From Muribaculaceae bacterium (lineage in GTDB: Bacteria > Bacteroidota > Bacteroidia > Bacteroidales > Muribaculaceae): a stretch of DNA of 64,000 bases. Positions within the stretch are counted from its first letter, which is position 1. The number at the start of each line of letters is the position of its first letter. A program made the position numbers and the translations under genes. The notes under the pieces are model-generated. The model was not told the DNA's origin. It searched no databases and was given only the letters and a program-made list of their open reading frames with translations. Below are positions 1 through 64,000 of the stretch, piece after piece. The stretch covers positions 1 through 64,000 of the forward strand of contig JAFQZK010000039.1 in assembly GCA_017405965.1 (NCBI GenBank), in the 5' to 3' direction.

Positions 1-430
1 CATACGATTTTGAACTTGTTTTCGCTTTCGCTTCGCCTTTTTACGATGCCTGCAAAGTGCGGCTGGAGCGCACTGAAAGCAAGGCTTGCCCGGGAATTAC
101 TACCCTGGAAGGGCTGGAGAATTTCCGAAGGCAACTCGTCTTGGCCTTGCGTGTGCGCAAGCCGCAATAACTTTGCAGCGGGAAAAGGTGTTGAAAGCGA
201 CGTCAGGCAAGTTCAAGGATGTTTGGCTTGTTTTTCAGGGGCAACATGGCAGATTCTTCCTGCAAGCGGTTGCGCCCAAGACTGCGCAGGTGTCAAGAGC
301 TGAAAAGAGGCATTTTCCTTATCCTTTTTGAGAAAAACTGATGTTTTTTGAAGAAAAAATGAAGATTTTTTTTGGAACGCAAAAAGACTGCGGTCGGGCA
401 TATTTCCTTTGCAGCGTCAAACGAAAACAA
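1..430. other. tRNA upstream region, no gene recognised
   Basis: No convincing protein gene is seen; the short open frames here have no recognisable domain and overlap in several frames. A -7-like box TAACTTTG lies at 168-175 and a weaker match ending in CCTTTG near 402-410. The latter sits about 20 bp before the first tRNA and could drive the tRNA cluster. The first bases may be the tail of a gene that ends outside the window. Confidence 0.35.
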
Positions 431-518
431 GGAAGTATGGGTGAGTGGTCGAAACCAGCACACTGCTAACGTGCCGAGCCCCTCAAGGGTTCCGAAGGTT
501 CAAATCCTTCTGCTTCCG
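431..518 (+). tRNA. tRNA-Ser (anticodon GCT)
   Basis: The acceptor stem GGAAGTA (431-437) pairs with TGCTTCC (511-517) with one G-T wobble. The anticodon loop reads CTGCTAA, giving anticodon GCT for the AGC/AGU codons. A long variable arm (class II) follows, and the T loop is TTCAAAT. The CCA end is not encoded, since only CAA follows the discriminator base. It is first in a cluster of three tRNA genes a few bases apart, so co-transcription is likely. Confidence 0.95.
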
Positions 519-524
519 CAAAAT

Positions 525-608
525 GGGAAAGCGGCGAAGTTGGAGAGTCGTGGCAGACTGTAAATCTGTTGCCCCAAGGCTGAGTAGGTTCGAGTCCTAC
601 CTTTCCCA
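525..608 (+). tRNA. tRNA-Tyr (anticodon GTA)
   Basis: The acceptor stem GGGAAAG (525-531) pairs with CTTTCCC (601-607). The anticodon loop CTGTAAA gives GTA, and a class II variable arm is present, as expected for bacterial tRNA-Tyr. The T arm is TAGGTTCGAGTCCTA. CCA is not encoded. It lies six bases after tRNA-Ser and twelve bases before the split tRNA-Lys. Confidence 0.95.
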
Positions 609-620
609 CTAGCAAATGAT

Positions 621-768
621 GGCTTCGTAGCTCAGCAGGTCAGAGCACCACACTTTTAATGCGGGGGTCCTGGACTGCCTGATGGCTTCCTTTGTCGCGA
701 CTCGGCAAAGTTCATGCAAACATGACTTTGCGCTCGCAGCTCCATCGGTTCAAGTCCCAGCGGAGTCA
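621..768 (+). tRNA. tRNA-Lys (TTT) interrupted in the T arm by a 74-nt insert
   Basis: Bases 621-673 give acceptor GGCTTCG, D stem GCTC/GAGC, anticodon loop CTTTTAA (TTT at 655-657), the variable loop and the first four bases of the T stem (CTGG). The rest resumes at about 748 with the fifth T-stem base, T loop TTCAAGT, CCCAG, and acceptor CGGAGTC (761-767), which pairs with GGCTTCG using two G-T wobbles. Removing 674-747 restores a normal 74-nt cloverleaf with a CTGGG/CCCAG T stem. The anticodon stem has one A-C mismatch (650/662). It may be a functional tRNA with an intervening sequence, a stable odd RNA, or a decaying gene at a recombination site. Other tRNA-Lys copies outside the window cannot be judged. 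Confidence 0.7.
674..747 (+). ncRNA. structured insert inside tRNA-Lys
   Basis: The 74-nt insert folds well on paper. GATGG (681-685) pairs with CCATC (742-746), an inner GCGA pairs with TCGC, and a terminal hairpin is formed by GCAAAGT/ACTTTGC extended by CATG/CATG around a CAAA loop (714-740). It is far too short for a known group I or II intron, and no bulge-helix-bulge motif is evident. Insert boundaries are uncertain by one base because a G is repeated at the junction. Confidence 0.5.
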
Positions 769-787
769 CAAATACAATCGCAAGAAG

Positions 788-1372
788 ATGTTCAGGCAAT
801 TATACATAAGATGGTTGGTTCGCCGGGGAAAGGCCATAGATATATGGTCGCACAGCGACTATCCCGCACAAGTGTTATCTAACCTGTGCAGTAATCCGTT
901 CACCTTTGACGGGGTGCAGTGCGGCAGCATGGAGGGCTTTCTCCAGTCGCTGAAGCAGCAGGACCGCAACAAGCAGCGGCAGATATGCGCCATGAAGGGC
1001 CGCAATGCCAAGAGGGCATCCAGCACCCATTGGCAGACCGACCAGATCGTCTGGTGGAAGGGCATCGCCATAGACAGGCAATCTGATGAGTTCCTGCAAC
1101 TGCTCCGCCACGCCTATCAAGCGATGTTTGACCAGAGCGAGCGGTTCCGTGCGGCGCTGATGGCGACACGGGGCATGAGGCTCTACCACTCCCGTGGCAA
1201 GAGCAACCCGTTCAAGACCATCCTGACCGAACAAGAGTTCTGCCAGATACTCACCGACCTGCGCGACAAGTATGACCTGCGCGACAAGGGCCTAGGACAC
1301 CGCAGGCTCATCTTCGTCGAAGTGGAATACGAACCTTCGGCACAAGACGGAGAGGACATTAGTATCTGCTGA
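788..1372 (+). CDS. NADAR/YbiA-like protein
   Basis: A 194-aa cytoplasmic protein starting at the ATG 19 bases after the tRNA-Lys 3' end; the frame is open further upstream but only through the tRNA insert. The N-terminal half has a NADAR/YbiA-type pattern: LSN at 30-32, then FDG near 40, SMEGF near 47-51 and QSLK. It continues with MKGRNAK, WWKG, an AL-ATRG segment and a closing TILTEQEF-LTDLRD. NADAR proteins cleave the N-glycosidic bond of ADP-ribose or ADP-ribosylated substrates, and some act as antitoxins. The family match is by eye and moderate. The tRNA-side position and the nearby phosphoesterase and WYL-type regulator suggest an accessory or defence-type island. No substrate can be inferred. 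Confidence 0.55.
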   Translation: MFRQLYIRWLVRRGKAIDIWSHSDYPAQVLSNLCSNPFTFDGVQCGSMEGFLQSLKQQDRNKQRQICAMKGRNAKRASSTHWQTDQIVWWKGIAIDRQSDEFLQLLRHAYQAMFDQSERFRAALMATRGMRLYHSRGKSNPFKTILTEQEFCQILTDLRDKYDLRDKGLGHRRLIFVEVEYEPSAQDGEDISIC

Positions 1373-1520
1373 AATACAAATCAACTCCATAATCTTGCGA
1401 TAATTAAAAACCGCAACATTATGGAGTCTGTTTGGTTGTCCAAAAGACGAGGAAATAATACAATTCCCTTAATCTGTTTACACTCGGCTCAAAGGAGAAA
1501 CGATTTCCCTATGATTAATT

Positions 1521-2189
1521 CTATTTGTAGTATTCTGGGTTTAGCTCATACGTTATTGAAACATGCTTATGGGGAACATATTGAATGTGAACGCTGTATT
1601 CAGGATAGTATAAGGTAGTCGCTTTTCCAGATTTTCTTTCATCTGATGAGTTTTTTCTAAGATACCACGCAATGTCATCATATAACTCTTCCAATTTAAT
1701 ATCCTTATATTTCAAAGAATAATATTGCTTGTAGACTATACCATTATACAAAGAAAAACACATATCAGATGATTCTCGCTTATAGCTTCCGTCTTTCCTT
1801 TGAATCAAATCAGGATACACTCTTTTTATTTCTTGGAGTGAACTTTTTAGATAATTGTCAGGAAGAATGACATGCCTGTGTGGACAGAAGCAGAATTCAA
1901 TCCATTGTTTCATTTCAATGACAAGAGAAGAATCATTCAAGACCTCTACATACTTGTCATAGAATCCTATACAGGAGAACTTAAGGATTGCACCCTTCTC
2001 AACTTCAATGCTGAATTTTCCATCACCATCGGTGGATGTGCCGCGGTGGGTTCCGCATACCTGAACGGACGCACCAATCACTTGATTATTGAACCCGTCT
2101 ACATCAATCACCCTACCTGTTATCTTGAGCGGTTCAGCACTTACACTACAAGCGAATAATATGAATAAGTATAGCAATATCTGTCTCAT
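1521..2189 (-). CDS. secreted protein with carboxypeptidase-regulatory-like domain (paralogue 1)
   Basis: A 222-aa protein read from the MRQILLY start; the upstream TTG overlaps the leader and is unlikely to be used. It has a signal peptide (about residues 1-18), then a carboxypeptidase-D-regulatory-like beta-sandwich (about 20-95: KITGRVID, DGDGKFSIEV, GFYDKYVEVL). The C-terminal half is unique, with no family recognised. The signal peptide and domain closely match the protein encoded at 39803-40564, even in DNA, while the C-terminal halves differ. It is probably periplasmic or surface-associated. A TATATTTG box lies just upstream. The gene is lower in GC than its neighbours and converges on the NADAR-like gene. 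Confidence 0.75.
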   Translation of the reverse strand: MRQILLYLFILFACSVSAEPLKITGRVIDVDGFNNQVIGASVQVCGTHRGTSTDGDGKFSIEVEKGAILKFSCIGFYDKYVEVLNDSSLVIEMKQWIEFCFCPHRHVILPDNYLKSSLQEIKRVYPDLIQRKDGSYKRESSDMCFSLYNGIVYKQYYSLKYKDIKLEELYDDIAWYLRKNSSDERKSGKATTLYYPEYSVHIQYVPHKHVSITYELNPEYYK

Positions 2190-2213
2190 GATGAGTTCCT
2201 CCAATTATTTTTG

Positions 2214-2221
2214 CAAATATA
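2214..2221 (-). promoter_or_regulatory. -7 box TATATTTG
   Basis: Matches the Bacteroidetes TAnnTTTG box about 25 bases upstream of the ATG at 2189. The paralogue at 40564 has the same box at a similar place, supporting both start choices. Confidence 0.6.
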
Positions 2222-2308
2222 TGACTTCATTTCCATCATCGTATTAAAAATACGACAAATTTTAATAGGAATACCGAAATACCGTTCTCCTCGAAGATGC
2301 AGCAGATA

Positions 2309-2499
2309 GAACGGAGGTGTGTCATAATTCGCGCCTAAAACTTTGATCGGCCTAACGGCCGAGAAATTAAGCGAAAAATTATATAAAAATCAAACAAGAC
2401 AGTGCTTTTATTTAATTTTACTAATAATTTTGTTTAATTTCTCGCGCGAAGCGCGATGAATGCTACCAGTTGCAAATTATGACACAACGCCATCGTTCT
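2309..2499. repeat. inverted-repeat (MITE-like) element
   Basis: An inverted repeat about 190 bp long. The left arm carries AGAACG then TGTGTCATAATT (2318-2329); the right arm carries AATTATGACACA (2475-2486) then CGTTCT (to 2499). Between them are a GGCC-centred hairpin near 2350, AT-rich DNA, and a second hairpin with CGCGCGAAGCGCG near 2445. There is no coding capacity. The right arm ends at the stop codon of the WYL-type regulator gene, so insertion may have shortened that gene. A related TTTGTCATAATT start occurs near 23112. Confidence 0.5.
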
Positions 2500-2911
2500 A
2501 TCCGTAGTTCAACAGGGCGGCGAGCCGCTCACGCACTAGCGAGAGCACATCCCGCATCTCGTTGAGTGTGGCCTTGCCGTCGTTGTCAAGCATCTCAACG
2601 GCCTGCTTGAGCAGACGGCAGTCATCCTCGGTCAGGGGCATCTCGTTGATCGAGTAGTTGGGGTCAGCGTACCGGTAGAAGATCTTGTCAAAGACCTCGA
2701 TCGGGGCGTTGTAGCCCAACTTGTCGGACCGCATGATTTGGAGGTCGCCCTGCACGGTCCGAACGGACACTCCCTTGGTGATGCCCTCCATCTCGTACAG
2801 GGCATCGGAGCATGCCTCGGTCAGGTCGTCTATGGTCCATAGACGGAACCTGTTCCGCAGGCAGCGGTCTATAGTCTTGTAGCGTATTAACACGTTCTTG
2901 TTTGCCGGCAT
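2498..2911 (-). CDS. WYL-family-type HTH regulator, C-terminally truncated
   Basis: A 137-aa protein with the N-terminal part typical of Bacteroidales WYL transcription factors: IRYKTIDRCL, the helix-turn-helix around WTIDDLTEACSDAL, the VSVRTVQGDLQIMRSDKLGYNAPI segment in consecutive parts, and PLTEDD. Family members are usually about 300 aa with a C-terminal WYL ligand-binding domain, which is absent here: the frame stops at the edge of an inverted-repeat element. WYL regulators often control defence and stress genes. It lies 40 bases downstream of the metallophosphoesterase and is probably co-transcribed. It may be a DNA-binding remnant or a naturally short form. Confidence 0.65.
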   Translation of the reverse strand: MPANKNVLIRYKTIDRCLRNRFRLWTIDDLTEACSDALYEMEGITKGVSVRTVQGDLQIMRSDKLGYNAPIEVFDKIFYRYADPNYSINEMPLTEDDCRLLKQAVEMLDNDGKATLNEMRDVLSLVRERLAALLNYG

Positions 2912-2951
2912 TTTTATATGATGTAATTGAATTGTCCATAATGATTGTCAG

Positions 2952-3602
2952 TTAAAATGAAGTTTGCATTTGACCGTTTACACGACGACTGATGATGTCG
3001 CGTATCTGATAGAATGAGACAGGAGTATAATTGTTGTTGTCAACTCCCACGTCATATTGCGTCGCCATCAGCATGGGCAACCGCTCCTTGTCCTTCTCCT
3101 TGCCCTGGCCGTTCCCTCGCGTGTGAACATGGCCGAACAGCTGCCACACGTGGCCATGGGAGTCACCATAGCTCAGGAAGGGATGGTGGTTCAGGAAGAT
3201 GGGCTGGTTGTCAATGACGACGTACAGCTCAAATGCGACTTGCTCGAAGCGTTCAAGCATTTCGGCTCGCAGGTGATAGATGTCATGGTTACCCACAACC
3301 AGCACAATCCTTCCGTTGAGTTGGTCAAGGAAGCGATTCCACACTTCTGCTCCGCCAAAGGCAAAGTCGCCCAAGTGGAAAACCAGGTCATTCTTGCCGA
3401 CGACACGGTTCCAGTTCTCGACGAGCGTCTGGTTCATCTCTTCAATACTGGCAAAGGGACGATTGCAGTGGCGCAGGATGGAAGTGTGGTCGAAGTGGGT
3501 ATCCGACGTGAAAAACACGTTCTTTCCCGAGAGCGTATTCCTGGGTTTCAGTTTTTCCGCCTGCATCAAGTGCAAGGCAATCGTGTCTAGTCTTTCGTTC
3601 AT
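2952..3602 (-). CDS. calcineurin-like metallophosphoesterase
   Basis: A 216-aa cytoplasmic protein with the full metallophosphoesterase motif set: DTHFDH (34-39), GDFAFGG (78-84), GNHD (104-107), HH (139-140) and GHVH (157-160). These bind two metal ions and hydrolyse phosphomono- or diesters; the true substrate is unknown. Length is normal for small stand-alone members. The gene is first in a two-gene unit with the truncated regulator. The phosphoesterase, NADAR-like and regulator genes lie together near a tRNA locus, so a joint role in nucleotide or ADP-ribose chemistry is possible but only inferred. Confidence 0.85.
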   Translation of the reverse strand: MNERLDTIALHLMQAEKLKPRNTLSGKNVFFTSDTHFDHTSILRHCNRPFASIEEMNQTLVENWNRVVGKNDLVFHLGDFAFGGAEVWNRFLDQLNGRIVLVVGNHDIYHLRAEMLERFEQVAFELYVVIDNQPIFLNHHPFLSYGDSHGHVWQLFGHVHTRGNGQGKEKDKERLPMLMATQYDVGVDNNNYTPVSFYQIRDIISRRVNGQMQTSF

Positions 3603-3654
3603 GATTCAATGATTTTGTGCGCCACAGTCGGCGCGATTAATAAAAATTGTGTAG

Positions 3655-3730
3655 GCTGATGCCATTCGTGTAATTCGATTTAATCTGTATGCGGATGCCA
3701 TTCGTTTAATTCGCGTAATTCGTAGTTTAG
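3655..3730. repeat. short direct repeats (GATGCCATTCGT-TAATTCG)
   Basis: Two imperfect copies of a unit containing GATGCCATTCG and TAATTCG lie side by side. A diverged version occurs at about 15170-15230. The sequence is non-coding and its function is unknown. Confidence 0.5.
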
Positions 3731-3740
3731 AAACAAAATA

Positions 3741-3781
3741 AGTGGTTGGAATGTCTTGCTTTGCTCGACTTTCCAACCACT
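3741..3781. terminator. perfect hairpin AGTGGTTGGAA/TTCCAACCACT
   Basis: An 11-bp perfect stem with a 19-nt loop, followed by TCTTTA. It could terminate transcription or be a repeat remnant; no gene ends next to it. Confidence 0.4.
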
Positions 3782-4233
3782 CTTTATCGTTTACTTGAGC
3801 AGTATCTCGGATAGGACTACACGCTACATCACTTCGTGAGCACCATGTTGGCACCGATTCCTAAAAGTCGTTGAGCACATTGCTGGCATTGCATAATCTG
3901 GGGTGCAGATATGACGATAGCCTTCAAACCTACTCGTGGCCTGAACGTTTTTGCCCTTCAATATGTCAACTCTCAGTGTCAGCATGATAGCCTTATCTTA
4001 AAATTGGCCGCAAAATTACACCTTTTCACCGAAACCTCCAAATATCTGACAGATTATTTTGATTCAAGGTTATATTATATACTACGTATATACTTTTTTC
4101 AAACCGATGATCATGTGATTATTTTTTGCGCCGCAAAGATATAGCAATAGACCGCATTCTTTTTGCGTCCATGATGAAATTCACTCAATTCTCAGTAAAA
4201 ATTGCTCGTTCGCAAAAGACCGTGCATTCCCCA
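3782..4233. other. gene-poor stretch with possible coding remnant
   Basis: No intact gene. On the minus strand, 3829-3958 is an open frame of about 42 codons without a good start; it encodes a protein-like tail containing MQCQQCAQRLLGIGANMVL. It may be a remnant of a lost gene. The remainder is AT-rich. A second short minus-strand frame just beyond this stretch (4302-4367) encodes ISPREGILKVLSEYIEHEV and also looks like the end of a lost gene. Neither family was recognised. Confidence 0.3.
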
Positions 4234-4258
4234 TCGATGGGGGCGCCCGGCGCCGGTT
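4234..4258. repeat. 25-bp direct repeat, left copy
   Basis: A GC-rich 25-mer (TCGATGGGGGCGCCC then GG-C/T-GCCGGTT) that recurs at 5018-5042 with one mismatch. It flanks the AT-rich membrane-protein gene. The left copy also forms the palindrome CCCCATCGATGGGG (4229-4242). Confidence 0.7.
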
Positions 4259-4492
4259 CCGATCGGTGGGCGATCGCTTGTCCACCTGCGGAATGGGAGG
4301 CTTAAACCTCGTGCTCGATGTACTCGCTCAGCACCTTGAGGATGCCTTCTCTCGGCGAGATGCTGAGCTAAAGGATGGGGGCTCAACGGCAGAAGACACA
4401 AAAAATATCAAAAAAATAATTGTTTCTTGTAGTTTTTTGACGAGTCCTTGCGTCTAAAGAGTGAAATCATAAACCAATAAAAACTAGACATT

Positions 4493-4981
4493 ATGGAACC
4501 ACAAGAATTAACAGTCGAGAAAAACAAGCTATTCGAAAGCCTCATGTGGTGGTACTCAAGGCTGAGCAAAATAAGCACAATACTCTTTGTCGTTTTTTGT
4601 CTGCTTGCCGGATTGTGTATATTCAGCGCAGTTATCGGATATATGGACTGGACCGCCAGTATTGTAGGTTGTATTATATTCTTAGCTGCAGGGAGTCGCT
4701 ACATATTTTTGTACCATAAGCTTGCCAAAGCGAACGATGCACAAGAATTCTTAACCATATACGACAAGAAGAGAAAGATTGATAAATGGACAGCTATTAC
4801 TTGTGCTCTTTTCATAATTACCTTCATTATTTGGCTGGTAATCAGCAAGGTAGATATAGGATCAGTCATTTTTGGTGGCGGATTATTGTTTTTTAGTTTT
4901 TTTGTAATGTTTGGGGATGATCCATTAACCACCACGAAGAAAGATATCAATCGGTTGCGTGAACTGGTGCAACAATCCTGA
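4493..4981 (+). CDS. small four-TM membrane protein, unknown function
   Basis: A 162-aa inner-membrane protein with about four hydrophobic segments (roughly 25-50, 55-75, 100-118, 122-142) and charged ends; the C-terminus is a short amphipathic stretch. No family is recognised. Base composition is more AT-rich than nearby genes. The gene is flanked by copies of a GC-rich 25-bp repeat at 4234 and 5018, which hints at acquisition as a cassette. A strong hairpin follows at 5004-5034. Confidence 0.65.
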   Translation: MEPQELTVEKNKLFESLMWWYSRLSKISTILFVVFCLLAGLCIFSAVIGYMDWTASIVGCIIFLAAGSRYIFLYHKLAKANDAQEFLTIYDKKRKIDKWTAITCALFIITFIIWLVISKVDIGSVIFGGGLLFFSFFVMFGDDPLTTTKKDINRLRELVQQS

Positions 4982-5003
4982 ATAGTATCTGCAAGAAACA
5001 TAG

Positions 5004-5034
5004 CCGGGCGCTCCCTCTCGATGGGGGCGCCCGG
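5004..5034 (+). terminator. GC-rich hairpin after membrane-protein gene
   Basis: A 12-bp stem (CCGGGCGCTCCC with GGGGGCGCCCGG, one T-G pair) and a 7-nt loop, 22 bases after the stop codon. There is no T-run after it, so it may act as a 3' stability element. Confidence 0.5.
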
Positions 5035-5042
5035 TGCCGGTT
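5018..5042. repeat. 25-bp direct repeat, right copy
   Basis: Partner of the repeat at 4234-4258 (24 of 25 identical). Here it forms the right arm of the hairpin at 5004-5034. Confidence 0.7.
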
Positions 5043-5121
5043 ACGTGAGGTAAGGACTGCTCCCCAACTTGGCAAAATTACTTTGCTGTCATAGGGTGGT
5101 AGAAGAAAAAGGTTTTGTATT

Positions 5122-5413
5122 AGGGTGTCAGCTAAAAGCCCCGTCAGGGGCGCTCATGGCATAGGCAGGGGTTGCGCTCGGCTTCGCCTCACTACACCCC
5201 TGCAGTAGTGGACCGCACTTGTCTTAGCCCCATCGGGGCGGCACTAAATCATTGATGCACAGCGTGTCGCCACTAACGTGGCTAATATTCATGTGTAGCG
5301 CTCATTTACAGGGGTTCCGCTACGCTACACCCCTGCCTATAACCTGACAGCCCTACGGGCTTAGAAGTAAGCCCCTTAAGATAAAACCGCCATTAAGGTA
5401 ATGATATTCAGCC
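5122..5413. repeat. dispersed palindromic element, copy 1
   Basis: A non-coding element with inverted ends AGGGTGTCAG (5122) and CTGACAGCCCT (5344-5354), and inner inverted segments GGCATAGGCAGGGGT and ACCCCTGCCTATAACC. A GGGCTTA/TAAGCCC hairpin follows. The same architecture occurs at 52575-52867, and similarity continues about 55 bp past the right end. No transposase is encoded. Confidence 0.75.
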
Positions 5414-5461
5414 GTTTATTGAGTTTATCAATTATTTGCGGGACAGTATTAAAAGATTTTG

Positions 5462-5469
5462 TATCTTTG
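5462..5469 (+). promoter_or_regulatory. -7 box TATCTTTG
   Basis: TAnnTTTG match 17 bases before the M28 peptidase ATG, with an upstream TTTG at 5435-5438. Confidence 0.6.
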
Positions 5470-5486
5470 CAGAAAAATAAAGACTT

Positions 5487-7063
5487 ATGAAAATGAATGC
5501 TAAAAAGTTGGTGACGGTAATCGCTTTTGCCACCATGGGGTTAACAACTGCCATTGCACAGATTACACAGGATCAGTTGCGGACCGGTAGTGACGAACAG
5601 TTGCTGAGGGAATGGACAAAGGTGCTTGCCAGTGATGAGTTTGGCGGCAGAAAACCCATGACACCCTTGAGGACAAGACGGTGGAATATCTTGCCAAGCA
5701 GTTGGAGGAAATAGGTTTGGAGCCTGCCTTCAACGGCAGTTGGTTCCAGCCCTTTGAGATGATTGCGGTAACGGCCAAGCCCGTGGGCAGCAGGCTCACT
5801 GTGAGCGGGAAGAAGAAATCGGTGCTCCGCTATCCCGACGATTTGATCATCTGGACGACTCGCGCCACCGAGAAGATTGACCTGAAGAAGGCGGAGTATG
5901 TGTTCTGTGGTTTCGGCATCAACGCGCCCGAATACGGCTGGAACGACTACGAGGGCATCGATGTGAAAGGCAAGATCGTGGTTGTGATGGTCAACGACCC
6001 CGGCTTTTATGACAGCCAACTCTTCAGGGGACGTAATATGACCTACTACGGCCGCTGGTTATACAAGTTTGAAGAGGCACAGCGTCAGGGTGCTGCCGGA
6101 TGTCTGGTGCTCCACCACACCGAAGCCGCCAGTTACGGGTGGCATGTCTGTGTGAACGGCCACCTGAGTGACAATCTCGCCATCTATAATCCCGATACGC
6201 GCAATGCCGAAGAATTGGCCGTCAGGGGATGGCTGCATGAGGACGGTTGCAGGAAACTGTTTCTTGCGGCCGGCATGGATATGGACAAGGCGCTGGCTGC
6301 TGCGAAAAAGCCAGGCTTCAAGAGCTTTCCCCTGAATGTGAGAGGCGATGTGAAGATGAATGTGACTTACGACATTCAACAGACGCGCAATGTGGGCGGC
6401 ATCCTTCGCGGCAGCGGTCAGGACGGTAAGGCCGTTGTGTTCTGTGCCCACTGGGACCACCTGGGCATCGGGAAAGCCGATGAGCGCGGCGATACGATAT
6501 ACAACGGTGCTGCCGACAATGCATCGGGCATGGCTGGAGCGTTGCTCGTCGCCAAGAAGTTCAAGGAGATGCCCCAGACGCGTCGAGACCTGCTGTTCAT
6601 CTTCCCCTCGTCTGAGGAGAGCGGACTGTTCGGCTCAGCCTATTACTGCGACCAACCTGCCGTGCCGATGGCGAAGACTGTGGCCTGCCTTAATTTTGAG
6701 AGCATAGGTCCCGCCGAGCTCACGCACGATGTCGTGATTTTGGGTGGCGGAGAAAGCGACCTGGACAATTATTATGTGGCTGCCGCTGCTGCTCAAGGCC
6801 GGTATATCTACTTCGACGACGACAACTCCGACGGCTGGTTCTACCGTTCCGACCACTACAATTTCGTGAAAAAGGGTGTGCGTGCCGTGGTGTTGGAGAA
6901 CGGCCAGCATCCTGTTGATGTGAGCAGACCCAATAAATATCCTATGCCGGTATGGTATCACAAACCATGTGACGAATATCGTGAGGATTGGGATGTTAGT
7001 GGCACATTGTCCAACGTGAACCTGATCTTCAGCATCGGTCTTTCCTTGTCCAACAATCTGTGA
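5487..7063 (+). pseudogene. secreted M28-family aminopeptidase, frameshifted
   Basis: A signal peptide (MKMNAKKLVTVIAF...) and the opening LASDEFGGRKPMTP are in one frame (5487-5714). The rest, from LEDKTVEYLAKQLEEIGLEP to the end, is in another (to 7063). Joining needs one extra base near 5664-5668 (CCCTT). Downstream are the M28 metal and catalytic motifs: CAHWDHLG, NGAADNASG, SSEESGLFGS, NFESIG and RSDHYNF; a protease-associated segment lies before them. The intact product would be about 525 aa, an exported di-zinc peptidase that trims N-terminal residues. It is either a recent pseudogene or a sequencing error in a short homopolymer context, since all catalytic motifs are intact. Confidence 0.85.
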
Positions 7064-7256
7064 TAAGGCATTTCGAGCTCTGATTGAAGGCATTATCTGT
7101 ATCTTTGACTTTAATTGGCTTCGATGTATCTCATCTCTCGTGCCCGCCATTATTGCATAGTGCTACCGGCCGGGAGTAAAGAGGACGGGGGCACCGATCT
7201 GTTAAAGTCATGTTAAAATCGTCATTTTCTCTTGACTCGTCCCTTAGGGCACACAT

Positions 7257-7264
7257 TAACTTTG
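7257..7264 (+). promoter_or_regulatory. -7 box TAACTTTG
   Basis: TAnnTTTG match with a TTGAC element at 7232-7236 upstream. It supports the MerR start at 7301 rather than the earlier in-frame ATG. Confidence 0.6.
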
Positions 7265-7300
7265 CTTTCACTTAGCAATTGCTTCATAACATCGCGTGAT

Positions 7301-8125
7301 ATGAGTAAGAAAACAAGGTTAAAAATCGGAGAATTCTCCCAGTTGATGCAAGTCACAGTAAAAACTTTGCGTCATTATGAGCAGAAGGGTCTGCTGTTGC
7401 CTGACGAGGTGGACGAGTGGACTGGCTACCGCTACTACAGCATCGACCAGATGCAGAAGTTGCAAGCCATCCGCGACCTGCAGCACCTTGGATTCTCGTT
7501 GGATGAGATCAAGGACTTGTTCGAGGACAACTCGCATATCCCAAGCATCAGGCAACTGACCGAGAAAATCAAGGAAACGGAAGCACAGCTGAAGCAGCTG
7601 ATAACCCGCCGCAACCGACTGCTCGACTGGAGGAACACTCGCAAAGAGATGAAGACAATGGAAAAATACAGCATTCAGTCACTGCCCGAAATCATTGTGG
7701 CAAGTCATCGTGAAGTCCTTCCCGACTACGCCGCCATCGGCTCCATGTGTGTAGAAATCATCGCTCCCGAGATGCAGCGTCTCGGCTGCAAGTGCCCACT
7801 GCCGGGCTACTGCTTTACTGTTGAACATGACAGGGAGTACAAGCCGACGGACGTGGACATTGAGTATTGCGAACAGGTAGAGGAGATGGGAGAGGACAGT
7901 GCCATCATTCAGTTCAAGCGTCTGCCCGCAGTGCCCAAGGCGCTCTGCATGAAGCACGTCGGCCCGTATGAAAGATTCTACGAGTCGTACATAGAAGCTT
8001 TCCGTTACATCGAGGATCATGGTTACAAACCTGTTGGTCTGTTCCGCACCTGCTACGTTGATGGAGTATGGAACCAGGAGGACCCCGAGAAATGGCTTTC
8101 AATCATTCAGATACCGATAGAATAG
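7301..8125 (+). CDS. MerR-family regulator with GyrI-like effector domain
   Basis: A 274-aa protein. Residues 1-75 are a MerR winged helix (IGEFSQLMQVTVKTLRHYE, then GYRYYSIDQMQKLQ), followed by a coiled-coil linker (about 80-115) and a C-terminal GyrI/AraC effector-binding domain (about 120-274: LPEIIVASHRE, KHVGPYE, EKWLSIIQIPIE). BmrR-type proteins of this layout bind drugs or other hydrophobic ligands and twist the promoter to activate export genes. The ATG at 7301 was chosen because it opens the HTH and follows a promoter box; the frame extends upstream without conserved sequence. No obvious target gene is adjacent, so the ligand is unknown. Confidence 0.88.
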   Translation: MSKKTRLKIGEFSQLMQVTVKTLRHYEQKGLLLPDEVDEWTGYRYYSIDQMQKLQAIRDLQHLGFSLDEIKDLFEDNSHIPSIRQLTEKIKETEAQLKQLITRRNRLLDWRNTRKEMKTMEKYSIQSLPEIIVASHREVLPDYAAIGSMCVEIIAPEMQRLGCKCPLPGYCFTVEHDREYKPTDVDIEYCEQVEEMGEDSAIIQFKRLPAVPKALCMKHVGPYERFYESYIEAFRYIEDHGYKPVGLFRTCYVDGVWNQEDPEKWLSIIQIPIE

Positions 8126-8354
8126 CCGTTTATCCTAACAGTTCCCCCACAAAAAACGATGGGGTGTCTTGGCAATCGGAGGCTGTTGATTTTTCAATGG
8201 TCTCCATTTTTATTTATATCCCCTACCCCGCTTAAAGCCCATCATATAGCAATCAGGGCTCAGAGCCTTCTTTTGAAGTGCCGAGGTGGACGTCCTTGAC
8301 CTACAGGCCTTAGCTATCGGACCGCACATCAGTTGGAATCGGTCAACAGTCAGT

Positions 8355-8966
8355 TTATTCGTTGAACTGTTTTCCATCCCATTTCAAGACTGTCTGCTTG
8401 ATGGTGCCGTCGTCATTCCATTTTGTAGTGATGATGTCCTTGCCACTACGAGGCAATTCATAGTTGCAACTGTAATCAACTTCAAACCCGGGAGCGTCGC
8501 AACCCTCCATGCGCTTTGTGGCATTGTTGTAACGGAAGAAATAAATGTCACTCGTTTCGGTCATACATGGCCGGCCTTCCATATAGCTTGCCATATTGTT
8601 GAAAGCAATCAGTTTGTGCTTTCCGTCTGACTCGTTCCAGTAACACACTTCCAACCTGGAAATATAGTCTCCATACTCTTCGCCTACACGCTCGTAAAGG
8701 ATGTATCCGTTTTTTGAATCGATGGTCAACGTCACGCCATCCTCTTGTGGTTGGCCTTTGCTGTGACGCGTCATGGCAATCTCCAACGCTCTCCATGGGC
8801 GGTCGCCGCTTTCGTCCTCGTCTTCATGGTTCAATGAAGGAAAAGCCGCACACACAAAATCTGTGACAGTAGGGTTGGAGCCTTTAAAGTTCACTTTAAT
8901 GCCATCTTGCGCCCCCAACGACAGTGTGAGGCAAATAAGGAAAAATGCAGATGCTATTCTTTTCAT
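8355..8966 (-). CDS. exported protein of unknown function
   Basis: A 203-aa protein with a signal peptide (about 1-19, ending LSLGAQ). The rest is rich in aromatic, acidic and Asn residues and probably folds as beta-sheet; no domain was recognised. It is a single gene with its own TATCTTTG box. The 229-bp gap to the MerR gene on the left holds nothing recognisable. Confidence 0.65.
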   Translation of the reverse strand: MKRIASAFFLICLTLSLGAQDGIKVNFKGSNPTVTDFVCAAFPSLNHEDEDESGDRPWRALEIAMTRHSKGQPQEDGVTLTIDSKNGYILYERVGEEYGDYISRLEVCYWNESDGKHKLIAFNNMASYMEGRPCMTETSDIYFFRYNNATKRMEGCDAPGFEVDYSCNYELPRSGKDIITTKWNDDGTIKQTVLKWDGKQFNE

Positions 8967-9018
8967 AACTATAAACGCATTGATTAATGAATATCAATTT
9001 ATCTTTCTGTCACTGCTG

Positions 9019-9026
9019 CAAAGATA
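9019..9026 (-). promoter_or_regulatory. -7 box TATCTTTG
   Basis: TAnnTTTG match about 52 bases upstream of the exported-protein start at 8966. Confidence 0.6.
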
Positions 9027-9075
9027 GCGATTATTTCGCAAAACACCAGCATGACGCTGAAACGGCAAGCAACTC

Positions 9076-9768
9076 TCAATGATTGGCGGGAGAGAAAGGG
9101 CATCGCCGCCCGATGCACTGGTTGTTCTTGCCTGAATAGCGGCAGATGATCTCGGGCTGCTCCATCTCCACGCCAAAGTGTTCCTTGACGAAATCAATGG
9201 AAGCGAGGATGGAAAGGAACGAGTCGCGCTTGCAGCAGCGTGGGCCTCCGACACGGCCTATCTCGCCGAGGGACTTGGCCGTCATCAGGTGCGACAGGGC
9301 AAAAGGCTCGTTAGCTAGCGGAGTGGACTGGGAGATAATCGACACGAACATCCCCGTGCTGATACCCGCGCCGCATGCACCCCAAAAGCCGCATACTCCG
9401 CCAGGAACGCTCTTTCCTCTGGAGATCATCTCGCTCAGGGCCTTGGGCAGGTCTATCGCGCCCCCGGCGTTCTTGTAGGCTGTGAGCAAGGCTGCCCCCA
9501 CCATCACATGGTGCTCGGGGCCGTGCATATGGCAAAACGGCTGAGCCATCATCTTCTCAATGACCTCAACAGGGTTTCGGGACGTCTCGGCGAGGCAAAG
9601 TCCGATGATGGTGTCCAGTCCTGCAGTATGGCAATCGTTGCACACATAGTGCCCGTTGATGCAGCGCGTCTTGCTGCTCTCCTTCTTGTGGCAGATGGCG
9701 CACTCCATGAGCTCATCGTTCTCGAGATACTCCAGCGGAGCCTTGCAGATCAGACATTCTTCGTTCAT
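9076..9768 (-). CDS. DUF5714 protein
   Basis: A 230-aa cytoplasmic protein. The N-terminal 45 residues hold paired CxxC motifs (CLIC, CAIC, CNDC), likely a zinc ribbon. The rest matches the DUF5714 signature: HHVMVGAALLTAYKNAGG, CGFWGACGAGISTGMF, GGPRCCKRD and QCIGRRCPF. Many conserved Cys and Gly residues suggest a metal- or cluster-binding enzyme; relatives are sometimes next to radical-SAM or methyltransferase genes (family knowledge), but the reaction is unknown. It lies 12 bases downstream of crcB and is probably co-transcribed with it. Confidence 0.8.
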   Translation of the reverse strand: MNEECLICKAPLEYLENDELMECAICHKKESSKTRCINGHYVCNDCHTAGLDTIIGLCLAETSRNPVEVIEKMMAQPFCHMHGPEHHVMVGAALLTAYKNAGGAIDLPKALSEMISRGKSVPGGVCGFWGACGAGISTGMFVSIISQSTPLANEPFALSHLMTAKSLGEIGRVGGPRCCKRDSFLSILASIDFVKEHFGVEMEQPEIICRYSGKNNQCIGRRCPFSPANH

Positions 9769-9780
9769 TATCTTGACTAT

Positions 9781-10152
9781 TTATTTTGCTAATGCATAGC
9801 CCAAGGCAACAGCAGCAATGCCAAGCACTACACTGCCCAGTGCATACAGGATGAATGCTGAATAGTTACCAGCCTGCAACAGGTTCAGGCTCTCCTTTGA
9901 GAAGGTGGAAAATGTGGTGAAACCACCACAGAAACCCACAGCCAGCAGCAAGTTCAACTGAGCCGAGGCATTAACGCGATTGAATGTTGCCCAGAGCAAA
10001 CCGATGAGCAGACATCCGACAATGTTGGCTGTCATCGTTGCCCAGGGGAATGTGGAACCTAAGCCCTTCATGGCCAACGATATCAGGAAACGGGCAATGC
10101 CTCCGAAAAAACTGCCAACGCCCACAAGGAGTATGTCCTTTAAGATGCTCAT
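9781..10152 (-). CDS. crcB: fluoride ion channel/exporter CrcB (Fluc)
   Basis: A 123-aa inner-membrane protein with four hydrophobic segments and the Fluc signature GFCGGFTTFSTFS (about 73-85) plus GSFFGGIARF near the N-terminus. Fluc proteins are dual-topology dimers that let fluoride leave the cell. Length is normal. No fluoride riboswitch is seen in the short leader. The gene is first in a pair with the DUF5714 gene. Confidence 0.95.
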   Translation of the reverse strand: MSILKDILLVGVGSFFGGIARFLISLAMKGLGSTFPWATMTANIVGCLLIGLLWATFNRVNASAQLNLLLAVGFCGGFTTFSTFSKESLNLLQAGNYSAFILYALGSVVLGIAAVALGYALAK

Positions 10153-10185
10153 ACATCAATTTCCGATTAATTTCACTCAACGGTG

Positions 10186-10193
10186 CAAAGATA
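10186..10193 (-). promoter_or_regulatory. -7 box TATCTTTG
   Basis: TAnnTTTG match 33 bases upstream of the crcB start; the leader is too short for a crcB-motif riboswitch. Confidence 0.6.
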
Positions 10194-10335
10194 GCATTTT
10201 CTTGTAACAAACACTTGTTTGTTACTGCTATTTTGTCTTATACCGCTAATTGATGACGAGCAACTCAATGACGAAGATGAGGGAGTAGCCGCCAGCCAAT
10301 CCATGTTGGTCCGGAGGTGCGGAGCACAAAGGATG

Positions 10336-11127
10336 TCATCCCATCACCACATCCAGTACCATCATCAGCACAAAACCGATGGCAAAGCCAATGGTGCTCA
10401 GGTTGGTGTGGCAGCCTGTCGATGCCTCGGGGATCAGTTCCTCGACAACGACATAGAACATGGCACCAGCCGCAAAAACCAGCAGATAAGGTAAAACTGG
10501 CGTCAACAGCGATGCTAACAAGATGATGGCCAACCCGCCGACAGGTTCAACAGCGCCGCTGAGGCTTCCCAGCCAGAAGGCGCGCCAACGGGAATTGCCC
10601 TCAGCCCTCATGGGCATGGAGATAATCGCCACCTCGGGGACATTCTGGATGGCAATGCCCAACGAGACCGCAACTGCCGATGCCAGCGAAATGTCGGCAG
10701 CACCTTGCTCAGCGCCTGCAAACACCACACCGACTGCCATGCCCTCGGGCAGGTTGTGGATGGTGACAGCCAGAGCCAGCATGGCGGTGCGTGACAAGCG
10801 AGAGCGTGGGCCCTCAGGACTATTAGAGCCGAGGTGCAGATGCGGTGTCAACTCGTCAAGGGCGAGCAGGAAACCTATACCCAATAAAAAACCGACCGCA
10901 GCAGGAATCACCGACTGCCAGCCTCCATTGCTTGTCGCCATATCCATGGCGGGAATCAGCAATGACCATACCGAGGCAGCAACCATGACACCTGACGCAA
11001 ATCCGAGCAGGGACTTCTGCACCCGATCGGGCAAGTCTCCTTTCATGAAGAAGACGAATGCCGAACCGAGCATGGTCCCGAGCAACGGGATGAGCAGACC
11101 GATAGCAATAGTAGTAGTCATCATCAT
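10336..11127 (-). CDS. ZIP-family metal transporter
   Basis: A 263-aa inner-membrane protein, about eight TM segments. The metal-site helices are clear: HNLPEGMAVG, then IAIQNVPE, with VVEELIPEA in a later helix; a His-containing loop (LTPHLHLG) lies between TM3 and TM4. ZIP proteins of the ZupT/GufA group import zinc, iron or manganese. The start was set at the first ATG (11127), because the upstream TTG lies close to the promoter. A 51-bp inverted repeat overlaps the promoter and is a good operator candidate. The C-terminus ends in a short hydrophobic helix. Confidence 0.9.
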   Translation of the reverse strand: MMMTTTIAIGLLIPLLGTMLGSAFVFFMKGDLPDRVQKSLLGFASGVMVAASVWSLLIPAMDMATSNGGWQSVIPAAVGFLLGIGFLLALDELTPHLHLGSNSPEGPRSRLSRTAMLALAVTIHNLPEGMAVGVVFAGAEQGAADISLASAVAVSLGIAIQNVPEVAIISMPMRAEGNSRWRAFWLGSLSGAVEPVGGLAIILLASLLTPVLPYLLVFAAGAMFYVVVEELIPEASTGCHTNLSTIGFAIGFVLMMVLDVVMG

Positions 11128-11146
11128 ACTTGTAATCAAATGTCAA

Positions 11147-11197
11147 CTGGCTGCAAATGTACTAAAAAATCGATTTTCAAGTACATTTTGCAGCCAG
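11147..11197. promoter_or_regulatory. palindromic operator over the ZIP promoter
   Basis: A near-perfect inverted repeat: CTGGCTGCAAATGTACT (11147-11163) and AGTACATTTTGCAGCCAG (11180-11197) with a 16-bp AT-rich centre. It contains the ZIP gene's -7 box TACATTTG (11154-11161, minus strand). An extended palindrome over a metal-transporter promoter suggests a dimeric metalloregulator site. Alternatively it is the terminator of the wHTH operon, which ends just to the right. Confidence 0.55.
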
Positions 11198-11231
11198 CTT
11201 TAGTCGGCGTTCTCACGCTTGCGGAACGGGC

Positions 11232-11405
11232 TTACTCGGCTGGAGCCCACTTGCAGCGGACGGGAGATACGATAGCGCCCTCTTTCTTGAGCACGGCAAA
11301 TGCCTTGTCAACCTCCTTGCGGTCGGCACCCAGGGCCTTGGTCACATCGCCAGCCGACATGGGCTTGCCGGCATCGCGCATGGCTTGTAATACTTGCTCT
11401 TTCAT
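11232..11405 (-). CDS. 57-aa winged-helix protein
   Basis: A small gene: ATG at 11403-11405, TAA at 11232-11234. The product starts MKEQVLQAMRDAGKPMSAGDV and continues with an HTH-like segment (VTKALGADRKEVDKAF, VLKKEGAIVSPVRC), giving a compact winged-helix domain and little else. It may bind DNA as a small regulator. It lies 15 bases after the PNPOx-like gene and is third in the bacterioferritin-like operon. The size and composition support a real gene. Confidence 0.75.
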   Translation of the reverse strand: MKEQVLQAMRDAGKPMSAGDVTKALGADRKEVDKAFAVLKKEGAIVSPVRCKWAPAE

Positions 11406-11420
11406 CGTTCTTGAATGTTT

Positions 11421-11819
11421 TTAGAAAGTGATCGTTTCTACAGGTTCCATCAGTTTAAAGAAGGTTGCTGTGGCATCGGTGACTTTGTACATCACACCCT
11501 TCTCGCCGTTCTCACCCAGCAGGGGCTTCAAGGACGGCATCTTCTCGGCCAAAGCCTTCTTCACCTCGGGGCGCAGATCCTCAACCAGCGTGCAGGTAAC
11601 ACGCAAGGTCTGACCCTTGAAAGCGCAAATTTCAGCCTTTGGATTCTGAGCGATCTGCTTTGTGGCTGCGGTCTCGCCGAAAGACATCAGGTAGAGATTT
11701 CCCTCATAGAACAGTTGGGCGCCATAGGGGCGCACACGGGGCTGGTCACCCTCAACGGTGGCCAAGTAGAACGTTCCTGCCTCTTCCAGGAAGTCATAAA
11801 CTTTCTTAGCGTTATCCAT
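11421..11819 (-). CDS. pyridoxamine 5'-phosphate oxidase-like flavoprotein
   Basis: A 132-aa cytoplasmic protein with a split-barrel FMN-binding fold: FYLATVEGDQPRVRPYG near the start, LYLMSFGETAATKQIAQNP in the middle and a C-terminal FFKLMEPVE strand. Small members of this family bind FMN, F420 or haem and reduce diverse substrates; true PdxH is longer. It is between the bacterioferritin-like gene (28 bases upstream) and the small winged-helix gene, so it is probably expressed with iron or redox stress genes. Confidence 0.88.
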   Translation of the reverse strand: MDNAKKVYDFLEEAGTFYLATVEGDQPRVRPYGAQLFYEGNLYLMSFGETAATKQIAQNPKAEICAFKGQTLRVTCTLVEDLRPEVKKALAEKMPSLKPLLGENGEKGVMYKVTDATATFFKLMEPVETITF

Positions 11820-11847
11820 AATTTAGCAAGATATCGAGTGATTAATA

Positions 11848-12306
11848 TTAAAGAGCTGTCTTTATCAGCCAAGGCTTCGAACCGATGCACTCGATCAGAC
11901 CCAGTTGCTCTTCGCTCCAGTACATGTCTTCTTCCTCGTCCTTGAGGTACTCCTTCATCATGTCGGAGGTGGTCAGGTCGTCCTTAATGCCGTCCATGCA
12001 CTTGCGCAGCAACTCGATGCCGTCAACCGACACCTTGTAATCGGCCTTGATGAACTCGATGGGATCCTGATAAAGCGTCTGGGCCTCGACAGCCTCCTGT
12101 TTGAGCTCGCCACCCAGGTCGAGCAGACGTCCGATGAACAGGTCAACAAACTCGGTTTCCTCCTTGGCGTGTTCAAGATACTTGGTCTCGAGTTTCTTGA
12201 ATCCCAGTGAGCCAAAGATGCGGGCCTGCAGCTTATGCTGGAATGACTGTGCATTGAGATTGGTTACAAAAAACTGTAATGCCTCGATTGATTTCTTTGC
12301 GTCCAT
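11848..12306 (-). CDS. bacterioferritin-like protein lacking ferroxidase ligands
   Basis: A 152-aa four-helix protein that can be aligned by eye to E. coli Bfr over nearly its full length (LQARIFGSLGFKKLE, then LKDEEEDMYWSEEQLGLIE, matching the Bfr end DEEGHIDWLETELDLI). The di-iron ligands are mostly replaced: the Glu18 position is Leu, His54 is Phe, Glu94 is Ser and His130 is Asp, while two Glu remain. The haem ligand Met52 is Thr. It may therefore be a non-ferroxidase structural or binding homologue. It is first gene of an operon with the PNPOx-like flavoprotein and the 57-aa winged-helix protein. Confidence 0.75.
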   Translation of the reverse strand: MDAKKSIEALQFFVTNLNAQSFQHKLQARIFGSLGFKKLETKYLEHAKEETEFVDLFIGRLLDLGGELKQEAVEAQTLYQDPIEFIKADYKVSVDGIELLRKCMDGIKDDLTTSDMMKEYLKDEEEDMYWSEEQLGLIECIGSKPWLIKTAL

Positions 12307-12359
12307 AATTTTGTTGTTTAATAAAATTGATTTGGTAAATTAAGATGGTTTATCAACTG

Positions 12360-12367
12360 CAAAGTTA
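12360..12367 (-). promoter_or_regulatory. -7 box TAACTTTG
   Basis: TAnnTTTG match about 53 bases upstream of the bacterioferritin-like gene; it faces away from the AraC promoter at 12446. Confidence 0.6.
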
Positions 12368-12445
12368 CGTATGAATCAATAAGACTTTCTTATCTGCAAC
12401 TACACAAAACTTGTCTGAAACAAAACAACAATAGTTTTTATTTAG

Positions 12446-12453
12446 TACCTTTG
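12446..12453 (+). promoter_or_regulatory. -7 box TACCTTTG
   Basis: TAnnTTTG match only 8 bases before the AraC-family ATG, implying a very short or absent leader. Confidence 0.6.
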
Positions 12454-12461
12454 CAGCCGAT

Positions 12462-13334
12462 ATGTATACACTCAAGCAAGGTTGGATGGCTATGATCGGC
12501 GAAATGCCGATGGAAAATTGGGATGGCAAGATACACTGTCTTGAGACCGATGCCGCCCTCACGTTTCGGACTAACGAGACCGAAGGGTTCATGTCGGCCT
12601 ACACATTCACGCTGGTCACTCGGGGGTCTGCAACCATCATCTACAACGGCAAGGAAATCACGCTGTATCCCGACGACCTTTATATCTACTCCCCCGGTTT
12701 GTCGGTAAGAGTCGTCTCCATCTCACAGGATTACCGCGGCATCTGCTTGCTGGCCGACGAACACACGACTCTTGATGCGCCCGGTGTGCACGACCTGGTG
12801 CACATCGCCTATCAGCCCATCGTCCAACTGCAGGAACCCAAGCTGACGCTCCCCCACGACACGGCAGAGCACTTGGCTGCAAGAATGCGCGAGATTATGG
12901 GGTATCTGCAATCCGATCACATCTATAAACGGGAAATCATCAGGATGCTATATGCCGTGTTTCTGCTCGACTTTCAGAATGCTCAACAGAAGGCTATATC
13001 ACACCGCGCCATCCCACAACGTGTCGAAGATATCTTCATCGGTTTCATCCGCCTGCTGCCACTTCACTTCGCACAGCACCATGACATCGGCTTCTATGCA
13101 ACCAAGCTGAACATTACAACCATCTATCTCTCGCGCGTTGTCAAGCAGGTCTCGGGGCGTACGGTTGTCGACTACATCAACCAACTGCTCGTCATGGAAG
13201 CCTCATTCCTGCTTCGCACCACCACATTGAGCGTCGCCCAGATTGCCGACCGCCTTCACTTTGCCGACACTCCTTCATTCAGCAAGTTCTTCTCGCGCCT
13301 AAAGGGCGTCTCTCCGAGGGCCTATAGACGGTGA
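12462..13334 (+). CDS. AraC-family transcriptional regulator
   Basis: A 290-aa protein. The N-terminal part (about 1-170) is a cupin-like ligand domain (FTLVTRGSATIIYNGKEI, YPDDLYIYSPG). The C-terminal 100 residues are the paired HTH of AraC proteins (LNITTIYLSRVVKQVSGRT, then SVAQIADRLHFADTPSFSKF and GVSPRAYRR). It probably activates genes in response to a small molecule. It is divergent from the bacterioferritin-like operon across about 155 bp, so it could regulate that operon (inference). Confidence 0.92.
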   Translation: MYTLKQGWMAMIGEMPMENWDGKIHCLETDAALTFRTNETEGFMSAYTFTLVTRGSATIIYNGKEITLYPDDLYIYSPGLSVRVVSISQDYRGICLLADEHTTLDAPGVHDLVHIAYQPIVQLQEPKLTLPHDTAEHLAARMREIMGYLQSDHIYKREIIRMLYAVFLLDFQNAQQKAISHRAIPQRVEDIFIGFIRLLPLHFAQHHDIGFYATKLNITTIYLSRVVKQVSGRTVVDYINQLLVMEASFLLRTTTLSVAQIADRLHFADTPSFSKFFSRLKGVSPRAYRR

Positions 13335-13444
13335 AGCCATACGACTCAATGATGATCAAACAAATCTGACTGAAGTACACCTAAAAGTTAGACACAAAAC
13401 AATTGGGATGCACTCCCGTGGTCAATGTTGCAGAGGCCGCACCC
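13335..13444. other. AraC to tandem-repeat spacer
   Basis: A short non-coding stretch; no clear terminator for the AraC gene. It leads directly into the 76-bp tandem repeats. Confidence 0.4.
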
Positions 13445-13672
13445 CGTTGCCTGACGGCCAAGGTAGGCTGCGCCTTAACAAAATCAAAATAAATTTTGCT
13501 TTTGTCTTCGGCTTGCACTCCGTTGCCTGGCGGCCAAGGTAGGCTGCGCCTTAACAAAATCAAAATAAATTTTGCTTTTGTCTTCGGCTTGCACTCCGTT
13601 GCCTGACGGCGAAGGTAGGCGGCGCCTCAACAAAATCAAAATAAATTTTGCTTTTGTCTTCGGCTTGCACTA
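13445..13672. repeat. three tandem 76-bp repeats ahead of pepC
   Basis: Three nearly identical head-to-tail units begin at 13445, 13521 and 13597. Each contains a GGTAGGCTGCGCC segment, a AAAATAAATTTTGCTTTTG segment and then CTTCGGCTTGCACT. In the first two the end reads CCGTTGCC; in the last it becomes TACCTTTGC, which is the working -7 box. The unit therefore looks like a triplicated promoter region in which only the last copy keeps the box. Confidence 0.85.
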
Positions 13673-13678
13673 CCTTTG
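13671..13678 (+). promoter_or_regulatory. -7 box TACCTTTG
   Basis: TAnnTTTG match at the end of the third tandem repeat, about 68 bases before the pepC start. Confidence 0.65.
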
Positions 13679-13746
13679 CGGTCAAAGAAGCTATTAATCC
13701 TGCGCAATGGCCATGTGCCGCGCCCTAAACCATTTCACAACTTAAT

Positions 13747-15150
13747 ATGAACAAATTTATCACACTTGCTCTGGCAATAGGACTCGCCTATGCCGGCTCA
13801 GCACAAGACCGTTCTCAGGGCGGCATCAGCCCCGACATGATGCGCCAGATCGTCGCCACCTCGGCATCCAACCAAAACAAGGCCATCAGCAATGCCATGG
13901 CGACAAATTCCATCGACGATCTTGCCAGGAACTACCGCAACAACAAGATCACAGACACCTACTTCAGCATCGAGACGCCCAAACAGTCGATCCACAACCA
14001 GCGACAGAGCGGGCGGTGCTGGATGTACTCCAGTTTCAACGTGTTGCGCGCCAACTTCGCACGTCGTCACTGCGACTCCATCAACGTGGAGTTCTCTCAC
14101 GACTACCTGTTCTTCTACGACCAGCTCGAGAAGGCCAACCTCATGCTGCAAGGCGTGATCGATTGTGCCGACAAGCCCATTGACGACACGCGCGTGCAGT
14201 TTTTCTTCCACCATCCCATGAACGATGGCGGCACCTTCTGCGGTGCGGCCGACCTTGCCGAGAAATACGGCCTCGTACCTGTTGAGGTGCAGCCCGAGAC
14301 CTTCTCGGCTGAACGCACCTCTCGCATGAGCCAACTCGTCGACTCGAAGCTGCGTGAATTCGGACTGGAACTGCGCCAGATGGTCGCTGACAAAAAGAGC
14401 AAAAAGGCCATCAATCAGCGCAAAACCGAGATGCTGGGCACAATCTATTCCATGCTCTCGCTCACGTTGGGCGAACCCATCAAGTCGTTCACCTACGCCT
14501 TCCGCGACAAGGACGGCAAGGCCGTGGGCCCGGCACGCACCTACACCCCGCTGGAATTCTACCGCGAAACCGTGGGCGGCCCCATCAACGGCACTTTCAT
14601 CATGGCGATGAACGACCCGCGCAGGGAATACTACAAGACCTACGAAGTGGAATATGACCGCCACACCTACGACGGACACAACTGGCGCTACGTCAACCTG
14701 CCTATGGAAGACATCGCAGCCATGGCCATCGCTTCGCTCAAGGATTCCACCAAGCTCTATGCCAGCTTTGACGTGGGCAAACAGCTCAACCGCGACAACG
14801 GCTACCTCGCACTCGACAACTTTGACTATGCGACCCTGTTCGGCACCACATTCCCCATGGACAAGGCCCAGCGCATCGCCACGTTTGACAGCGGTTCAAC
14901 GCACGCCATGACGATTTGCGCCGTCGATCTTGACGACAACGGCAATCCCATCAAGTGGAAAGTCGAGAACTCTTGGGGTGGCGACAGCGGACACAAGGGC
15001 TACATCATCATGACCAATGAGTGGTTCAACGAGTACTCCTTCCGCCTGGTTGTGGACAAGAAATACGTGCCGCAACACATCCTCAAGGCCGCCGAGACCA
15101 AGCCCGTGATGGTCATGCCCGAAGATCCCCTCTTCGGCACCGATGATTGA
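13747..15150 (+). CDS. pepC: exported C1-family aminopeptidase C / bleomycin-hydrolase-like peptidase
   Basis: A 467-aa cysteine peptidase with a signal peptide (1-19, ending AGSAQ). The catalytic triad is visible: Gln and Cys in NQRQSGRCW (Cys91), His in STHAM (about 388) and Asn in VENSWGG (about 410). Length and order match PepC/bleomycin hydrolase, which form hexameric self-compartmentalised aminopeptidases. A signal peptide places it in the periplasm or outside, unlike the cytoplasmic PepC of Firmicutes but common in Bacteroidales. It is preceded by a triplicated promoter region and a 68-base leader. Confidence 0.93.
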   Translation: MNKFITLALAIGLAYAGSAQDRSQGGISPDMMRQIVATSASNQNKAISNAMATNSIDDLARNYRNNKITDTYFSIETPKQSIHNQRQSGRCWMYSSFNVLRANFARRHCDSINVEFSHDYLFFYDQLEKANLMLQGVIDCADKPIDDTRVQFFFHHPMNDGGTFCGAADLAEKYGLVPVEVQPETFSAERTSRMSQLVDSKLREFGLELRQMVADKKSKKAINQRKTEMLGTIYSMLSLTLGEPIKSFTYAFRDKDGKAVGPARTYTPLEFYRETVGGPINGTFIMAMNDPRREYYKTYEVEYDRHTYDGHNWRYVNLPMEDIAAMAIASLKDSTKLYASFDVGKQLNRDNGYLALDNFDYATLFGTTFPMDKAQRIATFDSGSTHAMTICAVDLDDNGNPIKWKVENSWGGDSGHKGYIIMTNEWFNEYSFRLVVDKKYVPQHILKAAETKPVMVMPEDPLFGTDD

Positions 15151-15341
15151 CACCGCACAACAACTAACTACGGATTACGCTAATTTAACTAATTGGCATC
15201 CGCGTACAATTGTTACGAATTGAACGAATCCGCATGTAGTTGCCCCACGCCAAGACGCTAAGGCGCTAAGTTTATCATTTGGGAATGAGCACTGTAGGAC
15301 CTCGCCCAAGCGCGGCTGCACCCAGGCGCCCATGAGATTAA
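15151..15341. other. non-coding spacer with dispersed repeat fragments
   Basis: Contains fragments of dispersed repeats: a diverged GGCATCCGCG/TAATT unit (15175-15235) and CCACGCCAAGACGCTAAGG (about 15244), which recurs near 62670 and, inverted, near 15395. No gene is seen. Confidence 0.5.
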
Positions 15342-15373
15342 AAAACGACTCAAACAGGTGTTTGAGTCGTTTT
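15342..15373. terminator. bidirectional terminator
   Basis: A perfect stem AAACGACTCAAACA with TGTTTGAGTCGTTT, flanked by A-run and T-run, between the convergent pepC and phosphatase genes. Confidence 0.85.
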
Positions 15374-15419
15374 GTTTGTTTCTAAGAATTTTAGCGCCTT
15401 AGCGTGAGGCCGAGGTGGC

Positions 15420-16322
15420 TTACGGCCTATACACCTTTTGTCCGTTTTGGATGATGATGCCTCGTGTCTCGCTCGTGGCGGGAAGGCCGGTGATGGTATA
15501 AGCCCTCGAGGTGCCAACGGGAGCAACAACCTCTTTTACCTTACTTGGACCCTGGGTCTTCTCCCTAAACTCCTGCTGGGCCTTGGCCAACTGCTCGCGG
15601 AAACGTTCGTTGCCTTGCAACTTGGCATAAAGCACCGATCCGCCCAAGCGGCCGGCATCCACGTCGCTCTGCCAGTGGTATCCGGCAATAACGCGGCTCT
15701 GGCCATACTCATAGCCGCGAGCCAACAGCGCGTCGGCAACAGCGGGATTGATGTCCGACAGCAACAAGGCCATCGTCCACCCAAGGACGGTGTGACCCGA
15801 AGGATAGGAGCCGTTGGTGATATGTTCTTCCTCCTGCTCAGGGACAAGGGTCGGCTGATTGTAATACACGAAAGGACGTGTGCGACTGTATTTCTTTTTC
15901 GCGCGGTCGCTGATGCTGTCGCAGGTGGCGCCCACATCCTGCAAGAGAGTGTACAGCTCGGGCGTTTCTTCCTTAGTGATCATGAGGCCCAGGATGGGAC
16001 AGAACTCCTGAATGATGGTTTGCATACCGTAGTTGGCATCACGAATGGCCATTTCGGCACGCTCCTCGTTCTGACGTTGACGAATGCCCCACAGATACTG
16101 CGTCTGGTCGGCAGCGAAGCGCGACGACTCGAATTCAGGAGGAGGCGGCAGGAAGTTCGCCATGTTAGGTAACTCGGCCTGCGTGAAATAGGCATGACCG
16201 TTTTTCTCGTCTTGGCCCGCAAAGACCGTCATTACGCCACACAGCACAAAGAGCGCGGCAAAGAAAAATTTGTTGAATCTACTCAGAATAATGATAATTA
16301 ATGTTGTTATAAAAAACTGCAA
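15420..16322 (-). CDS. class A (PhoN-type) acid phosphatase with T9SS-like tail
   Basis: A 300-aa secreted PAP2-superfamily phosphatase. It has an N-terminal hydrophobic export segment, then the three PAP2 motifs: KKKYSRTRP, PSGHT and SRVIAGYHWQSDVDAGR. These form the His-based site for hydrolysis of phosphomonoesters. The last 35 residues (AYTITGLPATSETRGIIIQNGQKVY) resemble the short C-terminal sorting tails of T9SS cargo, suggesting export to the surface. It converges on pepC and shares the bidirectional terminator. Confidence 0.9.
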   Translation of the reverse strand: MQFFITTLIIIILSRFNKFFFAALFVLCGVMTVFAGQDEKNGHAYFTQAELPNMANFLPPPPEFESSRFAADQTQYLWGIRQRQNEERAEMAIRDANYGMQTIIQEFCPILGLMITKEETPELYTLLQDVGATCDSISDRAKKKYSRTRPFVYYNQPTLVPEQEEEHITNGSYPSGHTVLGWTMALLLSDINPAVADALLARGYEYGQSRVIAGYHWQSDVDAGRLGGSVLYAKLQGNERFREQLAKAQQEFREKTQGPSKVKEVVAPVGTSRAYTITGLPATSETRGIIIQNGQKVYRP

Positions 16323-16411
16323 TTAATCAGATGACCCAGTTTGGTTTGCGCTGTAACAATCAGATGCTGGCACCGCAGCACCGCAATTGACAACTTATCT
16401 AATTCCCGCTG

Positions 16412-16419
16412 CAAATATA
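16412..16419 (-). promoter_or_regulatory. -7 box TATATTTG
   Basis: TAnnTTTG match 90 bases upstream of the phosphatase start. Apart from this and the hairpin at 16539, the 16323-16619 gap holds nothing recognisable. Confidence 0.6.
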
Positions 16420-16538
16420 GCAATTTCCTACGGAATACCATTAAAACAACTACGATATTCTATAGCATTAAAAACAGCAATATCCAACTCGCTTTCGGCA
16501 TGAAGCTCTATGAGCCATTCCTACACTCCACAATAAGG

Positions 16539-16570
16539 CCCCATCATCATGCAATTTCAAGATGATGGGG
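16539..16570 (-). terminator. hairpin terminator after the alpha/beta hydrolase
   Basis: A perfect 10-bp stem CCCCATCATC/GATGATGGGG, 50 bases past the hydrolase stop, with T-rich DNA on both sides. Confidence 0.75.
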
Positions 16571-16619
16571 TATTATTTGTTGTACAACGAGCAGCAATAC
16601 TAGTGTTTTCTTAAGATGG

Positions 16620-17570
16620 CTACTGTTGGATGATGTCTGAGATTTCGTTGCGGGCTTTTTGGCCTTCGGGGCAGGGCCACAGGGGATAGACATGGCCCAT
16701 CTTCTCGGCCACATGCAATTGGGCATCCACGCCGGCGGCCTTCATCTTGTCGAAGGTGTTGACGATGTCGGTATAGAACACTTCCCATGTGCCGGTGAAC
16801 AGGTCGGTGGGAGGAATACCCTGCATATCACCGTAGAGTGGAGAAATCATCGGGTCACGGGGGTTCATCTCCCCTGCCCAATCGGCTCCGACTTTCCTTA
16901 GCACTTCGGCATTGAGGAAGGTGTCATGTTCCTGCAACGCATCATCTCCTCCCAGCACATCAACCCAAGGGGAGATGAGCACCAAGCGACTGGGCAGGTC
17001 ATTGGAGTCATTTCGAGCTTCCTGGGCCAGGGCGAGCGAGAAGCCGCCTCCTGCCGAATCGCCCATGATGATGAGACGTCCCGCAGAATACTGCTTGACC
17101 AGCTGCTGATAAAGCTGCAGCATCAACGGATGGGCATCACGGGCCGTGTAGCAGTAAAGCAGCGGATAATTAGGAGTCACGATGCCACATCCAGTGGTCT
17201 CGGCCCACTCGGCCATCGCCTTCCAATGCAGCAGATTAAAGTTATGGTAATAGGCGCCGCCATGGATGTAAAGTACAACGGACTTACTGTCGTCTTGCGG
17301 CTCCATGTGGAACACCTGCATGTTGCCCACATGGTACTGGCGCATCTCGCGCGGGAACTTCACATCATCAGGTATCTCTACCACGCTCTGGTCGGTTGTG
17401 TCTCCACGCTGTTGGTTATAATCCTCCATCGTGGCTTGATCGAACATATGGCCAATGACGATGGCCTGCGGCGAGCGCCCGTCAATCAAGCAGGCGATCC
17501 CACCGATGATGACGATGGCTGCGATGATACACACCAACGTCAGCAACGCTTTCTTGGTTTTTCTCTTCAT
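16620..17570 (-). CDS. exported HSL-type alpha/beta hydrolase (esterase)
   Basis: A 316-aa protein with an N-terminal membrane anchor or signal (about 8-30). It has the hormone-sensitive-lipase family oxyanion motif HGGAYYHN, the nucleophile elbow GDSAGGG, an acid in the DPMISPLYGD region and the catalytic His in KMGHVYP. It probably hydrolyses short acyl or acetyl esters in the periplasm. The start was moved to the ATG at 17570, because the upstream GTG lies 10 bases from the -7 box. It is a single gene. Confidence 0.9.
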   Translation of the reverse strand: MKRKTKKALLTLVCIIAAIVIIGGIACLIDGRSPQAIVIGHMFDQATMEDYNQQRGDTTDQSVVEIPDDVKFPREMRQYHVGNMQVFHMEPQDDSKSVVLYIHGGAYYHNFNLLHWKAMAEWAETTGCGIVTPNYPLLYCYTARDAHPLMLQLYQQLVKQYSAGRLIIMGDSAGGGFSLALAQEARNDSNDLPSRLVLISPWVDVLGGDDALQEHDTFLNAEVLRKVGADWAGEMNPRDPMISPLYGDMQGIPPTDLFTGTWEVFYTDIVNTFDKMKAAGVDAQLHVAEKMGHVYPLWPCPEGQKARNEISDIIQQ

Positions 17571-17610
17571 GATGTCTCGTTTTTTAAAAGGCTTGAACAC
17601 TATTCGGCCT

Positions 17611-17618
17611 CAAAGATA
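17611..17618 (-). promoter_or_regulatory. -7 box TATCTTTG
   Basis: TAnnTTTG match that rules out the GTG at 17600 as a likely start and supports the ATG at 17570. Confidence 0.65.
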
Positions 17619-17784
17619 CAATGTCACATACAAATCAATAAATAAAATTGACAAAAATCTCAAGATTAATTCGAATCCCATTCAAAAACTACCGATAATA
17701 GCACTTTTTTGTGACGGCAGCGGGATTGGTGCATCATTGGGACGGGTCTTCTTGATTGGACCCACTTTGATTGCGGTTACAGAG

Positions 17785-17820
17785 AGCGGCCACGCCAAGG
17801 CGAGGCCCTACTGTGCGGAA
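17785..17820. repeat. dispersed repeat GCGGCCACGCCAAGGCGAGGC
   Basis: A partial copy of a repeat that also occurs near 44580-44615, 62545-62609 and 62725-62789. The surrounding 17630-17899 DNA is non-coding. Confidence 0.65.
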
Positions 17821-17899
17821 TCTGATAAATCTGTTGTTTGAAAAAACAAGTGCGGATGCCTCAGAACTATCAGATAATTCAGTTGTTTGAAAGACGAGC

Positions 17900-17931
17900 G
17901 TGGGGGTGCAGTGTGGTTACTGCACCCCCAC
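17900..17931 (-). terminator. strong hairpin after the 1,655-aa gene
   Basis: A perfect 13-bp stem GTGGGGGTGCAGT/ACTGCACCCCCAC with a 6-nt loop, 33 bases past the stop codon. Confidence 0.8.
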
Positions 17932-17963
17932 GGATAAAGGTTGTTCGGGTTCTATCGTCTATT

Positions 17964-20900
17964 TCACTTGACGTAGACCTTCTTGTTGCCAATCAAGTAG
18001 AGGCCGTTCAGGCCCTCAAGGCTGGTGGTCTGGCGGCGCACCAAGCGGCCATCGATGGTGTACACGTCAACGGGCTGACCGTCCACGGTAATCTCGTCGA
18101 TGCCATTGGTAATGTTGATTACAGCCGTGGCAGGGGCAGACTCCTTGCCACCGTCATAGACAGCCGTCACTGCAAACGTGTGCTCACCATCAGTCAGGCC
18201 CGTTGCAGGCAGGTCGTAGGCCGTATCGGCAGTACTGCCGACCAATTCACCGTCCACATAGATGTTGTAGGCAACGGGAGCCGATGCGCCACGTTCGAAG
18301 GTGACGTCATCCAGCAAGAGGCCGAAGATATCCTGTGCCGTGTGGCGGATGGCGAAGTACTTCGTGCCCTCGGGGAGCGTGAAGGTGTACTCGGTCCAGT
18401 CGGTGGCATCGAACCATTCGTCTTGGAGCGAAATGAAGCTATCGATATTGTTGTCGGTGGTTGAATAGAGCACCTCGAAGGTCTCATAGCCATAGTCGGC
18501 CGTAATCACGCGGGCAAAGAAGCTGATTTCCTGCTCATTGCCCATCAACTCGGGCGAGATGAGCCAGTGGTCGGTAGCGGGGATGGGATCACCGTCGGAC
18601 ACACAGGTTGACAGCAGCAACTGGTTGCCGCTGTGCGGTTCATAGACCGAACCCACTTCCTCGGGGAAGCCCTCATACATGGAGTTGAATACCATCCACG
18701 CCATAGGTTCACCCAGATTAGGAACCTCAAAGCCCGAGAAGCCGTAGCACATCAGTCCGTTGCCGTCGTAGAGCGACCAGTCACCGAAGGCGCCATTGTG
18801 CTGCGTGTCGGTGATACCACCCAGGCTGAACTCGGGGAATTGTTCGGCATCCTCAAAGTCCTCGGTCACCTGCATCGCACCATCGGTATCGGGAGCGGTC
18901 CACGACAGAGCCAGGTCGTTGCCGGACTGCTCGACAGTCAAGCCTGTGGGAGCAGGCAGAGCGGGCTCGACAATGGTGATATAGGCCTGAGCCTCATTGT
19001 TGGCGAGTTGCTGATCCATGTCATAGACGACACGAGCCACAATCTCGACATCACCGGCTTCATCAAGTACCGAAGTCGGGAATTCAACCTGCTGGGTCCA
19101 GGACTTGAAGGGCGCCAGTGTCTGGTTGGGAGTCACATCCAGCAACTGCTTGTCACCAGCCATGAGTTGCACCTGGAAGCCACTTGCCGCATTCTCGCCC
19201 TCATTGGTAACGGTAACCGTAATCGATGTTGTGTTACCAGCCACCACACTCGAGGGGGCATTAAGCGATATGGCCAGGTCGTTCTGATACAAGTCACCGA
19301 TGTGGATATTGTCCACCAGGAGCACGTCGCCGAGGGAAATCAGTTCACCCTCCCAATGGTCAATCTCGGAGGCGTTGGCATATCTTGCCAAGAGGCAAAT
19401 GCGGGCGTAGCGACCGCCTTGCAGGGCCGTCAGGGGCACTTTCACCTGTGAGTAGGAATTACCCACCGAGATGTTGTCCTGTAGGAGAGCGAATTCGGCG
19501 TCGTCAACGCTGCCGTAAACCGCCAGCGAACTGATGCCGGAACTGGCGACATCAAAGAGGAGCGTCGGGTTAGCAAGGCCATTATGGTCGAGTTTGCCCG
19601 AATTGAAGGATACCATGCCTTCCTCCTCGCTGAGCAGTGCCATCGACGAGCCGTCACCGTCGGAGGACTGAGGCGAAATCATGATCGTGCCGTTGGTCTC
19701 CCAGAAGTAATGCAACTCATCATCAGTGAAGCCCTCGACAAGGGGCAACTCATAGGGAGCGCCCACCAGCAGGCCAGCTGTTGACTTTTGACCTTCAAAC
19801 TCGGCGTTGGCCTCGTTCCTGGTCTCGACGATCCAATACTCCATGTGCTGTTCTCCCTCGTCGGTGGCGAAGGGCACGTCGTAGGCGTCAGCATCGGTGA
19901 GCGTAGCCAGCAGTTCGTTCTTCTCGATAGAATAATCGGTCCATCCCTCTTCGACAAACGTGCTCCAGACGAGATAGTTGACCGTTGCAGGATTCACCGG
20001 GCCACCGTTTTCACCGGTGTTGCCCACCTTGTCCCAACTCAGCGCCACGATATCGCCGCCATCGGTTGCAGTGAAGTTCTCGACAGGAGTCGGCACATCG
20101 GGGCCGACATAGACGGTCACCTTCTCACTCTTCAAGCCCTTGCCCGACTCGTTGTAGGGGATGGCCTGGTAGGTGTGGTCGCCGACTTCATCAGGTTCGT
20201 CAACATAGGTCACGGTAGCACCGGGAGCCACATCCTCAACGCTGCCGACAACGCTACCGTCACGCAGGATGTCGATGCGGGTCAAGTTGGCGGTTAAGGG
20301 GCCGCCGTTGATGGCAATATGGGGGGCCGTAATGGTAACCTCGGCACGCAATGCTGCCAGCTCATCGGCAACAACGCTGATGACGGGTGCGGCAGGTGCC
20401 GTAGGCTCGGCGCCAAAGTCAATGCTGATGGATTTCACTATCAGGCGATAGGCATCGGCATCGCTGATGGCATGGATGGCCAGGTAATACTTGCCGGCCT
20501 CGTTCACCGAGAATATACCCTCGTATTCTTCGCCCATGTCCTCATAGGTGATGACATCGCTGGGCCCGATGACCGTGGTGGTCATGGCCTCGGCAACGGG
20601 CTCGGCGCCCAACAGCACCTCAAAGCGTTCGTCAATACCTGAATTGCGGGCATTGACAACCACTTCGTAGTTCTTGTTAGCCTCCAACCAGACGGGCAAC
20701 ATGACAAGGTAGTCATCGGCTGCATTGTCAGCACTGTAGTTGTAATTGGTCAGGTAGGTATCATCCCAATTCCAGGTGCAACCGTCCTCATTGGCATCGA
20801 TCACCGTGAAGAGGTCAAAGGTCTCGGGCAGGGTCAAATCGGCGGTATAGGGCACATTGAGCGTGACCATGAGTTTCACGGCCACGACCTCGCTCTTGTC

Positions 20901-22931
20901 ACCAGCGCCCATCTCGTTATAGGCCACAGCATAATACTGGTGTGTGCCAATGGTCAGATCTTCGCCATTGTCAACCCAAGTCAAGGCTGCACCGGGAGCC
21001 ACGGCCTCGAAGGTGTGGATCACCTGGCCGTCGCGCACGAGCTCAACCTTTTCCAGATTGCCCGACAAGGGCTCACCGTTGCGTTTCACAGTGGGTGCCG
21101 TGAAGCTGACGGTCACCTCGAGTTGCTCCTCGGTCTGCACAGCGGTAATGTCGGCAGGAGCTGCTGGAGCCTCCATCTCATAGACGTCAACCATCACATT
21201 GTCAACAAAGAGCTTGTTCATGTCGGCACGCGAGATGGCGTGGAAACCGATATAGTAGGTTCCGGTCTCGCTCACGGTAATCTTGGCCTCCAGTTGCTGG
21301 GGTTCTTCCCAAGTCACATCGGTAGGCTCAACGACCTGGATGGTCATCCCCTCGGGGGTGGCCTCATTGCCAGCCATCACCTCGATGCGCTCGTCATAGC
21401 CCTTGTTCCAGGTGTCGAACGTCAGGCGGTACTGCTTGCCAGCCTGGAAGTGGAAGGCGGGCGAAATCAGCCAGTCATCGGCGTCAAACGACTCGTTGTA
21501 GGTGTAACGAGCAAACCAGTCATCGTCGCTATTGTAGGCGAAATCCCAGGTATCATTGTCAGCGTTGGCGTCAATGATGGTGAACGCCTCTTGCTCATCG
21601 GTGGTCTGGAAGGTGTTCAGGTAAGGATAGTCCTCGATGGGCTTGAAGGGATCTTCACGGGAGATGGCCAGGTCCTCGATCCAAACGTCGAAATTCACAT
21701 TCTCGTCATTGTCATTGGCCAGCAGCTCGACGAGCGAGGTAAATACCCCACCCTCCTCGTCATAACTCATTTCATAGGACACCAGATTGTCACCATTGTA
21801 GCCCACGGCATAAATCGGGTTGCCGTCCAACTCACCCAACACTTGCAGGCCGTTGAAGGTCACGATACCGTCGTTGATGACACCATGCATCCACGCGTCA
21901 GGGTAACCGGCAAACAGCCCTTGCAGATACACGTCATCGCCGTCAAAGCCCAGATTGACCTGTCCGCGGAACGGAACCGACGAGCCCTCGTAGTAATGGC
22001 CGCGGGTGTACCACGTCTCGGTCTCCAGACCAACCGGCGGCGTCACCGTCACCACATCAAGGGGCACAAAGTCGTGGTCAAAGGTATAGACGCTCTCGTA
22101 GTCTCCGAAGTCGGAGAAGAACGAGTTGCCGTCGTACTCATAGAACACGCCGATGATGTTGTCCTCGTCCGAGCCGTCAAGCGTAATCTGGTCGCCGTCG
22201 ATGGTGAAGGTGATGGTCCCACGCGCATCGTTCCTGATAAAGTCGCGACCATCCTTCACGCCCCAATAGATGGCATAAGGCACCTCGGCATAGCTCTCAT
22301 AGTTCACCAGCTGTCCCGTGGGAATGGTAATCGTGTTGCCGCTCAAGGAACCTTTCACCCAGACGTCGTTGCGATAGGTGGAGATGAGGTCCCTGATATA
22401 GACATCGCCGTTGTCGCAGAACACGACATGTACATTGCCGAACTGCTCGGTAAGCAGCCAGGAGTCGCCGTCCGGGTCATAAATCAGCGCATTTCCCGAG
22501 CGGTTGTAGATCTTGCGCTGGCCCTCGGCGGGCTTGATGATCACGCCATCGTCGTCGCGCACTTCGCCGGCACGTCGAGGAGCATTCTTGCTTCTCAAGC
22601 CGGTCCTGGCGGCAGGCTGATGGGCCATGCGCTTGATGGCCGTTTCCTTCTTGTCCTTCACTTTGGACACTGCAGTGGCTTCTTGAGCCTTGGCTTTCAC
22701 TACGGCGTCCCGCTTCTTGTCGGCAAGCGCCGTCGTCACCTCGGTCTGCGAGGCGCGGGCTTCAACATTCTTGGAGGGCAGGTTCTTGACTTTCCTCAAG
22801 CCGTCATGCGTGTTCCTGGCCATTCGGGTGGTCAAGTCAACAGCCTGCTGAGGCAAATCTTGGGCCCTCACTTGTGATGGCCACAGCAAGAGCATGGCCA
22901 CAGCAAGCAAAAACATGGTTTTCTTCCCCAT
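17964..22931 (-). CDS. 1,655-aa secreted multidomain adhesin-like protein (T9SS-type tail)
   Basis: A signal peptide (about 1-23) is followed by a basic, Ala/Lys-rich linker. Two copies of a beta-domain shared with the protein at 47942 come next (about 155-390; KIYNRSG, VYIRDLIS, VWVKGSLSGN). Then follow several cleaved-adhesin/choice-of-anchor-J modules (about 440-590, 680-830, 1045-1180 and 1330-1520; ADDWLISPAF, TDHWLISPEL) separated by fibronectin-type III-like domains, a CARDB-like domain (about 1195-1300) and a C-terminal tail (DVYTIDGRLV...GLYLIGNKKVYVK) typical of T9SS cargo. It is likely a cell-surface or secreted binding protein. It is transcribed alone from a TAAATTTG box. Confidence 0.88.
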   Translation of the reverse strand: MGKKTMFLLAVAMLLLWPSQVRAQDLPQQAVDLTTRMARNTHDGLRKVKNLPSKNVEARASQTEVTTALADKKRDAVVKAKAQEATAVSKVKDKKETAIKRMAHQPAARTGLRSKNAPRRAGEVRDDDGVIIKPAEGQRKIYNRSGNALIYDPDGDSWLLTEQFGNVHVVFCDNGDVYIRDLISTYRNDVWVKGSLSGNTITIPTGQLVNYESYAEVPYAIYWGVKDGRDFIRNDARGTITFTIDGDQITLDGSDEDNIIGVFYEYDGNSFFSDFGDYESVYTFDHDFVPLDVVTVTPPVGLETETWYTRGHYYEGSSVPFRGQVNLGFDGDDVYLQGLFAGYPDAWMHGVINDGIVTFNGLQVLGELDGNPIYAVGYNGDNLVSYEMSYDEEGGVFTSLVELLANDNDENVNFDVWIEDLAISREDPFKPIEDYPYLNTFQTTDEQEAFTIIDANADNDTWDFAYNSDDDWFARYTYNESFDADDWLISPAFHFQAGKQYRLTFDTWNKGYDERIEVMAGNEATPEGMTIQVVEPTDVTWEEPQQLEAKITVSETGTYYIGFHAISRADMNKLFVDNVMVDVYEMEAPAAPADITAVQTEEQLEVTVSFTAPTVKRNGEPLSGNLEKVELVRDGQVIHTFEAVAPGAALTWVDNGEDLTIGTHQYYAVAYNEMGAGDKSEVVAVKLMVTLNVPYTADLTLPETFDLFTVIDANEDGCTWNWDDTYLTNYNYSADNAADDYLVMLPVWLEANKNYEVVVNARNSGIDERFEVLLGAEPVAEAMTTTVIGPSDVITYEDMGEEYEGIFSVNEAGKYYLAIHAISDADAYRLIVKSISIDFGAEPTAPAAPVISVVADELAALRAEVTITAPHIAINGGPLTANLTRIDILRDGSVVGSVEDVAPGATVTYVDEPDEVGDHTYQAIPYNESGKGLKSEKVTVYVGPDVPTPVENFTATDGGDIVALSWDKVGNTGENGGPVNPATVNYLVWSTFVEEGWTDYSIEKNELLATLTDADAYDVPFATDEGEQHMEYWIVETRNEANAEFEGQKSTAGLLVGAPYELPLVEGFTDDELHYFWETNGTIMISPQSSDGDGSSMALLSEEEGMVSFNSGKLDHNGLANPTLLFDVASSGISSLAVYGSVDDAEFALLQDNISVGNSYSQVKVPLTALQGGRYARICLLARYANASEIDHWEGELISLGDVLLVDNIHIGDLYQNDLAISLNAPSSVVAGNTTSITVTVTNEGENAASGFQVQLMAGDKQLLDVTPNQTLAPFKSWTQQVEFPTSVLDEAGDVEIVARVVYDMDQQLANNEAQAYITIVEPALPAPTGLTVEQSGNDLALSWTAPDTDGAMQVTEDFEDAEQFPEFSLGGITDTQHNGAFGDWSLYDGNGLMCYGFSGFEVPNLGEPMAWMVFNSMYEGFPEEVGSVYEPHSGNQLLLSTCVSDGDPIPATDHWLISPELMGNEQEISFFARVITADYGYETFEVLYSTTDNNIDSFISLQDEWFDATDWTEYTFTLPEGTKYFAIRHTAQDIFGLLLDDVTFERGASAPVAYNIYVDGELVGSTADTAYDLPATGLTDGEHTFAVTAVYDGGKESAPATAVINITNGIDEITVDGQPVDVYTIDGRLVRRQTTSLEGLNGLYLIGNKKVYVK

Positions 22932-22972
22932 AATGTAGATGATTAAATGAAACTTAAGTTAGATTTTGCTCG

Positions 22973-22980
22973 CAAATTTA
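22973..22980 (-). promoter_or_regulatory. -7 box TAAATTTG
   Basis: TAnnTTTG match 41 bases upstream of the 1,655-aa gene. Confidence 0.6.
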
Positions 22981-23287
22981 GTAAAAAATATCCTTCATGC
23001 AAAACAGTTCAACGATTGTGTCGTCAACCGTTCAGCCAATGGTCGTCGCCACGGCACGAAAATGTAGAGACGCAAAATTTTGCGTCTCTTTTCTTGTCGC
23101 ACCATGATGGTTTGTCATAATTCAACTGCTGCAACCATAACCGCCCTGCGGGCGGGAAACTACTCAAATTATAATTGATGATTTGTTTAAATTGGCTACG
23201 CCGAGCTAAAGATTCCCGTGAAATATAGCACGGTTATAATACCGAGTCGCAATGATGACTCAGGCGCTACAAATGGGCATTAGGGGG
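22981..23287. other. non-coding region with repeat remnants
   Basis: No gene. A palindrome AGAGACGCAAAATTTTGCGTCTCT followed by TTTT lies at 23066-23089. From about 23112 a diverged repeat begins with TTTGTCATAATT, resembling the arm of the element at 2309, and contains a CCGCCCTGCGGGCGGG hairpin. Confidence 0.45.
23066..23092. terminator. GAGACGCAAAA palindrome with T-run
   Basis: A perfect 12-bp-arm palindrome followed by TTTTC. The same GACGCAA type recurs as the terminator at 49785. No gene on the plus strand ends here, so it may be a transposed terminator-like repeat. Confidence 0.5.
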
Positions 23288-23773
23288 TTATCTGGTCAGT
23301 TCGATGGCCTGTTTGCCGGACATGTGCTCGATGTCGAGGCGCAAGAGCAAGACGTGGTCCAGCGATTTGTCGATCTCGTGCTGCAGCCCGGGCTCGTCAC
23401 CAGGTGAATAGCGGCGGCCCAGGAGGCGTAAGGCCTGCACTATCTCGTCGGCATCTTCAATCATCTGGATACGGCCGAATGCAATCACGCTCCTGAAGTA
23501 GGTCGTGAACTCGGCCGGCCTGATTTCGTCCTGATCGATGACGCAGAACGAGCAGCGATTGTCGCGCTTGATGGCATCGACTTTGTGCCCCTGCACAGCC
23601 GAATGGAAAACTATCGCCCCATCGGCATAGACATAGCTGAGCGGCACGGCGTATGGGTAACCGCCGTCACCCGTCAGGGCAAGCACGCCCGATGTGCAAC
23701 GGCCCAGGATGCGTTCACACTCTTCTCTGGATAACTGCTGCCGATGGCGGCGCATGGGTCTGAATTCTGTCAT
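23288..23773 (-). CDS. NimA-like pyridoxamine 5'-phosphate oxidase-fold flavoprotein
   Basis: A 161-aa protein with the Nim-family pattern: FRPMRRHRQQLS at the start, GYPYAVPLSYVY, FHSAVQGHKVDAI, then TTYFRSVIAFGR. Nim proteins bind FMN and can reduce 5-nitroimidazoles to harmless amines, but most chromosomal relatives have other, unknown roles. It is the last gene of a four-gene operon with a P-loop kinase, a Vat/CatB-like acetyltransferase and a lipoprotein. The operon gathers two genes with drug-modifying relatives, which is of interest, though activity cannot be told from sequence. Confidence 0.85.
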   Translation of the reverse strand: MTEFRPMRRHRQQLSREECERILGRCTSGVLALTGDGGYPYAVPLSYVYADGAIVFHSAVQGHKVDAIKRDNRCSFCVIDQDEIRPAEFTTYFRSVIAFGRIQMIEDADEIVQALRLLGRRYSPGDEPGLQHEIDKSLDHVLLLRLDIEHMSGKQAIELTR

Positions 23774-23793
23774 GATAAAGCTATTTAAGTCCT

Positions 23794-24330
23794 TTAATTT
23801 CTTAGTTTTATATCCAAAATGGGCTGTATCGATTGTTCAAAGTCGGATTTGATTAAAAAGACTTTTTCTCCTGCAGCCTTAAAGCCATTGATATAGTTCT
23901 TGTTGTCGTCCTTCAAAGTTGCAATTGTGCAACTGTTATCATCCAGCCGATGCTCTATATCCGAGCTGTGTTCCTTGATTTCAGCAAAATGAGCGTCAAT
24001 GTAGTCATCAGTAAAGGCAAGACAAATAAAACGGATAGCACTCAGGTAACGTTCATCGAAACTGTCCCTCCAGTTGAACGGGATATAGACGCCTTCGACA
24101 ACGAGATGCTGATGGTTTTCGATTGCCGTCTTGACCATCTCACGCACGATCGGCCAAAGATAGTCAGTAAGTGCTTCATCATCTGCTGGCGTAAGGGCTG
24201 TGTGACCGCTGCGAATCAAGCCCATCTTCAGATGATCAATAGACAGATACGGATACTTGTATTTTTCCAGTATCCGCTGTGCAAAGAGCGTTTTGCCGGT
24301 GTGAGAAGCGCCTGTTATCAGTATTACCAT
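23794..24330 (-). CDS. P-loop nucleoside-kinase-like ATPase
   Basis: A 178-aa cytoplasmic protein with Walker A GASHTGKT (7-14) at the extreme N-terminus and a likely Walker B-type strand (LVVEGVYIP). It resembles 2-phosphoglycerate-kinase-like or zeta-toxin-like small kinases that phosphorylate small metabolites; the substrate is unknown. It starts 10 bases after the acetyltransferase stop codon and is followed by the Nim-like gene after 20 bases. Confidence 0.78.
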   Translation of the reverse strand: MVILITGASHTGKTLFAQRILEKYKYPYLSIDHLKMGLIRSGHTALTPADDEALTDYLWPIVREMVKTAIENHQHLVVEGVYIPFNWRDSFDERYLSAIRFICLAFTDDYIDAHFAEIKEHSSDIEHRLDDNSCTIATLKDDNKNYINGFKAAGEKVFLIKSDFEQSIQPILDIKLRN

Positions 24331-24340
24331 AACTATGACA

Positions 24341-24988
24341 CTATTGATTAATCTTCCTGATTAATGACAAATCACCACTCGACAGGGCTTCAAAATTGGC
24401 CTCAATCTTCTCTATGTCCCAATCCCACCATTTCAGCTGCAGCAGATAGGCAATGAATTCGTCGTCAAAACGCATCCTGACCACCTTGCAGGGATTCCCC
24501 ACGGCGACAGCATAAGGAGGGATATCCGAGGCCACTACCGAGTTGGCACCGATGATGGCGCCATCGCCAATGTGAACGCCCGGCATGATTGTTACATGCT
24601 GCCCAATCCACACATCGTTGCCCACGACGGTATCCCCCTTCAGCGGCAATTCGTCTTTCACTGGAGCAATGGCACTGCCCCAGTCACCACCGATGACATA
24701 AAAAGGATAGGTTGTCACGCCGTCCATCCTGTGATTGGCGCCATTCATGACAAACTCCACACCTCGAGCGATGGCGCAGAATTTGCCGATAATCAGTCGG
24801 TCACCGATAAAGTCATAGAAATGGGTGACATGCTTCTCGAACTGATCTGCCCCATCCACGTCATCATAATAGGTATAGTCGCCGATGATGATCCGCGGAT
24901 TCTTCACCACGTTTTTGATGAAGCACAGGCTGGGGATGTCGGGATTCGGAAACGCCTCATCCGGATTAGGTCTGTTCTTTATTTCCAT
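24341..24988 (-). CDS. Vat/CatB-family xenobiotic O-acetyltransferase
   Basis: A 215-aa left-handed beta-helix hexapeptide enzyme. It shows IGKFCAIARGVEFVMNGANH with the conserved catalytic His, then YPFYVIGGDW, VGNDVWIGQHVTIMPGVHIGDGAIIGAN in consecutive parts, and NPCKVVRMRF. The family acetylates chloramphenicol, streptogramin A or unknown hydroxyl compounds with acetyl-CoA, as trimers. The start is at the conserved MEIKNRPNP; the earlier in-frame start overlaps the lipoprotein gene. It is second gene in the operon, 10 bases after the lipoprotein. Confidence 0.9.
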   Translation of the reverse strand: MEIKNRPNPDEAFPNPDIPSLCFIKNVVKNPRIIIGDYTYYDDVDGADQFEKHVTHFYDFIGDRLIIGKFCAIARGVEFVMNGANHRMDGVTTYPFYVIGGDWGSAIAPVKDELPLKGDTVVGNDVWIGQHVTIMPGVHIGDGAIIGANSVVASDIPPYAVAVGNPCKVVRMRFDDEFIAYLLQLKWWDWDIEKIEANFEALSSGDLSLIRKINQ

Positions 24989-24998
24989 AGGATTCAGA

Positions 24999-25370
24999 TT
25001 AGTTAGCCCTGTCAAGGTAATCCAGCAGGTTGATGGTGCCGGCGACGCTGTCGATACCCAGCGCGGGGACTGACTCTACCAGGCGTGTCGTGCCACTGGC
25101 TTTATCGACATAGAAATTCACTAGCGCGCCGGTGTAACTGCGGAATATCACCTTGTATTCCGCCTCTGTCTCCTCGCCCATCGTGACGGACATCATAGCG
25201 GGATTCTCCTCGGCTATGCTCCAGTCATATTCGCTGTGACAGTAGTTGTTGACGCCCTCGTAGGCCATTTCGGCCGTGATGCCAGTGGCCTGAATCTCAT
25301 GCGTTTTGCCATTATGACATGAACATAACAGCAAGACCATCAATGTGAATGTAGTTACAATATATTTCAT
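24999..25370 (-). CDS. small lipoprotein, unknown function
   Basis: A 123-aa protein starting at MKYIVTTFTLMVLLLCSC with a lipobox (LLCSC) about residue 17. The rest is acidic, with a YKVIFRSYTGALVNFYVD segment; no family is recognised. It is first gene of the four-gene operon, with a TACCTTTG box 27 bases upstream. The upstream in-frame start was rejected because it overlaps the promoter. Confidence 0.7.
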   Translation of the reverse strand: MKYIVTTFTLMVLLLCSCHNGKTHEIQATGITAEMAYEGVNNYCHSEYDWSIAEENPAMMSVTMGEETEAEYKVIFRSYTGALVNFYVDKASGTTRLVESVPALGIDSVAGTINLLDYLDRAN

Positions 25371-25397
25371 AATTCCTGTTTTTTCTTTCTCACAGGG

Positions 25398-25405
25398 CAA
25401 AGGTA
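25398..25405 (-). promoter_or_regulatory. -7 box TACCTTTG
   Basis: TAnnTTTG match that sets the lipoprotein start at 25370. Confidence 0.6.
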
Positions 25406-25478
25406 GCGATTTTTCGATAACCAACAAATATCTTGTGAAATTATGCCAAAAATCAGTATTATTTGAAATTATTTCTCT

Positions 25479-25486
25479 AACTTTGC
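25479..25486 (+). promoter_or_regulatory. -7 box TAACTTTG
   Basis: TAnnTTTG match about 70 bases upstream of the exported-protein gene at 25556; divergent from the box at 25398. Confidence 0.6.
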
Positions 25487-25555
25487 GGCAGTTTAGTCAT
25501 TGTCCACTATGAATCGCTAACCAATTAACTAACGACTATTAATCTCTACATAACT

Positions 25556-26077
25556 ATGATGAAGAAATCTTTTTTTACCTTGATTCTGATGTTCGTGGCG
25601 TCAATGGCTCTTCATGCTCAGAGCCTGACAGGCAAACAATGGTGTACAATGATTGCCGATGAATCTGGACCGGAGGCTGCTATAGCTTTTACTTTAGAGG
25701 AAAACGGGACTGGTGAATTCATCTCAGCGCTTGAGGGTGAGATAGAAGATTCAGAAGTTAACTTGCTCTTTAATCTCTCGGTAAATCTTGTCGTTCCAAT
25801 CACCTACCAACTGGATGGTAAAGACTTGAATGTGACTTTTGACAAAGATAAAGCCGAGGTCGAACTAGACTACAGAATCGTTGGAGATGAGACTGAGACC
25901 AAGGCCGAGTTTGAAAAGGAATTTACGGCTGAAATTGACAACTTCAAACTCCAAATGAAAGAAGGTCTGTTCTCTATAATCGCCAATCTGACCAATATGA
26001 AAATCGTTTCGCACGAAGACAAGAGACTCATCGTCAAGGATAATGATGGCAAAGAGATCACATTCTACTGCGAATAA
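25556..26077 (+). CDS. exported protein, unknown function
   Basis: A 173-aa protein with a signal peptide (1-21, ending LHAQ). The mature part is acidic and likely all-beta (ITYQLDGKDLNVTFDKDKAEV), reminiscent of lipocalin-like or DUF-type stress proteins of Bacteroidales, but no family could be assigned. It is a single gene ending at a strong bidirectional terminator. Confidence 0.7.
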   Translation: MMKKSFFTLILMFVASMALHAQSLTGKQWCTMIADESGPEAAIAFTLEENGTGEFISALEGEIEDSEVNLLFNLSVNLVVPITYQLDGKDLNVTFDKDKAEVELDYRIVGDETETKAEFEKEFTAEIDNFKLQMKEGLFSIIANLTNMKIVSHEDKRLIVKDNDGKEITFYCE

Positions 26078-26110
26078 TCAGCAAAACATCATCTACATAA
26101 CGTGGGGAAT

Positions 26111-26140
26111 AAAATAGGCTATATGATATAGCCTATTTTT
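26111..26140. terminator. bidirectional terminator
   Basis: A perfect AAAATAGGCTATA/TATAGCCTATTTT stem with 3-nt loop and T-run, between convergent genes. Confidence 0.9.
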
Positions 26141-26150
26141 TAATATTGTA

Positions 26151-26984
26151 TCAAACGCTATCAGGATTGTATTTGAGCGCATCCGAGGGCCAGCCGGTAA
26201 CGTTCCTGCCCGTATCAAGACAACGTATCGCACTCAGGTCATCATCGGTCAGTGCAAAGTTAAAGAGGTCAAGATTCTCAATCATCCGCTCCTTGTGGGT
26301 GGTCTTGGGAATGATGATGATGCCATTCTGAATCAAGAACTTCAAAGCAATCTGAGCTGCGGTTTTTCCATATTGCTCGCCGATGCTCTTAAGAACCGGA
26401 TTCTTGAAAATGCCGTGCTTGCCCTCGGCCAATGGGCTCCATGCTTCCAGAGCCACGTTGTAGGGCTGCAAGTACTGCATCATCCCTCGCTGCTGATAGA
26501 GCACATGGGTCTCGCACTGGTTCACGACAGGCACGACTTTGGCGCCCTTCACAATCATCGGGAAGGTGTTGGGATAGAAATTCGATACTCCGATAGCCTT
26601 GAACAGGCCTTGCCCATAGAGTTCCTCGAGCGCATGCCACATGACAGCAGGCCTCCCGACGGGCCAGTGAATCAGCATCAGGTCCACATAGTCCAGACCA
26701 AGCTGCTTCATTGAATGATCGACCGAGCGCAGCGTCTCGTCCCGGGTATAGCAGGAATCGCATATCTTCGTCGTGATGAACAGCTCTTCACGGGCAACTC
26801 CACATGCCCGGACGGCATCCCCTACCCCTCTCTCGTTGTAATACATGGCTGCCGTGTCGATGCTCCTGTAGCCTACCGATATGGCATCTTCCACAACCCG
26901 TTGTGTTTCCCTTTCAGGGACATCATAGACGCCGAGCCCGACCATCGGCATCTGCAATCCGTTGTTCAAGGTCTTATACTCCAT
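26151..26984 (-). CDS. aldo/keto reductase
   Basis: A 277-aa NADPH-dependent TIM-barrel reductase. Motifs: GLGVYDVP near the N-terminus, GYRSIDTAAMYYNERGVG with catalytic Asp and Tyr, the catalytic His in LIHWPVG, KAIGVSNF, and the cofactor site IPKTTHKERMIEN. It reduces aldehydes, ketones or sugars; substrate is unknown. An ATG six codons upstream is also possible and cannot be excluded. It is a single gene. Confidence 0.93.
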   Translation of the reverse strand: MEYKTLNNGLQMPMVGLGVYDVPERETQRVVEDAISVGYRSIDTAAMYYNERGVGDAVRACGVAREELFITTKICDSCYTRDETLRSVDHSMKQLGLDYVDLMLIHWPVGRPAVMWHALEELYGQGLFKAIGVSNFYPNTFPMIVKGAKVVPVVNQCETHVLYQQRGMMQYLQPYNVALEAWSPLAEGKHGIFKNPVLKSIGEQYGKTAAQIALKFLIQNGIIIIPKTTHKERMIENLDLFNFALTDDDLSAIRCLDTGRNVTGWPSDALKYNPDSV

Positions 26985-27015
26985 ATTATCAAAAGCAATC
27001 ATAAAAACTCCGTTA

Positions 27016-27023
27016 CAAAATTA
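27016..27023 (-). promoter_or_regulatory. -7 box TAATTTTG
   Basis: TAnnTTTG match upstream of the aldo/keto reductase gene. Confidence 0.55.
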
Positions 27024-27043
27024 GTGAAATTTGGGCAAAAAAG

Positions 27044-27076
27044 AGTGAGGTGGACGAAATAATCGCCCACCTCACT
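27044..27076 (-). terminator. terminator of the HxlR-cupin operon
   Basis: A 10-bp perfect stem AGTGAGGTGG/CCACCTCACT followed, on the minus strand, by CTTTTTT. Confidence 0.85.
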
Positions 27077-27111
27077 AATTCTTGAGTTTCATGCCTGTCA
27101 GTCAGGATGCC

Positions 27112-27567
27112 TTACCAGTTGAGGGGCTCTTGCAGGATGATGCCGTCGGTCATGGGGCTGTCGGCCTCGGTGAACGGGGTGGCCTTGTACTGGATGCAGA
27201 GCATCGTCAGGTCCTCGTTGCCGGTGTTCTTCAAGGCACGCTTGCCGTTGGGAGACACGCGGATCACGCTACCCTCGCTGACGGGGAAAATCTCACCGTC
27301 GACCTGGTACTGGCCCTCGCCACGCAGGATGAAGTAAAGCTCCTCGTGGGTCTTGTGAGTGTGGAGGAAACCACTGTCCTGTCCCGGAACGAGCGTCTGG
27401 AAAGAGAACTCGCTGGCTGCTGCGCCAACGGCCTGTCCGCCGAAGACCTTGCCCTGAATCGTGAAGTCCGGACCCATGGGCAACTCGTGTTCGATAATCT
27501 CGCTGATGCGGCCAACGTTGATGGCGGCATAATTTGCACCCTGTGCAATCTTTTCAATCTGTTTCAT
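27112..27567 (-). CDS. cupin-domain protein
   Basis: A 151-aa single-domain cupin: HTHKTHEELYFILRGEG carries the metal-binding His/Glu set, followed by a second motif around GSVIRVSPNGKRALKN. It could be a metal-dependent enzyme or a small-molecule sensor; the substrate is unknown. The start was put at MKQIEKI, since the earlier start overlaps the HxlR gene. It is second in an operon after the HxlR-type regulator (16-base gap), which often controls nearby redox or detoxification genes. Confidence 0.88.
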   Translation of the reverse strand: MKQIEKIAQGANYAAINVGRISEIIEHELPMGPDFTIQGKVFGGQAVGAAASEFSFQTLVPGQDSGFLHTHKTHEELYFILRGEGQYQVDGEIFPVSEGSVIRVSPNGKRALKNTGNEDLTMLCIQYKATPFTEADSPMTDGIILQEPLNW

Positions 27568-27583
27568 TGTGTAGTAAATGTAA

Positions 27584-27964
27584 TTAATGTTTTTTATTTG
27601 ATGAATAATTCTTGCGGTCATTCAAGATGTCGGCCAGGTTGGCCAGCGCCCACTCAATCAGGCTGTTGATGTGCGGCATGAGTGACTTACCTCGCTCGGT
27701 GATGCTGTATTCCACCCGGGGCGGTATCTCGGCATAGGCCTGCCTCTGTACCAGTCCATCGGCCTCCAGGTTGCGCAGCGCCACGGTGAGCATCTTCTGC
27801 GAGATGTCGGGTATCGCCGCAAGGATGTCGGAATACCGCATCGGCGTGTCCTTCCCGTCGAGCGTGTACAGTATCAGCATCGACCATCGGTCGCTGATGC
27901 GCGACAGGATATTGCGTATCGGGCAATCAGGAAAGTATGGATCAACTATAATGTCTCGTAACAT
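27584..27964 (-). CDS. HxlR-family transcriptional regulator
   Basis: A 126-aa winged-helix protein with the HxlR signature: CPIRNILSRISDRWSMLIL, then RYSDILAAIPDISQKMLTVALRNLE in consecutive parts, and PPRVEYSITERGKSL. The family binds DNA as dimers and senses aldehydes, quinones or redox state. It is first gene of the operon with the cupin, so it probably regulates that gene and itself. Confidence 0.93.
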   Translation of the reverse strand: MLRDIIVDPYFPDCPIRNILSRISDRWSMLILYTLDGKDTPMRYSDILAAIPDISQKMLTVALRNLEADGLVQRQAYAEIPPRVEYSITERGKSLMPHINSLIEWALANLADILNDRKNYSSNKKH

Positions 27965-28012
27965 ATTTCGTTCTGATTATCAGTTTTACTAACTTTTCTA
28001 TTGTTTCGGTTG

Positions 28013-28020
28013 CAAAGTTA
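28013..28020 (-). promoter_or_regulatory. -7 box TAACTTTG
   Basis: TAnnTTTG match about 48 bases upstream of the HxlR gene. Confidence 0.6.
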
Positions 28021-28178
28021 CTACCATTGGTTGACATGACAATGAACCGCCCTAAATGTTAGCTACGCACTTTGATGTTAGAAATGGACAAATCAACGGA
28101 TTAAAAAACTCACTTTTATGTTTTGTTAAGACTTGAACGCATCATTCACTACCCGCTTAGCACCCTCTTTCACAAAAC

Positions 28179-28211
28179 AAGGAGGGAATGCTGTGTGACA
28201 TTTCCCTCCTT
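28179..28211 (-). terminator. terminator after the SprA-like gene
   Basis: Stem AAGGAGGGAA/TTCCCTCCTT, about 30 bases past the stop codon, followed on the minus strand by GTTTTG. Confidence 0.75.
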
Positions 28212-28240
28212 ATCTATAGATGATGTTTTTGTGAATTGCG

Positions 28241-29662
28241 TCAGTCACCAGGGGTCAACTCGAGCGTTGCAAACCGCAAGTGGGTAATGCCCTTGAATCC
28301 CGTCATGAAGATGCGCACATAACGGATGCTGGAGAAGCCCGATATAGAACCGACTTTCCTCTCATACTGATTCAGAGGGATAGTGAACTGGTACCATGTT
28401 GCCACCTGATTTCCCCCGTTGCGTGTATGCACATTGGCCTCCTGTTTGGCTGTGATATAGTTCCTACCCACCTGCATCGAATCGGGATGAATCGCGATAC
28501 GGTACTGGAAAAAACGCTCAGCCTCGTTAAGCGTGTTATCATAGTTGATGTCCTCGACATCGGGATCTGAACGTCCCTGCATATACAGCTGACTGTTGGC
28601 GTCGCTCTTCGAGAGCGAGTTGCCATCCGTACCGTTGTAATGCTTGTAACGGCCGATTATCGCGAAGCGCATGTAATCGTAGTAGGCATTACGATAGTAG
28701 GCGTAATCATCTCCTGCAGGGTCATTAAATGGAGAGAATGGGTCGTCCAGCATGGCAATGAAGGTGGACCCAGACAAAACACTGCGCAACTCATTCAAGT
28801 AATTGGCATAAGAGGGATGCGTGAACTCTTCTTGATTGGTGAGACCGTCAAGACCGATATCCTGAAGAATTATTGCACCAGACGAGTTATCGAAGGCATA
28901 AGTCTGTAGCTCATCCTTAGCGTGGACTTTACCCCAAACTGTCTGAAGCGCATCGGCAGCATCACCATTGAGCAGCGATCCGAACTCATAACTCTTGTGA
29001 CCATCCTTGAGGACGTCCTCACTTACCTCACCCAGGTTGAAGAACAGGTAACCGCCATCATGGTTGTCCAATTCGGGGTCCATGAACGGGTCAAGCAGCC
29101 AGAACTGGATATACTTGATGCCGGCCTGCTCAAAGTTAGTATTGGCTATGTCTATCGGGCGCATGATACCGCCCCAACGACGCTCGGGATAGAGCAGGTA
29201 GCCTTCAGGATCAACATTGATGTCGAGGTTGTACGGGCCACGCTCGCGCGGGTAGAACGACAGATTGAGCGTCTGAATCACCGACGACTTGCCATATTCC
29301 AACTCGCGGCCCGGGTACACCTCGTTAAACGCCACCTCGCGGGCGTAAGGATAGCTCAAGCCATCCAGGTCATTCTTGATGTAGTCGGGGGCATAGGAGG
29401 AATTACGCTGGGTGAACAGGCGGTCGATCGTATACCACGCCAACAACGCGCGGTTCTTGCCATAGTCCACGTTGTTACTCAAAGACGCCTCGGGAAACAG
29501 ACCGGCCGGGGTTGAAGCCAACGTCCAAGCGGAGGGATCGCTGAGATCGATTGTCGTTTGGGGAATCTCGGGGTCATCAATGATGGAGTTACCCGAGTCG
29601 GAGCAACTTGCCAATACACCAATTAACGCCAAGGCTAAAAGGATACTTATTATTCTATTCAT
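28241..29662 (-). CDS. stand-alone SprA-like lipoprotein
   Basis: A 473-aa protein with its own lipoprotein signal (LIGVLASC, Cys20). The rest aligns with an internal stretch of SprA/Sov, the outer-membrane channel of the T9SS: YGKNRALLAWYTIDRLF, FYPRERGPYNLD, RRWGGIMRPIDI, KYIQFWLLDPF, FNLGEVSEDVLKDG, QDIGLDGL, DPDVEDINYDNTLNE, VATWYQFTIPL, TGFKGITHLRFATLEL. Full SprA is about 2,400 aa; only this segment is present. The frame ends PGD-stop where SprA reads G-D/E-W-R, and the next codon is CGC (Arg), so a TGG to TGA change is possible. Either a dedicated accessory lipoprotein or a remnant with a working signal peptide. It is a single gene with terminator. Confidence 0.8.
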   Translation of the reverse strand: MNRIISILLALALIGVLASCSDSGNSIIDDPEIPQTTIDLSDPSAWTLASTPAGLFPEASLSNNVDYGKNRALLAWYTIDRLFTQRNSSYAPDYIKNDLDGLSYPYAREVAFNEVYPGRELEYGKSSVIQTLNLSFYPRERGPYNLDINVDPEGYLLYPERRWGGIMRPIDIANTNFEQAGIKYIQFWLLDPFMDPELDNHDGGYLFFNLGEVSEDVLKDGHKSYEFGSLLNGDAADALQTVWGKVHAKDELQTYAFDNSSGAIILQDIGLDGLTNQEEFTHPSYANYLNELRSVLSGSTFIAMLDDPFSPFNDPAGDDYAYYRNAYYDYMRFAIIGRYKHYNGTDGNSLSKSDANSQLYMQGRSDPDVEDINYDNTLNEAERFFQYRIAIHPDSMQVGRNYITAKQEANVHTRNGGNQVATWYQFTIPLNQYERKVGSISGFSSIRYVRIFMTGFKGITHLRFATLELTPGD

Positions 29663-29863
29663 AACTCAAAAGTTTTAATGTTAGACAAAAAATAATCAGG
29701 TAATGATGCACTCTCTTTCCTAAACGAATTAGCATTAACATGTGAATGAAACTTGATAAAGCGACCATTTGTGAAAAAATAGTCCCTTTACCTATATAAA
29801 CGGAATAAAGTTAAAAATATTATCTGAAATAAGGGTGTTTTGAGGGCGGTTGAGCGAATCAGG

Positions 29864-30352
29864 TCACAATTCAATGTACAGGAGGATGATGTCCTCGTAG
29901 TGGCCGTCCTTCATGAGAAAACCTTTGGAAATACGGCCCAGTTGGGTGAAGCCCAGGCGCTCATACAGATGCAGAGCGTGGACGTTGGCAGCCACGACAG
30001 CGTTGAACTGCATCAGGCGGAAACCCAGACGGGCACCCATCACCAGCGAGTCTTTCACGAGTTGCTCGCCGATGTGCAGCCCACGCTTGTCCGATCTGAC
30101 GGCATAACTGGTATTGCTGATGTGTCCGCAGCGGCCCACGTTGTTGGGGTGCAGGATGTAGAGGCCGACCACCTCGCCTGTCTCGCTATCCACAGCAACG
30201 CCGGTATAGGACTGGCTGGCGAAGAAGCCGTGAGCCTCCTGTTCGGTCAGTTCCTCGACCTGCGGGAATGCAACGCCCTCACGCACCACCTCGTTCCAGA
30301 TGTCCATGGCTTGGTCCGCATCTTGTTTTTGATATTCCCTGATTGTAATCAT
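29864..30352 (-). CDS. GNAT-family N-acetyltransferase
   Basis: A 162-aa acetyltransferase with the Gcn5 fold: DADQAMDIWNEVV in helix 1, GEVVGLYILHPN in strands 3-4, the acetyl-CoA loop RSDKRGLHIGEQLV, and LYERLGF near the end. It transfers acetyl groups to an amine; the substrate is unknown. It lies 16 bases downstream of the Imm32-like gene and is probably co-transcribed. Confidence 0.92.
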   Translation of the reverse strand: MITIREYQKQDADQAMDIWNEVVREGVAFPQVEELTEQEAHGFFASQSYTGVAVDSETGEVVGLYILHPNNVGRCGHISNTSYAVRSDKRGLHIGEQLVKDSLVMGARLGFRLMQFNAVVAANVHALHLYERLGFTQLGRISKGFLMKDGHYEDIILLYIEL

Positions 30353-30368
30353 ACGTCTATATTAAGAT

Positions 30369-30581
30369 TCAATCCATCTTCTCTATAATCATTCGGCAAG
30401 AGCCCTCTTCCAATGAATTGTACTCATCATAATGGATGTGGCTTCCCACCTCCTCACTGGCCAAGGCCGTCAACTGCCTGGCCAAAGAGCGCAAACCCTC
30501 CTTGTTGGCTGAAATCACTACCGTGTATTCATCATCAACACCCACTTTAATGGTGAATCCGTTTTCCCATACCATATCCAT
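30369..30581 (-). CDS. Imm32-like small protein
   Basis: A 70-aa protein with the pattern of the Imm32 immunity family: VVISANKEGLRSLARQL, then GSHIHYDEYNSLEEGS. Such proteins are often found singly and need not be linked to a toxin. No toxin gene is adjacent. It is the first gene of a pair with the GNAT enzyme and has a TAACTTTG box 71 bases upstream. Confidence 0.6.
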   Translation of the reverse strand: MDMVWENGFTIKVGVDDEYTVVISANKEGLRSLARQLTALASEEVGSHIHYDEYNSLEEGSCRMIIEKMD

Positions 30582-30652
30582 AATCTCGGATTTTACAGTT
30601 CAATGACATGAGGCTCAACCTCGGTGTCGTGATCGCCTTTAAAGCACTCGCG

Positions 30653-30660
30653 CAAAGTTA
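30653..30660 (-). promoter_or_regulatory. -7 box TAACTTTG
   Basis: TAnnTTTG match for the Imm32-like/GNAT pair. Confidence 0.55.
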
Positions 30661-30794
30661 GTGTTTATTTTCTTGACACCCACAAGTTTTAGACAATTAG
30701 TGGCCACTAAAAACGCTGTAGATAAGCATTCTATGCCGACAGTGAATTCAAATACTTGCAATTCAATTCTTCTGGTTGACTTCGCTACTGTTCA

Positions 30795-30834
30795 ATCGCC
30801 TGCTGTCCTCATGGCCACGAGGACAGCAGGCGAT
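30795..30834 (-). terminator. 16-bp hairpin after the TonB receptor gene
   Basis: A perfect stem ATCGCCTGCTGTCCTC/GAGGACAGCAGGCGAT with an 8-nt loop, 33 bases past the stop codon. Confidence 0.75.
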
Positions 30835-30866
30835 CAGAGATATTCCTGGAAGCAACACTAGTATAA

Positions 30867-32966
30867 TCAGAACTCGAGGGGGATGGTGAGTTTGACGATG
30901 ATGTTGCGGCCCATATTCAAGACACCCTGGCGGCCGGTGACGGGATTGACGTCGGCATACTTGAGACGGCTCAAGTGACTCTGGTAAGCCTTGTTGGTGA
31001 GGTTGGTTCCCATCAGGCTCAGGCATGCCACACGCTGGCCCTTGACCATGATATCGGTGCCGATGGCGGCATTCAGCAGGCAATAGGCCGGCGTAGCGGT
31101 CTCGGTGTCATCGGCGCGGTAGTAATGGTCCTGCTTGAAGTTGTAATCCACGCCCAGCGAGATGAAGGCGTTGTTCAGCACATGGCCGTCGTGCAGGATT
31201 TCCCACTTGATGTCGCTCTGCCAGCGCGGTGCCGGAGTGAACGGCAGATACTTCGATTCCTCGGGCTGGTGCAACTGTACGGCATTGACCAACGAAAAAC
31301 TGGTGCCCAAGTGCAGGAAGTGCCAGGGATGGATATCCAGCGCCAGTTCACCACCCAGCAACTGGGCATCGCCGCTGTCGTAGCGGTAGGTCATGAACTC
31401 ATCGTCGATGACCTCGCCCGAGCGGTGGATGAAGATGTAGTTGTCGATGCGATTGCTGAACAATGACAGCTGCGCATCGAGCCATGACGTGGTCAACTCG
31501 GCACCCAGGTCAAACTGCAGGCTGAACTCGGGCTTGAGGTCACGGTTACCCACCTCGTAGCGCAGTGATCCCTCATGCACACCGTTGCTGGCCAACTCGC
31601 TGATGTTGGGGGCGCGGAATCCACGGGCGGCATTTGCCCTCAGGTCCAGATGCTTGGTGGCGTGCCACACGGCGCCCACGCTGGCAGTAAAGCCGCTGAA
31701 ATCGCGCTTGAAAGCCTGGAAGCGCAGGTCTCCGTCGTCAATCAGCTCGCGACTGTCGAGGTGGCGGTTGTCGAAGCGCACACCTCCGTTCAGGGCCCAA
31801 CGGCCGACGTTGGCCGTCGTGGTGACGAAGGCACCGAAGTCAAACAGGCTGTAGTCGGGAATGAGGAACTCGTCACCCTCATTAAGCGAGCGTTGCCACA
31901 TGCCGCTCACGCCACTGGTGATGCGCCAATCTTCTCCCAAGCGCCGTGTCACATAGTGGACGTTGTAGTTGACCGTATGCAGCTTGAGGTAAAGACCATA
32001 TTCATCGGGCTCCTCAAACTCCTGGCGGCGGTTCTGCTGGTAGGCCAGCACGGCATTGAGTCTCCCCTCCCCCAGATAGAATGCATTGTCGAGCACGGCC
32101 TTGTAATGATACACCTGCTGGTAGGGCAGGCCGTGATGATAGGTCTTGGTGTCGGCATAGGGTTGTTCCAGTTCGCCTGTCAGCGGGTCACGCTCACCCT
32201 CGGCGATGCTAGGTGTGAGGTGGAAATAGGAGCCTGTCAGGCGCGTGTGGCCCCAAGCCTTGTTGATGCCCAGCATACCCGACAAAGCGCGCTCGCGGAA
32301 CTGCGTGTTAGGCACATAACCGTCGCCAGGGGTCTTGTAGGCATGAGCGAACTTGTCGCCATAGCGCATATTCCATGACAAGCCTTGCTTGTTGCCGCCG
32401 AAGTTGAACGAGTAGTTCACAAGGCCGCTGTTGGAATGGTATTCACTGTTCACATTCAGTCGCATCTTGCCTAGTGGCACCACGGGGTCGGTGTTGAGTT
32501 TGAGGACTCCAGCCAGGGCGTCCGAGCCGTAGAGCAGGCTCGCCGGGCCCTTGAGCACCTCGACCGAGCTGACGGCATTACCGTCAACTTCCACGCCATG
32601 CTCGTCGCCCCACTGCTGCCCCTCCTGGCGCACACCGTCGGCCACTACGACTACACGGTTGTATCCCAGTCCGCGAATAACGGGCTTGGAGATACCGCTG
32701 CCCGTGCTCACTTGCGACACACCAGGCAATTTGGCCACCGCATCGACAATATTGGTTGCCGGTGTCATGCGCAGGCTGTTACGGTCAACGATACCAGCAG
32801 GCATCGACATGTCCTGCATCTTTACTGCACCGGTCGGACCGGTGACGACCACTTGTTTGAGTTCTATGTGGCGAAAGAACACGTCGGTCGAGTCGAGCAC
32901 GACCGCTTCTTGAGCTGCCATCGTGCTCACACACGCCAGCAGCAGAATCGAAAGGTATGATTTCAT
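30867..32966 (-). CDS. TonB-dependent outer-membrane receptor, probable metal receptor
   Basis: A 699-aa protein with signal peptide (1-18), TonB-box region near LKQVVVTGP, plug domain (about 50-160: LPGVSQVSTGSGISKPVIRG, VEVLKGPASLLYGSDALAGV) and a 22-strand barrel ending in Phe. The plug carries QQWGDEHGVEVD, a pattern seen in zinc/metal-type receptors. It lacks a carboxypeptidase-like N-terminal domain and SusD partner, so it is not a polysaccharide receptor. It follows the His/Cys-rich membrane protein gene (81-base gap) and is divergent from a second TonB receptor linked to a metallochaperone, all supporting metal uptake. Confidence 0.9.
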   Translation of the reverse strand: MKSYLSILLLACVSTMAAQEAVVLDSTDVFFRHIELKQVVVTGPTGAVKMQDMSMPAGIVDRNSLRMTPATNIVDAVAKLPGVSQVSTGSGISKPVIRGLGYNRVVVVADGVRQEGQQWGDEHGVEVDGNAVSSVEVLKGPASLLYGSDALAGVLKLNTDPVVPLGKMRLNVNSEYHSNSGLVNYSFNFGGNKQGLSWNMRYGDKFAHAYKTPGDGYVPNTQFRERALSGMLGINKAWGHTRLTGSYFHLTPSIAEGERDPLTGELEQPYADTKTYHHGLPYQQVYHYKAVLDNAFYLGEGRLNAVLAYQQNRRQEFEEPDEYGLYLKLHTVNYNVHYVTRRLGEDWRITSGVSGMWQRSLNEGDEFLIPDYSLFDFGAFVTTTANVGRWALNGGVRFDNRHLDSRELIDDGDLRFQAFKRDFSGFTASVGAVWHATKHLDLRANAARGFRAPNISELASNGVHEGSLRYEVGNRDLKPEFSLQFDLGAELTTSWLDAQLSLFSNRIDNYIFIHRSGEVIDDEFMTYRYDSGDAQLLGGELALDIHPWHFLHLGTSFSLVNAVQLHQPEESKYLPFTPAPRWQSDIKWEILHDGHVLNNAFISLGVDYNFKQDHYYRADDTETATPAYCLLNAAIGTDIMVKGQRVACLSLMGTNLTNKAYQSHLSRLKYADVNPVTGRQGVLNMGRNIIVKLTIPLEF

Positions 32967-33047
32967 TCTGTGATTGTTTTAATGAAAAAACGGGATGTAG
33001 TTATGGCCGGATAATCCGTCATAGACTATCTGGCACGTAATAAAAGA

Positions 33048-33422
33048 TCACAGAATGTACGGGGGAGCACGCAACGTAGGCTGGGCCACGGTCCCGAAGA
33101 CAGGATCGCCAGCCAGGAAAAACTCCAAATGTACTGCAACAGGCTTTACCACAAAGCTGACTACCGCGTGGGGCACATCTATCTGTGTGCTGAGGAATCG
33201 GCACGACAGGCACTCATCAATATGAAGTTTGCCTACGGTGATGTGACCCGAGTGGTGAACAGCTGAGTGGCATTGAACGCAATCGACAGCCTTGGAGAAC
33301 TCGTTGGGGGCATGCACATGGAGCGAAGCAAACAACACCATCGGCACATATACCGACAGTATCATCCAGGCAAACAGTTGCTGCCTGCGCGTGACGCCGT
33401 TATGTGCTGGCTTTCTATTCAT
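33048..33422 (-). CDS. His/Cys-rich membrane protein upstream of TonB receptor
   Basis: A 124-aa protein. A TM segment (about 15-35) is followed by a His/Cys-rich stretch (LHVHAP, CVQCHSAVHHSGHI, CLSCRF), then a second hydrophobic stretch. Spaced CxxC motifs and at least eight His suggest metal binding in the periplasm, similar in style to DUF2946-type proteins. It is first gene of the metal-uptake operon. The ATG at 33422 lies only six bases after the -7 box, so the mRNA may be leaderless. Confidence 0.7.
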   Translation of the reverse strand: MNRKPAHNGVTRRQQLFAWMILSVYVPMVLFASLHVHAPNEFSKAVDCVQCHSAVHHSGHITVGKLHIDECLSCRFLSTQIDVPHAVVSFVVKPVAVHLEFFLAGDPVFGTVAQPTLRAPPYIL

Positions 33423-33428
33423 CGGCGG

Positions 33429-33436
33429 CAAAGGTA
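33429..33436 (-). promoter_or_regulatory. -7 box TACCTTTG
   Basis: TAnnTTTG match six bases before the start codon at 33422. Confidence 0.65.
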
Positions 33437-33534
33437 GTGTGATTTCTTAAATAACAAAATCTAAACCGCAATTTTCAGTTTTTTTAGCATTCCATACCAA
33501 AGTTTTCTTCTTCAAAGAGGTTTATGCATAAAAT

Positions 33535-33569
33535 GAACCCCAAAAGTCTTTGTCTGACTTTTGGGGTTC
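33535..33569. terminator. hairpin GAACCCCAAAAGTC/GACTTTTGGGGTTC
   Basis: A 14-bp perfect stem just past the stop of the T9SS-tail remnant (33590); it marks the former 3' end of a lost gene. Confidence 0.8.
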
Positions 33570-33589
33570 ACATCAAGTATCGTGAGTGA

Positions 33590-33790
33590 TTACTTCACAA
33601 GGACTTTGCGAACGGTGCCGTTGCTGTAGCGGATGATGTTGACACCGGACTGCAGCGCACTGTGCTGACGGCCCTGCACATCGTAGATACGTGCATCGGC
33701 AGGCATGTCGGCCATGACTTCCTCGATGAGGACAGTCGACCAGAAGCGCGCCGTGCAGTCACCATGACAAAGGGAAACAGGAAAGGCTCT
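33590..33790 (-). pseudogene. remnant of a secreted protein: T9SS-type C-terminal tail
   Basis: An open minus-strand frame without a start, ending in TAA at 33590-33592. The last residues read ARIYDVQGRQH, GVNIIRYSNGTVRKVLVK, a typical T9SS cargo tail. An in-frame stop lies about 20 codons before the tail's VLIEEVMADMP segment. The normal terminator hairpin is still present. The rest of the gene is gone, so a deletion removed the 5' part; the second TonB receptor gene now begins about 110 bases away. Confidence 0.7.
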
Positions 33791-33872
33791 TTACCGTAAC
33801 AATTCCAGTAATCTAATAGGCATTATTCTCTAATTCTCAAGGGGATGGTACCGCTTATTTGGAAAATAGTAG

Positions 33873-33880
33873 TAATTTTG
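33873..33880 (+). promoter_or_regulatory. -7 box TAATTTTG
   Basis: TAnnTTTG match about 22 bases before the ATG at 33903. Confidence 0.55.
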
Positions 33881-33902
33881 TCGAGGTTTTTTGGACAAGA
33901 GT

Positions 33903-35963
33903 ATGAGCATGATGTTTCGTCGGGTTATAGTGGTGCTGGGCATGGCCACGGCCTTATTGCAGGCCGCAGGTCAGGTGCACGTCGATGCTTGCGACGTGGA
34001 TACCACCTCGGTGAGCCAACATGTGGACTCGATACCCATGCAGGCGATTGGCGAGGTCACGATAACGACGCGTAGGCCCGGCATGAGCCGCGTGGCCGGA
34101 GCTGAGAACACGATGCGCATCAACAAGGCTGAATTGTTCAAGGCCGCTTGCTGCAACCTGGGCGAGAGTTTTACTACCAACCCGTCGGTGGACGTCAACT
34201 ACAGCGATGCCGCCACTGGAGCCAAGCAAATCAAACTGCTGGGACTGAGCGGCACCTATGTGCAGATGCTTGCCGAGAACCTGCCCGATTGGCGGGGCGC
34301 TGCCCTACCCTTCGCCCTGGGTTATGTGCCGGGGCCATGGATGAAGAGCATCCAGGTGTCGAAGGGGGCTTCGTCGGTGCGCAACGGCTACGAGGGCATC
34401 ACGGGACAAATCGACGTGGAGTACCTCAAACCCGAGGACAAGCAAGGCGTGACACTCAACCTGTACGGCAACAGCGACGGCCGCATCGAGGCCAACGCCG
34501 ACGGCAACCTGCACTTGACGCCTCGCCTCAACGCCAACTTGCTGGCCCACTACGAGGACAATCTGGCCGATATGGACCACAATCATGACCACTTCCTGGA
34601 CCAGCCCAATGTACGGCAGGTGAATCTGCAGAGCCGTTGGGACTGGCTGGGCGAACGCTACATCTTCCACGGCGGCCTGGCCATGATTAATGAGAAACGC
34701 CACAGCGGGCAGACCCAGGCCCATCACGAGGTGGCAAAACTCTTTGCCATCAACCTGAAAACGCGCCGCTACGAGGGCTACATGAAACATGCCGTCTTCC
34801 TCAATGCTGAGCACGGCACCAATATCGCCCTGATGGCCACAGTGGCCAATCACGACCTGGATGGAGCATACGGCCACAAGCAATATGATGTCAACGAGAC
34901 CAATGCATATGGGCAACTCATGTTCGAGACCATGTTCGGCGACTCGCACACCCTGTCGCTGGGCTTGAGCGTCAACCACGACCACCTGTCGCAGGATTAC
35001 CGCATGGAGCACGTTGCCGACGGCCCCTTGACCCATCTGGTGGAGAAGGAGACCGTCACGGGCGCCTACGGCCAGTACACTTTCACGCCCATCAGCGACG
35101 TGCTGACCCTGATGGCTGGTGTGCGTGTAGATCACAGTAGCCAGCACGGCACGTTTGTCACGCCGCGCCTGCACCTGCGCCTGCATCCCGCGCAGTTCCT
35201 CACCATGCGCCTGTCGGCGGGCAAAGGATACCGCACGGCTCACGCCCTGGCCGAGAACCACTATCTGCTGGCCAGCGGACGGCAGCTCGTCATCGACGAC
35301 CTGCATCAGGAGAGCGCCTGGAACTACGGCATCACCTCGGCATGGGACATCCCGCTGTGGGGCAAGCTGTTGAAAATCAATGCTGAGTATCACTACACCC
35401 ACTTTGAGCACCAGATGGTCATCGATATGGACAGTGACCCAAAAATCACCTATATCAACAATCTGGACGGCAAATCCCGCTCCCACACCTGGCAGGTGGA
35501 CGCGTCCTATCCTGTCATTGAAGGGCTGGAACTGACCGTCGCCTATCGACGCAACGACGTCAAGACCACCTATGGCGGCAAACTGCGCGATAAACCCCTC
35601 ACACCGCGCTACAAGGGTCTGGTTGCCGCGTCCTACAAGACTCCACTGGGGCTTTGGGAGTTTGACGTCACGCTGCAACTCAACGGCAACGGCCGCATGC
35701 CCGACCCGTATGAGACCGAAGACGGCAAACTGTCATGGGATCCCCGTTTTCCCGCCCATTGCCAGCTCAATGCCCAAGTCACCCGTTGGTTCAGGCATTT
35801 TTCGGTCTATCTGGGCGGAGAGAACCTGACCAACTACCGTCAGCCCAATCCCATCATTGCCACTGACAGGCCCTGGAGCGCGAGGTTCGACCCCACCATG
35901 GTATGGGGCCCCGTGAGCGGCGCGATGGCCTATCTGGGCATCCGCATCAATTTGTTCCGATAG
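33903..35963 (+). CDS. TonB-dependent receptor linked to a heavy-metal chaperone
   Basis: A 686-aa outer-membrane receptor with signal peptide, plug (GEVTITTRRP, GATKQ-type segment ATGAKQIKLLGL, KSIQVSKGASSVRNGYEGITGQIDV in consecutive parts) and barrel ending in Phe-Arg. The barrel has a His-rich loop (MDHNHDHFLD) that could bind metal. The start was placed at MSMMFRR; neighbouring ATGs at 33909 and 33912 are possible. An HMA-domain chaperone gene follows after 79 bases. The pair resembles receptor-chaperone loci for copper or related metals. It is divergent from the other metal receptor operon. Confidence 0.88.
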   Translation: MSMMFRRVIVVLGMATALLQAAGQVHVDACDVDTTSVSQHVDSIPMQAIGEVTITTRRPGMSRVAGAENTMRINKAELFKAACCNLGESFTTNPSVDVNYSDAATGAKQIKLLGLSGTYVQMLAENLPDWRGAALPFALGYVPGPWMKSIQVSKGASSVRNGYEGITGQIDVEYLKPEDKQGVTLNLYGNSDGRIEANADGNLHLTPRLNANLLAHYEDNLADMDHNHDHFLDQPNVRQVNLQSRWDWLGERYIFHGGLAMINEKRHSGQTQAHHEVAKLFAINLKTRRYEGYMKHAVFLNAEHGTNIALMATVANHDLDGAYGHKQYDVNETNAYGQLMFETMFGDSHTLSLGLSVNHDHLSQDYRMEHVADGPLTHLVEKETVTGAYGQYTFTPISDVLTLMAGVRVDHSSQHGTFVTPRLHLRLHPAQFLTMRLSAGKGYRTAHALAENHYLLASGRQLVIDDLHQESAWNYGITSAWDIPLWGKLLKINAEYHYTHFEHQMVIDMDSDPKITYINNLDGKSRSHTWQVDASYPVIEGLELTVAYRRNDVKTTYGGKLRDKPLTPRYKGLVAASYKTPLGLWEFDVTLQLNGNGRMPDPYETEDGKLSWDPRFPAHCQLNAQVTRWFRHFSVYLGGENLTNYRQPNPIIATDRPWSARFDPTMVWGPVSGAMAYLGIRINLFR

Positions 35964-36042
35964 TGATTCAAGCCTTTCAGACTTGAAGTTTAGGGTTTAG
36001 AGGTTAGAGAGAATGAAATCAATTTAAAAAATAAGTGATAGA

Positions 36043-36372
36043 ATGAAGAAATTAATTTTATTGATTGCCATGTTGCTGACCATGACTGTCGGCCTGGCCA
36101 AGGACATCAAGACCGTTGTGCTCACCACCGTTCCGCAGATGCACTGCGAGAACTGCGAGAAGCGAATCAAGGAAAACATCCGCTTTGAGAAGGGCGTCAA
36201 GAAGATTGAAACCGACGTCGAACACCAGACAGTCACCATCACCTACGACGCCGACAAGACCACCGTCGAGAACCTCATCAAGGGCTTTGAGAAAATCAAA
36301 TACCAGGCCCGTGAGGTCAAGGAAGGCGAGCAGATTGTCACCAACGAGGAAGAGGAATGCCCTAACATGTAG
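36043..36372 (+). CDS. periplasmic heavy-metal-associated (HMA) domain protein
   Basis: A 109-aa protein with signal peptide (1-19) and one ferredoxin-like HMA domain (about 22-90) with metal site MHCENC. The C-terminal tail is acidic and ends in EEECPNM, another Cys/Met ligand candidate. Such proteins bind Cu(I), Zn or Hg in the periplasm. It is directly downstream of the TonB receptor, so it probably accepts or sequesters the imported metal. Confidence 0.9.
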   Translation: MKKLILLIAMLLTMTVGLAKDIKTVVLTTVPQMHCENCEKRIKENIRFEKGVKKIETDVEHQTVTITYDADKTTVENLIKGFEKIKYQAREVKEGEQIVTNEEEECPNM

Positions 36373-36420
36373 AGCCAGCCAGTACGGGTTCACTCCACAA
36401 CAACCACCCCTGCAGCCGAA

Positions 36421-36450
36421 GGCTGAACAGTTGTAACTGTTCAGCCGTTT
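36421..36450 (+). terminator. hairpin GGCTGAACAG/CTGTTCAGCC
   Basis: A 10-bp perfect stem with a 6-nt loop then GTTTG, about 50 bases after the HMA gene. Confidence 0.7.
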
Positions 36451-36565
36451 GTCACCACGCAAAATTGCGTGAGGCATTTCAAAAAGCGTTTCGCTGAATA
36501 GTGACGAACAGTAATATTTCATTGCAAAAAAATGGCGCGTAATTGCGGGAATTGGAGTAAATGTC

Positions 36566-36573
36566 TACCTTTG
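36566..36573 (+). promoter_or_regulatory. -7 box TACCTTTG with TTG at -33
   Basis: TTG at 36543-36545, 20-bp spacer, then TACCTTTG: a full Bacteroidetes promoter ahead of the lipoprotein gene. Confidence 0.7.
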
Positions 36574-36604
36574 CAGGGAAGGAACCATTTGACAGGATAT
36601 GACT

Positions 36605-37027
36605 ATGAAACATTTATCGTTTTTTTCAATCATTGCTCTGCTGTGCCTGATCGGGTTCAGTGCTTGCGACAGCCCAGTGCTTGACCTCGATAAGTACCAC
36701 CGCAATGCCAAACAGGCCGTGGAGGCCCTCTTCAACGAGTTGCCCAACAAGAGTGACAAGAAATTCCTTAAAGAAGCCGTTAAGTTCAAGGAGAACGACA
36801 AACTCAGTGACTACCAGAAAAACGAATTCTTTAAACAATTGACACAGAAGAAGTTAAAAGTCACAGCCAAGAAAGCCAAGGTGCGCGACGGCTACACCGA
36901 GGTGACGTGTGACATCACACTGAGCAACGGCACCGTGAAAAAGAAAAAATTCCGCCTGTACAAGGAGGACAACGTGTGGAAGACACTGATCGGCTTCTCA
37001 GAGATAAGGGATGCTGTTTTCAAGTGA
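36605..37027 (+). CDS. small lipoprotein, DUF4878-like
   Basis: A 140-aa protein with a lipobox (IGFSAC, Cys21 from this start), then a Lys-rich alpha/beta domain (AVEALFNELPN, VRDGYTEVTCDITLSNG, KKKFRLYKEDNVWKTLIGF). The shape resembles DUF4878/NTF2-like lipoproteins of unknown role. An ATG two codons earlier (36599) is equally possible. The gene has its own promoter and is followed by the flavin-reductase-like gene after 41 bases, likely in the same transcript. Confidence 0.7.
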   Translation: MKHLSFFSIIALLCLIGFSACDSPVLDLDKYHRNAKQAVEALFNELPNKSDKKFLKEAVKFKENDKLSDYQKNEFFKQLTQKKLKVTAKKAKVRDGYTEVTCDITLSNGTVKKKKFRLYKEDNVWKTLIGFSEIRDAVFK

Positions 37028-37068
37028 GTGCGCCACCCGTTACCCTACTATAACCAAATATCAGTAAT

Positions 37069-37650
37069 ATGAAGAAGTTTATCATTTTAGCCATCTTGAT
37101 GACAATGTTATCGATGCAAGACATTATGGCCCAGTCCCTTGAGGGCTACAAGGAGATTAACCTGAAAGAGGAGTTCACCGACAACGCGTTCACGTTCTTC
37201 TCGCGTGCACCCATCCTGCTGTCGGGTGACAAGACCGAACACAATGCCATGACCATCGGTTGGGGCAGTCTGGGCAATTATCTGGGTTACAACCGCTTGA
37301 CTGTGAGCGTGTATGTGGCTCCGGCACGTTATACCTATGAGTTCATGGAGCGCTTCCCGAGGTTCACCATCATGGAGTTTGACGATGAAGAGGTAGCTAA
37401 TTACATGGGCAGCCACAGCGGGCGCGACGGCGACAAGGCGGCGGCACTGGGACTGCACGTGGCCTACACGCCTAACGGAACACCTTACTACACCGAGGCC
37501 AAGACCGTTATCGAGTGCGAGATCATCACTGCGTTTCATCAAGAGGAGAAGGATTTCCGCAGCGACACCCCACGTAATTTCTACAGCAGGTTCAGCGCAG
37601 GCATCCACGCCGTCTATATCGGCGAAATCATCGGCGCCTGGAGGAAGTAA
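37069..37650 (+). CDS. exported flavin-reductase-like protein
   Basis: A 193-aa protein with a signal peptide (1-21, ending IMAQ) and a flavin-reductase split-barrel domain: NAMTIGWGSLGNYLG, FTIMEFDDEEVANYMGSHSG, and IECEIITAFHQE. Family members bind FMN; here export is unusual and suggests a periplasmic redox role. It is followed by a bidirectional terminator. Confidence 0.85.
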   Translation: MKKFIILAILMTMLSMQDIMAQSLEGYKEINLKEEFTDNAFTFFSRAPILLSGDKTEHNAMTIGWGSLGNYLGYNRLTVSVYVAPARYTYEFMERFPRFTIMEFDDEEVANYMGSHSGRDGDKAAALGLHVAYTPNGTPYYTEAKTVIECEIITAFHQEEKDFRSDTPRNFYSRFSAGIHAVYIGEIIGAWRK

Positions 37651-37669
37651 GTTTCCTTGAGGAATAGTA

Positions 37670-37714
37670 AAAACTGCGGCCCCACTACATTCGCATGGTG
37701 AGGCCGCAGTTTTT
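37670..37714. terminator. bidirectional terminator
   Basis: AAAACTGCGGCC with GGCCGCAGTTTTTT and an inner CAC/GTG pair, between convergent genes. Confidence 0.85.
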
Positions 37715-39648
37715 TATCTCTTTTTGAAGATCAGATTCATTGTCTCGGGGTCGAGGGGACGCATAGTAGGCAGATTCAGCGACTTCACCATGTGCAGGGT
37801 GCCCTGCTTGTACTTTTGGAAATGCTCCGTCTTGAGATGCTCCTGGTAGGCGGCATCCGAGGCATAAATTTCAAGGATGCGAATTTGCGTTGAGTCCTCG
37901 GCGCTCTGCATCGGGAACAGGCAGATGACGCCGGGCTCACGCTCCACGCTGAGGCGGTCCACCTCGTTGGCAATCGCCAGATACTCTTCCAGGTACTCGG
38001 GATACACCTCAATTTCGGCAATGCGGACAATCATATTATCGTATGTTATAGGGTTTGTACTCTCTTCATCGGTCACCTTGCGGATCCAGTCGAAGAGTTC
38101 GTCGAGGGCGTAGTCGCCGCTGTGGGGACGGTTCCATGCCAGCAGGAAGTTGACGTCCTTGCCCGCATTCTGGAGTTTAAGGGCGAGGTTCATGGGCACG
38201 GGGAAGGCGGTGTCGCGGTCGCGGGCACCGTGGCGGATGTACCAGTGGGGAGCCACATCGCTCACACCGTCGCCGATGAAGTTCATCGGGTTCATCAGGC
38301 GCACGTTTTCACGGATTTCATCAGTCACCACCGAACCGGTCTTTGCCGCACTGTAGTCGGTAAAGTTGACCTTGCTGCCGCTCTTGTTACCGAACTCATC
38401 GTTTTCACCCGAGGAACGGCCTCCTGCAACACCCTGGGTGTCAAAGGCAGGGGCGGTCTTCAACGGCTGGGTGGAAACGACGTAATTGAGATAGGTGTCC
38501 ATATCCAGGTCGATGATGTAATCACCCGGCTGGAGATGCAACCTCACGGGCGGACGGACTTGAATATCTCGTGACATCATCTTGTCAAGTTCATTTTCAG
38601 ACAAATGCATCTGATTGGCTAACTCTTGTTTAGATACACTCTTCACGCCACCATTGAGGGGTGGCATTCCGCCCATATCCTCTTGGCTGAACGTGAAGCC
38701 GAGGCTGTCGGGGATGTCGGCACCGGCATTCTTGGCGATTTGTGCCGAACGGATGAGTTCGCGCTTGATGTAGTCCAGGTAGTTGTCGGCAGTGAGTGGT
38801 GTGCCGTCGGGCGTGTGCAGGTTCAGGCTCTTGAGATAGGCGGGGAACTGCGCCTTGAGTTCGTCGCTCACGGCGAGCACGGCTGCGTCGCCCTGCTGAC
38901 GGCTGTCGGTGCCGTTATAGAGCCACTCATAGGCCATGTCGGCATGGTCCAGGTCGATAATCGGGCAATAGCACACCGAGGCGAACACGTCGTCGCGCTG
39001 CTGGGCGGCACCCATGGCACGCAACAGCGGATCGTAGGCGGGATTGTTGCCCGTGGCGCCCATCAGGCTCGACATCGCTCCACCGGCGCTGGTGCCGTCG
39101 GTGATAATCTTCTCAGCATCGCCGAGCATCACGTCATCGAACTGGCGCAGGTAACGGATGGCGGCTTTCAAGTCCAAGATGGCGACAGGAGCGCGGCCCG
39201 TGTAGATGGTCTGTCCTTTCTTGATGCCGGCTTTTTTGTCGGTGCGGGTGGCAACCACTGTCGAGTTGCGGCCACGGCTGCCGGGAATAGCGACCACATA
39301 GCCCTCCTTCAATGCCCTGCCCGTGGCATCGCTGGCCTTGGGCTGCTGGGCGGGCGCCGCCATATAGCCACCCACGTAGGTGCGCAGCAGAATCGGCGTC
39401 TGCTGCGTCGCTCCGTCGGGTACATACACGTTAATGGTCTGATAGGTCGAGTCCTCCACGTTGGTCACGAAGAACATGCCCTCATAGGCCGTATAGTTCA
39501 CCTCCTTGCCATCGGCCATCGTCATAGTCCTCGTCTCCCCTATCGCCGGGTCAAACGTCAGTTGGGACTGCGTTTTCACCGCTTTGGTTTTAGCGCCCGC
39601 ACCAGCCACCATGGCAAGCGCCAGCATCCATGTCAATATCCTTTTCAT
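37714..39648 (-). CDS. tannase-like alpha/beta hydrolase fused to an ABM monooxygenase domain
   Basis: A 644-aa exported protein. Signal peptide about 1-19. The main part (about 20-535) is a tannase subtype B-like/feruloyl-esterase-type alpha/beta hydrolase: nucleophile motif GTSAGGA, an acid near HARDRDTAF, and a C-terminal His in NRPHSGDY. The last 100 residues (about 540-640: RIAEIEVYPEYLEEYLA, EPGVICLFP, QIRILEIYASDAAYQEH, TEHFQKYK) form an antibiotic-biosynthesis-monooxygenase (quinol monooxygenase) domain. The fusion suggests esterase action on a phenolic ester followed by oxidation of the released phenol (inference). The start is at MKRILTW after a TACTTTTG box. Confidence 0.88.
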   Translation of the reverse strand: MKRILTWMLALAMVAGAGAKTKAVKTQSQLTFDPAIGETRTMTMADGKEVNYTAYEGMFFVTNVEDSTYQTINVYVPDGATQQTPILLRTYVGGYMAAPAQQPKASDATGRALKEGYVVAIPGSRGRNSTVVATRTDKKAGIKKGQTIYTGRAPVAILDLKAAIRYLRQFDDVMLGDAEKIITDGTSAGGAMSSLMGATGNNPAYDPLLRAMGAAQQRDDVFASVCYCPIIDLDHADMAYEWLYNGTDSRQQGDAAVLAVSDELKAQFPAYLKSLNLHTPDGTPLTADNYLDYIKRELIRSAQIAKNAGADIPDSLGFTFSQEDMGGMPPLNGGVKSVSKQELANQMHLSENELDKMMSRDIQVRPPVRLHLQPGDYIIDLDMDTYLNYVVSTQPLKTAPAFDTQGVAGGRSSGENDEFGNKSGSKVNFTDYSAAKTGSVVTDEIRENVRLMNPMNFIGDGVSDVAPHWYIRHGARDRDTAFPVPMNLALKLQNAGKDVNFLLAWNRPHSGDYALDELFDWIRKVTDEESTNPITYDNMIVRIAEIEVYPEYLEEYLAIANEVDRLSVEREPGVICLFPMQSAEDSTQIRILEIYASDAAYQEHLKTEHFQKYKQGTLHMVKSLNLPTMRPLDPETMNLIFKKR

Positions 39649-39674
39649 GTCATTTTTGAATTGATTACTTGCTC

Positions 39675-39682
39675 CAAAAGTA
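39675..39682 (-). promoter_or_regulatory. -7 box TACTTTTG
   Basis: TAnnTTTG match 27 bases upstream of the fusion-protein ATG at 39648. Confidence 0.55.
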
Positions 39683-39802
39683 ATCAAAAAAACGACATAG
39701 GCGGTTTACTAACCGCCCACTTTTTTCATTTTCCCCAACCAATGGACCAGAGGAAAGGCTCTTCTGGTAGATGAAAATGTGTCCGTTGTCTAAAAGACAG
39801 TG

Positions 39803-40564
39803 TTATTCGCCATTCATGCGAAGCATGATTACCTTTTCATTGGTTAAATCAACTATAGCACGCCCAAAGCCATTCGCTCCATCGTCAACTGTAATAAGAC
39901 TATTACTTAAACGATCGTTGAATTGCGGCATTAAACTAGATGAAACGAGATTTATAAAAACTATCCTGCGCCCATTGTGTTTCACTCCCCTGCGCCCATT
40001 GTGTTTCACTCCCAAAAACTGTCTCGCGTATCGGCCAAGACGCATCTTACTGATCAGTGGATTCTTCACATCTTTATTGATTTCTTCATACACAAGATAC
40101 TTTGCCCTTCCTATTTGATGTTCATCTAGTTGAATGAACTCACCGCGCAATGATTCATCATACAACGGCAGCTTTTTCAGCTCGCTTTCGGGTAGGGAAA
40201 AGTCAAAAGAATCAGGACTGAGAATAGGTTCGGTAAAACCATATTTGCAACCAACAAAGTCTTCAATATCCCAATCTGCTTCATTAGGAACAAGTTCTAT
40301 GAAAAGAGAAGAATCATTCAAGACCTCTACTTTCTTGGAAAAGTATCCGACACAAGAGAACTCAAGGATTTCACCTTTTTCAACTTCAATGCTGAAATTG
40401 CCATCAAGATTGGTGGCAGTATGGCGGTCGGTACCCACGACTGCAACGCCCGCACCAATCACAGGCTCATTGGTTTCATCAACCACCGTACCCGTTATCT
40501 TAAACTGTTCGGCATTTACACTACAGGCGAACAATATGAATATGTATAGCAATATCTGTCTCAT
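39803..40564 (-). CDS. secreted protein with carboxypeptidase-regulatory-like domain (paralogue 2)
   Basis: A 253-aa protein read from MRQILLY (40564; ATG at 40567 also possible). It has a signal peptide (1-18), then a carboxypeptidase-D-regulatory-like domain (about 20-90: KITGTVVDETNEPVIGAGV, GNFSIEVEKGEILEFSC, KKVEVLNDSS). The C-terminal part (90-253) is unrelated to that of paralogue 1. It contains an exact in-frame 8-residue duplication (GVKHNGRR twice) from a 24-bp tandem repeat. Function is unknown; likely periplasmic or surface-exposed. DNA identity with 1521-2189 over the first third suggests recent duplication or recombination. Confidence 0.75.
   Translation of the reverse strand: MRQILLYIFILFACSVNAEQFKITGTVVDETNEPVIGAGVAVVGTDRHTATNLDGNFSIEVEKGEILEFSCVGYFSKKVEVLNDSSLFIELVPNEADWDIEDFVGCKYGFTEPILSPDSFDFSLPESELKKLPLYDESLRGEFIQLDEHQIGRAKYLVYEEINKDVKNPLISKMRLGRYARQFLGVKHNGRRGVKHNGRRIVFINLVSSSLMPQFNDRLSNSLITVDDGANGFGRAIVDLTNEKVIMLRMNGE
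39966..40013. repeat. exact 24-bp tandem duplication in coding sequence
   Basis: Two identical 24-mers (39966-39989, 39990-40013) inside the paralogue-2 gene; the frame is kept. Confidence 0.95.
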
Positions 40565-40591
40565 CATCCAAATATTTTTAGTTATTACTCG

Positions 40592-40599
40592 CAAATATA
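40592..40599 (-). promoter_or_regulatory. -7 box TATATTTG
   Basis: TAnnTTTG match; it includes the TTG that would otherwise be the earliest start, so the ATG at 40564/40567 is preferred. Confidence 0.65.
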
Positions 40600-40717
40600 C
40601 ATATTTAATTGATTAAGAATAATAATTTTCCGATAATATTAGGCAAATATGAGGCATTTTCTCCGAAAGACCTAATCATAGTCGTAGAGTAATGTGCTAT
40701 GTGCTGGATGACGAAAC

Positions 40718-40749
40718 AAACGAGCCCGGCGCTAAAACCAGGCTCGTTT
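40718..40749 (-). terminator. hairpin AAACGAGCC/GGCTCGTTT
   Basis: A 9-bp stem with flanking A and T runs; downstream of the cupin gene (stop at 40826) on the minus strand. Confidence 0.65.
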
Positions 40750-40825
40750 ATGTCCATTGATAACCGCTAAATCACCAGCAAATAGATGAATATCACCAAC
40801 TTAGTAGCAGTTAACCAATAGGGGG

Positions 40826-41227
40826 TTATTTCTTGATCTCAAGAATCCCATCCACTTCATGCTCGACAAAAGGTCCCTCCTTGCATTCGAGCAGTACACA
40901 TGACTCTGAACACTCAAGACTATGCCAGACATTCTTGGGAATGTCAACGCCATATCGGCCTTCTTCGTGACTCAGGACGCAAGACTCCACGACCTCGCCA
41001 TCGTCATTGTAGATCAACACCTTCACCCTACCCTTCAGTATCACGAAGGTCTCGTCCTTGGTGGGATGATGATGAACGGGAACCTGGGTTCCAGGCTCCA
41101 AGGCATTAAGAAAACGATGGCATTTGTCTTCAAGGCTCTGATGGAAATTGTAGTTCTTCCTAAGCCTTGGCGACTTTTTCGCCTTTTCGGCCAAATCATT
41201 CACCAATTGATCGTCTATAATCTTCAT
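40826..41227 (-). CDS. WbuC-family cupin
   Basis: A 133-aa cupin of the WbuC type: SPRLRKNYNFHQSLEDKCHRFLNAL near the N-terminus (in consecutive parts), metal-binding HHHPTKDETF, and VWHSLECSES near the end. WbuC-like proteins occur with surface polysaccharide genes, but none is adjacent here. The start is the conserved MKIIDDQLV; the upstream start adds an unconserved extension. It is the single gene between the paralogue-2 and MBL genes. Confidence 0.88.
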   Translation of the reverse strand: MKIIDDQLVNDLAEKAKKSPRLRKNYNFHQSLEDKCHRFLNALEPGTQVPVHHHPTKDETFVILKGRVKVLIYNDDGEVVESCVLSHEEGRYGVDIPKNVWHSLECSESCVLLECKEGPFVEHEVDGILEIKK

Positions 41228-41316
41228 AAGCGCCGACATAACCAAGTCAAACAAGCCCTAAAATGCCCATTGCGCAAGCATTCAAACGGATGCCACCTAA
41301 ACAGCAAAGCGAACTC

Positions 41317-42063
41317 TTACAGTTTCATCACGCGTTTCATCTCCAGGTTCTCGTAGCCCTCGGGGCAGTGAGTGGAGAGATAGACGGTGGGATTGTTGCT
41401 GATGAACTCGCGCACGCGGTCCAGCGTCTCGCGGGCTGCTGCAACGTCCTCAAAGACGATGGAGAGTTTGTTGGCCTTCAGCGCAGCATCGCAGTAGGTC
41501 ACGTCGCCATGGAACATGTAGTAGAGGCCGTCCACCTCGGCAATGATGATGCTGTTGCCCAGGGTGTGACCTTTTGCCTCGATGAACCAAACGCCGTCGG
41601 CCACCTGCATGGCGTTGGGGAAGTTGTGATAAGGCTGGCCATAGGCGGCACGGACGATGTTGTCGCCATCGAGCTTCATCGCGTCGGCATCAGCGGGTGC
41701 GATATAAATCTTGGCATTGGGGAACTGGTCGATGCAGTCGGTGTGGTCGTTGTGCTTGTGGGTGATGAGGATTTTGGTCACCTGTTCGGGTTTGTAACCC
41801 GTGGCGGCAAAGGCTGCCATATAGTCGGCCACCAAATCGCCCATATAGAGCGGAGCACCATATTTCCTGGGCGGAGCCTTGAAATCGGCCTTGAAGCCGG
41901 TGTCAACCAGAATCACCTCGTCGCCCGTGTCGATGAGGAAGTTCTGCAGACTGCTGCGGTAGATGATCTGGTCGTCGAAGGCTTCTCGGCCCTCCTCGCC
42001 ACCGAAGGCGAACGGCTGGTTCATAAAACCGCCGTCAAACATGCGGATTGCTTTAATTTCCAT
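41317..42063 (-). CDS. MBL-fold metallo-hydrolase
   Basis: A 248-aa protein with the metallo-beta-lactamase zinc motif HKHNDHTD, further His in KGHTLGNS and HGDVTYCD, and a closing STHCPEG. It resembles lactonase/glyoxalase-type MBL hydrolases; the substrate is unknown. It follows the flavodoxin-like gene by 25 bases and is probably co-transcribed with it. Confidence 0.9.
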   Translation of the reverse strand: MEIKAIRMFDGGFMNQPFAFGGEEGREAFDDQIIYRSSLQNFLIDTGDEVILVDTGFKADFKAPPRKYGAPLYMGDLVADYMAAFAATGYKPEQVTKILITHKHNDHTDCIDQFPNAKIYIAPADADAMKLDGDNIVRAAYGQPYHNFPNAMQVADGVWFIEAKGHTLGNSIIIAEVDGLYYMFHGDVTYCDAALKANKLSIVFEDVAAARETLDRVREFISNNPTVYLSTHCPEGYENLEMKRVMKL

Positions 42064-42088
42064 AATGACTTTATTTTAGAGTGATGAA

Positions 42089-42832
42089 TTATTCTGCCAT
42101 ACGCTTGCCGGCATCGAAGGCCTTCAGCAAGTCCTGCTCCCAATGCTCGTCGCGCCACTGCCGCTTGGCAGGTTCCGAGAATCCGGCCAGTTCAAAGTTG
42201 TCGTAGTTTTTCACCTGATAGGTATTGTAAGCGACCAGGCGCTCGGGACGTCCCAGAGCCGCCTCGATGCAAGGCTCCATCGTACCATAGCCGTTACTGT
42301 TGTTCCTCTCGGGCAGTCCGTTCATGGTCTCGATGAGCAGCACGGGCATCTTCTTGGGAGCCGTCAGGCTGTAATCGTTATAGGAGAGCCAGGGGAAAGC
42401 CAGACGCTCCAGGAAGGTGCGCATCTGCCCTGTCACATCGCCGAAGTAGATGGGCGAACCCAGTATCAGACCGTCGGCCTGGGCGATCTCGTCAAGAACC
42501 GGAGTCAGGGCATCCTTGAATTTACACACATTGGCGGCCCGGCCCTTGATTTTGCAGGCCATACACGAGCGGCAACCGCTGTAGTTGATGTCGTAAAGAC
42601 GGACCATCGTCACTTCGGCACCAGCCGAGCGGGCACCCTCGGCACATTTCTCAAGCATTGCGGCGGTGTTCATGTTCTTGCGAGGACCGCCATCGATAAT
42701 GATAATCTTTTTCATATTATTACTGTTTATTACATTGGATTTCTCCCCTGCTAACGCGGCCAATGGCGACGACAGCACAGGGATGGCAGCCATTGCCATC
42801 GCCATGTCCTTGATGAAATCCCGTCTATCCAT
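42089..42832 (-). CDS. exported flavodoxin-like NAD(P)H oxidoreductase (Tat-type signal)
   Basis: A 247-aa protein. The N-terminus MDRRDFIKDM followed by a hydrophobic stretch to LAALAGE resembles a twin-arginine signal. Residues about 40-245 are an NADPH-dependent FMN-reductase fold (KKIIIIDGGPRKNMNTAAML, LGSPIYFGDVTGQMRTFLERL in consecutive parts) with a Cys cluster CRSCMACK. A folded flavin-loaded enzyme exported by Tat would fit. An internal MKKIIII start could give a cytoplasmic form. It is first of a pair with the MBL gene. Confidence 0.87.
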   Translation of the reverse strand: MDRRDFIKDMAMAMAAIPVLSSPLAALAGEKSNVINSNNMKKIIIIDGGPRKNMNTAAMLEKCAEGARSAGAEVTMVRLYDINYSGCRSCMACKIKGRAANVCKFKDALTPVLDEIAQADGLILGSPIYFGDVTGQMRTFLERLAFPWLSYNDYSLTAPKKMPVLLIETMNGLPERNNSNGYGTMEPCIEAALGRPERLVAYNTYQVKNYDNFELAGFSEPAKRQWRDEHWEQDLLKAFDAGKRMAE

Positions 42833-42867
42833 TTTACTGGTCAGTTGTTGAATATGCTCTAATTATC

Positions 42868-43108
42868 GTGAGTTCGACGAAAATAAAGTGCTGATACTCA
42901 GTTCCCCCTCTTGGTTAAGAGGGGGTGTCCGTTAGGGCAGGGGCGTTCGTGATACAGCGATAGATAACCTTAATCGGTGGAATCAACGCTCCACGGCCTT
43001 CTCTAATCGCTCCCCCTCCTCCGCCCTTCGGGCACCTCCCCCCAGGCGGGGGAGGAGTTGGGAGTTGCTAACGCACTGATTGACTGTCAATAATTTTGTC
43101 GAACTCAC
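42868..43108. repeat. MITE-like palindromic element, copy 1
   Basis: A 241-bp non-coding element with terminal inverted repeats GTGAGTTCGACGAAAATAAA (left) and GTCGAACTCAC (right; matches with an internal difference). Two inner palindromes are conserved: CCCCCTCTT/AAGAGGGGG and CTCCCCCTCCTCCGCC/GGCGGGGGAGGAG. A second copy lies at 49823-50040. No transposase. It fills the gap between the flavodoxin-like and CDF genes. Confidence 0.75.
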
Positions 43109-43186
43109 ATTAATTTCTGTTAAAACCTCTCTCTCGCGGCCAGAGCACGGCAAGCCTGGAATGCTCGTCGCCCCGGCCAGCCTTTT

Positions 43187-44290
43187 TCACTCGCTGTAGT
43201 TGTGGTCAACGACAACGACCACGTCCATGCCAGGCGCCAGGGGCTGAATCTCGGCCGTGAGGGCAGCGATCAACGCCGCATCGTCATGAACCGTAATGTC
43301 GGGGACGACATCGACCGACAGCAAGTTATCTTTCTCGGAATAGTAAAAGCCGTGGACTTGCACAATCTCGTCGTGACGGGCCAGGGTGCGCATGACGTTC
43401 TCCTGAAGCTCGGCACGGCGGTTCTCGCCCGTGGCTAGCGCATAGACGCCCACTGTCATGATGATGCCGTGGCGCTCATACATCAGATTGGTGATCTTGC
43501 GGGTGAGGCCATGGATTTCATGGGCGTTCATCGTGTCAGGGACATTAACGTGGAGTGAGCCAATCATGACATCGGGGCCATAATTGTGCAGGATGATGTC
43601 ATACACGCCATGCACCTGCTGGAACTGCGCGACCTCCTGTTTGACCTCACGTACCAAGTCGGCCGACACGCGGGCACCGAGCAGTTCGTTGACCGGCGAT
43701 GCCAGCATCTCGACACCGGCCTTGATGATGACAAGGGATATCAAAGCGCCCAGGATGCCGTCGAGCGAGACGTTCCACAGCAGCATGATGCCGGCCGAGA
43801 CGAGTGTTGCCAGGGTGATGATGGCGTCGAACAAGGCATCGGAGCCCGATGCAATCAGGGCATCACTCTTCAGTTGCTCGCCTTTGCCCTTAACATAGCG
43901 TCCCAGCAAGAGTTTGACCACGATGGCCACGATAATCACAATCAGCGTTGTGGTCGTGTAGGACGGCGCCACGGGGTTGAAAATCTTCTTCACCGACTCG
44001 ATAAGCGAAGTGATACCTGCCGACAAGACGATGACCGCGATGATGATGGCACTGAAATACTCGATGCGCCCGAAGCCGAACGGATGTTCCCTGTCGGCCG
44101 GCCGCTGCGACAGTTTTGTGCCCACAATGGTGATCACGCTCGAGAGTGCATCGCTCAGGTTATTCACCGCGTCCATCACAATGGCGACGCTGCTGGCGAT
44201 GATTCCCACGGCAGCCTTGAAAGCGGCGAGCAACACGTTGGTGACGATGCCTATTATACTGGTTCTGATGATTTGCGAACTGCGGCTCAT
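43187..44290 (-). CDS. cation diffusion facilitator (CDF) metal exporter
   Basis: A 367-aa inner-membrane protein with six TM segments (residues about 10-200) and a C-terminal cytoplasmic ferredoxin-like domain (about 205-365). The TM2 metal site is visible in AIVMDAVNNLSDALSS, followed by HPFGFGRIEYFSA; in TM5 ASGSDALFDAIIT. CDF proteins export Zn, Fe or Mn by proton antiport. The C-terminal part is longer than usual and may include an extra domain. It fits the metal-homeostasis theme with the ZIP and TonB receptor genes. Confidence 0.93.
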   Translation of the reverse strand: MSRSSQIIRTSIIGIVTNVLLAAFKAAVGIIASSVAIVMDAVNNLSDALSSVITIVGTKLSQRPADREHPFGFGRIEYFSAIIIAVIVLSAGITSLIESVKKIFNPVAPSYTTTTLIVIIVAIVVKLLLGRYVKGKGEQLKSDALIASGSDALFDAIITLATLVSAGIMLLWNVSLDGILGALISLVIIKAGVEMLASPVNELLGARVSADLVREVKQEVAQFQQVHGVYDIILHNYGPDVMIGSLHVNVPDTMNAHEIHGLTRKITNLMYERHGIIMTVGVYALATGENRRAELQENVMRTLARHDEIVQVHGFYYSEKDNLLSVDVVPDITVHDDAALIAALTAEIQPLAPGMDVVVVVDHNYSE

Positions 44291-44316
44291 GACTGGTAGT
44301 TATTGATTTGATTTGA

Positions 44317-44324
44317 CAAATGTA
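44317..44324 (-). promoter_or_regulatory. -7 box TACATTTG
   Basis: TAnnTTTG match 26 bases upstream of the CDF gene; the same TACATTTG variant is used by the ZIP gene. Confidence 0.6.
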
Positions 44325-44390
44325 GCATTTTTTTCGCGATTTGAGGCCATAAAGAGGAGAAAAGTTTCGTTTTTGCTCGCGATGCTCGCG

Positions 44391-44481
44391 GGTTACAGGT
44401 TAAAGGTTACAGGTTACAGGTTAAAGGTTAAAGGTTACAGGTTAAAGGTTAGAGGTTAGAGGTTAGAGGTTAAAGGTTAAA
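44391..44481. repeat. 13 tandem heptamers GGTTAnA
   Basis: Thirteen uninterrupted 7-bp units of GGTTACA, GGTTAAA or GGTTAGA. A few diverged units also occur near 35985-36010. Non-coding; length changes by slippage are likely. Confidence 0.9.
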
Positions 44482-44483
44482 GG

Positions 44484-44520
44484 GGCATCCGCGTTCCCTT
44501 TAGTCGGGAACGCGGATGCC
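44484..44520 (-). terminator. 15-bp perfect hairpin with T-run
   Basis: GGCATCCGCGTTCCC/GGGAACGCGGATGCC with a 7-nt loop. It is about 237 bases beyond the BspA-like gene stop on the minus strand, so it may be a repeat rather than the terminator proper. Confidence 0.55.
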
Positions 44521-44549
44521 AATTAATCGTTTTTTTTGATTTCTTGCGA

Positions 44550-44756
44550 GCCCTTGCGAGCAATCGCAATTTAGTCGTGGGTGGGGCGGCCACGCCAAGG
44601 CGAGGCCCTACAATGCGGACGCTTCTCTACACTCTACACCGCTCGCTCAGCGAGCGCCTCCACCACGAGCGACAGCGAGTGAAATCCACCGCTCGCGCAG
44701 TGAGCGCACTCCACCGCTCGCACAGCGAGCGCACTCCACTGCGAGCGTCAGCGAGC
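44550..44756. repeat. composite repeat: GGCCACGCC unit plus palindrome array
   Basis: A dispersed unit (GTGGGTGGGGCGGCCACGCC onward, 44576-44618) is followed by about five 25-bp units, each a GCTCGC-type palindrome plus CTCCAC. The array ends directly at the stop codon of the BspA-like gene. The same composite in the opposite order lies at 62545-62895; a short two-unit array lies at 47693-47742. Confidence 0.75.
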
Positions 44757-47537
44757 TCACCTAGCCATCAGTGCCTTATTGATGAGCATCGTCACATCGG
44801 TGATGTTGATCACGCCGTTGCCGTCGATGTCGGATGCCGGATAGTCGTCAGCCGAGGGATCGCCGTTCGACAGCATATTGTTCAGCACCGTCACGTCGGT
44901 GATGTTCACATTGCCGTCACCGTTCACGTCACCGACATCGATCGTACCGGTGAAGTAGCCCGGGTTGCTCGGGCCACCGTCGATGTGAGCGTAGGCCTTG
45001 TTCGTGTGGCCGGGATCGTAGGTTGTGCCTTTGCCTCCCACCAGATGGGTGCAGTTGGCGAACATATTAGAACTTACGCTCACGGTGGCCACGTTCCATC
45101 CTTCACCTGCATAGATGGTGGTCAGGTTAGAGCAATCGCTGAACATGCCCAGCATATTGGTCACCTGGGACGTGTTGAAGCTACTCAGGTCGAGGGTCGT
45201 CAAGTTGGAGCAGGAGTTGAACATGCCCCACATGGTGGTCACATCCTCGGTGTTCAGGCAGTCCATGCCGGTGATGGACTGCAGGTTGGTCATGCCCCAG
45301 AACCAGCTGCAGGTCGAAACGGGACGGGCCTCGGCAAACGACGGGTCAAATACTACATGGGTAACCGAAGCATAACTATTGTCGTCATCCCAGCCCGGGT
45401 TAGCCATACCCACGTTCAGGTCATAGGTCGTGCCCGTGCGCGTGCTGCGCTGGTTGTCATAGTAGAACGTCAGCGTCGTGTTGTCAGCAGTATATACCGC
45501 ATAGGCCTCGGGCTCGGCGGGCGCATTGATATCGGTGAAGTAGCCGGGATTACTGGGGCCGACGACGATGTGGGCATAGGCTACATCCACATGGTTGGCA
45601 TCGTAGGTCGTGCCACGGCCGCCCACCAGCTTGGTGCTGTTCGCGAACATATAAACGGATTTCGTAACGGCATCTGTACTCCAACCCTCACCCACATAGA
45701 TAGTTTCCAGCTGACTGCATTCACGGAACAGTTGAGACATGTCTGTCACATTAGCCGTGTTGAAACTGCTCACGTCAAGACTCGTCAATTCTTTGCAGAG
45801 AAAGAACATTCTGTCCATGTTGGTCACATTGGATGTGTTGAAACTGCTCAAGTCAAGACTCGTCAATACTTTGCAGTTATAGAACATCCTGTCCATGTCT
45901 GTCACATTGGATGTGTTGAAACTGCTCAAGTCAAGGCTTGTCAATGCGGTGCATTTGTTGAACATGCCAGACATGTCGGTCACCTTAGCGGTGTTGAAGT
46001 TGCCCAACTGAAGGTTTGCCAAACCACTGCAGTTATAGAACAATCTGCTCATGGTCGTCACCTTGGCCGTGTTGAAGTGGCTCACGTCTAGGCTCGTCAA
46101 TTTGTTGCAACTATAGAACATGCTGCTCATGTCTGTCACATTGGCCGTATTGAAGTTGCTCACATCTAGACTCGTCAAATTATAGCAGTTGAACATAGAT
46201 TTCATAGTGGTCACATTAGCCGTGTTGAAACTGCTCACATCGAGGGTCGTCAATGAACTGCAGCCATCGAACATGTAGGCCATATCGGTCACTTTGGCAG
46301 TGTTGAAGTTGCTCACGTCCAGGCTCGTTACACTACTGCAGCTTCGGAACATGCCGTTCATATCGGTCACGTTGGCAGTGTTGAAGTGGCTCACATCAAG
46401 GCTTGTCAAATGATTGCAGCAGAAGAACATGTTACTCATATTCGTCACCTGTGACGTGTTCAGATAACTGATGCCTGTGATGGACGTGAGGCCTGTCATA
46501 TAGTAGAACCAACCACAGGTGGTTGTGGGGCGCGCATCGGCGAAAGAAGGATCAAACACAACCTTGGTTATCGTTCCGTTGGAACCGAGGCTGCGCCAGC
46601 CAGGAGTGCCTGTGCCCGTGTTCAGGTCATAGGTCGTGCCCTCGCGGGTGCGACGCTGGGTGTCGTGGTAGAAGGTCAGCGTCCTGTTACCCTCGGTGAA
46701 GCATGCGTAGGGCTCAGGTCCCTTCTCGGAGAAATAACCCGGGTTGCTGGGGCCGCCGTCGATGTGGGCATAGGATACATCCAAATGGTTGGCATCATAG
46801 GTCGTTCCCTGGCCACCCACCAGGCATGGGCTATTGTGGAACATGTAGTCGGAAGTTGTCACTGCTGCTGTGCTCCACTCGCTGCCGGCATAGATGGTAG
46901 TCAAGCCATCGCATCCTTCGAACATGAGGGCCATGTTGATCACCTTAGCCGTATTGAAGTAGCTCACGTCGATGCTCTCCATATTATCGCAACCAGAAAA
47001 CATGCCAGCCATGTTGGTCACATTGGACGTGTTGAAGTTCCTCAAGTCAAGGTCTAGCAGAATCCTGCAGCCATAGAACATAGCCGTCATGTAGATCACG
47101 TTGGACGTGTTGAAGCGGCTCACGTCAATGCTTGTCAATTTCCTGCAGCCGTTGAACATGTAGCTCATGTCGGTCACCTCGTCGGTCTTCAGATAGCTGA
47201 TGCCTGATATGGTTTGAAGCCGAGTCATTTCGTGAAACCATTCGTAGGTGCTCGTCGGGCGGAAACTGGCAAACGACGAGGTGAAGACCACTTTGGTAAC
47301 ATTGACATTGGTTCCGTCGGTGTACCAACCGGGATCATCCCTACCCACGTTCAGGCTGTAGGTCGTGCCCGTGCGGGAAGCGCGCTGGTCATCGTACCAG
47401 AAGGTCAGCGTCGTGCTCGACGGCGTGTAGCAGGCGTAGGCCTCGGCTGCACGCGCCGCCAGCGATGTGAGCATCACCAGCAGCAGCGCCATGAGCCACC
47501 GGCCCATGCAACGCGTGAAATGTCGTGATTTTTCCAT
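44757..47537 (-). CDS. BspA-like repeat surface protein with C-terminal dockerin
   Basis: A 926-aa secreted protein. Signal peptide about 1-30. It has three modules, each a short beta-domain (CYTPSSTTLTFWYDD, CFTEGNRTLTFYHD, VYTADNTTLTFYYDN) followed by DUF285/BspA-type leucine-rich repeats of about 24 residues (LTSLDVSNFNTANVTDMSSMF); the middle module has the most repeats. The last 62 residues are a dockerin type I domain with two Ca-binding loops (DVNGDGNVNITDVT, DIDGNGVINITDVT). BspA proteins often bind host or bacterial surfaces. The dockerin suggests docking to a cohesin or a structural role. Confidence 0.93.
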   Translation of the reverse strand: MEKSRHFTRCMGRWLMALLLVMLTSLAARAAEAYACYTPSSTTLTFWYDDQRASRTGTTYSLNVGRDDPGWYTDGTNVNVTKVVFTSSFASFRPTSTYEWFHEMTRLQTISGISYLKTDEVTDMSYMFNGCRKLTSIDVSRFNTSNVIYMTAMFYGCRILLDLDLRNFNTSNVTNMAGMFSGCDNMESIDVSYFNTAKVINMALMFEGCDGLTTIYAGSEWSTAAVTTSDYMFHNSPCLVGGQGTTYDANHLDVSYAHIDGGPSNPGYFSEKGPEPYACFTEGNRTLTFYHDTQRRTREGTTYDLNTGTGTPGWRSLGSNGTITKVVFDPSFADARPTTTCGWFYYMTGLTSITGISYLNTSQVTNMSNMFFCCNHLTSLDVSHFNTANVTDMNGMFRSCSSVTSLDVSNFNTAKVTDMAYMFDGCSSLTTLDVSSFNTANVTTMKSMFNCYNLTSLDVSNFNTANVTDMSSMFYSCNKLTSLDVSHFNTAKVTTMSRLFYNCSGLANLQLGNFNTAKVTDMSGMFNKCTALTSLDLSSFNTSNVTDMDRMFYNCKVLTSLDLSSFNTSNVTNMDRMFFLCKELTSLDVSSFNTANVTDMSQLFRECSQLETIYVGEGWSTDAVTKSVYMFANSTKLVGGRGTTYDANHVDVAYAHIVVGPSNPGYFTDINAPAEPEAYAVYTADNTTLTFYYDNQRSTRTGTTYDLNVGMANPGWDDDNSYASVTHVVFDPSFAEARPVSTCSWFWGMTNLQSITGMDCLNTEDVTTMWGMFNSCSNLTTLDLSSFNTSQVTNMLGMFSDCSNLTTIYAGEGWNVATVSVSSNMFANCTHLVGGKGTTYDPGHTNKAYAHIDGGPSNPGYFTGTIDVGDVNGDGNVNITDVTVLNNMLSNGDPSADDYPASDIDGNGVINITDVTMLINKALMAR

Positions 47538-47692
47538 ATTATTACGGTTTTATTAAAGGTTAATAATAATTTGAATGTTATTTGGCCACAAAATCTCGCT
47601 AAAAAGCAAAAAAAATATTCACTTTTTTTTTATAAAAATAAAAGATACGCACTTCTCGCCCTTCAGGATTGAACTGGCTCACCAATCTCTAA

Positions 47693-47742
47693 TCTGCTCT
47701 CACGAGTGAGCATACCTCTACACCACTCGCGTAAGCGAACAC
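47693..47742. repeat. two-unit palindrome array
   Basis: CTCACGAGTGAGC and CACTCGCGTAAGCGA units with the CTCTACAC linker, related to arrays at 44640 and 62790. The surrounding 47538-47800 DNA is otherwise non-coding. Confidence 0.6.
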
Positions 47743-47802
47743 TATCAATAATGATTATTAAAAAAAATAGGAAAATTTGTTGTATATTTCAATGCAAAGC
47801 AG

Positions 47803-47810
47803 TATTTTTG
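47803..47810 (+). promoter_or_regulatory. -7 box TATTTTTG with long leader
   Basis: TAnnTTTG match with TTTG about 23 bases upstream. It leaves an AT-rich leader of about 125 nt before the ATG at 47942, as seen in highly expressed Bacteroidetes genes. Confidence 0.6.
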
Positions 47811-47941
47811 CAGTCGCATAGGATTTGGAACAAGCCCAAATGATGCACAACTATTTACTTTAAAACCATCAACTAGACTATCAAATATTCATTTTAAGTT
47901 TTTTAATTCATTTATTACTAACCAATTAATTGATTCAATTT

Positions 47942-49741
47942 ATGAAGAGATTATCAGTACTTTTAGCAGGATTGGCAGTTGCCATCACTGTTTCGGCCGG
48001 TGTTCAGCTGAAGAACGTCCGTCCCGACGCAAAGAATCACAAGTTTGTGGCTCCCACCACCAAGATGGTGAAGAAGTCAACCAACCGCATCAACGCTATC
48101 GTTAGCGAGCAGCCCGAGGGCGAGCTCAAGACCTACAACCGTTCTGGCGAGAGCATGGTCAACAGCTTGTTCGGTCTGTCTCTTAGCGAGCAGAGCGGCA
48201 AGTGCTACATCGTGTATGGCGAGGATGGCAAGATCTACATGAAGGATCCCGTTAGCGGCTACACCGAGGGCGCTTGGGTAGAGGGTACTATCGAGGGCGA
48301 CATCATCTCGATTCCTCTGGGCCAGTCCGTTTACTACAGTGATTATTATGAGGCTGACGTTGTCCTGCGTTGGGCCACCACCTACACCTATGAGGACTAT
48401 GATGATTATGGTGAACTGACTACCTACATCGGCATTGAGTATGACGAGCGTGCTACCGAGGTACAGTATCAGGTTGACGGTGACGTTATCACCATGCTTG
48501 GTTCTGACGGTGACATGTACGCCGAGTTCCCCAACAACTACTGCGCTACCGGTCTGACCGCACAGTGGACCGACGACGACAGCTGGAGCGGCAACATGGA
48601 CTGGAATACTGTCCTGACCTGGACCGAGAACTACGTTCCCCACGGTGTCCTCATGGATCAGCCCGAGGGCGAGATGCTTACCTACACCCGCGGTGGTGAG
48701 TATGTTGGCTATGACAGCTACTATGGCTACTACTTCGGTACCGCTAGCGGCAAGATGAACATCGTTTGGGGCGAAGACGGCAAGGTTTACATGCAGGATC
48801 CGTTCGCAGGCGTTTCTACCGGTGCTTGGGTAGAAGGTTACCTGGATCAGGACAACTTCATCAGAGTGCCCATGGGTCAGTACATCTATGAGAACATCGA
48901 CGGTGAGTGGGGCGCTGCCATGGCATGGGGCACCCTCGAGGTTGATGAGGAAGGTTATGTAACCGAGGTTATCAACAGCGACGTTGAAGAGGCTGTCTTT
49001 GCCTTTGATCCCGAGGCTGGCACCATCACTCTGCTTGACTGCACCACCGAGGTTCCCGTTGACGATGAGGGTTACGTGATCACCCCGACCAGCATCAGTG
49101 GTCTGATGTGCTACTACACTGATGACCTGAGCATGATTGAGCTCGACTTCGGCAGCACCATGAAGGAGCTCCACCTCGTTCCTGCTGTTCCCGCTGATCC
49201 CACCGCCGACGAGTGGTATGACTGCGGTGACGAGAGCGGCTTCTCGAAGTTCTACTTCACCCTGCCCACCGAGGATGTTGACGGCAACCCCCTCGATGCC
49301 GAGTACATCAGCTACAGCATCTTTGTTGACAATGGTGACGGTCCCGAGCTGTTCGAATTCAGCGGTGAGGATTACACCTTCGACCTTGCTGCCGACGAGG
49401 TAATCACCGAGGTTCCCTACAGCCTCTACACCAACGCTGTTGACTTCAAGAGCTACTTCGTTTACATGTATCGCACCAACGCCGAGGGTTACGAGCCCCT
49501 GTTCACCGAGAACATCGGTATCCAGGTTTACTACACCATCGACGGTGTTAGCAACGCTTCGAACATCGTATGGCTGTACCCGACCGACACCAAGGTTAAC
49601 GAGCTGAACGCCGGCAAGACTGTTGCTAACGTACGCTACTTCAACGTAGCTGGTCAGGAGATGGCACAGCCCGAGGGCATGACCATCCAGGTTACCACCT
49701 ACACCGACGGCACCACCAGCGCTGTTAAGGTTGTGAAGTAA
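47942..49741 (+). CDS. 599-aa secreted protein with two copies of a novel domain and T9SS-type tail
   Basis: Signal peptide about 1-20 (MKRLSVLLAGLAVAITVSAG). Two copies of a roughly 150-aa domain follow (about 60-230 and 240-410): each has a P-E-GE-xx-Y-x-RxG start, VYGEDGKIYMKDP / VWGEDGKVYMQDP, and GAWVEG. The same domain occurs twice in the 1,655-aa protein. A third beta region and a tail (NVRYFNVAGQEMAQPEG, TTYTDGTTSAVKVVK) come last; the tail nearly matches that of the protein at 59490. Codons are strongly biased to GTT, GCT, GGT and CGT, unlike neighbours, implying very high expression. Function is unknown. Confidence 0.85.
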   Translation: MKRLSVLLAGLAVAITVSAGVQLKNVRPDAKNHKFVAPTTKMVKKSTNRINAIVSEQPEGELKTYNRSGESMVNSLFGLSLSEQSGKCYIVYGEDGKIYMKDPVSGYTEGAWVEGTIEGDIISIPLGQSVYYSDYYEADVVLRWATTYTYEDYDDYGELTTYIGIEYDERATEVQYQVDGDVITMLGSDGDMYAEFPNNYCATGLTAQWTDDDSWSGNMDWNTVLTWTENYVPHGVLMDQPEGEMLTYTRGGEYVGYDSYYGYYFGTASGKMNIVWGEDGKVYMQDPFAGVSTGAWVEGYLDQDNFIRVPMGQYIYENIDGEWGAAMAWGTLEVDEEGYVTEVINSDVEEAVFAFDPEAGTITLLDCTTEVPVDDEGYVITPTSISGLMCYYTDDLSMIELDFGSTMKELHLVPAVPADPTADEWYDCGDESGFSKFYFTLPTEDVDGNPLDAEYISYSIFVDNGDGPELFEFSGEDYTFDLAADEVITEVPYSLYTNAVDFKSYFVYMYRTNAEGYEPLFTENIGIQVYYTIDGVSNASNIVWLYPTDTKVNELNAGKTVANVRYFNVAGQEMAQPEGMTIQVTTYTDGTTSAVKVVK

Positions 49742-49784
49742 TTCAGCAGACTATTAGCTAGCTATTAGATTAGCTAAACGAATT

Positions 49785-49819
49785 GTGGGGACGCAAGACA
49801 TTGCGTCTCCACTTTTTTT
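49785..49819 (+). terminator. terminator after the 599-aa gene
   Basis: GTGGGGACGCAA/TTGCGTCTCCAC (one G-T pair) followed by a run of seven T. Confidence 0.9.
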
Positions 49820-49822
49820 GGT

Positions 49823-50040
49823 GACGATATAGCAACTCCCCCTCTTTGATAAGAGGGGGTGCCGCGTGAGCGGCGGGGGCGTTGATACTACCTGAGAATA
49901 TAATTTAAGGACAAACCATACTCCTACGGCGCACTCCCCCTCCTCCGCCCTGACGGGCACCTCCCCCCCAGGCGGGGGAGGAGTCCCACATCCCCTAGGG
50001 GTGGAGTTGATTATCAGTACTTTATTTTCGTTGGACTCAC
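49823..50040. repeat. MITE-like palindromic element, copy 2
   Basis: It shares with 42868-43108 the inner palindromes CCCCCTCTT/AAGAGGGGG and CTCCCCCTCCTCCGCC and, at its right end, an inverted copy of the GTGAGTCCAACGAAAATAAAG terminus. The left terminus has decayed next to the terminator at 49785. Same orientation as copy 1. Confidence 0.7.
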
Positions 50041-50054
50041 GTTAAATAAGCCAA

Positions 50055-50164
50055 AGGTTCGCATTAGCCCCGCAGGGTTGAGACCAATTTCTATCTCATT
50101 GCCTGTTTTTTTTAGCCCGTGATCAAGAATGCTGCTCAAACCCGACCGGGGCTGATGCGAACTT
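50055..50164. repeat. inverted repeat with GTTCGCATTAGCCCCG ends
   Basis: Left arm GTTCGCATTAGCCCCG (50057-50072) and right arm CGGGGCTGATGCGAAC (50147-50162), with 74 bp between. Non-coding; another possible small mobile element. The 50165-50258 stretch holds nothing else. Confidence 0.6.
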
Positions 50165-50258
50165 TCACAGTCAACGGCTATACCGTTCCCGTCTAATTGT
50201 TGCAGCCACTGTGACACAAGATTTTGCACCATGGCTTGCATATATGACGATTCTTCTG

Positions 50259-50266
50259 TAATTTTG
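50259..50266 (+). promoter_or_regulatory. -7 box TAATTTTG
   Basis: TAnnTTTG match four bases before the msrC ATG; suggests leaderless transcription. Confidence 0.6.
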
Positions 50267-50270
50267 TGGT

Positions 50271-50732
50271 ATGGATAAAGAAAAGACTTACGAACTACTC
50301 GTCAAGCAGGTCGAGAGCCTGATCGAGGGCGAGATCAACCCTGCGGGCCAGCTGGCCAATGCCGCAGCACTGATGCACGAGACAATGGGATGGTGGTGGA
50401 CCGGGTTTTACCTGGTCAAGGACGACATGCTGCAACTGGGGCCCTTCCAGGGACCGGTGGCGTGCTACCGCATCAAGCGGGGCAAGGGCGTGTGCGGCAC
50501 TGCCTGGCACGAGAACCGCACTGTCGTCGTTGACGACGTGGAGCAATTCCCCGGACACATCGCCTGCAGCAGCGAGTCGCGCAGCGAGATCGTGGTGCCC
50601 CTGCACGACAACCAGGGAGCCGTCGTGGGCGTGATCGACATCGACAGCAAGGACTTGGCGACATTCGACGAGGTGGATGCCCGATGGCTTGAGGAAATCG
50701 CGCACGTCATCGAGCGACAGGTGAATCTTTAA
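50271..50732 (+). CDS. msrC: free methionine-(R)-sulfoxide reductase (GAF domain)
   Basis: A 153-aa single GAF-domain protein of the fRMsr type: WWWTGFYLV, CYRIKRGKGVCGTAW and HIACSSESRSEIVVP hold the three conserved Cys used in catalysis and resolving, and VGVIDIDS closes the fold. It reduces free Met-R-sulfoxide in the cytoplasm. Length is normal. It is followed by rarA after 32 bases. Confidence 0.93.
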   Translation: MDKEKTYELLVKQVESLIEGEINPAGQLANAAALMHETMGWWWTGFYLVKDDMLQLGPFQGPVACYRIKRGKGVCGTAWHENRTVVVDDVEQFPGHIACSSESRSEIVVPLHDNQGAVVGVIDIDSKDLATFDEVDARWLEEIAHVIERQVNL

Positions 50733-50764
50733 TCAACCGGAGACCGGAAACTGTAAAAAACGCT

Positions 50765-52066
50765 ATGAGCTACGAACCGCTTGCCGAACGCTTGCGTCCT
50801 CGCACGCTGGACGACTACATCGGGCAACGCCATCTGGTGGGGCCTGGAGCCGTCATCCGCCGCATGATCGAGAGCGGCAACATCTCGTCATTCATCCTGT
50901 GGGGACCGCCGGGAGTGGGCAAAACCACGCTGGCACGAATCATCGCCGAGACGACCCAGGTGCCGTTCTACACGCTGAGCGCCGTGACGTCGGGCGTGAA
51001 GGACGTGCGCGAAGTCCTGGACCGCTGTCAGGCCGATGCCCGCAGCGTGTTCACCAAGGGACGCCCCATCCTGTTCATCGACGAGATTCACCGCTTCAAC
51101 AAGTCACAGCAGGACTCCCTGCTGGGCGCTGTTGAGCGCGGCACGGTGACGCTCATCGGCGCCACGACCGAGAATCCCTCGTTCGAGGTCATCAGGCCCC
51201 TGCTCTCGCGCGCCCAGGTGTATGTGCTCACGCCCCTGGACCGCGACGACCTGCTGCAGCTGCTGGATCATGCCATCAAGACCGACAAGATGTTCCAGGG
51301 ACGCGAGGTGCACATCGAGCAGACCGAGGCCCTGCTGCGCTTCTCGGGCGGCGACGCGCGCAAACTGCTCAACATCCTGGACCTGATCATGCAGTCGTTG
51401 CAGGAGGGCGAGCCCTTTGTCGTCACCGACGACATCGTCACCGACCGCCTGCAGCAGAACCCGCTCGCGTTCGACAAGAACGGTGAGATGCATTACGACA
51501 TCATCTCGGCCTTCATCAAGTCGATTCGCGGCAGCGACCCCGATGCTGCTGTTTACTGGCTTGCCAGGCTCATCGCCGGTGGCGAGGACCCCAAGTTCAT
51601 CGCCCGGCGCCTGTGCATCCTCGCTGCCGAGGACATCGGCCTGGCCAACCCCAATGCCCTGCTGCTGGCCAATGCCACGTTTGACATCATCAACAAGATC
51701 GGCTGGCCCGAGGGCCGCATCCCCTTGAGCGAGTGTGCCATCTATCTGGCCACGAGTGCCAAGAGCAACAGCGCCTATCTCGCCATCGACGATGCGCTGG
51801 CTCTGGTCAACCAGACGGGCAACGCACCCGTGCCGTTGCACCTGCGCAACGCTCCCACCGGTCTGATGAAGCAACTGGGCTACGGCAAGGATTACCGCTA
51901 CGCCCACGATTACCCCGGCCACTTCGTTGTCGAACAGTACATGCCCGAGGAATTGAACCATCCCCAGATCTGGCATCCCCAGGACAATCCTGCCGAGAAC
52001 CAGATGGCCGCACGACAGCAATCGCGCTGGGGCGACAATGCCGGACACGGGCCGAAGAAAGATTAA
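50765..52066 (+). CDS. rarA: replication-associated recombination protein A (AAA+ ATPase)
   Basis: A 433-aa protein of the RarA/MgsA/WRNIP1 family. Walker A GPPGVGKTT (about 47-55), Walker B LFIDEIHRF, sensor 1 GATTENPSF, sensor 2 in GGDARKLLN, and the C-terminal tetramerisation domain (DPKFIARRLCILAAEDIGLA, SECAIYLATSAKSNSAY in parts). It acts at stalled replication forks. It lies between msrC and yraN with short gaps, so one transcript is likely. Confidence 0.97.
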   Translation: MSYEPLAERLRPRTLDDYIGQRHLVGPGAVIRRMIESGNISSFILWGPPGVGKTTLARIIAETTQVPFYTLSAVTSGVKDVREVLDRCQADARSVFTKGRPILFIDEIHRFNKSQQDSLLGAVERGTVTLIGATTENPSFEVIRPLLSRAQVYVLTPLDRDDLLQLLDHAIKTDKMFQGREVHIEQTEALLRFSGGDARKLLNILDLIMQSLQEGEPFVVTDDIVTDRLQQNPLAFDKNGEMHYDIISAFIKSIRGSDPDAAVYWLARLIAGGEDPKFIARRLCILAAEDIGLANPNALLLANATFDIINKIGWPEGRIPLSECAIYLATSAKSNSAYLAIDDALALVNQTGNAPVPLHLRNAPTGLMKQLGYGKDYRYAHDYPGHFVVEQYMPEELNHPQIWHPQDNPAENQMAARQQSRWGDNAGHGPKKD

Positions 52067-52099
52067 AGAATCACTTGAACTATATCACCACAATCAACT

Positions 52100-52480
52100 A
52101 TGGCACAAAGCAAAGAACTCGGCAAGGCAGGTGAGCAGGCAGCCTGTGACTTCCTTATCGCCAAGGGCTACACTGTGCGCGAGACCAACTGGCGGCTGGG
52201 GCATCTCGAGATTGACATCGTGGCCCAGGAGCCCCAAGCCAACAAGCTGCACATCGTCGAGGTGAAGACCCGCACCCGCACCGAGCATTTCGACCCCATG
52301 AGTGCCATCAACGGCAAGAAAATCCGCAACCTGGTCAATGCCGCCAATGGTTACATCGAGCTCCACCGCCTGCCCATGGCGGTGCAATATGACGTGATGA
52401 TCATCACCGGCACCCCACCCGACCTCGACATCCAATTCATCCCCAACGCCTTCCAGCCGCCCCTGCGCACCATCAGGTGA
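52100..52480 (+). CDS. yraN: YraN/UPF0102 nuclease-like protein
   Basis: A 126-aa protein with the YraN signature: GKAGEQAACDFLIAKGY, NWRLGHLEIDIVAQ, IVEVKTRT and YDVMIIT. The fold is that of Holliday-junction resolvase/restriction endonuclease-like proteins, with E-D-EVK active-site residues present. Function in vivo is unknown. It is third in the msrC-rarA-yraN set. Confidence 0.95.
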   Translation: MAQSKELGKAGEQAACDFLIAKGYTVRETNWRLGHLEIDIVAQEPQANKLHIVEVKTRTRTEHFDPMSAINGKKIRNLVNAANGYIELHRLPMAVQYDVMIITGTPPDLDIQFIPNAFQPPLRTIR

Positions 52481-52574
52481 TGGTCCACTGGGAGGCCTGT
52501 GCTGGCTATTCCCAGCAAGGGAGTGACATGATTAGAACCTTTAACTCGGCGTAGCCAAATCATAATAAAATATC

Positions 52575-52867
52575 AGGGTGTCCAGTAAAAGCTCCTTTAG
52601 GAGCGGTCAGGGCATAGGCAGGGGTACAACGAGGCGAAGCCGAGTGCAACCCCTGCAAAAGTGGAGCACTCATTCAAGCCCCATCGGGGCGGCAGTATAT
52701 CACACTTTCTGTCGCCCCGATAGGGCTCTTATTCGGGGGTGTCGCTAACGCACAGGGGTTCCGTTCGGCTTCGCCTCACTCCACCACCTGCCTATAATCT
52801 GACAGCCCTACGGGCTTATAAGTAAGCCCCGCACATAAAGCAGCAATTAAAATGATGCTATTCAGAT
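52575..52867. repeat. dispersed palindromic element, copy 2
   Basis: Same layout as 5122-5413: ends AGGGTGTCCAG (52575) and CTGACAGCCCT (52799-52809), inner GGCATAGGCAGGGGT, CCCATCGGGGCGGCA, and a GGGCTTA/TAAGCCC hairpin. Copy lengths between the ends are 235 and 233 bp. Confidence 0.75.
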
Positions 52868-52889
52868 ATTTAGCAGCACCCCCGAAATC

Positions 52890-52910
52890 AAAAAAAAAAA
52901 AAAAAAAAAA
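52890..52910. repeat. poly-A run of 21
   Basis: Twenty-one A in a row, nine bases beyond the stop of the hybrid kinase gene; on the kinase's strand this is a long T-run. Confidence 0.9.
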
Positions 52911-52919
52911 TAACGATGA

Positions 52920-55820
52920 TTACTTGCCGGCATCGCGCACCTGGCTCGGAGCCATGCCGTAGTGCTGGCGGAAGACGCGCGAGAAATAGGCTACGTCCTG
53001 GAAACCACATTGCTCGGCGATGTCGCCGATGAGGCTGTCGGGGTTGTCACGCAACAGACGCATGGCTTTCTCCATGCGCAGCTGGGTGACATAGGCCGGC
53101 ACGTTCTTGCCTGTCAAGGTCTGGATCTTGCGGCGCAGCTGCGTCTCGCCCATCTTGAACGTCAAGGCGATACGGTCAAAGTCGAGTTTGGAGCCGCTTG
53201 ACATCTGCTTCTCCACTTGACGGGCGAACTCGGCCAGGAAGTGGGCGTCGGCAGCGTCCCCGTTCTCGGGAATGATCACGCGGGGCGACTCGGCAGGCTG
53301 TCCGCCGGCAAACGCTTCACGCATCACGCGGCGACTCTCGATCAAGCGGCTCACCCATGCCTGGAGCTCCTCGCGCACGAACGGCTTCACCAGATAGGCA
53401 TCGGCGCCGGCATTGATGCCGCGGATGCGGTCTTTCTCGCCGATTCGGGCACTGAGCATAATCACGGGTATATTGCAAGACCATGCGGACTGACGCAATT
53501 GACGGCAGAACTCGATACCGTTCATCTGCGGCATCTTCACGTCGGTAATGATCAGGTCGGGTGTCAGTTCGCCGGCTTTGGCCAGTCCCTGCTCGCCGTC
53601 ACCGGCATAATGAACCTCGTAGTCCTGCTCAAGCGTTCTTCCCACCACACGGGCCACATCGATGTGATCCTCGACAACAAGCACCACGGGTCGACCGGAT
53701 GCTTGGCTGTCCTTCAACTCGCCGTCAAGCGTTTCAAGCTGCTGGTGACGCAACACCCTGTGCGCCACGTTGCGCAAGGGCACCATCGTCAAGTCCAGTC
53801 GCTGTTTCACCTCATTGCCGTGCTTGCAAGGCAGCGTCACGGTGAAAACTGCACCACGCTCCTTCATGCTGTCCACTGCTACGGTGCCGCCCAGAGCCAT
53901 GGTCATATCGCGCACCACGGTCAGTCCGATGCCGATGCCGTCAACGAGCTGCTCGGCGGCAGCGCTGCGGTAGAACGGCTCAAACACATGCGGCAGATCT
54001 TCCTTGCCGATGCCCATGCCGTCGTCGGCCACCCGTATGATGAATTTGCCACCGCTCACCCTGGTTGTGACGATGATCTTGCCATAGTCACGGCAATAGT
54101 TGATGGCATTCTCGATGAGGTTGCCCATGATGGTGTTCAGATAAGCGGGCACCAGATCGATGTCGGTGCTGCTCTCGCGGGGGGCATAGACCAGTTCGAT
54201 GTTGCGCTCCTGGCATTGGTCGCGATAACTCTCCAGCACCATCTTCACAAACGTCACCGCATCACCGTGGCGCCAGTCGGGCTCCTTGATGGCGCTGCGC
54301 ACACTACCCACCTCAAGGATGCGGTCAACCAGCATCAGCAGGTTATTTCCTTGACGCTCAATCACATCAGCATTCTCGTGAAGGGTCGACATCTCGGCAC
54401 CCGACCGTGTGGCTTTGCCGTCCTTGACGATGTCAACGATGCCGTCGATGGCACCCATGATAGCCGAGAGCGGGCTGCGCAACTGGTGCACCACGTTGGT
54501 GAAGAACAGTGATCGCGTCTCCTCGACCTGACGCATCAGCCGCTGGGTGCGGCCGCGCATACGATTGGCATACCACAAGGTCCCGATGACGGCAGCAGCC
54601 ATGAGCAACAGCAGAATCTGGGACCAGATCTGCATCTTGCGCGTGCGCTTCAGGTTGGTGATGTCACGGTTGAGCACATCCACCTCACCGTTTCTCACAC
54701 TTAGCTCATAATCAATGTGTTGAGAGTACATCTCGTCACCTTTCATCAAGCCATAGATGCTGTCCTGAAGCGAGGTTCCCATGATGTAATGGTTCAAAGC
54801 CTCACGCGAGTCACCTGCCAGCAGCGACAACTCATAGTGCAGCATCTGCACCTCGGCCTGATACTTCTTGCTGCCGATGCGCAGGGCCTCGGTTTCGGCT
54901 TCGAGAAGATAGTTGCGAGCCACATCCTCCTCGCCCAACAGGATGTTCACCCTGGCAAGCGCCAGACACGATTCCAGCCAGTACCAGACGGCAGACGTCT
55001 CCTTCAACGCATCATAGGCAAGCTTGTATTCCTCGAGTGCGCGCGAGAAGTGGCGACTGTCCTCTTCCAGCTCGCCGAAGTGCTGGTGACACATGGCCAC
55101 GCCTCTCTTGGAATAATTCATCTGATTGAGTTCCATTGACTTGCGATAATACACCCAAGCCGAATCAATCTCTCCTATCATACGCTTGACGTTGCCCAGA
55201 TGACCATAATTCAAGGCAACACCACGACTGTCGCCCAAGTCCATCTCGGTCCGCAACGCAACGCGCAGCACACTGTCGGCAGCCCTGAAGTTGCAGAATT
55301 CCATCTCCACGTTGCCGATGCCGTTGAGCGTCGAGGCGCGCAATTGCTTCACCTCGTCGAGGTCATGGCCGCTATAGGCATCAACCAGTTTCAAAGCCTT
55401 GAAATAGTGCCCGTTAGCGGTCGATAAGTCGCTGATGCGGCGATAATTGGCGCCCAAACCGTTCAGGGCTGCCACCATCCCGATGGTATCACCTATATTG
55501 GTGGCAATAGCCATGGAAGCATTGTGGCTCCGGATGGATTTTTCATAGAGCGCCTGATTGTGCAGTTGCAGACCTAAATGCCTCAGCGCCAACATCTCGC
55601 CCACAGCATCGTTCTGCTCATGGGACTGACGGGCCAGCGTCGCCAGCGAGTCCAGGTCCTGGATCTGACCGATCGTGCTGTCGAGCTGGGCATAACGCTC
55701 GTCATGGAGAGTGACCGAGGGCTTGCTGTGACGGCACGAGGGCATGACGGCCAGCAGAATGGCCACCATACAACACAGCAACACGTGCCAGGTCTTCAAA
55801 GCAACGCTTCGGTTTTTCAT
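52920..55820 (-). CDS. hybrid two-component regulator: TPR sensor, histidine kinase, receiver, AraC HTH
   Basis: A 966-aa inner-membrane protein. A signal/lipobox-like N-terminus (LAVMPSC), then TPR repeats in the periplasm (about 40-380), one TM helix (about 400-420), HisKA with phospho-His in VVHQLRSPLSAI, HATPase (N box NLIENAINY, G boxes DDGMGIG and GIGLTVV), receiver with phospho-Asp in IITDVKMPQMNG, and AraC HTH at the end (LIGDIAEQCGFQDVAYFSRVF in parts). It differs from polysaccharide HTCS proteins by using TPRs instead of propellers. No target operon is adjacent. Confidence 0.94.
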   Translation of the reverse strand: MKNRSVALKTWHVLLCCMVAILLAVMPSCRHSKPSVTLHDERYAQLDSTIGQIQDLDSLATLARQSHEQNDAVGEMLALRHLGLQLHNQALYEKSIRSHNASMAIATNIGDTIGMVAALNGLGANYRRISDLSTANGHYFKALKLVDAYSGHDLDEVKQLRASTLNGIGNVEMEFCNFRAADSVLRVALRTEMDLGDSRGVALNYGHLGNVKRMIGEIDSAWVYYRKSMELNQMNYSKRGVAMCHQHFGELEEDSRHFSRALEEYKLAYDALKETSAVWYWLESCLALARVNILLGEEDVARNYLLEAETEALRIGSKKYQAEVQMLHYELSLLAGDSREALNHYIMGTSLQDSIYGLMKGDEMYSQHIDYELSVRNGEVDVLNRDITNLKRTRKMQIWSQILLLLMAAAVIGTLWYANRMRGRTQRLMRQVEETRSLFFTNVVHQLRSPLSAIMGAIDGIVDIVKDGKATRSGAEMSTLHENADVIERQGNNLLMLVDRILEVGSVRSAIKEPDWRHGDAVTFVKMVLESYRDQCQERNIELVYAPRESSTDIDLVPAYLNTIMGNLIENAINYCRDYGKIIVTTRVSGGKFIIRVADDGMGIGKEDLPHVFEPFYRSAAAEQLVDGIGIGLTVVRDMTMALGGTVAVDSMKERGAVFTVTLPCKHGNEVKQRLDLTMVPLRNVAHRVLRHQQLETLDGELKDSQASGRPVVLVVEDHIDVARVVGRTLEQDYEVHYAGDGEQGLAKAGELTPDLIITDVKMPQMNGIEFCRQLRQSAWSCNIPVIMLSARIGEKDRIRGINAGADAYLVKPFVREELQAWVSRLIESRRVMREAFAGGQPAESPRVIIPENGDAADAHFLAEFARQVEKQMSSGSKLDFDRIALTFKMGETQLRRKIQTLTGKNVPAYVTQLRMEKAMRLLRDNPDSLIGDIAEQCGFQDVAYFSRVFRQHYGMAPSQVRDAGK

Positions 55821-55857
55821 CTGTCAAGCAATCTCAAAAAAACATGAATCAATGCCA

Positions 55858-55865
55858 CAAAAATA
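55858..55865 (-). promoter_or_regulatory. -7 box TATTTTTG
   Basis: TAnnTTTG match 37 bases upstream of the hybrid kinase start. Confidence 0.55.
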
Positions 55866-56002
55866 ATATAATTCTGCTACTTTGTAACAATTATTTAAAA
55901 TTATTTATGGTTTAAGGGTAAATTTATTTGCAAGAACTGTCATTTTAAGGACATATTTCTCTTTTTTTAGGTGCACAACAAGCTTCTTATCGATAAAATG
56001 AG

Positions 56003-56010
56003 TAACTTTG
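56003..56010 (+). promoter_or_regulatory. -7 box TAACTTTG
   Basis: TAnnTTTG match eight bases before the DUF4199 ATG; it shows that earlier in-frame starts are not used. Confidence 0.7.
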
Positions 56011-56018
56011 CAGTTTGT

Positions 56019-56552
56019 ATGACAGAGAAGAAGAGCATCTACCAACTGGCAGCCGAGGCCGGATTACCGTTCGGGCTGTATTTGGCATGTGCGGGAGTGG
56101 CATCGGTGTTCACCGACTGGTTCCCGCCATTGGCCTTTGTGTTCCTGGGACTGCTTGTCGCCACGCCGATGCTGGTGTACCGGTTCCAGCGCCGCAAGTT
56201 CATCGAGGACGACGGCTTCACCGAGTATGCCGCCCTGTGGATGATGGGCATCATGCTGTTCATCCTGGGAGGTGTCGTGGCCAGTTTCATCGTCTATCTG
56301 GTGCTGCAGTTCGGCCGGCCCAACTTCATGTATGAGCAGGCCCAGACGCTCATCAACGCCTACAAGGACATCCCCGAGATGCGCGACAGCGAGATGCTGC
56401 AAGTCATCCGCCGCATGGTCGATGAGAACCTCATGCCGCGTCCCATCGAGGTGGTATTCAATGCCTTCTGGTTCATCGCCTTTGACGGGTCGATACTGAG
56501 CGCCATCACCGCTCTGGTGGCACAACGTCCGCTGCCCCGCCACCGCAAGTAG
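56019..56552 (+). CDS. DUF4199 membrane protein
   Basis: A 177-aa inner-membrane protein with about four TM segments; MTEKKSIYQLAAEAGLPFG opens it and the C-terminal TM holds FNAFWFIAFDGSILSAI. DUF4199 proteins are conserved in Bacteroidetes next to a GT2 glycosyltransferase, which follows here after 40 bases; a role in lipid-linked sugar handling has been suggested by this link only. The start at 56019 follows the promoter closely. Confidence 0.9.
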   Translation: MTEKKSIYQLAAEAGLPFGLYLACAGVASVFTDWFPPLAFVFLGLLVATPMLVYRFQRRKFIEDDGFTEYAALWMMGIMLFILGGVVASFIVYLVLQFGRPNFMYEQAQTLINAYKDIPEMRDSEMLQVIRRMVDENLMPRPIEVVFNAFWFIAFDGSILSAITALVAQRPLPRHRK

Positions 56553-56592
56553 AAACATCAACCGTAATAATAAAAGGTATTATATATTTCAT

Positions 56593-57651
56593 ATGGATAT
56601 TTCAGTAGTGGTACCCTTGTTTAACGAGGCCGAGTCCCTGCCCGAGCTGGCGCAGTGGATCGAACGCGTCATGGACGAGAACAACTTCACCTACGAGGTG
56701 CTGTTCATCAACGACGGCAGCACCGATGACTCGTGGAACGTCATCAAGGCACTGCACGACAAGAACCCGAGGATGAAAGGCATCGCCTTCCGCCGCAACT
56801 ACGGCAAGTCCCCCGCGCTGAACACCGGTTTTGACCGGGCACGCGGCGATGTCATCATCACCATGGACGCCGACCTGCAGGACAGCCCTGACGAGATTCC
56901 CGAGCTCTACCGCATGATCAAGCAAGACGGTTATGACCTGGTGAGCGGCTGGAAGAAGAAACGCTACGACCCGTTGAGCAAGACCATACCCACCAAGCTG
57001 TTCAACGCCACCGCCAGGCGCGTGAGCGGCATCCACAACCTGCACGACTTCAACTGCGGTCTCAAGGCCTACCGCCGCGATGTGGTCAAGCACATCGAGG
57101 TCTATGGCGACATGCACCGCTATGTGCCCTATCTGGCCAAGATTGCCGGTTTCAACCGCATCGGCGAGAAGGAGGTCAAGCACCGCGCCCGCAAGTACGG
57201 CACGACCAAGTTCGGCCTCGACCGCTTCGTGAACGGTTACCTTGACCTGCTCACGTTGTGGTTCCAGGGCAAGTTCGGTGTCAAGCCGATGCACTTCTTC
57301 GGCCTGCTGGGCAGCCTCATGTTCCTGCTCGGTTTCATCGCCGTGATTGTGGTGGGCGGACTCAAGCTCTACAACATGTACAGCGGCAACAGCTACCGCC
57401 TGGTCACCGACTCGCCTTACTTCTACCTGGCCTTGACGTCGATGCTGCTGGGTACGCAGCTGTTCCTCACTGGCTTCCTGGGCGAACTCATCATCCGTCA
57501 CAGCAACGACCGCAACCACTACGAGATCGGTGAGGAAATCATGGGCGACGCCGTCACCCCGACAGCAGCCATCGAGGCACGCCGCCAGGACACCGACCTG
57601 GCCGATGCCATCAGCAAGATCCAACGCCAAGCCACCGTCGAAGCTCAATGA
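56593..57651 (+). CDS. GT2 family glycosyltransferase (dolichyl/polyprenyl-phosphate type)
   Basis: A 352-aa membrane-bound enzyme. GT-A domain (about 1-225): VVPLFNEAESLP, LFINDGSTDDS, metal site MDADLQD and NCGLKAYRR; then two TM segments (about 240-265, 280-300) as in GtrB/DPM1-like enzymes that load sugar onto polyprenyl phosphate. The C-terminal tail is cytoplasmic and charged. Its last codons overlap the next gene by four bases (ATGA), indicating translational coupling. Confidence 0.95.
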   Translation: MDISVVVPLFNEAESLPELAQWIERVMDENNFTYEVLFINDGSTDDSWNVIKALHDKNPRMKGIAFRRNYGKSPALNTGFDRARGDVIITMDADLQDSPDEIPELYRMIKQDGYDLVSGWKKKRYDPLSKTIPTKLFNATARRVSGIHNLHDFNCGLKAYRRDVVKHIEVYGDMHRYVPYLAKIAGFNRIGEKEVKHRARKYGTTKFGLDRFVNGYLDLLTLWFQGKFGVKPMHFFGLLGSLMFLLGFIAVIVVGGLKLYNMYSGNSYRLVTDSPYFYLALTSMLLGTQLFLTGFLGELIIRHSNDRNHYEIGEEIMGDAVTPTAAIEARRQDTDLADAISKIQRQATVEAQ

Positions 57652-58133
57652 ACCGCCTCCTGCACATAGCACTGCTTGCTCTGCTGGCCACAGCGGCGCT
57701 GACGTCGTGCAACGACAACAGTTGCCATGACAACGGCAGCAGCCTGCCGCTGGCGGTGCTCTATGTCAACGGTTCACAACAGTCGGTGAGCGGACTCACC
57801 GTCATGGGCATCGGCGCCCCGGGCGACAGCCTGCTGGCCGACTCCACCACCCTGAGCGAGCTGTATCTGCCCCTGCGGGCCACGACCACGTCCACAAGCT
57901 ACAGGATCTCACGCCAGATCACGCCTGCCCGTCTGGTCAGCGACACCGTCACGCTTGAGTATCAGCCAATTGAGTACTTCCACTCGACCGAGTGCGGAGC
58001 GATGTTCAACTTCGACATCAAGTACGTTCAGCACACCACCCACGGCATCGACTCGGTGGTGGTCGTCACGCCCGTCGTCACTAATTCGCCCCTGCCGGCG
58101 CTACGCATCTATTTCAAGCAGATTGACCAATGA
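57648..58133 (+). CDS. DUF6452 lipoprotein
   Basis: A 161-aa lipoprotein: lipobox LTSC (about residue 21), followed by a beta-rich domain with CGAMFNFDIKYVQHTTHGID near the end. Matches the DUF6452 family found between the GT2 and DUF6048 genes in Bacteroidales. Its start overlaps the GT2 stop (ATGA) and its stop overlaps the next start (ATGA). It probably works with the outer-membrane DUF6048 protein. Confidence 0.85.
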   Translation: MNRLLHIALLALLATAALTSCNDNSCHDNGSSLPLAVLYVNGSQQSVSGLTVMGIGAPGDSLLADSTTLSELYLPLRATTTSTSYRISRQITPARLVSDTVTLEYQPIEYFHSTECGAMFNFDIKYVQHTTHGIDSVVVVTPVVTNSPLPALRIYFKQIDQ

Positions 58134-59017
58134 CACGTCGCAGCACATACCTCCTACATGGCATCAAAGGGACAGTCCTCTTGATGACATTCTCGCTGCT
58201 GATTGCCTTCAGCGGCATGGCACAGGAGCCCGACAAGCGCCACGTGACGCCGGTCAAGCCCGAGACCAACCGCGTGCAGCCGCCGCCCAAGGGCACCGAC
58301 GAGAAAGTCATTCAGCAATACATCAGTGGCGACAGCACCGCCGCCATGCAAGAAGCCCGCAAGGACTCGCTGCGCCGTGTCTATCACCGCTACCCGCTGC
58401 TCACCGACCTGACGCTGGGCATCGACATCGCCGAGCCCCTGTTCATGGCCTTCGGGCAGAGCTACGCCAGCACCGGCGTCCATGCCACACTCAACATGTG
58501 GAACCGCGTGCAACCCACGGTCGAACTGGGCCTGGGATGGGCCAAATCCACGCCCGACGACATGAACTTCACCTATCGTGCCAAACCCTCGCCCTACTTC
58601 AAGGTGGGCGCCAACTACAACTTCATGTTCAAGAACTCGCCCGACTACCAGGCCCTGCTCGGTATCAGGCTGGGTTACAGCACGTTCTCCTATGACGTGA
58701 CCGACATCCATTACGCCAACTCCTACTGGCAGGAAGACCTCATGTTCGACATCAAGGGCGAGCGTTCACACGCCCTGTGGGGCGAAGCCGGCGTCGGGCT
58801 CAAGGTTCGCCTGATCGACCGCTTGTCGATGGGTTGGATGATTCGCTACCACGGCATTTTCAACTACGGCAAGAGCGAGCACTCAAAACCCTGGTTCATA
58901 CCGGGTTATGGCCCGCGCACCAGCTCGTTGGGCTTCTCGCTGACGATCAACTACACCCTGCCCCTGCAACGCGACAGTCACGAGGTCGCTGCACCCCAAT
59001 CCGAAGTTAAACCCTGA
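58130..59017 (+). CDS. DUF6048 outer-membrane protein
   Basis: A 295-aa protein with a signal peptide (about 1-31, ending GMAQ), a Pro-rich linker and then a beta-barrel-like domain with alternating aromatic strands (VGANYNFMFKNSPDY, LGIRLGYSTFSYDV, LGFSLTINYTLPL). Matches DUF6048. Fourth gene in the coupled operon DUF4199-GT2-DUF6452-DUF6048, so the system may build or export a lipid-linked glycan to the outer membrane (inference). Confidence 0.87.
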   Translation: MTRRSTYLLHGIKGTVLLMTFSLLIAFSGMAQEPDKRHVTPVKPETNRVQPPPKGTDEKVIQQYISGDSTAAMQEARKDSLRRVYHRYPLLTDLTLGIDIAEPLFMAFGQSYASTGVHATLNMWNRVQPTVELGLGWAKSTPDDMNFTYRAKPSPYFKVGANYNFMFKNSPDYQALLGIRLGYSTFSYDVTDIHYANSYWQEDLMFDIKGERSHALWGEAGVGLKVRLIDRLSMGWMIRYHGIFNYGKSEHSKPWFIPGYGPRTSSLGFSLTINYTLPLQRDSHEVAAPQSEVKP

Positions 59018-59034
59018 CACATTATTTCTGCAAT

Positions 59035-59178
59035 ATGGTTATCATGAACAAGAGGAAAATCGGCCCCAGTGCCCGCATCCCGCGACTTGTCCCCCCGGCA
59101 AAGCCCGGCTGGTACAAGCGGTTCAAGCAGCTGGCAGCCCGCGCCGACAAGCATTTCAAAGCTAAGACCATGCGTTGA
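59035..59178 (+). CDS. 47-aa basic small protein
   Basis: An ATG 17 bases after the DUF6048 stop opens a 47-codon frame. The product is strongly basic (MNKRKIGPSARI, PGWYKRFKQLAARADKHF) with a Trp/Tyr/Arg cluster that could bind RNA, DNA or membrane. A second ATG three codons in may be the true start. It would be the fifth gene of the operon. It could be chance, but codon use and position fit a real gene. Confidence 0.45.
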   Translation: MVIMNKRKIGPSARIPRLVPPAKPGWYKRFKQLAARADKHFKAKTMR

Positions 59179-59300
59179 GACGAGCGCCTCGCCTGGGGCG
59201 GGTTTGCTCATTGGCAGTGGTGAAATTTGGGGCGGCACCGTTTTTTTGAGGAATTTATCATCATTTTTCAAAAAAATTTTGTCAGTTCAAAAAAAGTTCG
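59179..59300. other. non-coding gap
   Basis: No gene or clear terminator is seen, apart from a GC-rich stretch (59185-59205) and a T-run at 59240. Confidence 0.4.
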
Positions 59301-59308
59301 TAATATTG
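59301..59308 (+). promoter_or_regulatory. -7-like box TAATATTG with -33 TTTG, long leader
   Basis: TTTG at 59278-59281, 19-bp spacer, then TAATATTG (one mismatch from TAnnTTTG). The leader of about 180 nt is very A-rich near the start codon. Confidence 0.5.
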
Positions 59309-59489
59309 TACTCTGAAAAGCGGGAAAAAATGCGCATTTTAAGTGTATTATTCTCATTTTCAATGTGTTATAAACTTTCATGCACCACATTGACGAATGT
59401 CGATGGCAGGGGTTTATGGTTACAGATTAAAAACAAAAAAAACTAACAATATTAATTAACATTATTACTAACAATTTAACTCATTTACT

Positions 59490-60473
59490 ATGAAGATTAA
59501 AAATTTACTTCTTTTTGCTGCAGTGGCATCGCTGAGCGTTTCGGCTTTCGCTGATGACCTCGCAACTGGTGAATTGGCAGTCCTCGCCGACGGCACTCCC
59601 GCAATGGTAGGCCAGACCACCACCGACCACCTGTTCGTTCGTGGTGACTATACCGACATGGGTGATGTCAAGACCTACGAGAACACCGTTTCGTTCAAGG
59701 CCGGTACTCCCCAAACCGTTTGGCTGTGGCTCGATGACGACGCTATTTATCAGAATGAGAAGGTTCAGGCTCTGCCCAAGACCCTCATCAAGGACGGTGG
59801 TGACCCCTACAACGAGATCACTTACAACTCGTTCCAGTGCGACCTGTACTTGCCCATGAGCGTACAGATGATCAAGACCGAGAATGAGGACGGTGATGAG
59901 ATCATGTTCATGCAGGGTGACCGTATGCCCAACTCAGCTGAGTTCACCTTTGGTGAGAAGGATTTCACCAAGACCATCGACGGTATTGAGTATCGCGTTT
60001 ACTCGCTGATCTGCTCGAACAAGCAGAACAACGGTACCCACTTCTCGGCTAAGAACGCTACCCGTTATACCAACAACGGCGCTCTGAAGAAGGACGACGC
60101 TCCCCTGATTGGTATCTTCCTGCAGAACAACAACCAGGCTGAGGTTGAAGGCCGTCTGGCTGACATGATTATCGCTAACCAGGAGTTTGGTCTGCGTGAG
60201 CCCTTCACCGTAGAGCCCAAGTGGGAGCCCAACGACTACCGCTTCATCTATGGCACCGGTGGCAACAACGAGACCCAGCGCTTCCAGCTCTACAACCGCG
60301 TTGCCCTGTTCGGCAGCTCGAGCATTGTTGAGGATCTGGCTCAGAAGACCATCAACAACGTGAAGTATTACAACATCGCCGGTATGGAGAGCGAGATGCC
60401 CTTCGACGGTGTTAACATCAAGGTGACCACCTACAACGATGGTACCACCAGCACCTGCAAGGTGATCAAGTAA
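59490..60473 (+). CDS. 327-aa secreted protein with T9SS-type tail
   Basis: Signal peptide 1-21 (ending VSAFAD). The mature region is beta-rich with no known domain. The last 40 residues (NNVKYYNIAGMESEMPFDG, VTTYNDGTTSTCKVIK) closely resemble the tail of the 599-aa protein at 47942. Codons are strongly biased (GTT, GCT, CGT, GGT), implying high expression, as with that gene. It is probably exported by the T9SS. A strong terminator follows. Confidence 0.82.
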   Translation: MKIKNLLLFAAVASLSVSAFADDLATGELAVLADGTPAMVGQTTTDHLFVRGDYTDMGDVKTYENTVSFKAGTPQTVWLWLDDDAIYQNEKVQALPKTLIKDGGDPYNEITYNSFQCDLYLPMSVQMIKTENEDGDEIMFMQGDRMPNSAEFTFGEKDFTKTIDGIEYRVYSLICSNKQNNGTHFSAKNATRYTNNGALKKDDAPLIGIFLQNNNQAEVEGRLADMIIANQEFGLREPFTVEPKWEPNDYRFIYGTGGNNETQRFQLYNRVALFGSSSIVEDLAQKTINNVKYYNIAGMESEMPFDGVNIKVTTYNDGTTSTCKVIK

Positions 60474-60497
60474 TATTACACTTCACTTGACAACAAT

Positions 60498-60530
60498 AAA
60501 AAAGCCGTGGGCAATGCCCGCGGCTTTTTT
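60498..60530 (+). terminator. terminator after the 327-aa gene
   Basis: AAAAAGCCGTGGGC/GCCCGCGGCTTTTTT (one G-T pair) with a T-run. Confidence 0.92.
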
Positions 60531-60631
60531 CGTTTACCCTACCCAACCACCCGTTCCTCTCCTCCCCTAGCCCTCAGAGTTAGTTCTCCGAGAGCTCAGA
60601 GAACTCAGAATTCTCCGAGAACTTCTCGATG

Positions 60632-62515
60632 CTATCGCCCGTGAGGTTGGGAGAACCAGGTGTCATGGATGAGCGACTTTGACGGGCCCATCGGGTTAAT
60701 CGTGACAAGGCGCTCGTCGTCCATTACCAGCAGACCGATGGCACGTGTCATCAAGATGTCGTCGTGCTTACCCGGGCGAGCCTCATAGTGCCCGTTGTGC
60801 TCCTGATAGTCACGCATCTCGTTCACCGCTTCGATGTCACGCTCGATGTAGCTGCCGTCACGCACCGCCCTGATCAGCGCCGTGATGGCAGCGCGCTTGG
60901 TCTTGACATTGGTGTGGAAACCCAATTGCCTGCCGTCACGCTTGTACACCAGGCCGTAGCAGCGGTGCACCCGTTGCAAGATGTACTCGCTTTCGCCCGC
61001 ACGCGCCGCCTCGTTGATGAGCGTATTGCTCTCGATGACCAGCGGCGCCGAGTTGTAGTACAGAGCCAGCTGCATCGACTTCCACCCCAGCTGGTCATGG
61101 TCGATGTGGCCGCGCCACTGAGCGACGATGGCGGCCTGTCGCGAGGCGTCGGCCATGCGCCACACGGCAATCACCGAGTAGTCGCTGCCCTCGCTGCGTC
61201 CGCCCACATCGACCACGACGACATAGTGCACCTTGACGGCCTGGCCCGCCTCGGGGTACTCCCACACCTTGAGCAGGCCGTTGCTGGCTCGCACCAGATG
61301 CACGTTGCGCTTGGCCTCAAAGCCGCTGTCCCCGTCGCCCTGGATGTCGCCTGTCAACAGCGGCGCCAGCGTGCAGTTCATCTCCATGGCGTCGAGGTGC
61401 TCACGCGTGAACGGATTGCTGCCCGTTGTGGCAAAGGCTTCGCTCGCCGTGCCTGGATACTCGGCCATCATCAGTTCGTGAGTGCGGTATTCCTTGCGCT
61501 TGATGTGGTACCAGTTGATTTGCTCCAGCGTGCAACCGTCCTTCCACAGCTGGTGTTCATACTCGTCCATCTCCTGCCACAGCGCCGAGGGGTCATCAAC
61601 GGCATGGCGGTAGATGCCTATCTCGTGCCACGGCACGAACACCGGCTCCTTGTCGCTGTGCTCTCCGCAGGCGCGCAGCCATTCGTCGTGAAAAAAGTCA
61701 CCCACACCGTTGGCTGTGGACTCGAGCACGACAACGGTCTCGGGCTTCAGCGCCACGCTGCCGCACACGCTGCGCACCACGTCGTCGGGACTGTGCATCG
61801 CACTCTCCTTCCAGTAGGCCACCTCGCTCAGGTGGGCCATCGCGATGTCGTAGCCGCGGGCCGCATCCTCGCTGCGCGCGCTGCCCGTGAGCACGAGGCA
61901 GTCGCGTGATTCGATTTGCTGCACGTTGGGCTGACCTTCCAGCTTGGTGAACTGCGGCATCGGCTCATCGTCATCAAGCAGCTCCTTGGGGTAGTGACGC
62001 AACAGCAGATTGTACATGCGCTTCAGGCTCTTGCTCGTCACGTGCAGGTGGCCGCAGATGAGGCTGTTCCAGCCCTTGTGGCGCACCAGCTGCATCCAGG
62101 CCATGTACATCTGCACCAGTGTCGAGCCTCCCCACTGACGCGCCTTGAGCAAAATCACGCGTACGGGCCGACCGGCAACCCGCTGCTCTTCCATCACCGC
62201 CAGCAGGCGGCGTTGCGGACGGTTCAGAATCAGGGGGACGTTCCTGCCCGTCATCTTGTCCTTGATGGTCGCACAACGCACACACCAGTACTCAAAGTCC
62301 TCCACAATGCGGCGTCGTTCTTGCTCCAAGGGGTCCAGCGACAGGTAGTCGGGGCTTCGGGCAAGCACGGCCGTGGGGATGAGGTTGCCGCCAGCCTGCA
62401 CGCGCTCGCCGCAGCACCCCACCCCGGTCAACGGATCGTAGAGGTCCTCGTCAAGCTGGGCCTTCCGGCGCTCATTCTCTTCCAAAATCTCTTTAAATAA
62501 TAATGTGTCTTTCAT
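60632..62515 (-). CDS. phage-type terminase large subunit
   Basis: A 627-aa protein. ATPase part (about 100-330): Walker A-like LKARQWGGST, Walker B followed by the catalytic Glu in MAHLSEVAYW, and coupling motif LESTANG. Nuclease part (about 395-600): VVVVDVGGRSEGSDYS carries the first metal-binding Asp; a second Asp occurs in GKHDDILMTRA. This packs DNA into phage heads. No small terminase is adjacent, but a structural gene lies upstream on the same strand. It may belong to a prophage or phage-derived element continuing right of the window. Confidence 0.9.
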   Translation of the reverse strand: MKDTLLFKEILEENERRKAQLDEDLYDPLTGVGCCGERVQAGGNLIPTAVLARSPDYLSLDPLEQERRRIVEDFEYWCVRCATIKDKMTGRNVPLILNRPQRRLLAVMEEQRVAGRPVRVILLKARQWGGSTLVQMYMAWMQLVRHKGWNSLICGHLHVTSKSLKRMYNLLLRHYPKELLDDDEPMPQFTKLEGQPNVQQIESRDCLVLTGSARSEDAARGYDIAMAHLSEVAYWKESAMHSPDDVVRSVCGSVALKPETVVVLESTANGVGDFFHDEWLRACGEHSDKEPVFVPWHEIGIYRHAVDDPSALWQEMDEYEHQLWKDGCTLEQINWYHIKRKEYRTHELMMAEYPGTASEAFATTGSNPFTREHLDAMEMNCTLAPLLTGDIQGDGDSGFEAKRNVHLVRASNGLLKVWEYPEAGQAVKVHYVVVVDVGGRSEGSDYSVIAVWRMADASRQAAIVAQWRGHIDHDQLGWKSMQLALYYNSAPLVIESNTLINEAARAGESEYILQRVHRCYGLVYKRDGRQLGFHTNVKTKRAAITALIRAVRDGSYIERDIEAVNEMRDYQEHNGHYEARPGKHDDILMTRAIGLLVMDDERLVTINPMGPSKSLIHDTWFSQPHGR

Positions 62516-62544
62516 GTTACAAGTTTTAAGCTATTAGCTGACAT

Positions 62545-62890
62545 CCGCGTTGTAGGGCCTCGCCTTGGCGTGGCCGCCCCACCCACGACTAAATTGGGAT
62601 TGCTCGCCACTGCTCGCAAGAAATCAAAACAAATCGTTTAATTAGCATTCGCTTCCCATGCCACACGGCCCCACGCCAAGGCGCTAAGACGCGAAGTTAA
62701 AAAACAACTTAAAAAAGATGGCACCCGCGTTGTAGGGCCTCGCCTTGGCGTGGCCATCCCACCCACGACAAAATTGGGATTGCTCGCCAGGGCTCACGCA
62801 GTGAGCACCTCTCTACACGCTACACGCTCGCGCCAGCGAGCACCTCCACCGCTCACGCAGTGAGCGTCCTCCACTGCTCGCGCCAGCGAG
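62545..62890. repeat. composite repeat between phage genes
   Basis: Two direct copies (62545-62609, 62725-62789; 180 bp apart) of a unit with CCGCGTTGTAGGGCCTCGCC, then TTGGCGTGGCC and ACCCACGAC. They are followed by a palindrome array (62790-62890) of GCTCACGCAGTGAGC and GCTCGCGCCAGCGAGC units with CTCCAC linkers. The array ends just before the stop codon of the next gene. A CCACGCCAAGGCGCTAAG fragment lies at about 62672. Confidence 0.75.
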
Positions 62891-62895
62891 CATAT

Positions 62896-64000
62896 CTAGC
62901 GAATATAAAGGAGTGTGGGGAACAGCAAGGTGCCACTGAGGGCCGTTCCTGTCAACTGTAATCGAAGGGTGCGGGCTCGTACCGCCATGGGGGCTGTCGC
63001 CAGTGGCTGGTCGATGTCGCCGTTCACGGTGATGACACTCACCTCGCGGTCTTGTGACAAGATGCCGCGCTGGCCGCTCACCTTGAGCGTCAGGTCGGTC
63101 GTCTGGCCGTTCACATGCCACACCACGCGCCCCAGCGACTCGCCCAGCAGTGGATTCAGTGCGATGGGATGGCAACACCATTCCACAGGCATCGACGACG
63201 CCTGTTCCTGCTCCAAGTCGAGCAAAGTGCCGTCGGCAGTCACGGCCACTGCATGTCGCGGGTCGCAGTAGAGCTGTACGGCATCGACAGTGCGCTCGCT
63301 CATCGTGCCGCTCGCCATCACCACCACGGGGTAACCCGAGGCGGGCAGCACCCACAACTCGTCATGGGCAGGGCACCATGCCAGGGCAGTGCAATCCACG
63401 TCACGATGCACGACGCTCACCTGGGCTCCCGACAGGCGGCACAGGTGGCCGTGCCGCGAGACGAACCACACGTCACGCCACGCCTCGACGGGCGCGACAC
63501 CGGCGGCAATGACGGTGCGGTCGACCAAACGCGCCTCGCCCAGAGTGCCGGTGGCACTCTGCGGGATGGCATAGATGCCGTCGTCGGTGAACACATACAC
63601 CGGATAGCGGCCAAAGCCGCCCGAGTACAAGGGACGCGTCACCACGGCAACGGCCAGCGGAGAGGCTCCCAACACGCTACGGCGGTGCGACTCGACAAGG
63701 GCATTGCCCGGCACACTCACCACCACATCGCCCTTGCCGGTACAGCAATACAGGCGTCCGCCGGCGCTGGTCGAGCACACCACGCCCTGCTGCGACAGCA
63801 AGCGGCCGATGGCGGCACACTGCGCGTTGGTCAGCGTCAGTGCCTGGGTGGGCGCTTCAAAGTCATCGCCTGTGAGATGGGCGGCAGCGGGTGCCGTGGC
63901 CACCAGATGCCATGACGACGCGGACAATTCCTGACTGATGGCAGCCGATGAACGGCGCGAGAGGCCCATCTCAAGCAGGTACTCGCGATCGCCGGTGGTG
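62896..64000 (-). CDS. putative phage virion/structural protein, 5' end outside window
   Basis: At least 367 residues; the frame is open to the window edge, so the N-terminus is missing (the internal Met near 63969 is probably not the start). It shows repeated short beta motifs with turn residues (YPVYVFTDDGIYAIPQS, DVWFVSRHGHLCRLSG, DELWVLPASGYPVVVMA), suggesting a beta-propeller-like fold, and a C-terminal beta-sandwich. Its position just upstream of the terminase gene on the same strand supports a virion role. No family was recognised. Confidence 0.6.
   Translation of the reverse strand, partial: TTGDREYLLEMGLSRRSSAAISQELSASSWHLVATAPAAAHLTGDDFEAPTQALTLTNAQCAAIGRLLSQQGVVCSTSAGGRLYCCTGKGDVVVSVPGNALVESHRRSVLGASPLAVAVVTRPLYSGGFGRYPVYVFTDDGIYAIPQSATGTLGEARLVDRTVIAAGVAPVEAWRDVWFVSRHGHLCRLSGAQVSVVHRDVDCTALAWCPAHDELWVLPASGYPVVVMASGTMSERTVDAVQLYCDPRHAVAVTADGTLLDLEQEQASSMPVEWCCHPIALNPLLGESLGRVVWHVNGQTTDLTLKVSGQRGILSQDREVSVITVNGDIDQPLATAPMAVRARTLRLQLTGTALSGTLLFPTLLYIR

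Follow-up and report, generated by a model that had tools for sequence, protein, structure and literature searches.

A 74-nt palindromic repeat, very probably a small mobile element, recurs in tRNA T arms of rumen Bacteroidales

Main finding

In the window, i.e. the whole stretch of 64,000 nucleotides analysed from a Muribaculaceae bacterium, a tRNA-Lys(UUU) gene is interrupted in its T arm by 74 nucleotides which very probably represent a copy of a palindromic mobile element that forms a hairpin and is non-autonomous, comparable within Bacteroidales to REP and Rickettsia palindromic elements (RPE). The insertion occurred at an exact place, with exact empty sites in relatives, and the same T-arm position is occupied recurrently in six tRNA kinds and in both orientations. 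T arms are landing sites of large integrative elements; here, the T arm is a repeated target of 74-nt palindromes.

The interrupted tRNA-Lys(UUU) gene and its insert

The preliminary description of a tRNA-Lys(UUU) gene carrying a 74-nt T-arm insert at 621-768 was borne out, since the Rfam tRNA model matched this region from end to end with 36 bits (gathering score 29). The Rfam search of the region returned no family besides tRNA and no group I intron match. ARAGORN misses the gene in its unaltered form and calls tRNA-Lys(ttt) once the flanks are joined without the insert. The gene is the third of a small array ordered Ser, Tyr, Lys, which is followed by a Phage_30_3 (T4 gp30.3-like) gene (Table 1). 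The window is the start of a 67.8-kb contig of a 3.6-Mb genome, in which a second array, of 18 tRNAs, lies on another contig; no copy was found in that array by the element model. Eighteen tRNAs also precede gp30.3 in the relative L101. Most named relatives are MAGs of uncultured Bacteroidales, and there are many rumen (RUG) assemblies among them. Elsewhere in the window, two similar GC-rich palindromic repeats (GATGGGGGCGCCCGG..), at 4230-4262 and 5003-5043, were seen by eye to flank a small membrane-protein ORF.

Table 1. Positions of the interrupted tRNA gene, the element and neighbouring genes in the window
Feature	Position	Strand	Remarks
tRNA-Ser(GCU), same array as tRNA-Lys	431..519	+	ARAGORN
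tRNA-Tyr(GUA), same array as tRNA-Lys	525..609	+	ARAGORN
tRNA-Lys(UUU) 5' part	621..674	+	acceptor strand through T-stem 5' strand CTGGA (670-674)
74-nt palindromic element, very probably mobile, long form (CTGCCTGATGG...CCATCGG)	675..748	+	family copies, empty sites in relatives
Element outer stem, 5' arm CTGATGG	679..685	+	pairs with 742-748
Element inner hairpin GGCAAAGTTCATGCAAACATGACTTTGCGC	704..733	+	two-sided changes among copies
Element outer stem, 3' arm CCATCGG	742..748	+	
tRNA-Lys 3' part	749..768	+	T loop TTCAAGT, T-stem 3' strand CCCAG, acceptor 3' strand
Phage_30_3 (T4 gp30.3-like) gene	791..1372	+	also 3' of tRNA-Lys in relatives

The insert had initially been placed at 674-747. 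These borders do restore CTGGG/CCCAG as claimed, but other copies favour 675-748, a choice that leaves A as T-stem base 53. Since this base can be assigned to either side, the edge may be shifted by one position. The inserts of the window and of two relatives' loci, L095 and L096, are each 74 nt long and follow T-stem base 53. As for the long hairpin attributed to the insert, it folds better than most shuffles, though not dramatically so: z was -2.2 for the RNA (4 of 200 shuffles equally good) and -2.8 for the DNA (2 of 200), and the fold of the whole 148-nt RNA was not unusual (z -1.1). Covariation in the insert stem, proposed as a check in the preliminary description, was found in an alignment of copies, where the covariation score and the percentage paired were reached by none of 500 shuffles. 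Among copies, 10 of the 20 pairs of the inner hairpin were changed on both sides; two of five hairpin measures, pairs with two-sided change (65/500) and pair types (136/500), lay within the shuffle range. The outer stem was less constant than the inner hairpin (87.8% of cells paired). As in REP elements, the palindromic repeat keeps its hairpin through two-sided changes.

Empty and occupied sites

Fifty-four loci of relatives were found, 27 of which were read together with one viral locus. Among 14 tRNA-Lys loci read near gp30.3, the insert was present in three (window, L095 and L096) and absent from 11. A second such site is a terminator-like hairpin that follows gp30.3: L091 (= L267) and L089 contain the element there, and L090, L095 and L097 lack it. 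The Lys inserts are no closer to one another (5-6/74) than to the terminator copy of L091 (3-5/74), and a gp30.3 tree, 2 of whose 11 inner branches are well supported, keeps the three Lys carriers apart. A single origin of the Lys insertions was considered and a single clade of carriers was rejected (AU p 0.0166), recombination being still a possible cause of this result. Such exact empty and occupied sites allow a hunt for the enzyme that moves elements of this kind.

Distribution of the repeat family

Two covariance models were used, R1 for the 63-nt core (matches at E<=0.001) and R2 for the long form (strong matches at E<=1e-8). R1 matched in 35 of 61 genomes and 4 of 25 genera. R2 gave 54 strong matches in 33 of 101 genomes of the genus, and the flanks of all 54 were read. 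Order-wide, R2 matched in 3 of 392 genomes besides the window's own, and no tRNA was seen by eye in the flanks of these three matches. In these searches, the element was found almost exclusively in one genus of rumen Bacteroidales. The genome of the window itself has one strong copy, the tRNA-Lys insert, along with weaker core hairpins.

Searches of mobile DNA yielded a single element match among phages (L291:591-666), in MT836274.1, an unannotated human faecal 'Bacteriophage sp.' contig. This copy is a short form according to the covariance model (55.5 bits), and its joined flanks give no tRNA. In a plasmid search with tRNA plus element as query, only the tRNA part was aligned among the matches listed (20 of 23 records).

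Junctions were counted on 53 full-length matches, i.e. element-model matches in the loci at hand, a mixed set distinct from the 54 genus-wide matches and left after removal of a partial match (L282:1541). The element starts with TTG or CTG in 40 of the 53, and the sequence 3' of it begins with TT in 40 of the 53, these junction bases being included in R2 and not in R1.

Copies in tRNA T arms

Twelve of the 54 strong genus-wide matches sit in tRNA T arms, a share which is inflated because the window copy served as seed for both R1 and R2. Forward copies interrupt tRNA-Lys (three copies in three genomes), Arg(UCU) (likewise three in three genomes), Asn, an Asn/Gln fusion, Ile(GAU) and Met(CAU); reverse copies interrupt Met and Ser(UGA). 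With a tRNA content of 0.15%, the chance of 12 out of 54 in tRNA genes is about 3e-23, a value calculated on copies that are not independent and with a model, R2, that was partly built from T arms. Forward copies are located at G53|T54 and reverse copies on the opposite strand of the same loop; the T loop is nearly palindromic, so that both strands offer TTC or TTG. Counted by tRNA kind, array and orientation, the T-arm copies would correspond to at least seven independent events.

None of the 12 occupied tRNA genes was called by ARAGORN, which is a warning for annotation, and the Rfam tRNA model still detects three Lys copies. After joining of the flanks, 9 of the 12 were called, including that of L095, with its anticodon shifted by one base. 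When the flanks of the 53 full-length matches were joined likewise, these 9 yielded a tRNA spanning the join and the 44 others yielded none. Some host genes are visibly altered: the Asn/Gln fusion consists of a 5' half of tRNA-Asn and a 3' half of tRNA-Gln that meet at the element, and pairing in the Ile T stem is poor (by eye). The Arg copies of genomes G033 and G108 have a 9-nt deletion in common. G108 harbors five T-arm copies within 1.6 kb. T-arm copies adjoin other tRNA genes in all cases except the Lys copies of L095 and L096; no further tRNA was called in these two loci (about 8 kb each), which may be remnants of arrays. Among the open-access papers listed, no title or opening of an abstract describes repeated entry of palindromic elements into tRNA T arms.

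Other peculiarities were seen in such arrays. In G033, a further tRNA of the same array contains a weaker core-hairpin relative (27.5 bits), in reverse orientation and apparently in its variable arm (L163:9795-9831, plus strand). By eye, a hairpin that is related but not the same seems to interrupt an array tRNA-Phe of G108 close to its anticodon arm (L265:8922-8958, minus strand). The T loop of the array tRNA-Asn at L101:1160-1232 and L164:124-198 is unusual (GAGATATCGTAA) and lacks the TTC motif even when uninterrupted.

Copies in protein genes and elsewhere

Copies of about 75 nt were found in frame, on the opposite strand, in genes for a GNAT acetyltransferase, an FKBP and a zinc-ribbon/PNPOx (Zn_ribbon_2/PNPOx) protein, and a shorter one in a YdcZ-type transporter (DMT_YdcZ). 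As with RPE, in-frame insertion thus concerns unrelated protein genes. The peptide encoded by the element is much alike in GNAT and FKBP (..LMEQREQSQ..SAESRQK..) and still recognisable in the zinc-ribbon/PNPOx protein (..QLMEQREESE..SPESREK..). Two tandem in-frame copies form part of the N terminus of an FKBP-like protein (L266:2344-2880, plus strand), and in at least one other FKBP-like sequence, L145, the element introduces a stop (by eye). Copies also occur between genes and in the terminator-like hairpin. At the start of a CDP-alcohol phosphatidyltransferase ORF (L270:319-888, plus strand), a copy is open in a frame other than the usual one.

State of the interrupted tRNA-Lys

Judging from the presence of at least two intact tRNA-Lys(UUU) genes, from changes at fixed sites and from the Asn/Gln fusion, the interrupted tRNA-Lys is most likely a disrupted, tolerated extra gene copy and would give no working tRNA. 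The preliminary description had taken an intact second gene, together with the lack of a transcript from this locus, as the mark of a pseudogene; the first half of this holds, with two other intact tRNA-Lys(UUU) genes in the genome. In the window copy, the 53-61 pair is lost unless the other insert edge is taken. The Lys gene of L095 is changed in the D loop, D stem, variable loop and T54, and that of L096 at A38, all at sites constant in the 11 intact copies. Some variation exists among these intact copies as well; in 8 of the 11, one position of the anticodon stem is already unpaired, so that this tRNA-Lys was imperfect from the outset. All three Lys carriers still fold well once joined. Two G-U pairs of the acceptor stem, formerly put forward against decay, are real but give no such argument: each occurs in intact relatives, and they are therefore uninformative on selection after insertion. 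Behind the insert, the T loop begins with TTC in the window and L096 and with CTC in L095, versus TCC in 10 of the 11 intact copies, a difference that plain insertion does not explain.

An intervening sequence, an expansion segment and a tRNA broken by recombination had all been envisaged. The last comes nearest, since the insert is a copy of a dispersed family present in several tRNAs, protein genes and intergenic sites.

Target site and search for a mover

On the forward strand of the element, TT(C/G) comes next in most copies, which amounts to a start just 3' of (C/G)AA on the other strand. Copies recur where the stem of the T arm meets its loop, and this loop, GGTTCGAATCC, presents the target on both strands. 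The element would probably be moved in trans by a supplied enzyme, and a HUH/Y1-type transposase acting on single-stranded hairpins is our guess for this role. The paired cleavage sites of IS200/IS605 elements have a parallel here in the (C/G)AA target of the other strand and the CAA found at the end of the element itself. An interrupted tRNA may be tolerated because the tRNA array is spare. Matches to Y1_Tnp genes were found in 24 of the 25 genus genomes searched.

A RAYT was tried as the mover and rejected. The element lies beside only 1 of the 40 Y1_Tnp loci tested (31 from the genus and 9 from the order), a 96%-identical paralog in the same genome is without adjacent element, and among 37 genus genomes, G025, G035 and G036 carry elements without relatives of that RAYT (E<=1e-15). 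The 41 right-end matches included no recognisable parent transposon or extended, autonomous copy sharing that right end. The ends of the element can be shifted by up to about 4 bases, and a TT duplication of 2 bp may exist, being compatible with several sites; a clean target duplication was discarded, the left and right triplets being different in tRNA-Lys (CTG vs TTC). An integron attC site, the boxes of which are RYYYAAC/GTTRRRY, was discarded as well: its G|TT junction is similar, but no such boxes were seen by eye.

It is conceivable, though less likely than not, that very small mobile elements truly prefer the tRNA T-arm hairpin, which some enzyme would recognise on either strand as single-stranded hairpin DNA. 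Spare arrays would then be a safe landing place, and protein genes would get an in-frame tag of about 25 residues.

Alternative explanations

One ancestral T-arm insertion might have spread by recombination between similar T arms, without repeated targeting. T arms do resemble one another, the Asn/Gln fusion testifies to arrays having recombined or undergone deletion and the Arg copies of G033 and G108 share their deletion, yet this scenario is unlikely: copies are found in both orientations, two genomes have the element in a non-tRNA hairpin, and the Lys inserts are no closer mutually than to the copy of L091. The separation of the three Lys carriers in the gp30.3 tree also speaks against it, though recombination could cause that. 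It is very improbable that the insert is removed from the RNA, as a new small bacterial tRNA intron, and that the gene makes a working tRNA-Lys. The exact insert position, the joined flanks called as tRNA in 9 of 12 cases and the persistence of the interrupted Lys in three genomes are in line with such removal; reverse-orientation copies in the Met and Ser T arms and the Asn/Gln fusion argue against it, as do the intergenic and protein-gene copies, the interrupted Lys genes changed at sites fixed in intact copies, the mispaired Ile T stem (by eye) and the intact tRNA-Lys genes of the genome. To our knowledge, no bacterial enzyme performs this type of removal.

Only slight credence can be given to the proposal that the insert stays as a T-arm expansion and that the longer tRNA is used, e.g. 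as a decoy for tRNA-cleaving defence enzymes. Stacking of its outer stem on the T stem would be feasible, the neighbouring gene is phage-like, and tRNA arrays are considered a putative antidefence system in PMC12803027, all of which counts in favour of this proposal. However, element orientation is not constant and some host tRNAs are fused or mispaired. Moreover, the T and D loops of an expanded tRNA could presumably hardly meet normally. An assembly artefact can practically be dismissed: the named relatives are nearly all metagenome assemblies, but the Lys insertion is common to three genomes and the family is present in 33 of 101. Insertion of a mobile palindromic element remains the preferred reading.

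Comparison with known systems

Group I introns and archaeal tRNA introns interrupt tRNA at an exact place; the present element differs from both in being tied neither to tRNA nor to one orientation. It resembles MITEs by its small size, its non-autonomous nature and, in the long form, its short imperfect terminal inverted repeats (CTGATGG/CCATCGG), but it has no clear target-site duplication and no parent IS was found among the 41 right-end matches.

With REP and REPIN sequences and their RAYT (TnpA-REP), the family has in common that it consists of small dispersed hairpin repeats. PMC3733652 describes REPs inside genes and GTAG or CGTC tags at the hairpin base; no such tag was seen by eye beside the element hairpin, which is flanked by CTCGG and CTCGC in A2. 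The family works like REP and RPE, yet linkage to a RAYT gene, a defining test of RAYT-REP membership, was found at only 1 of 40 loci.

REP elements in genes and in-frame RPE are already known, RPE being short palindromic repeats of which many lie in frame in protein genes (PMC10969869 and PMC3733652). Going by passages of these sources on RPE, the present element differs from RPE in its length (74-75 nt against about 150 bp), in its phylum and in its recurrent insertion into tRNA T arms, which lies outside their RPE descriptions; it resembles RPE in its in-frame copies and in the conserved peptide encoded on one of its strands.
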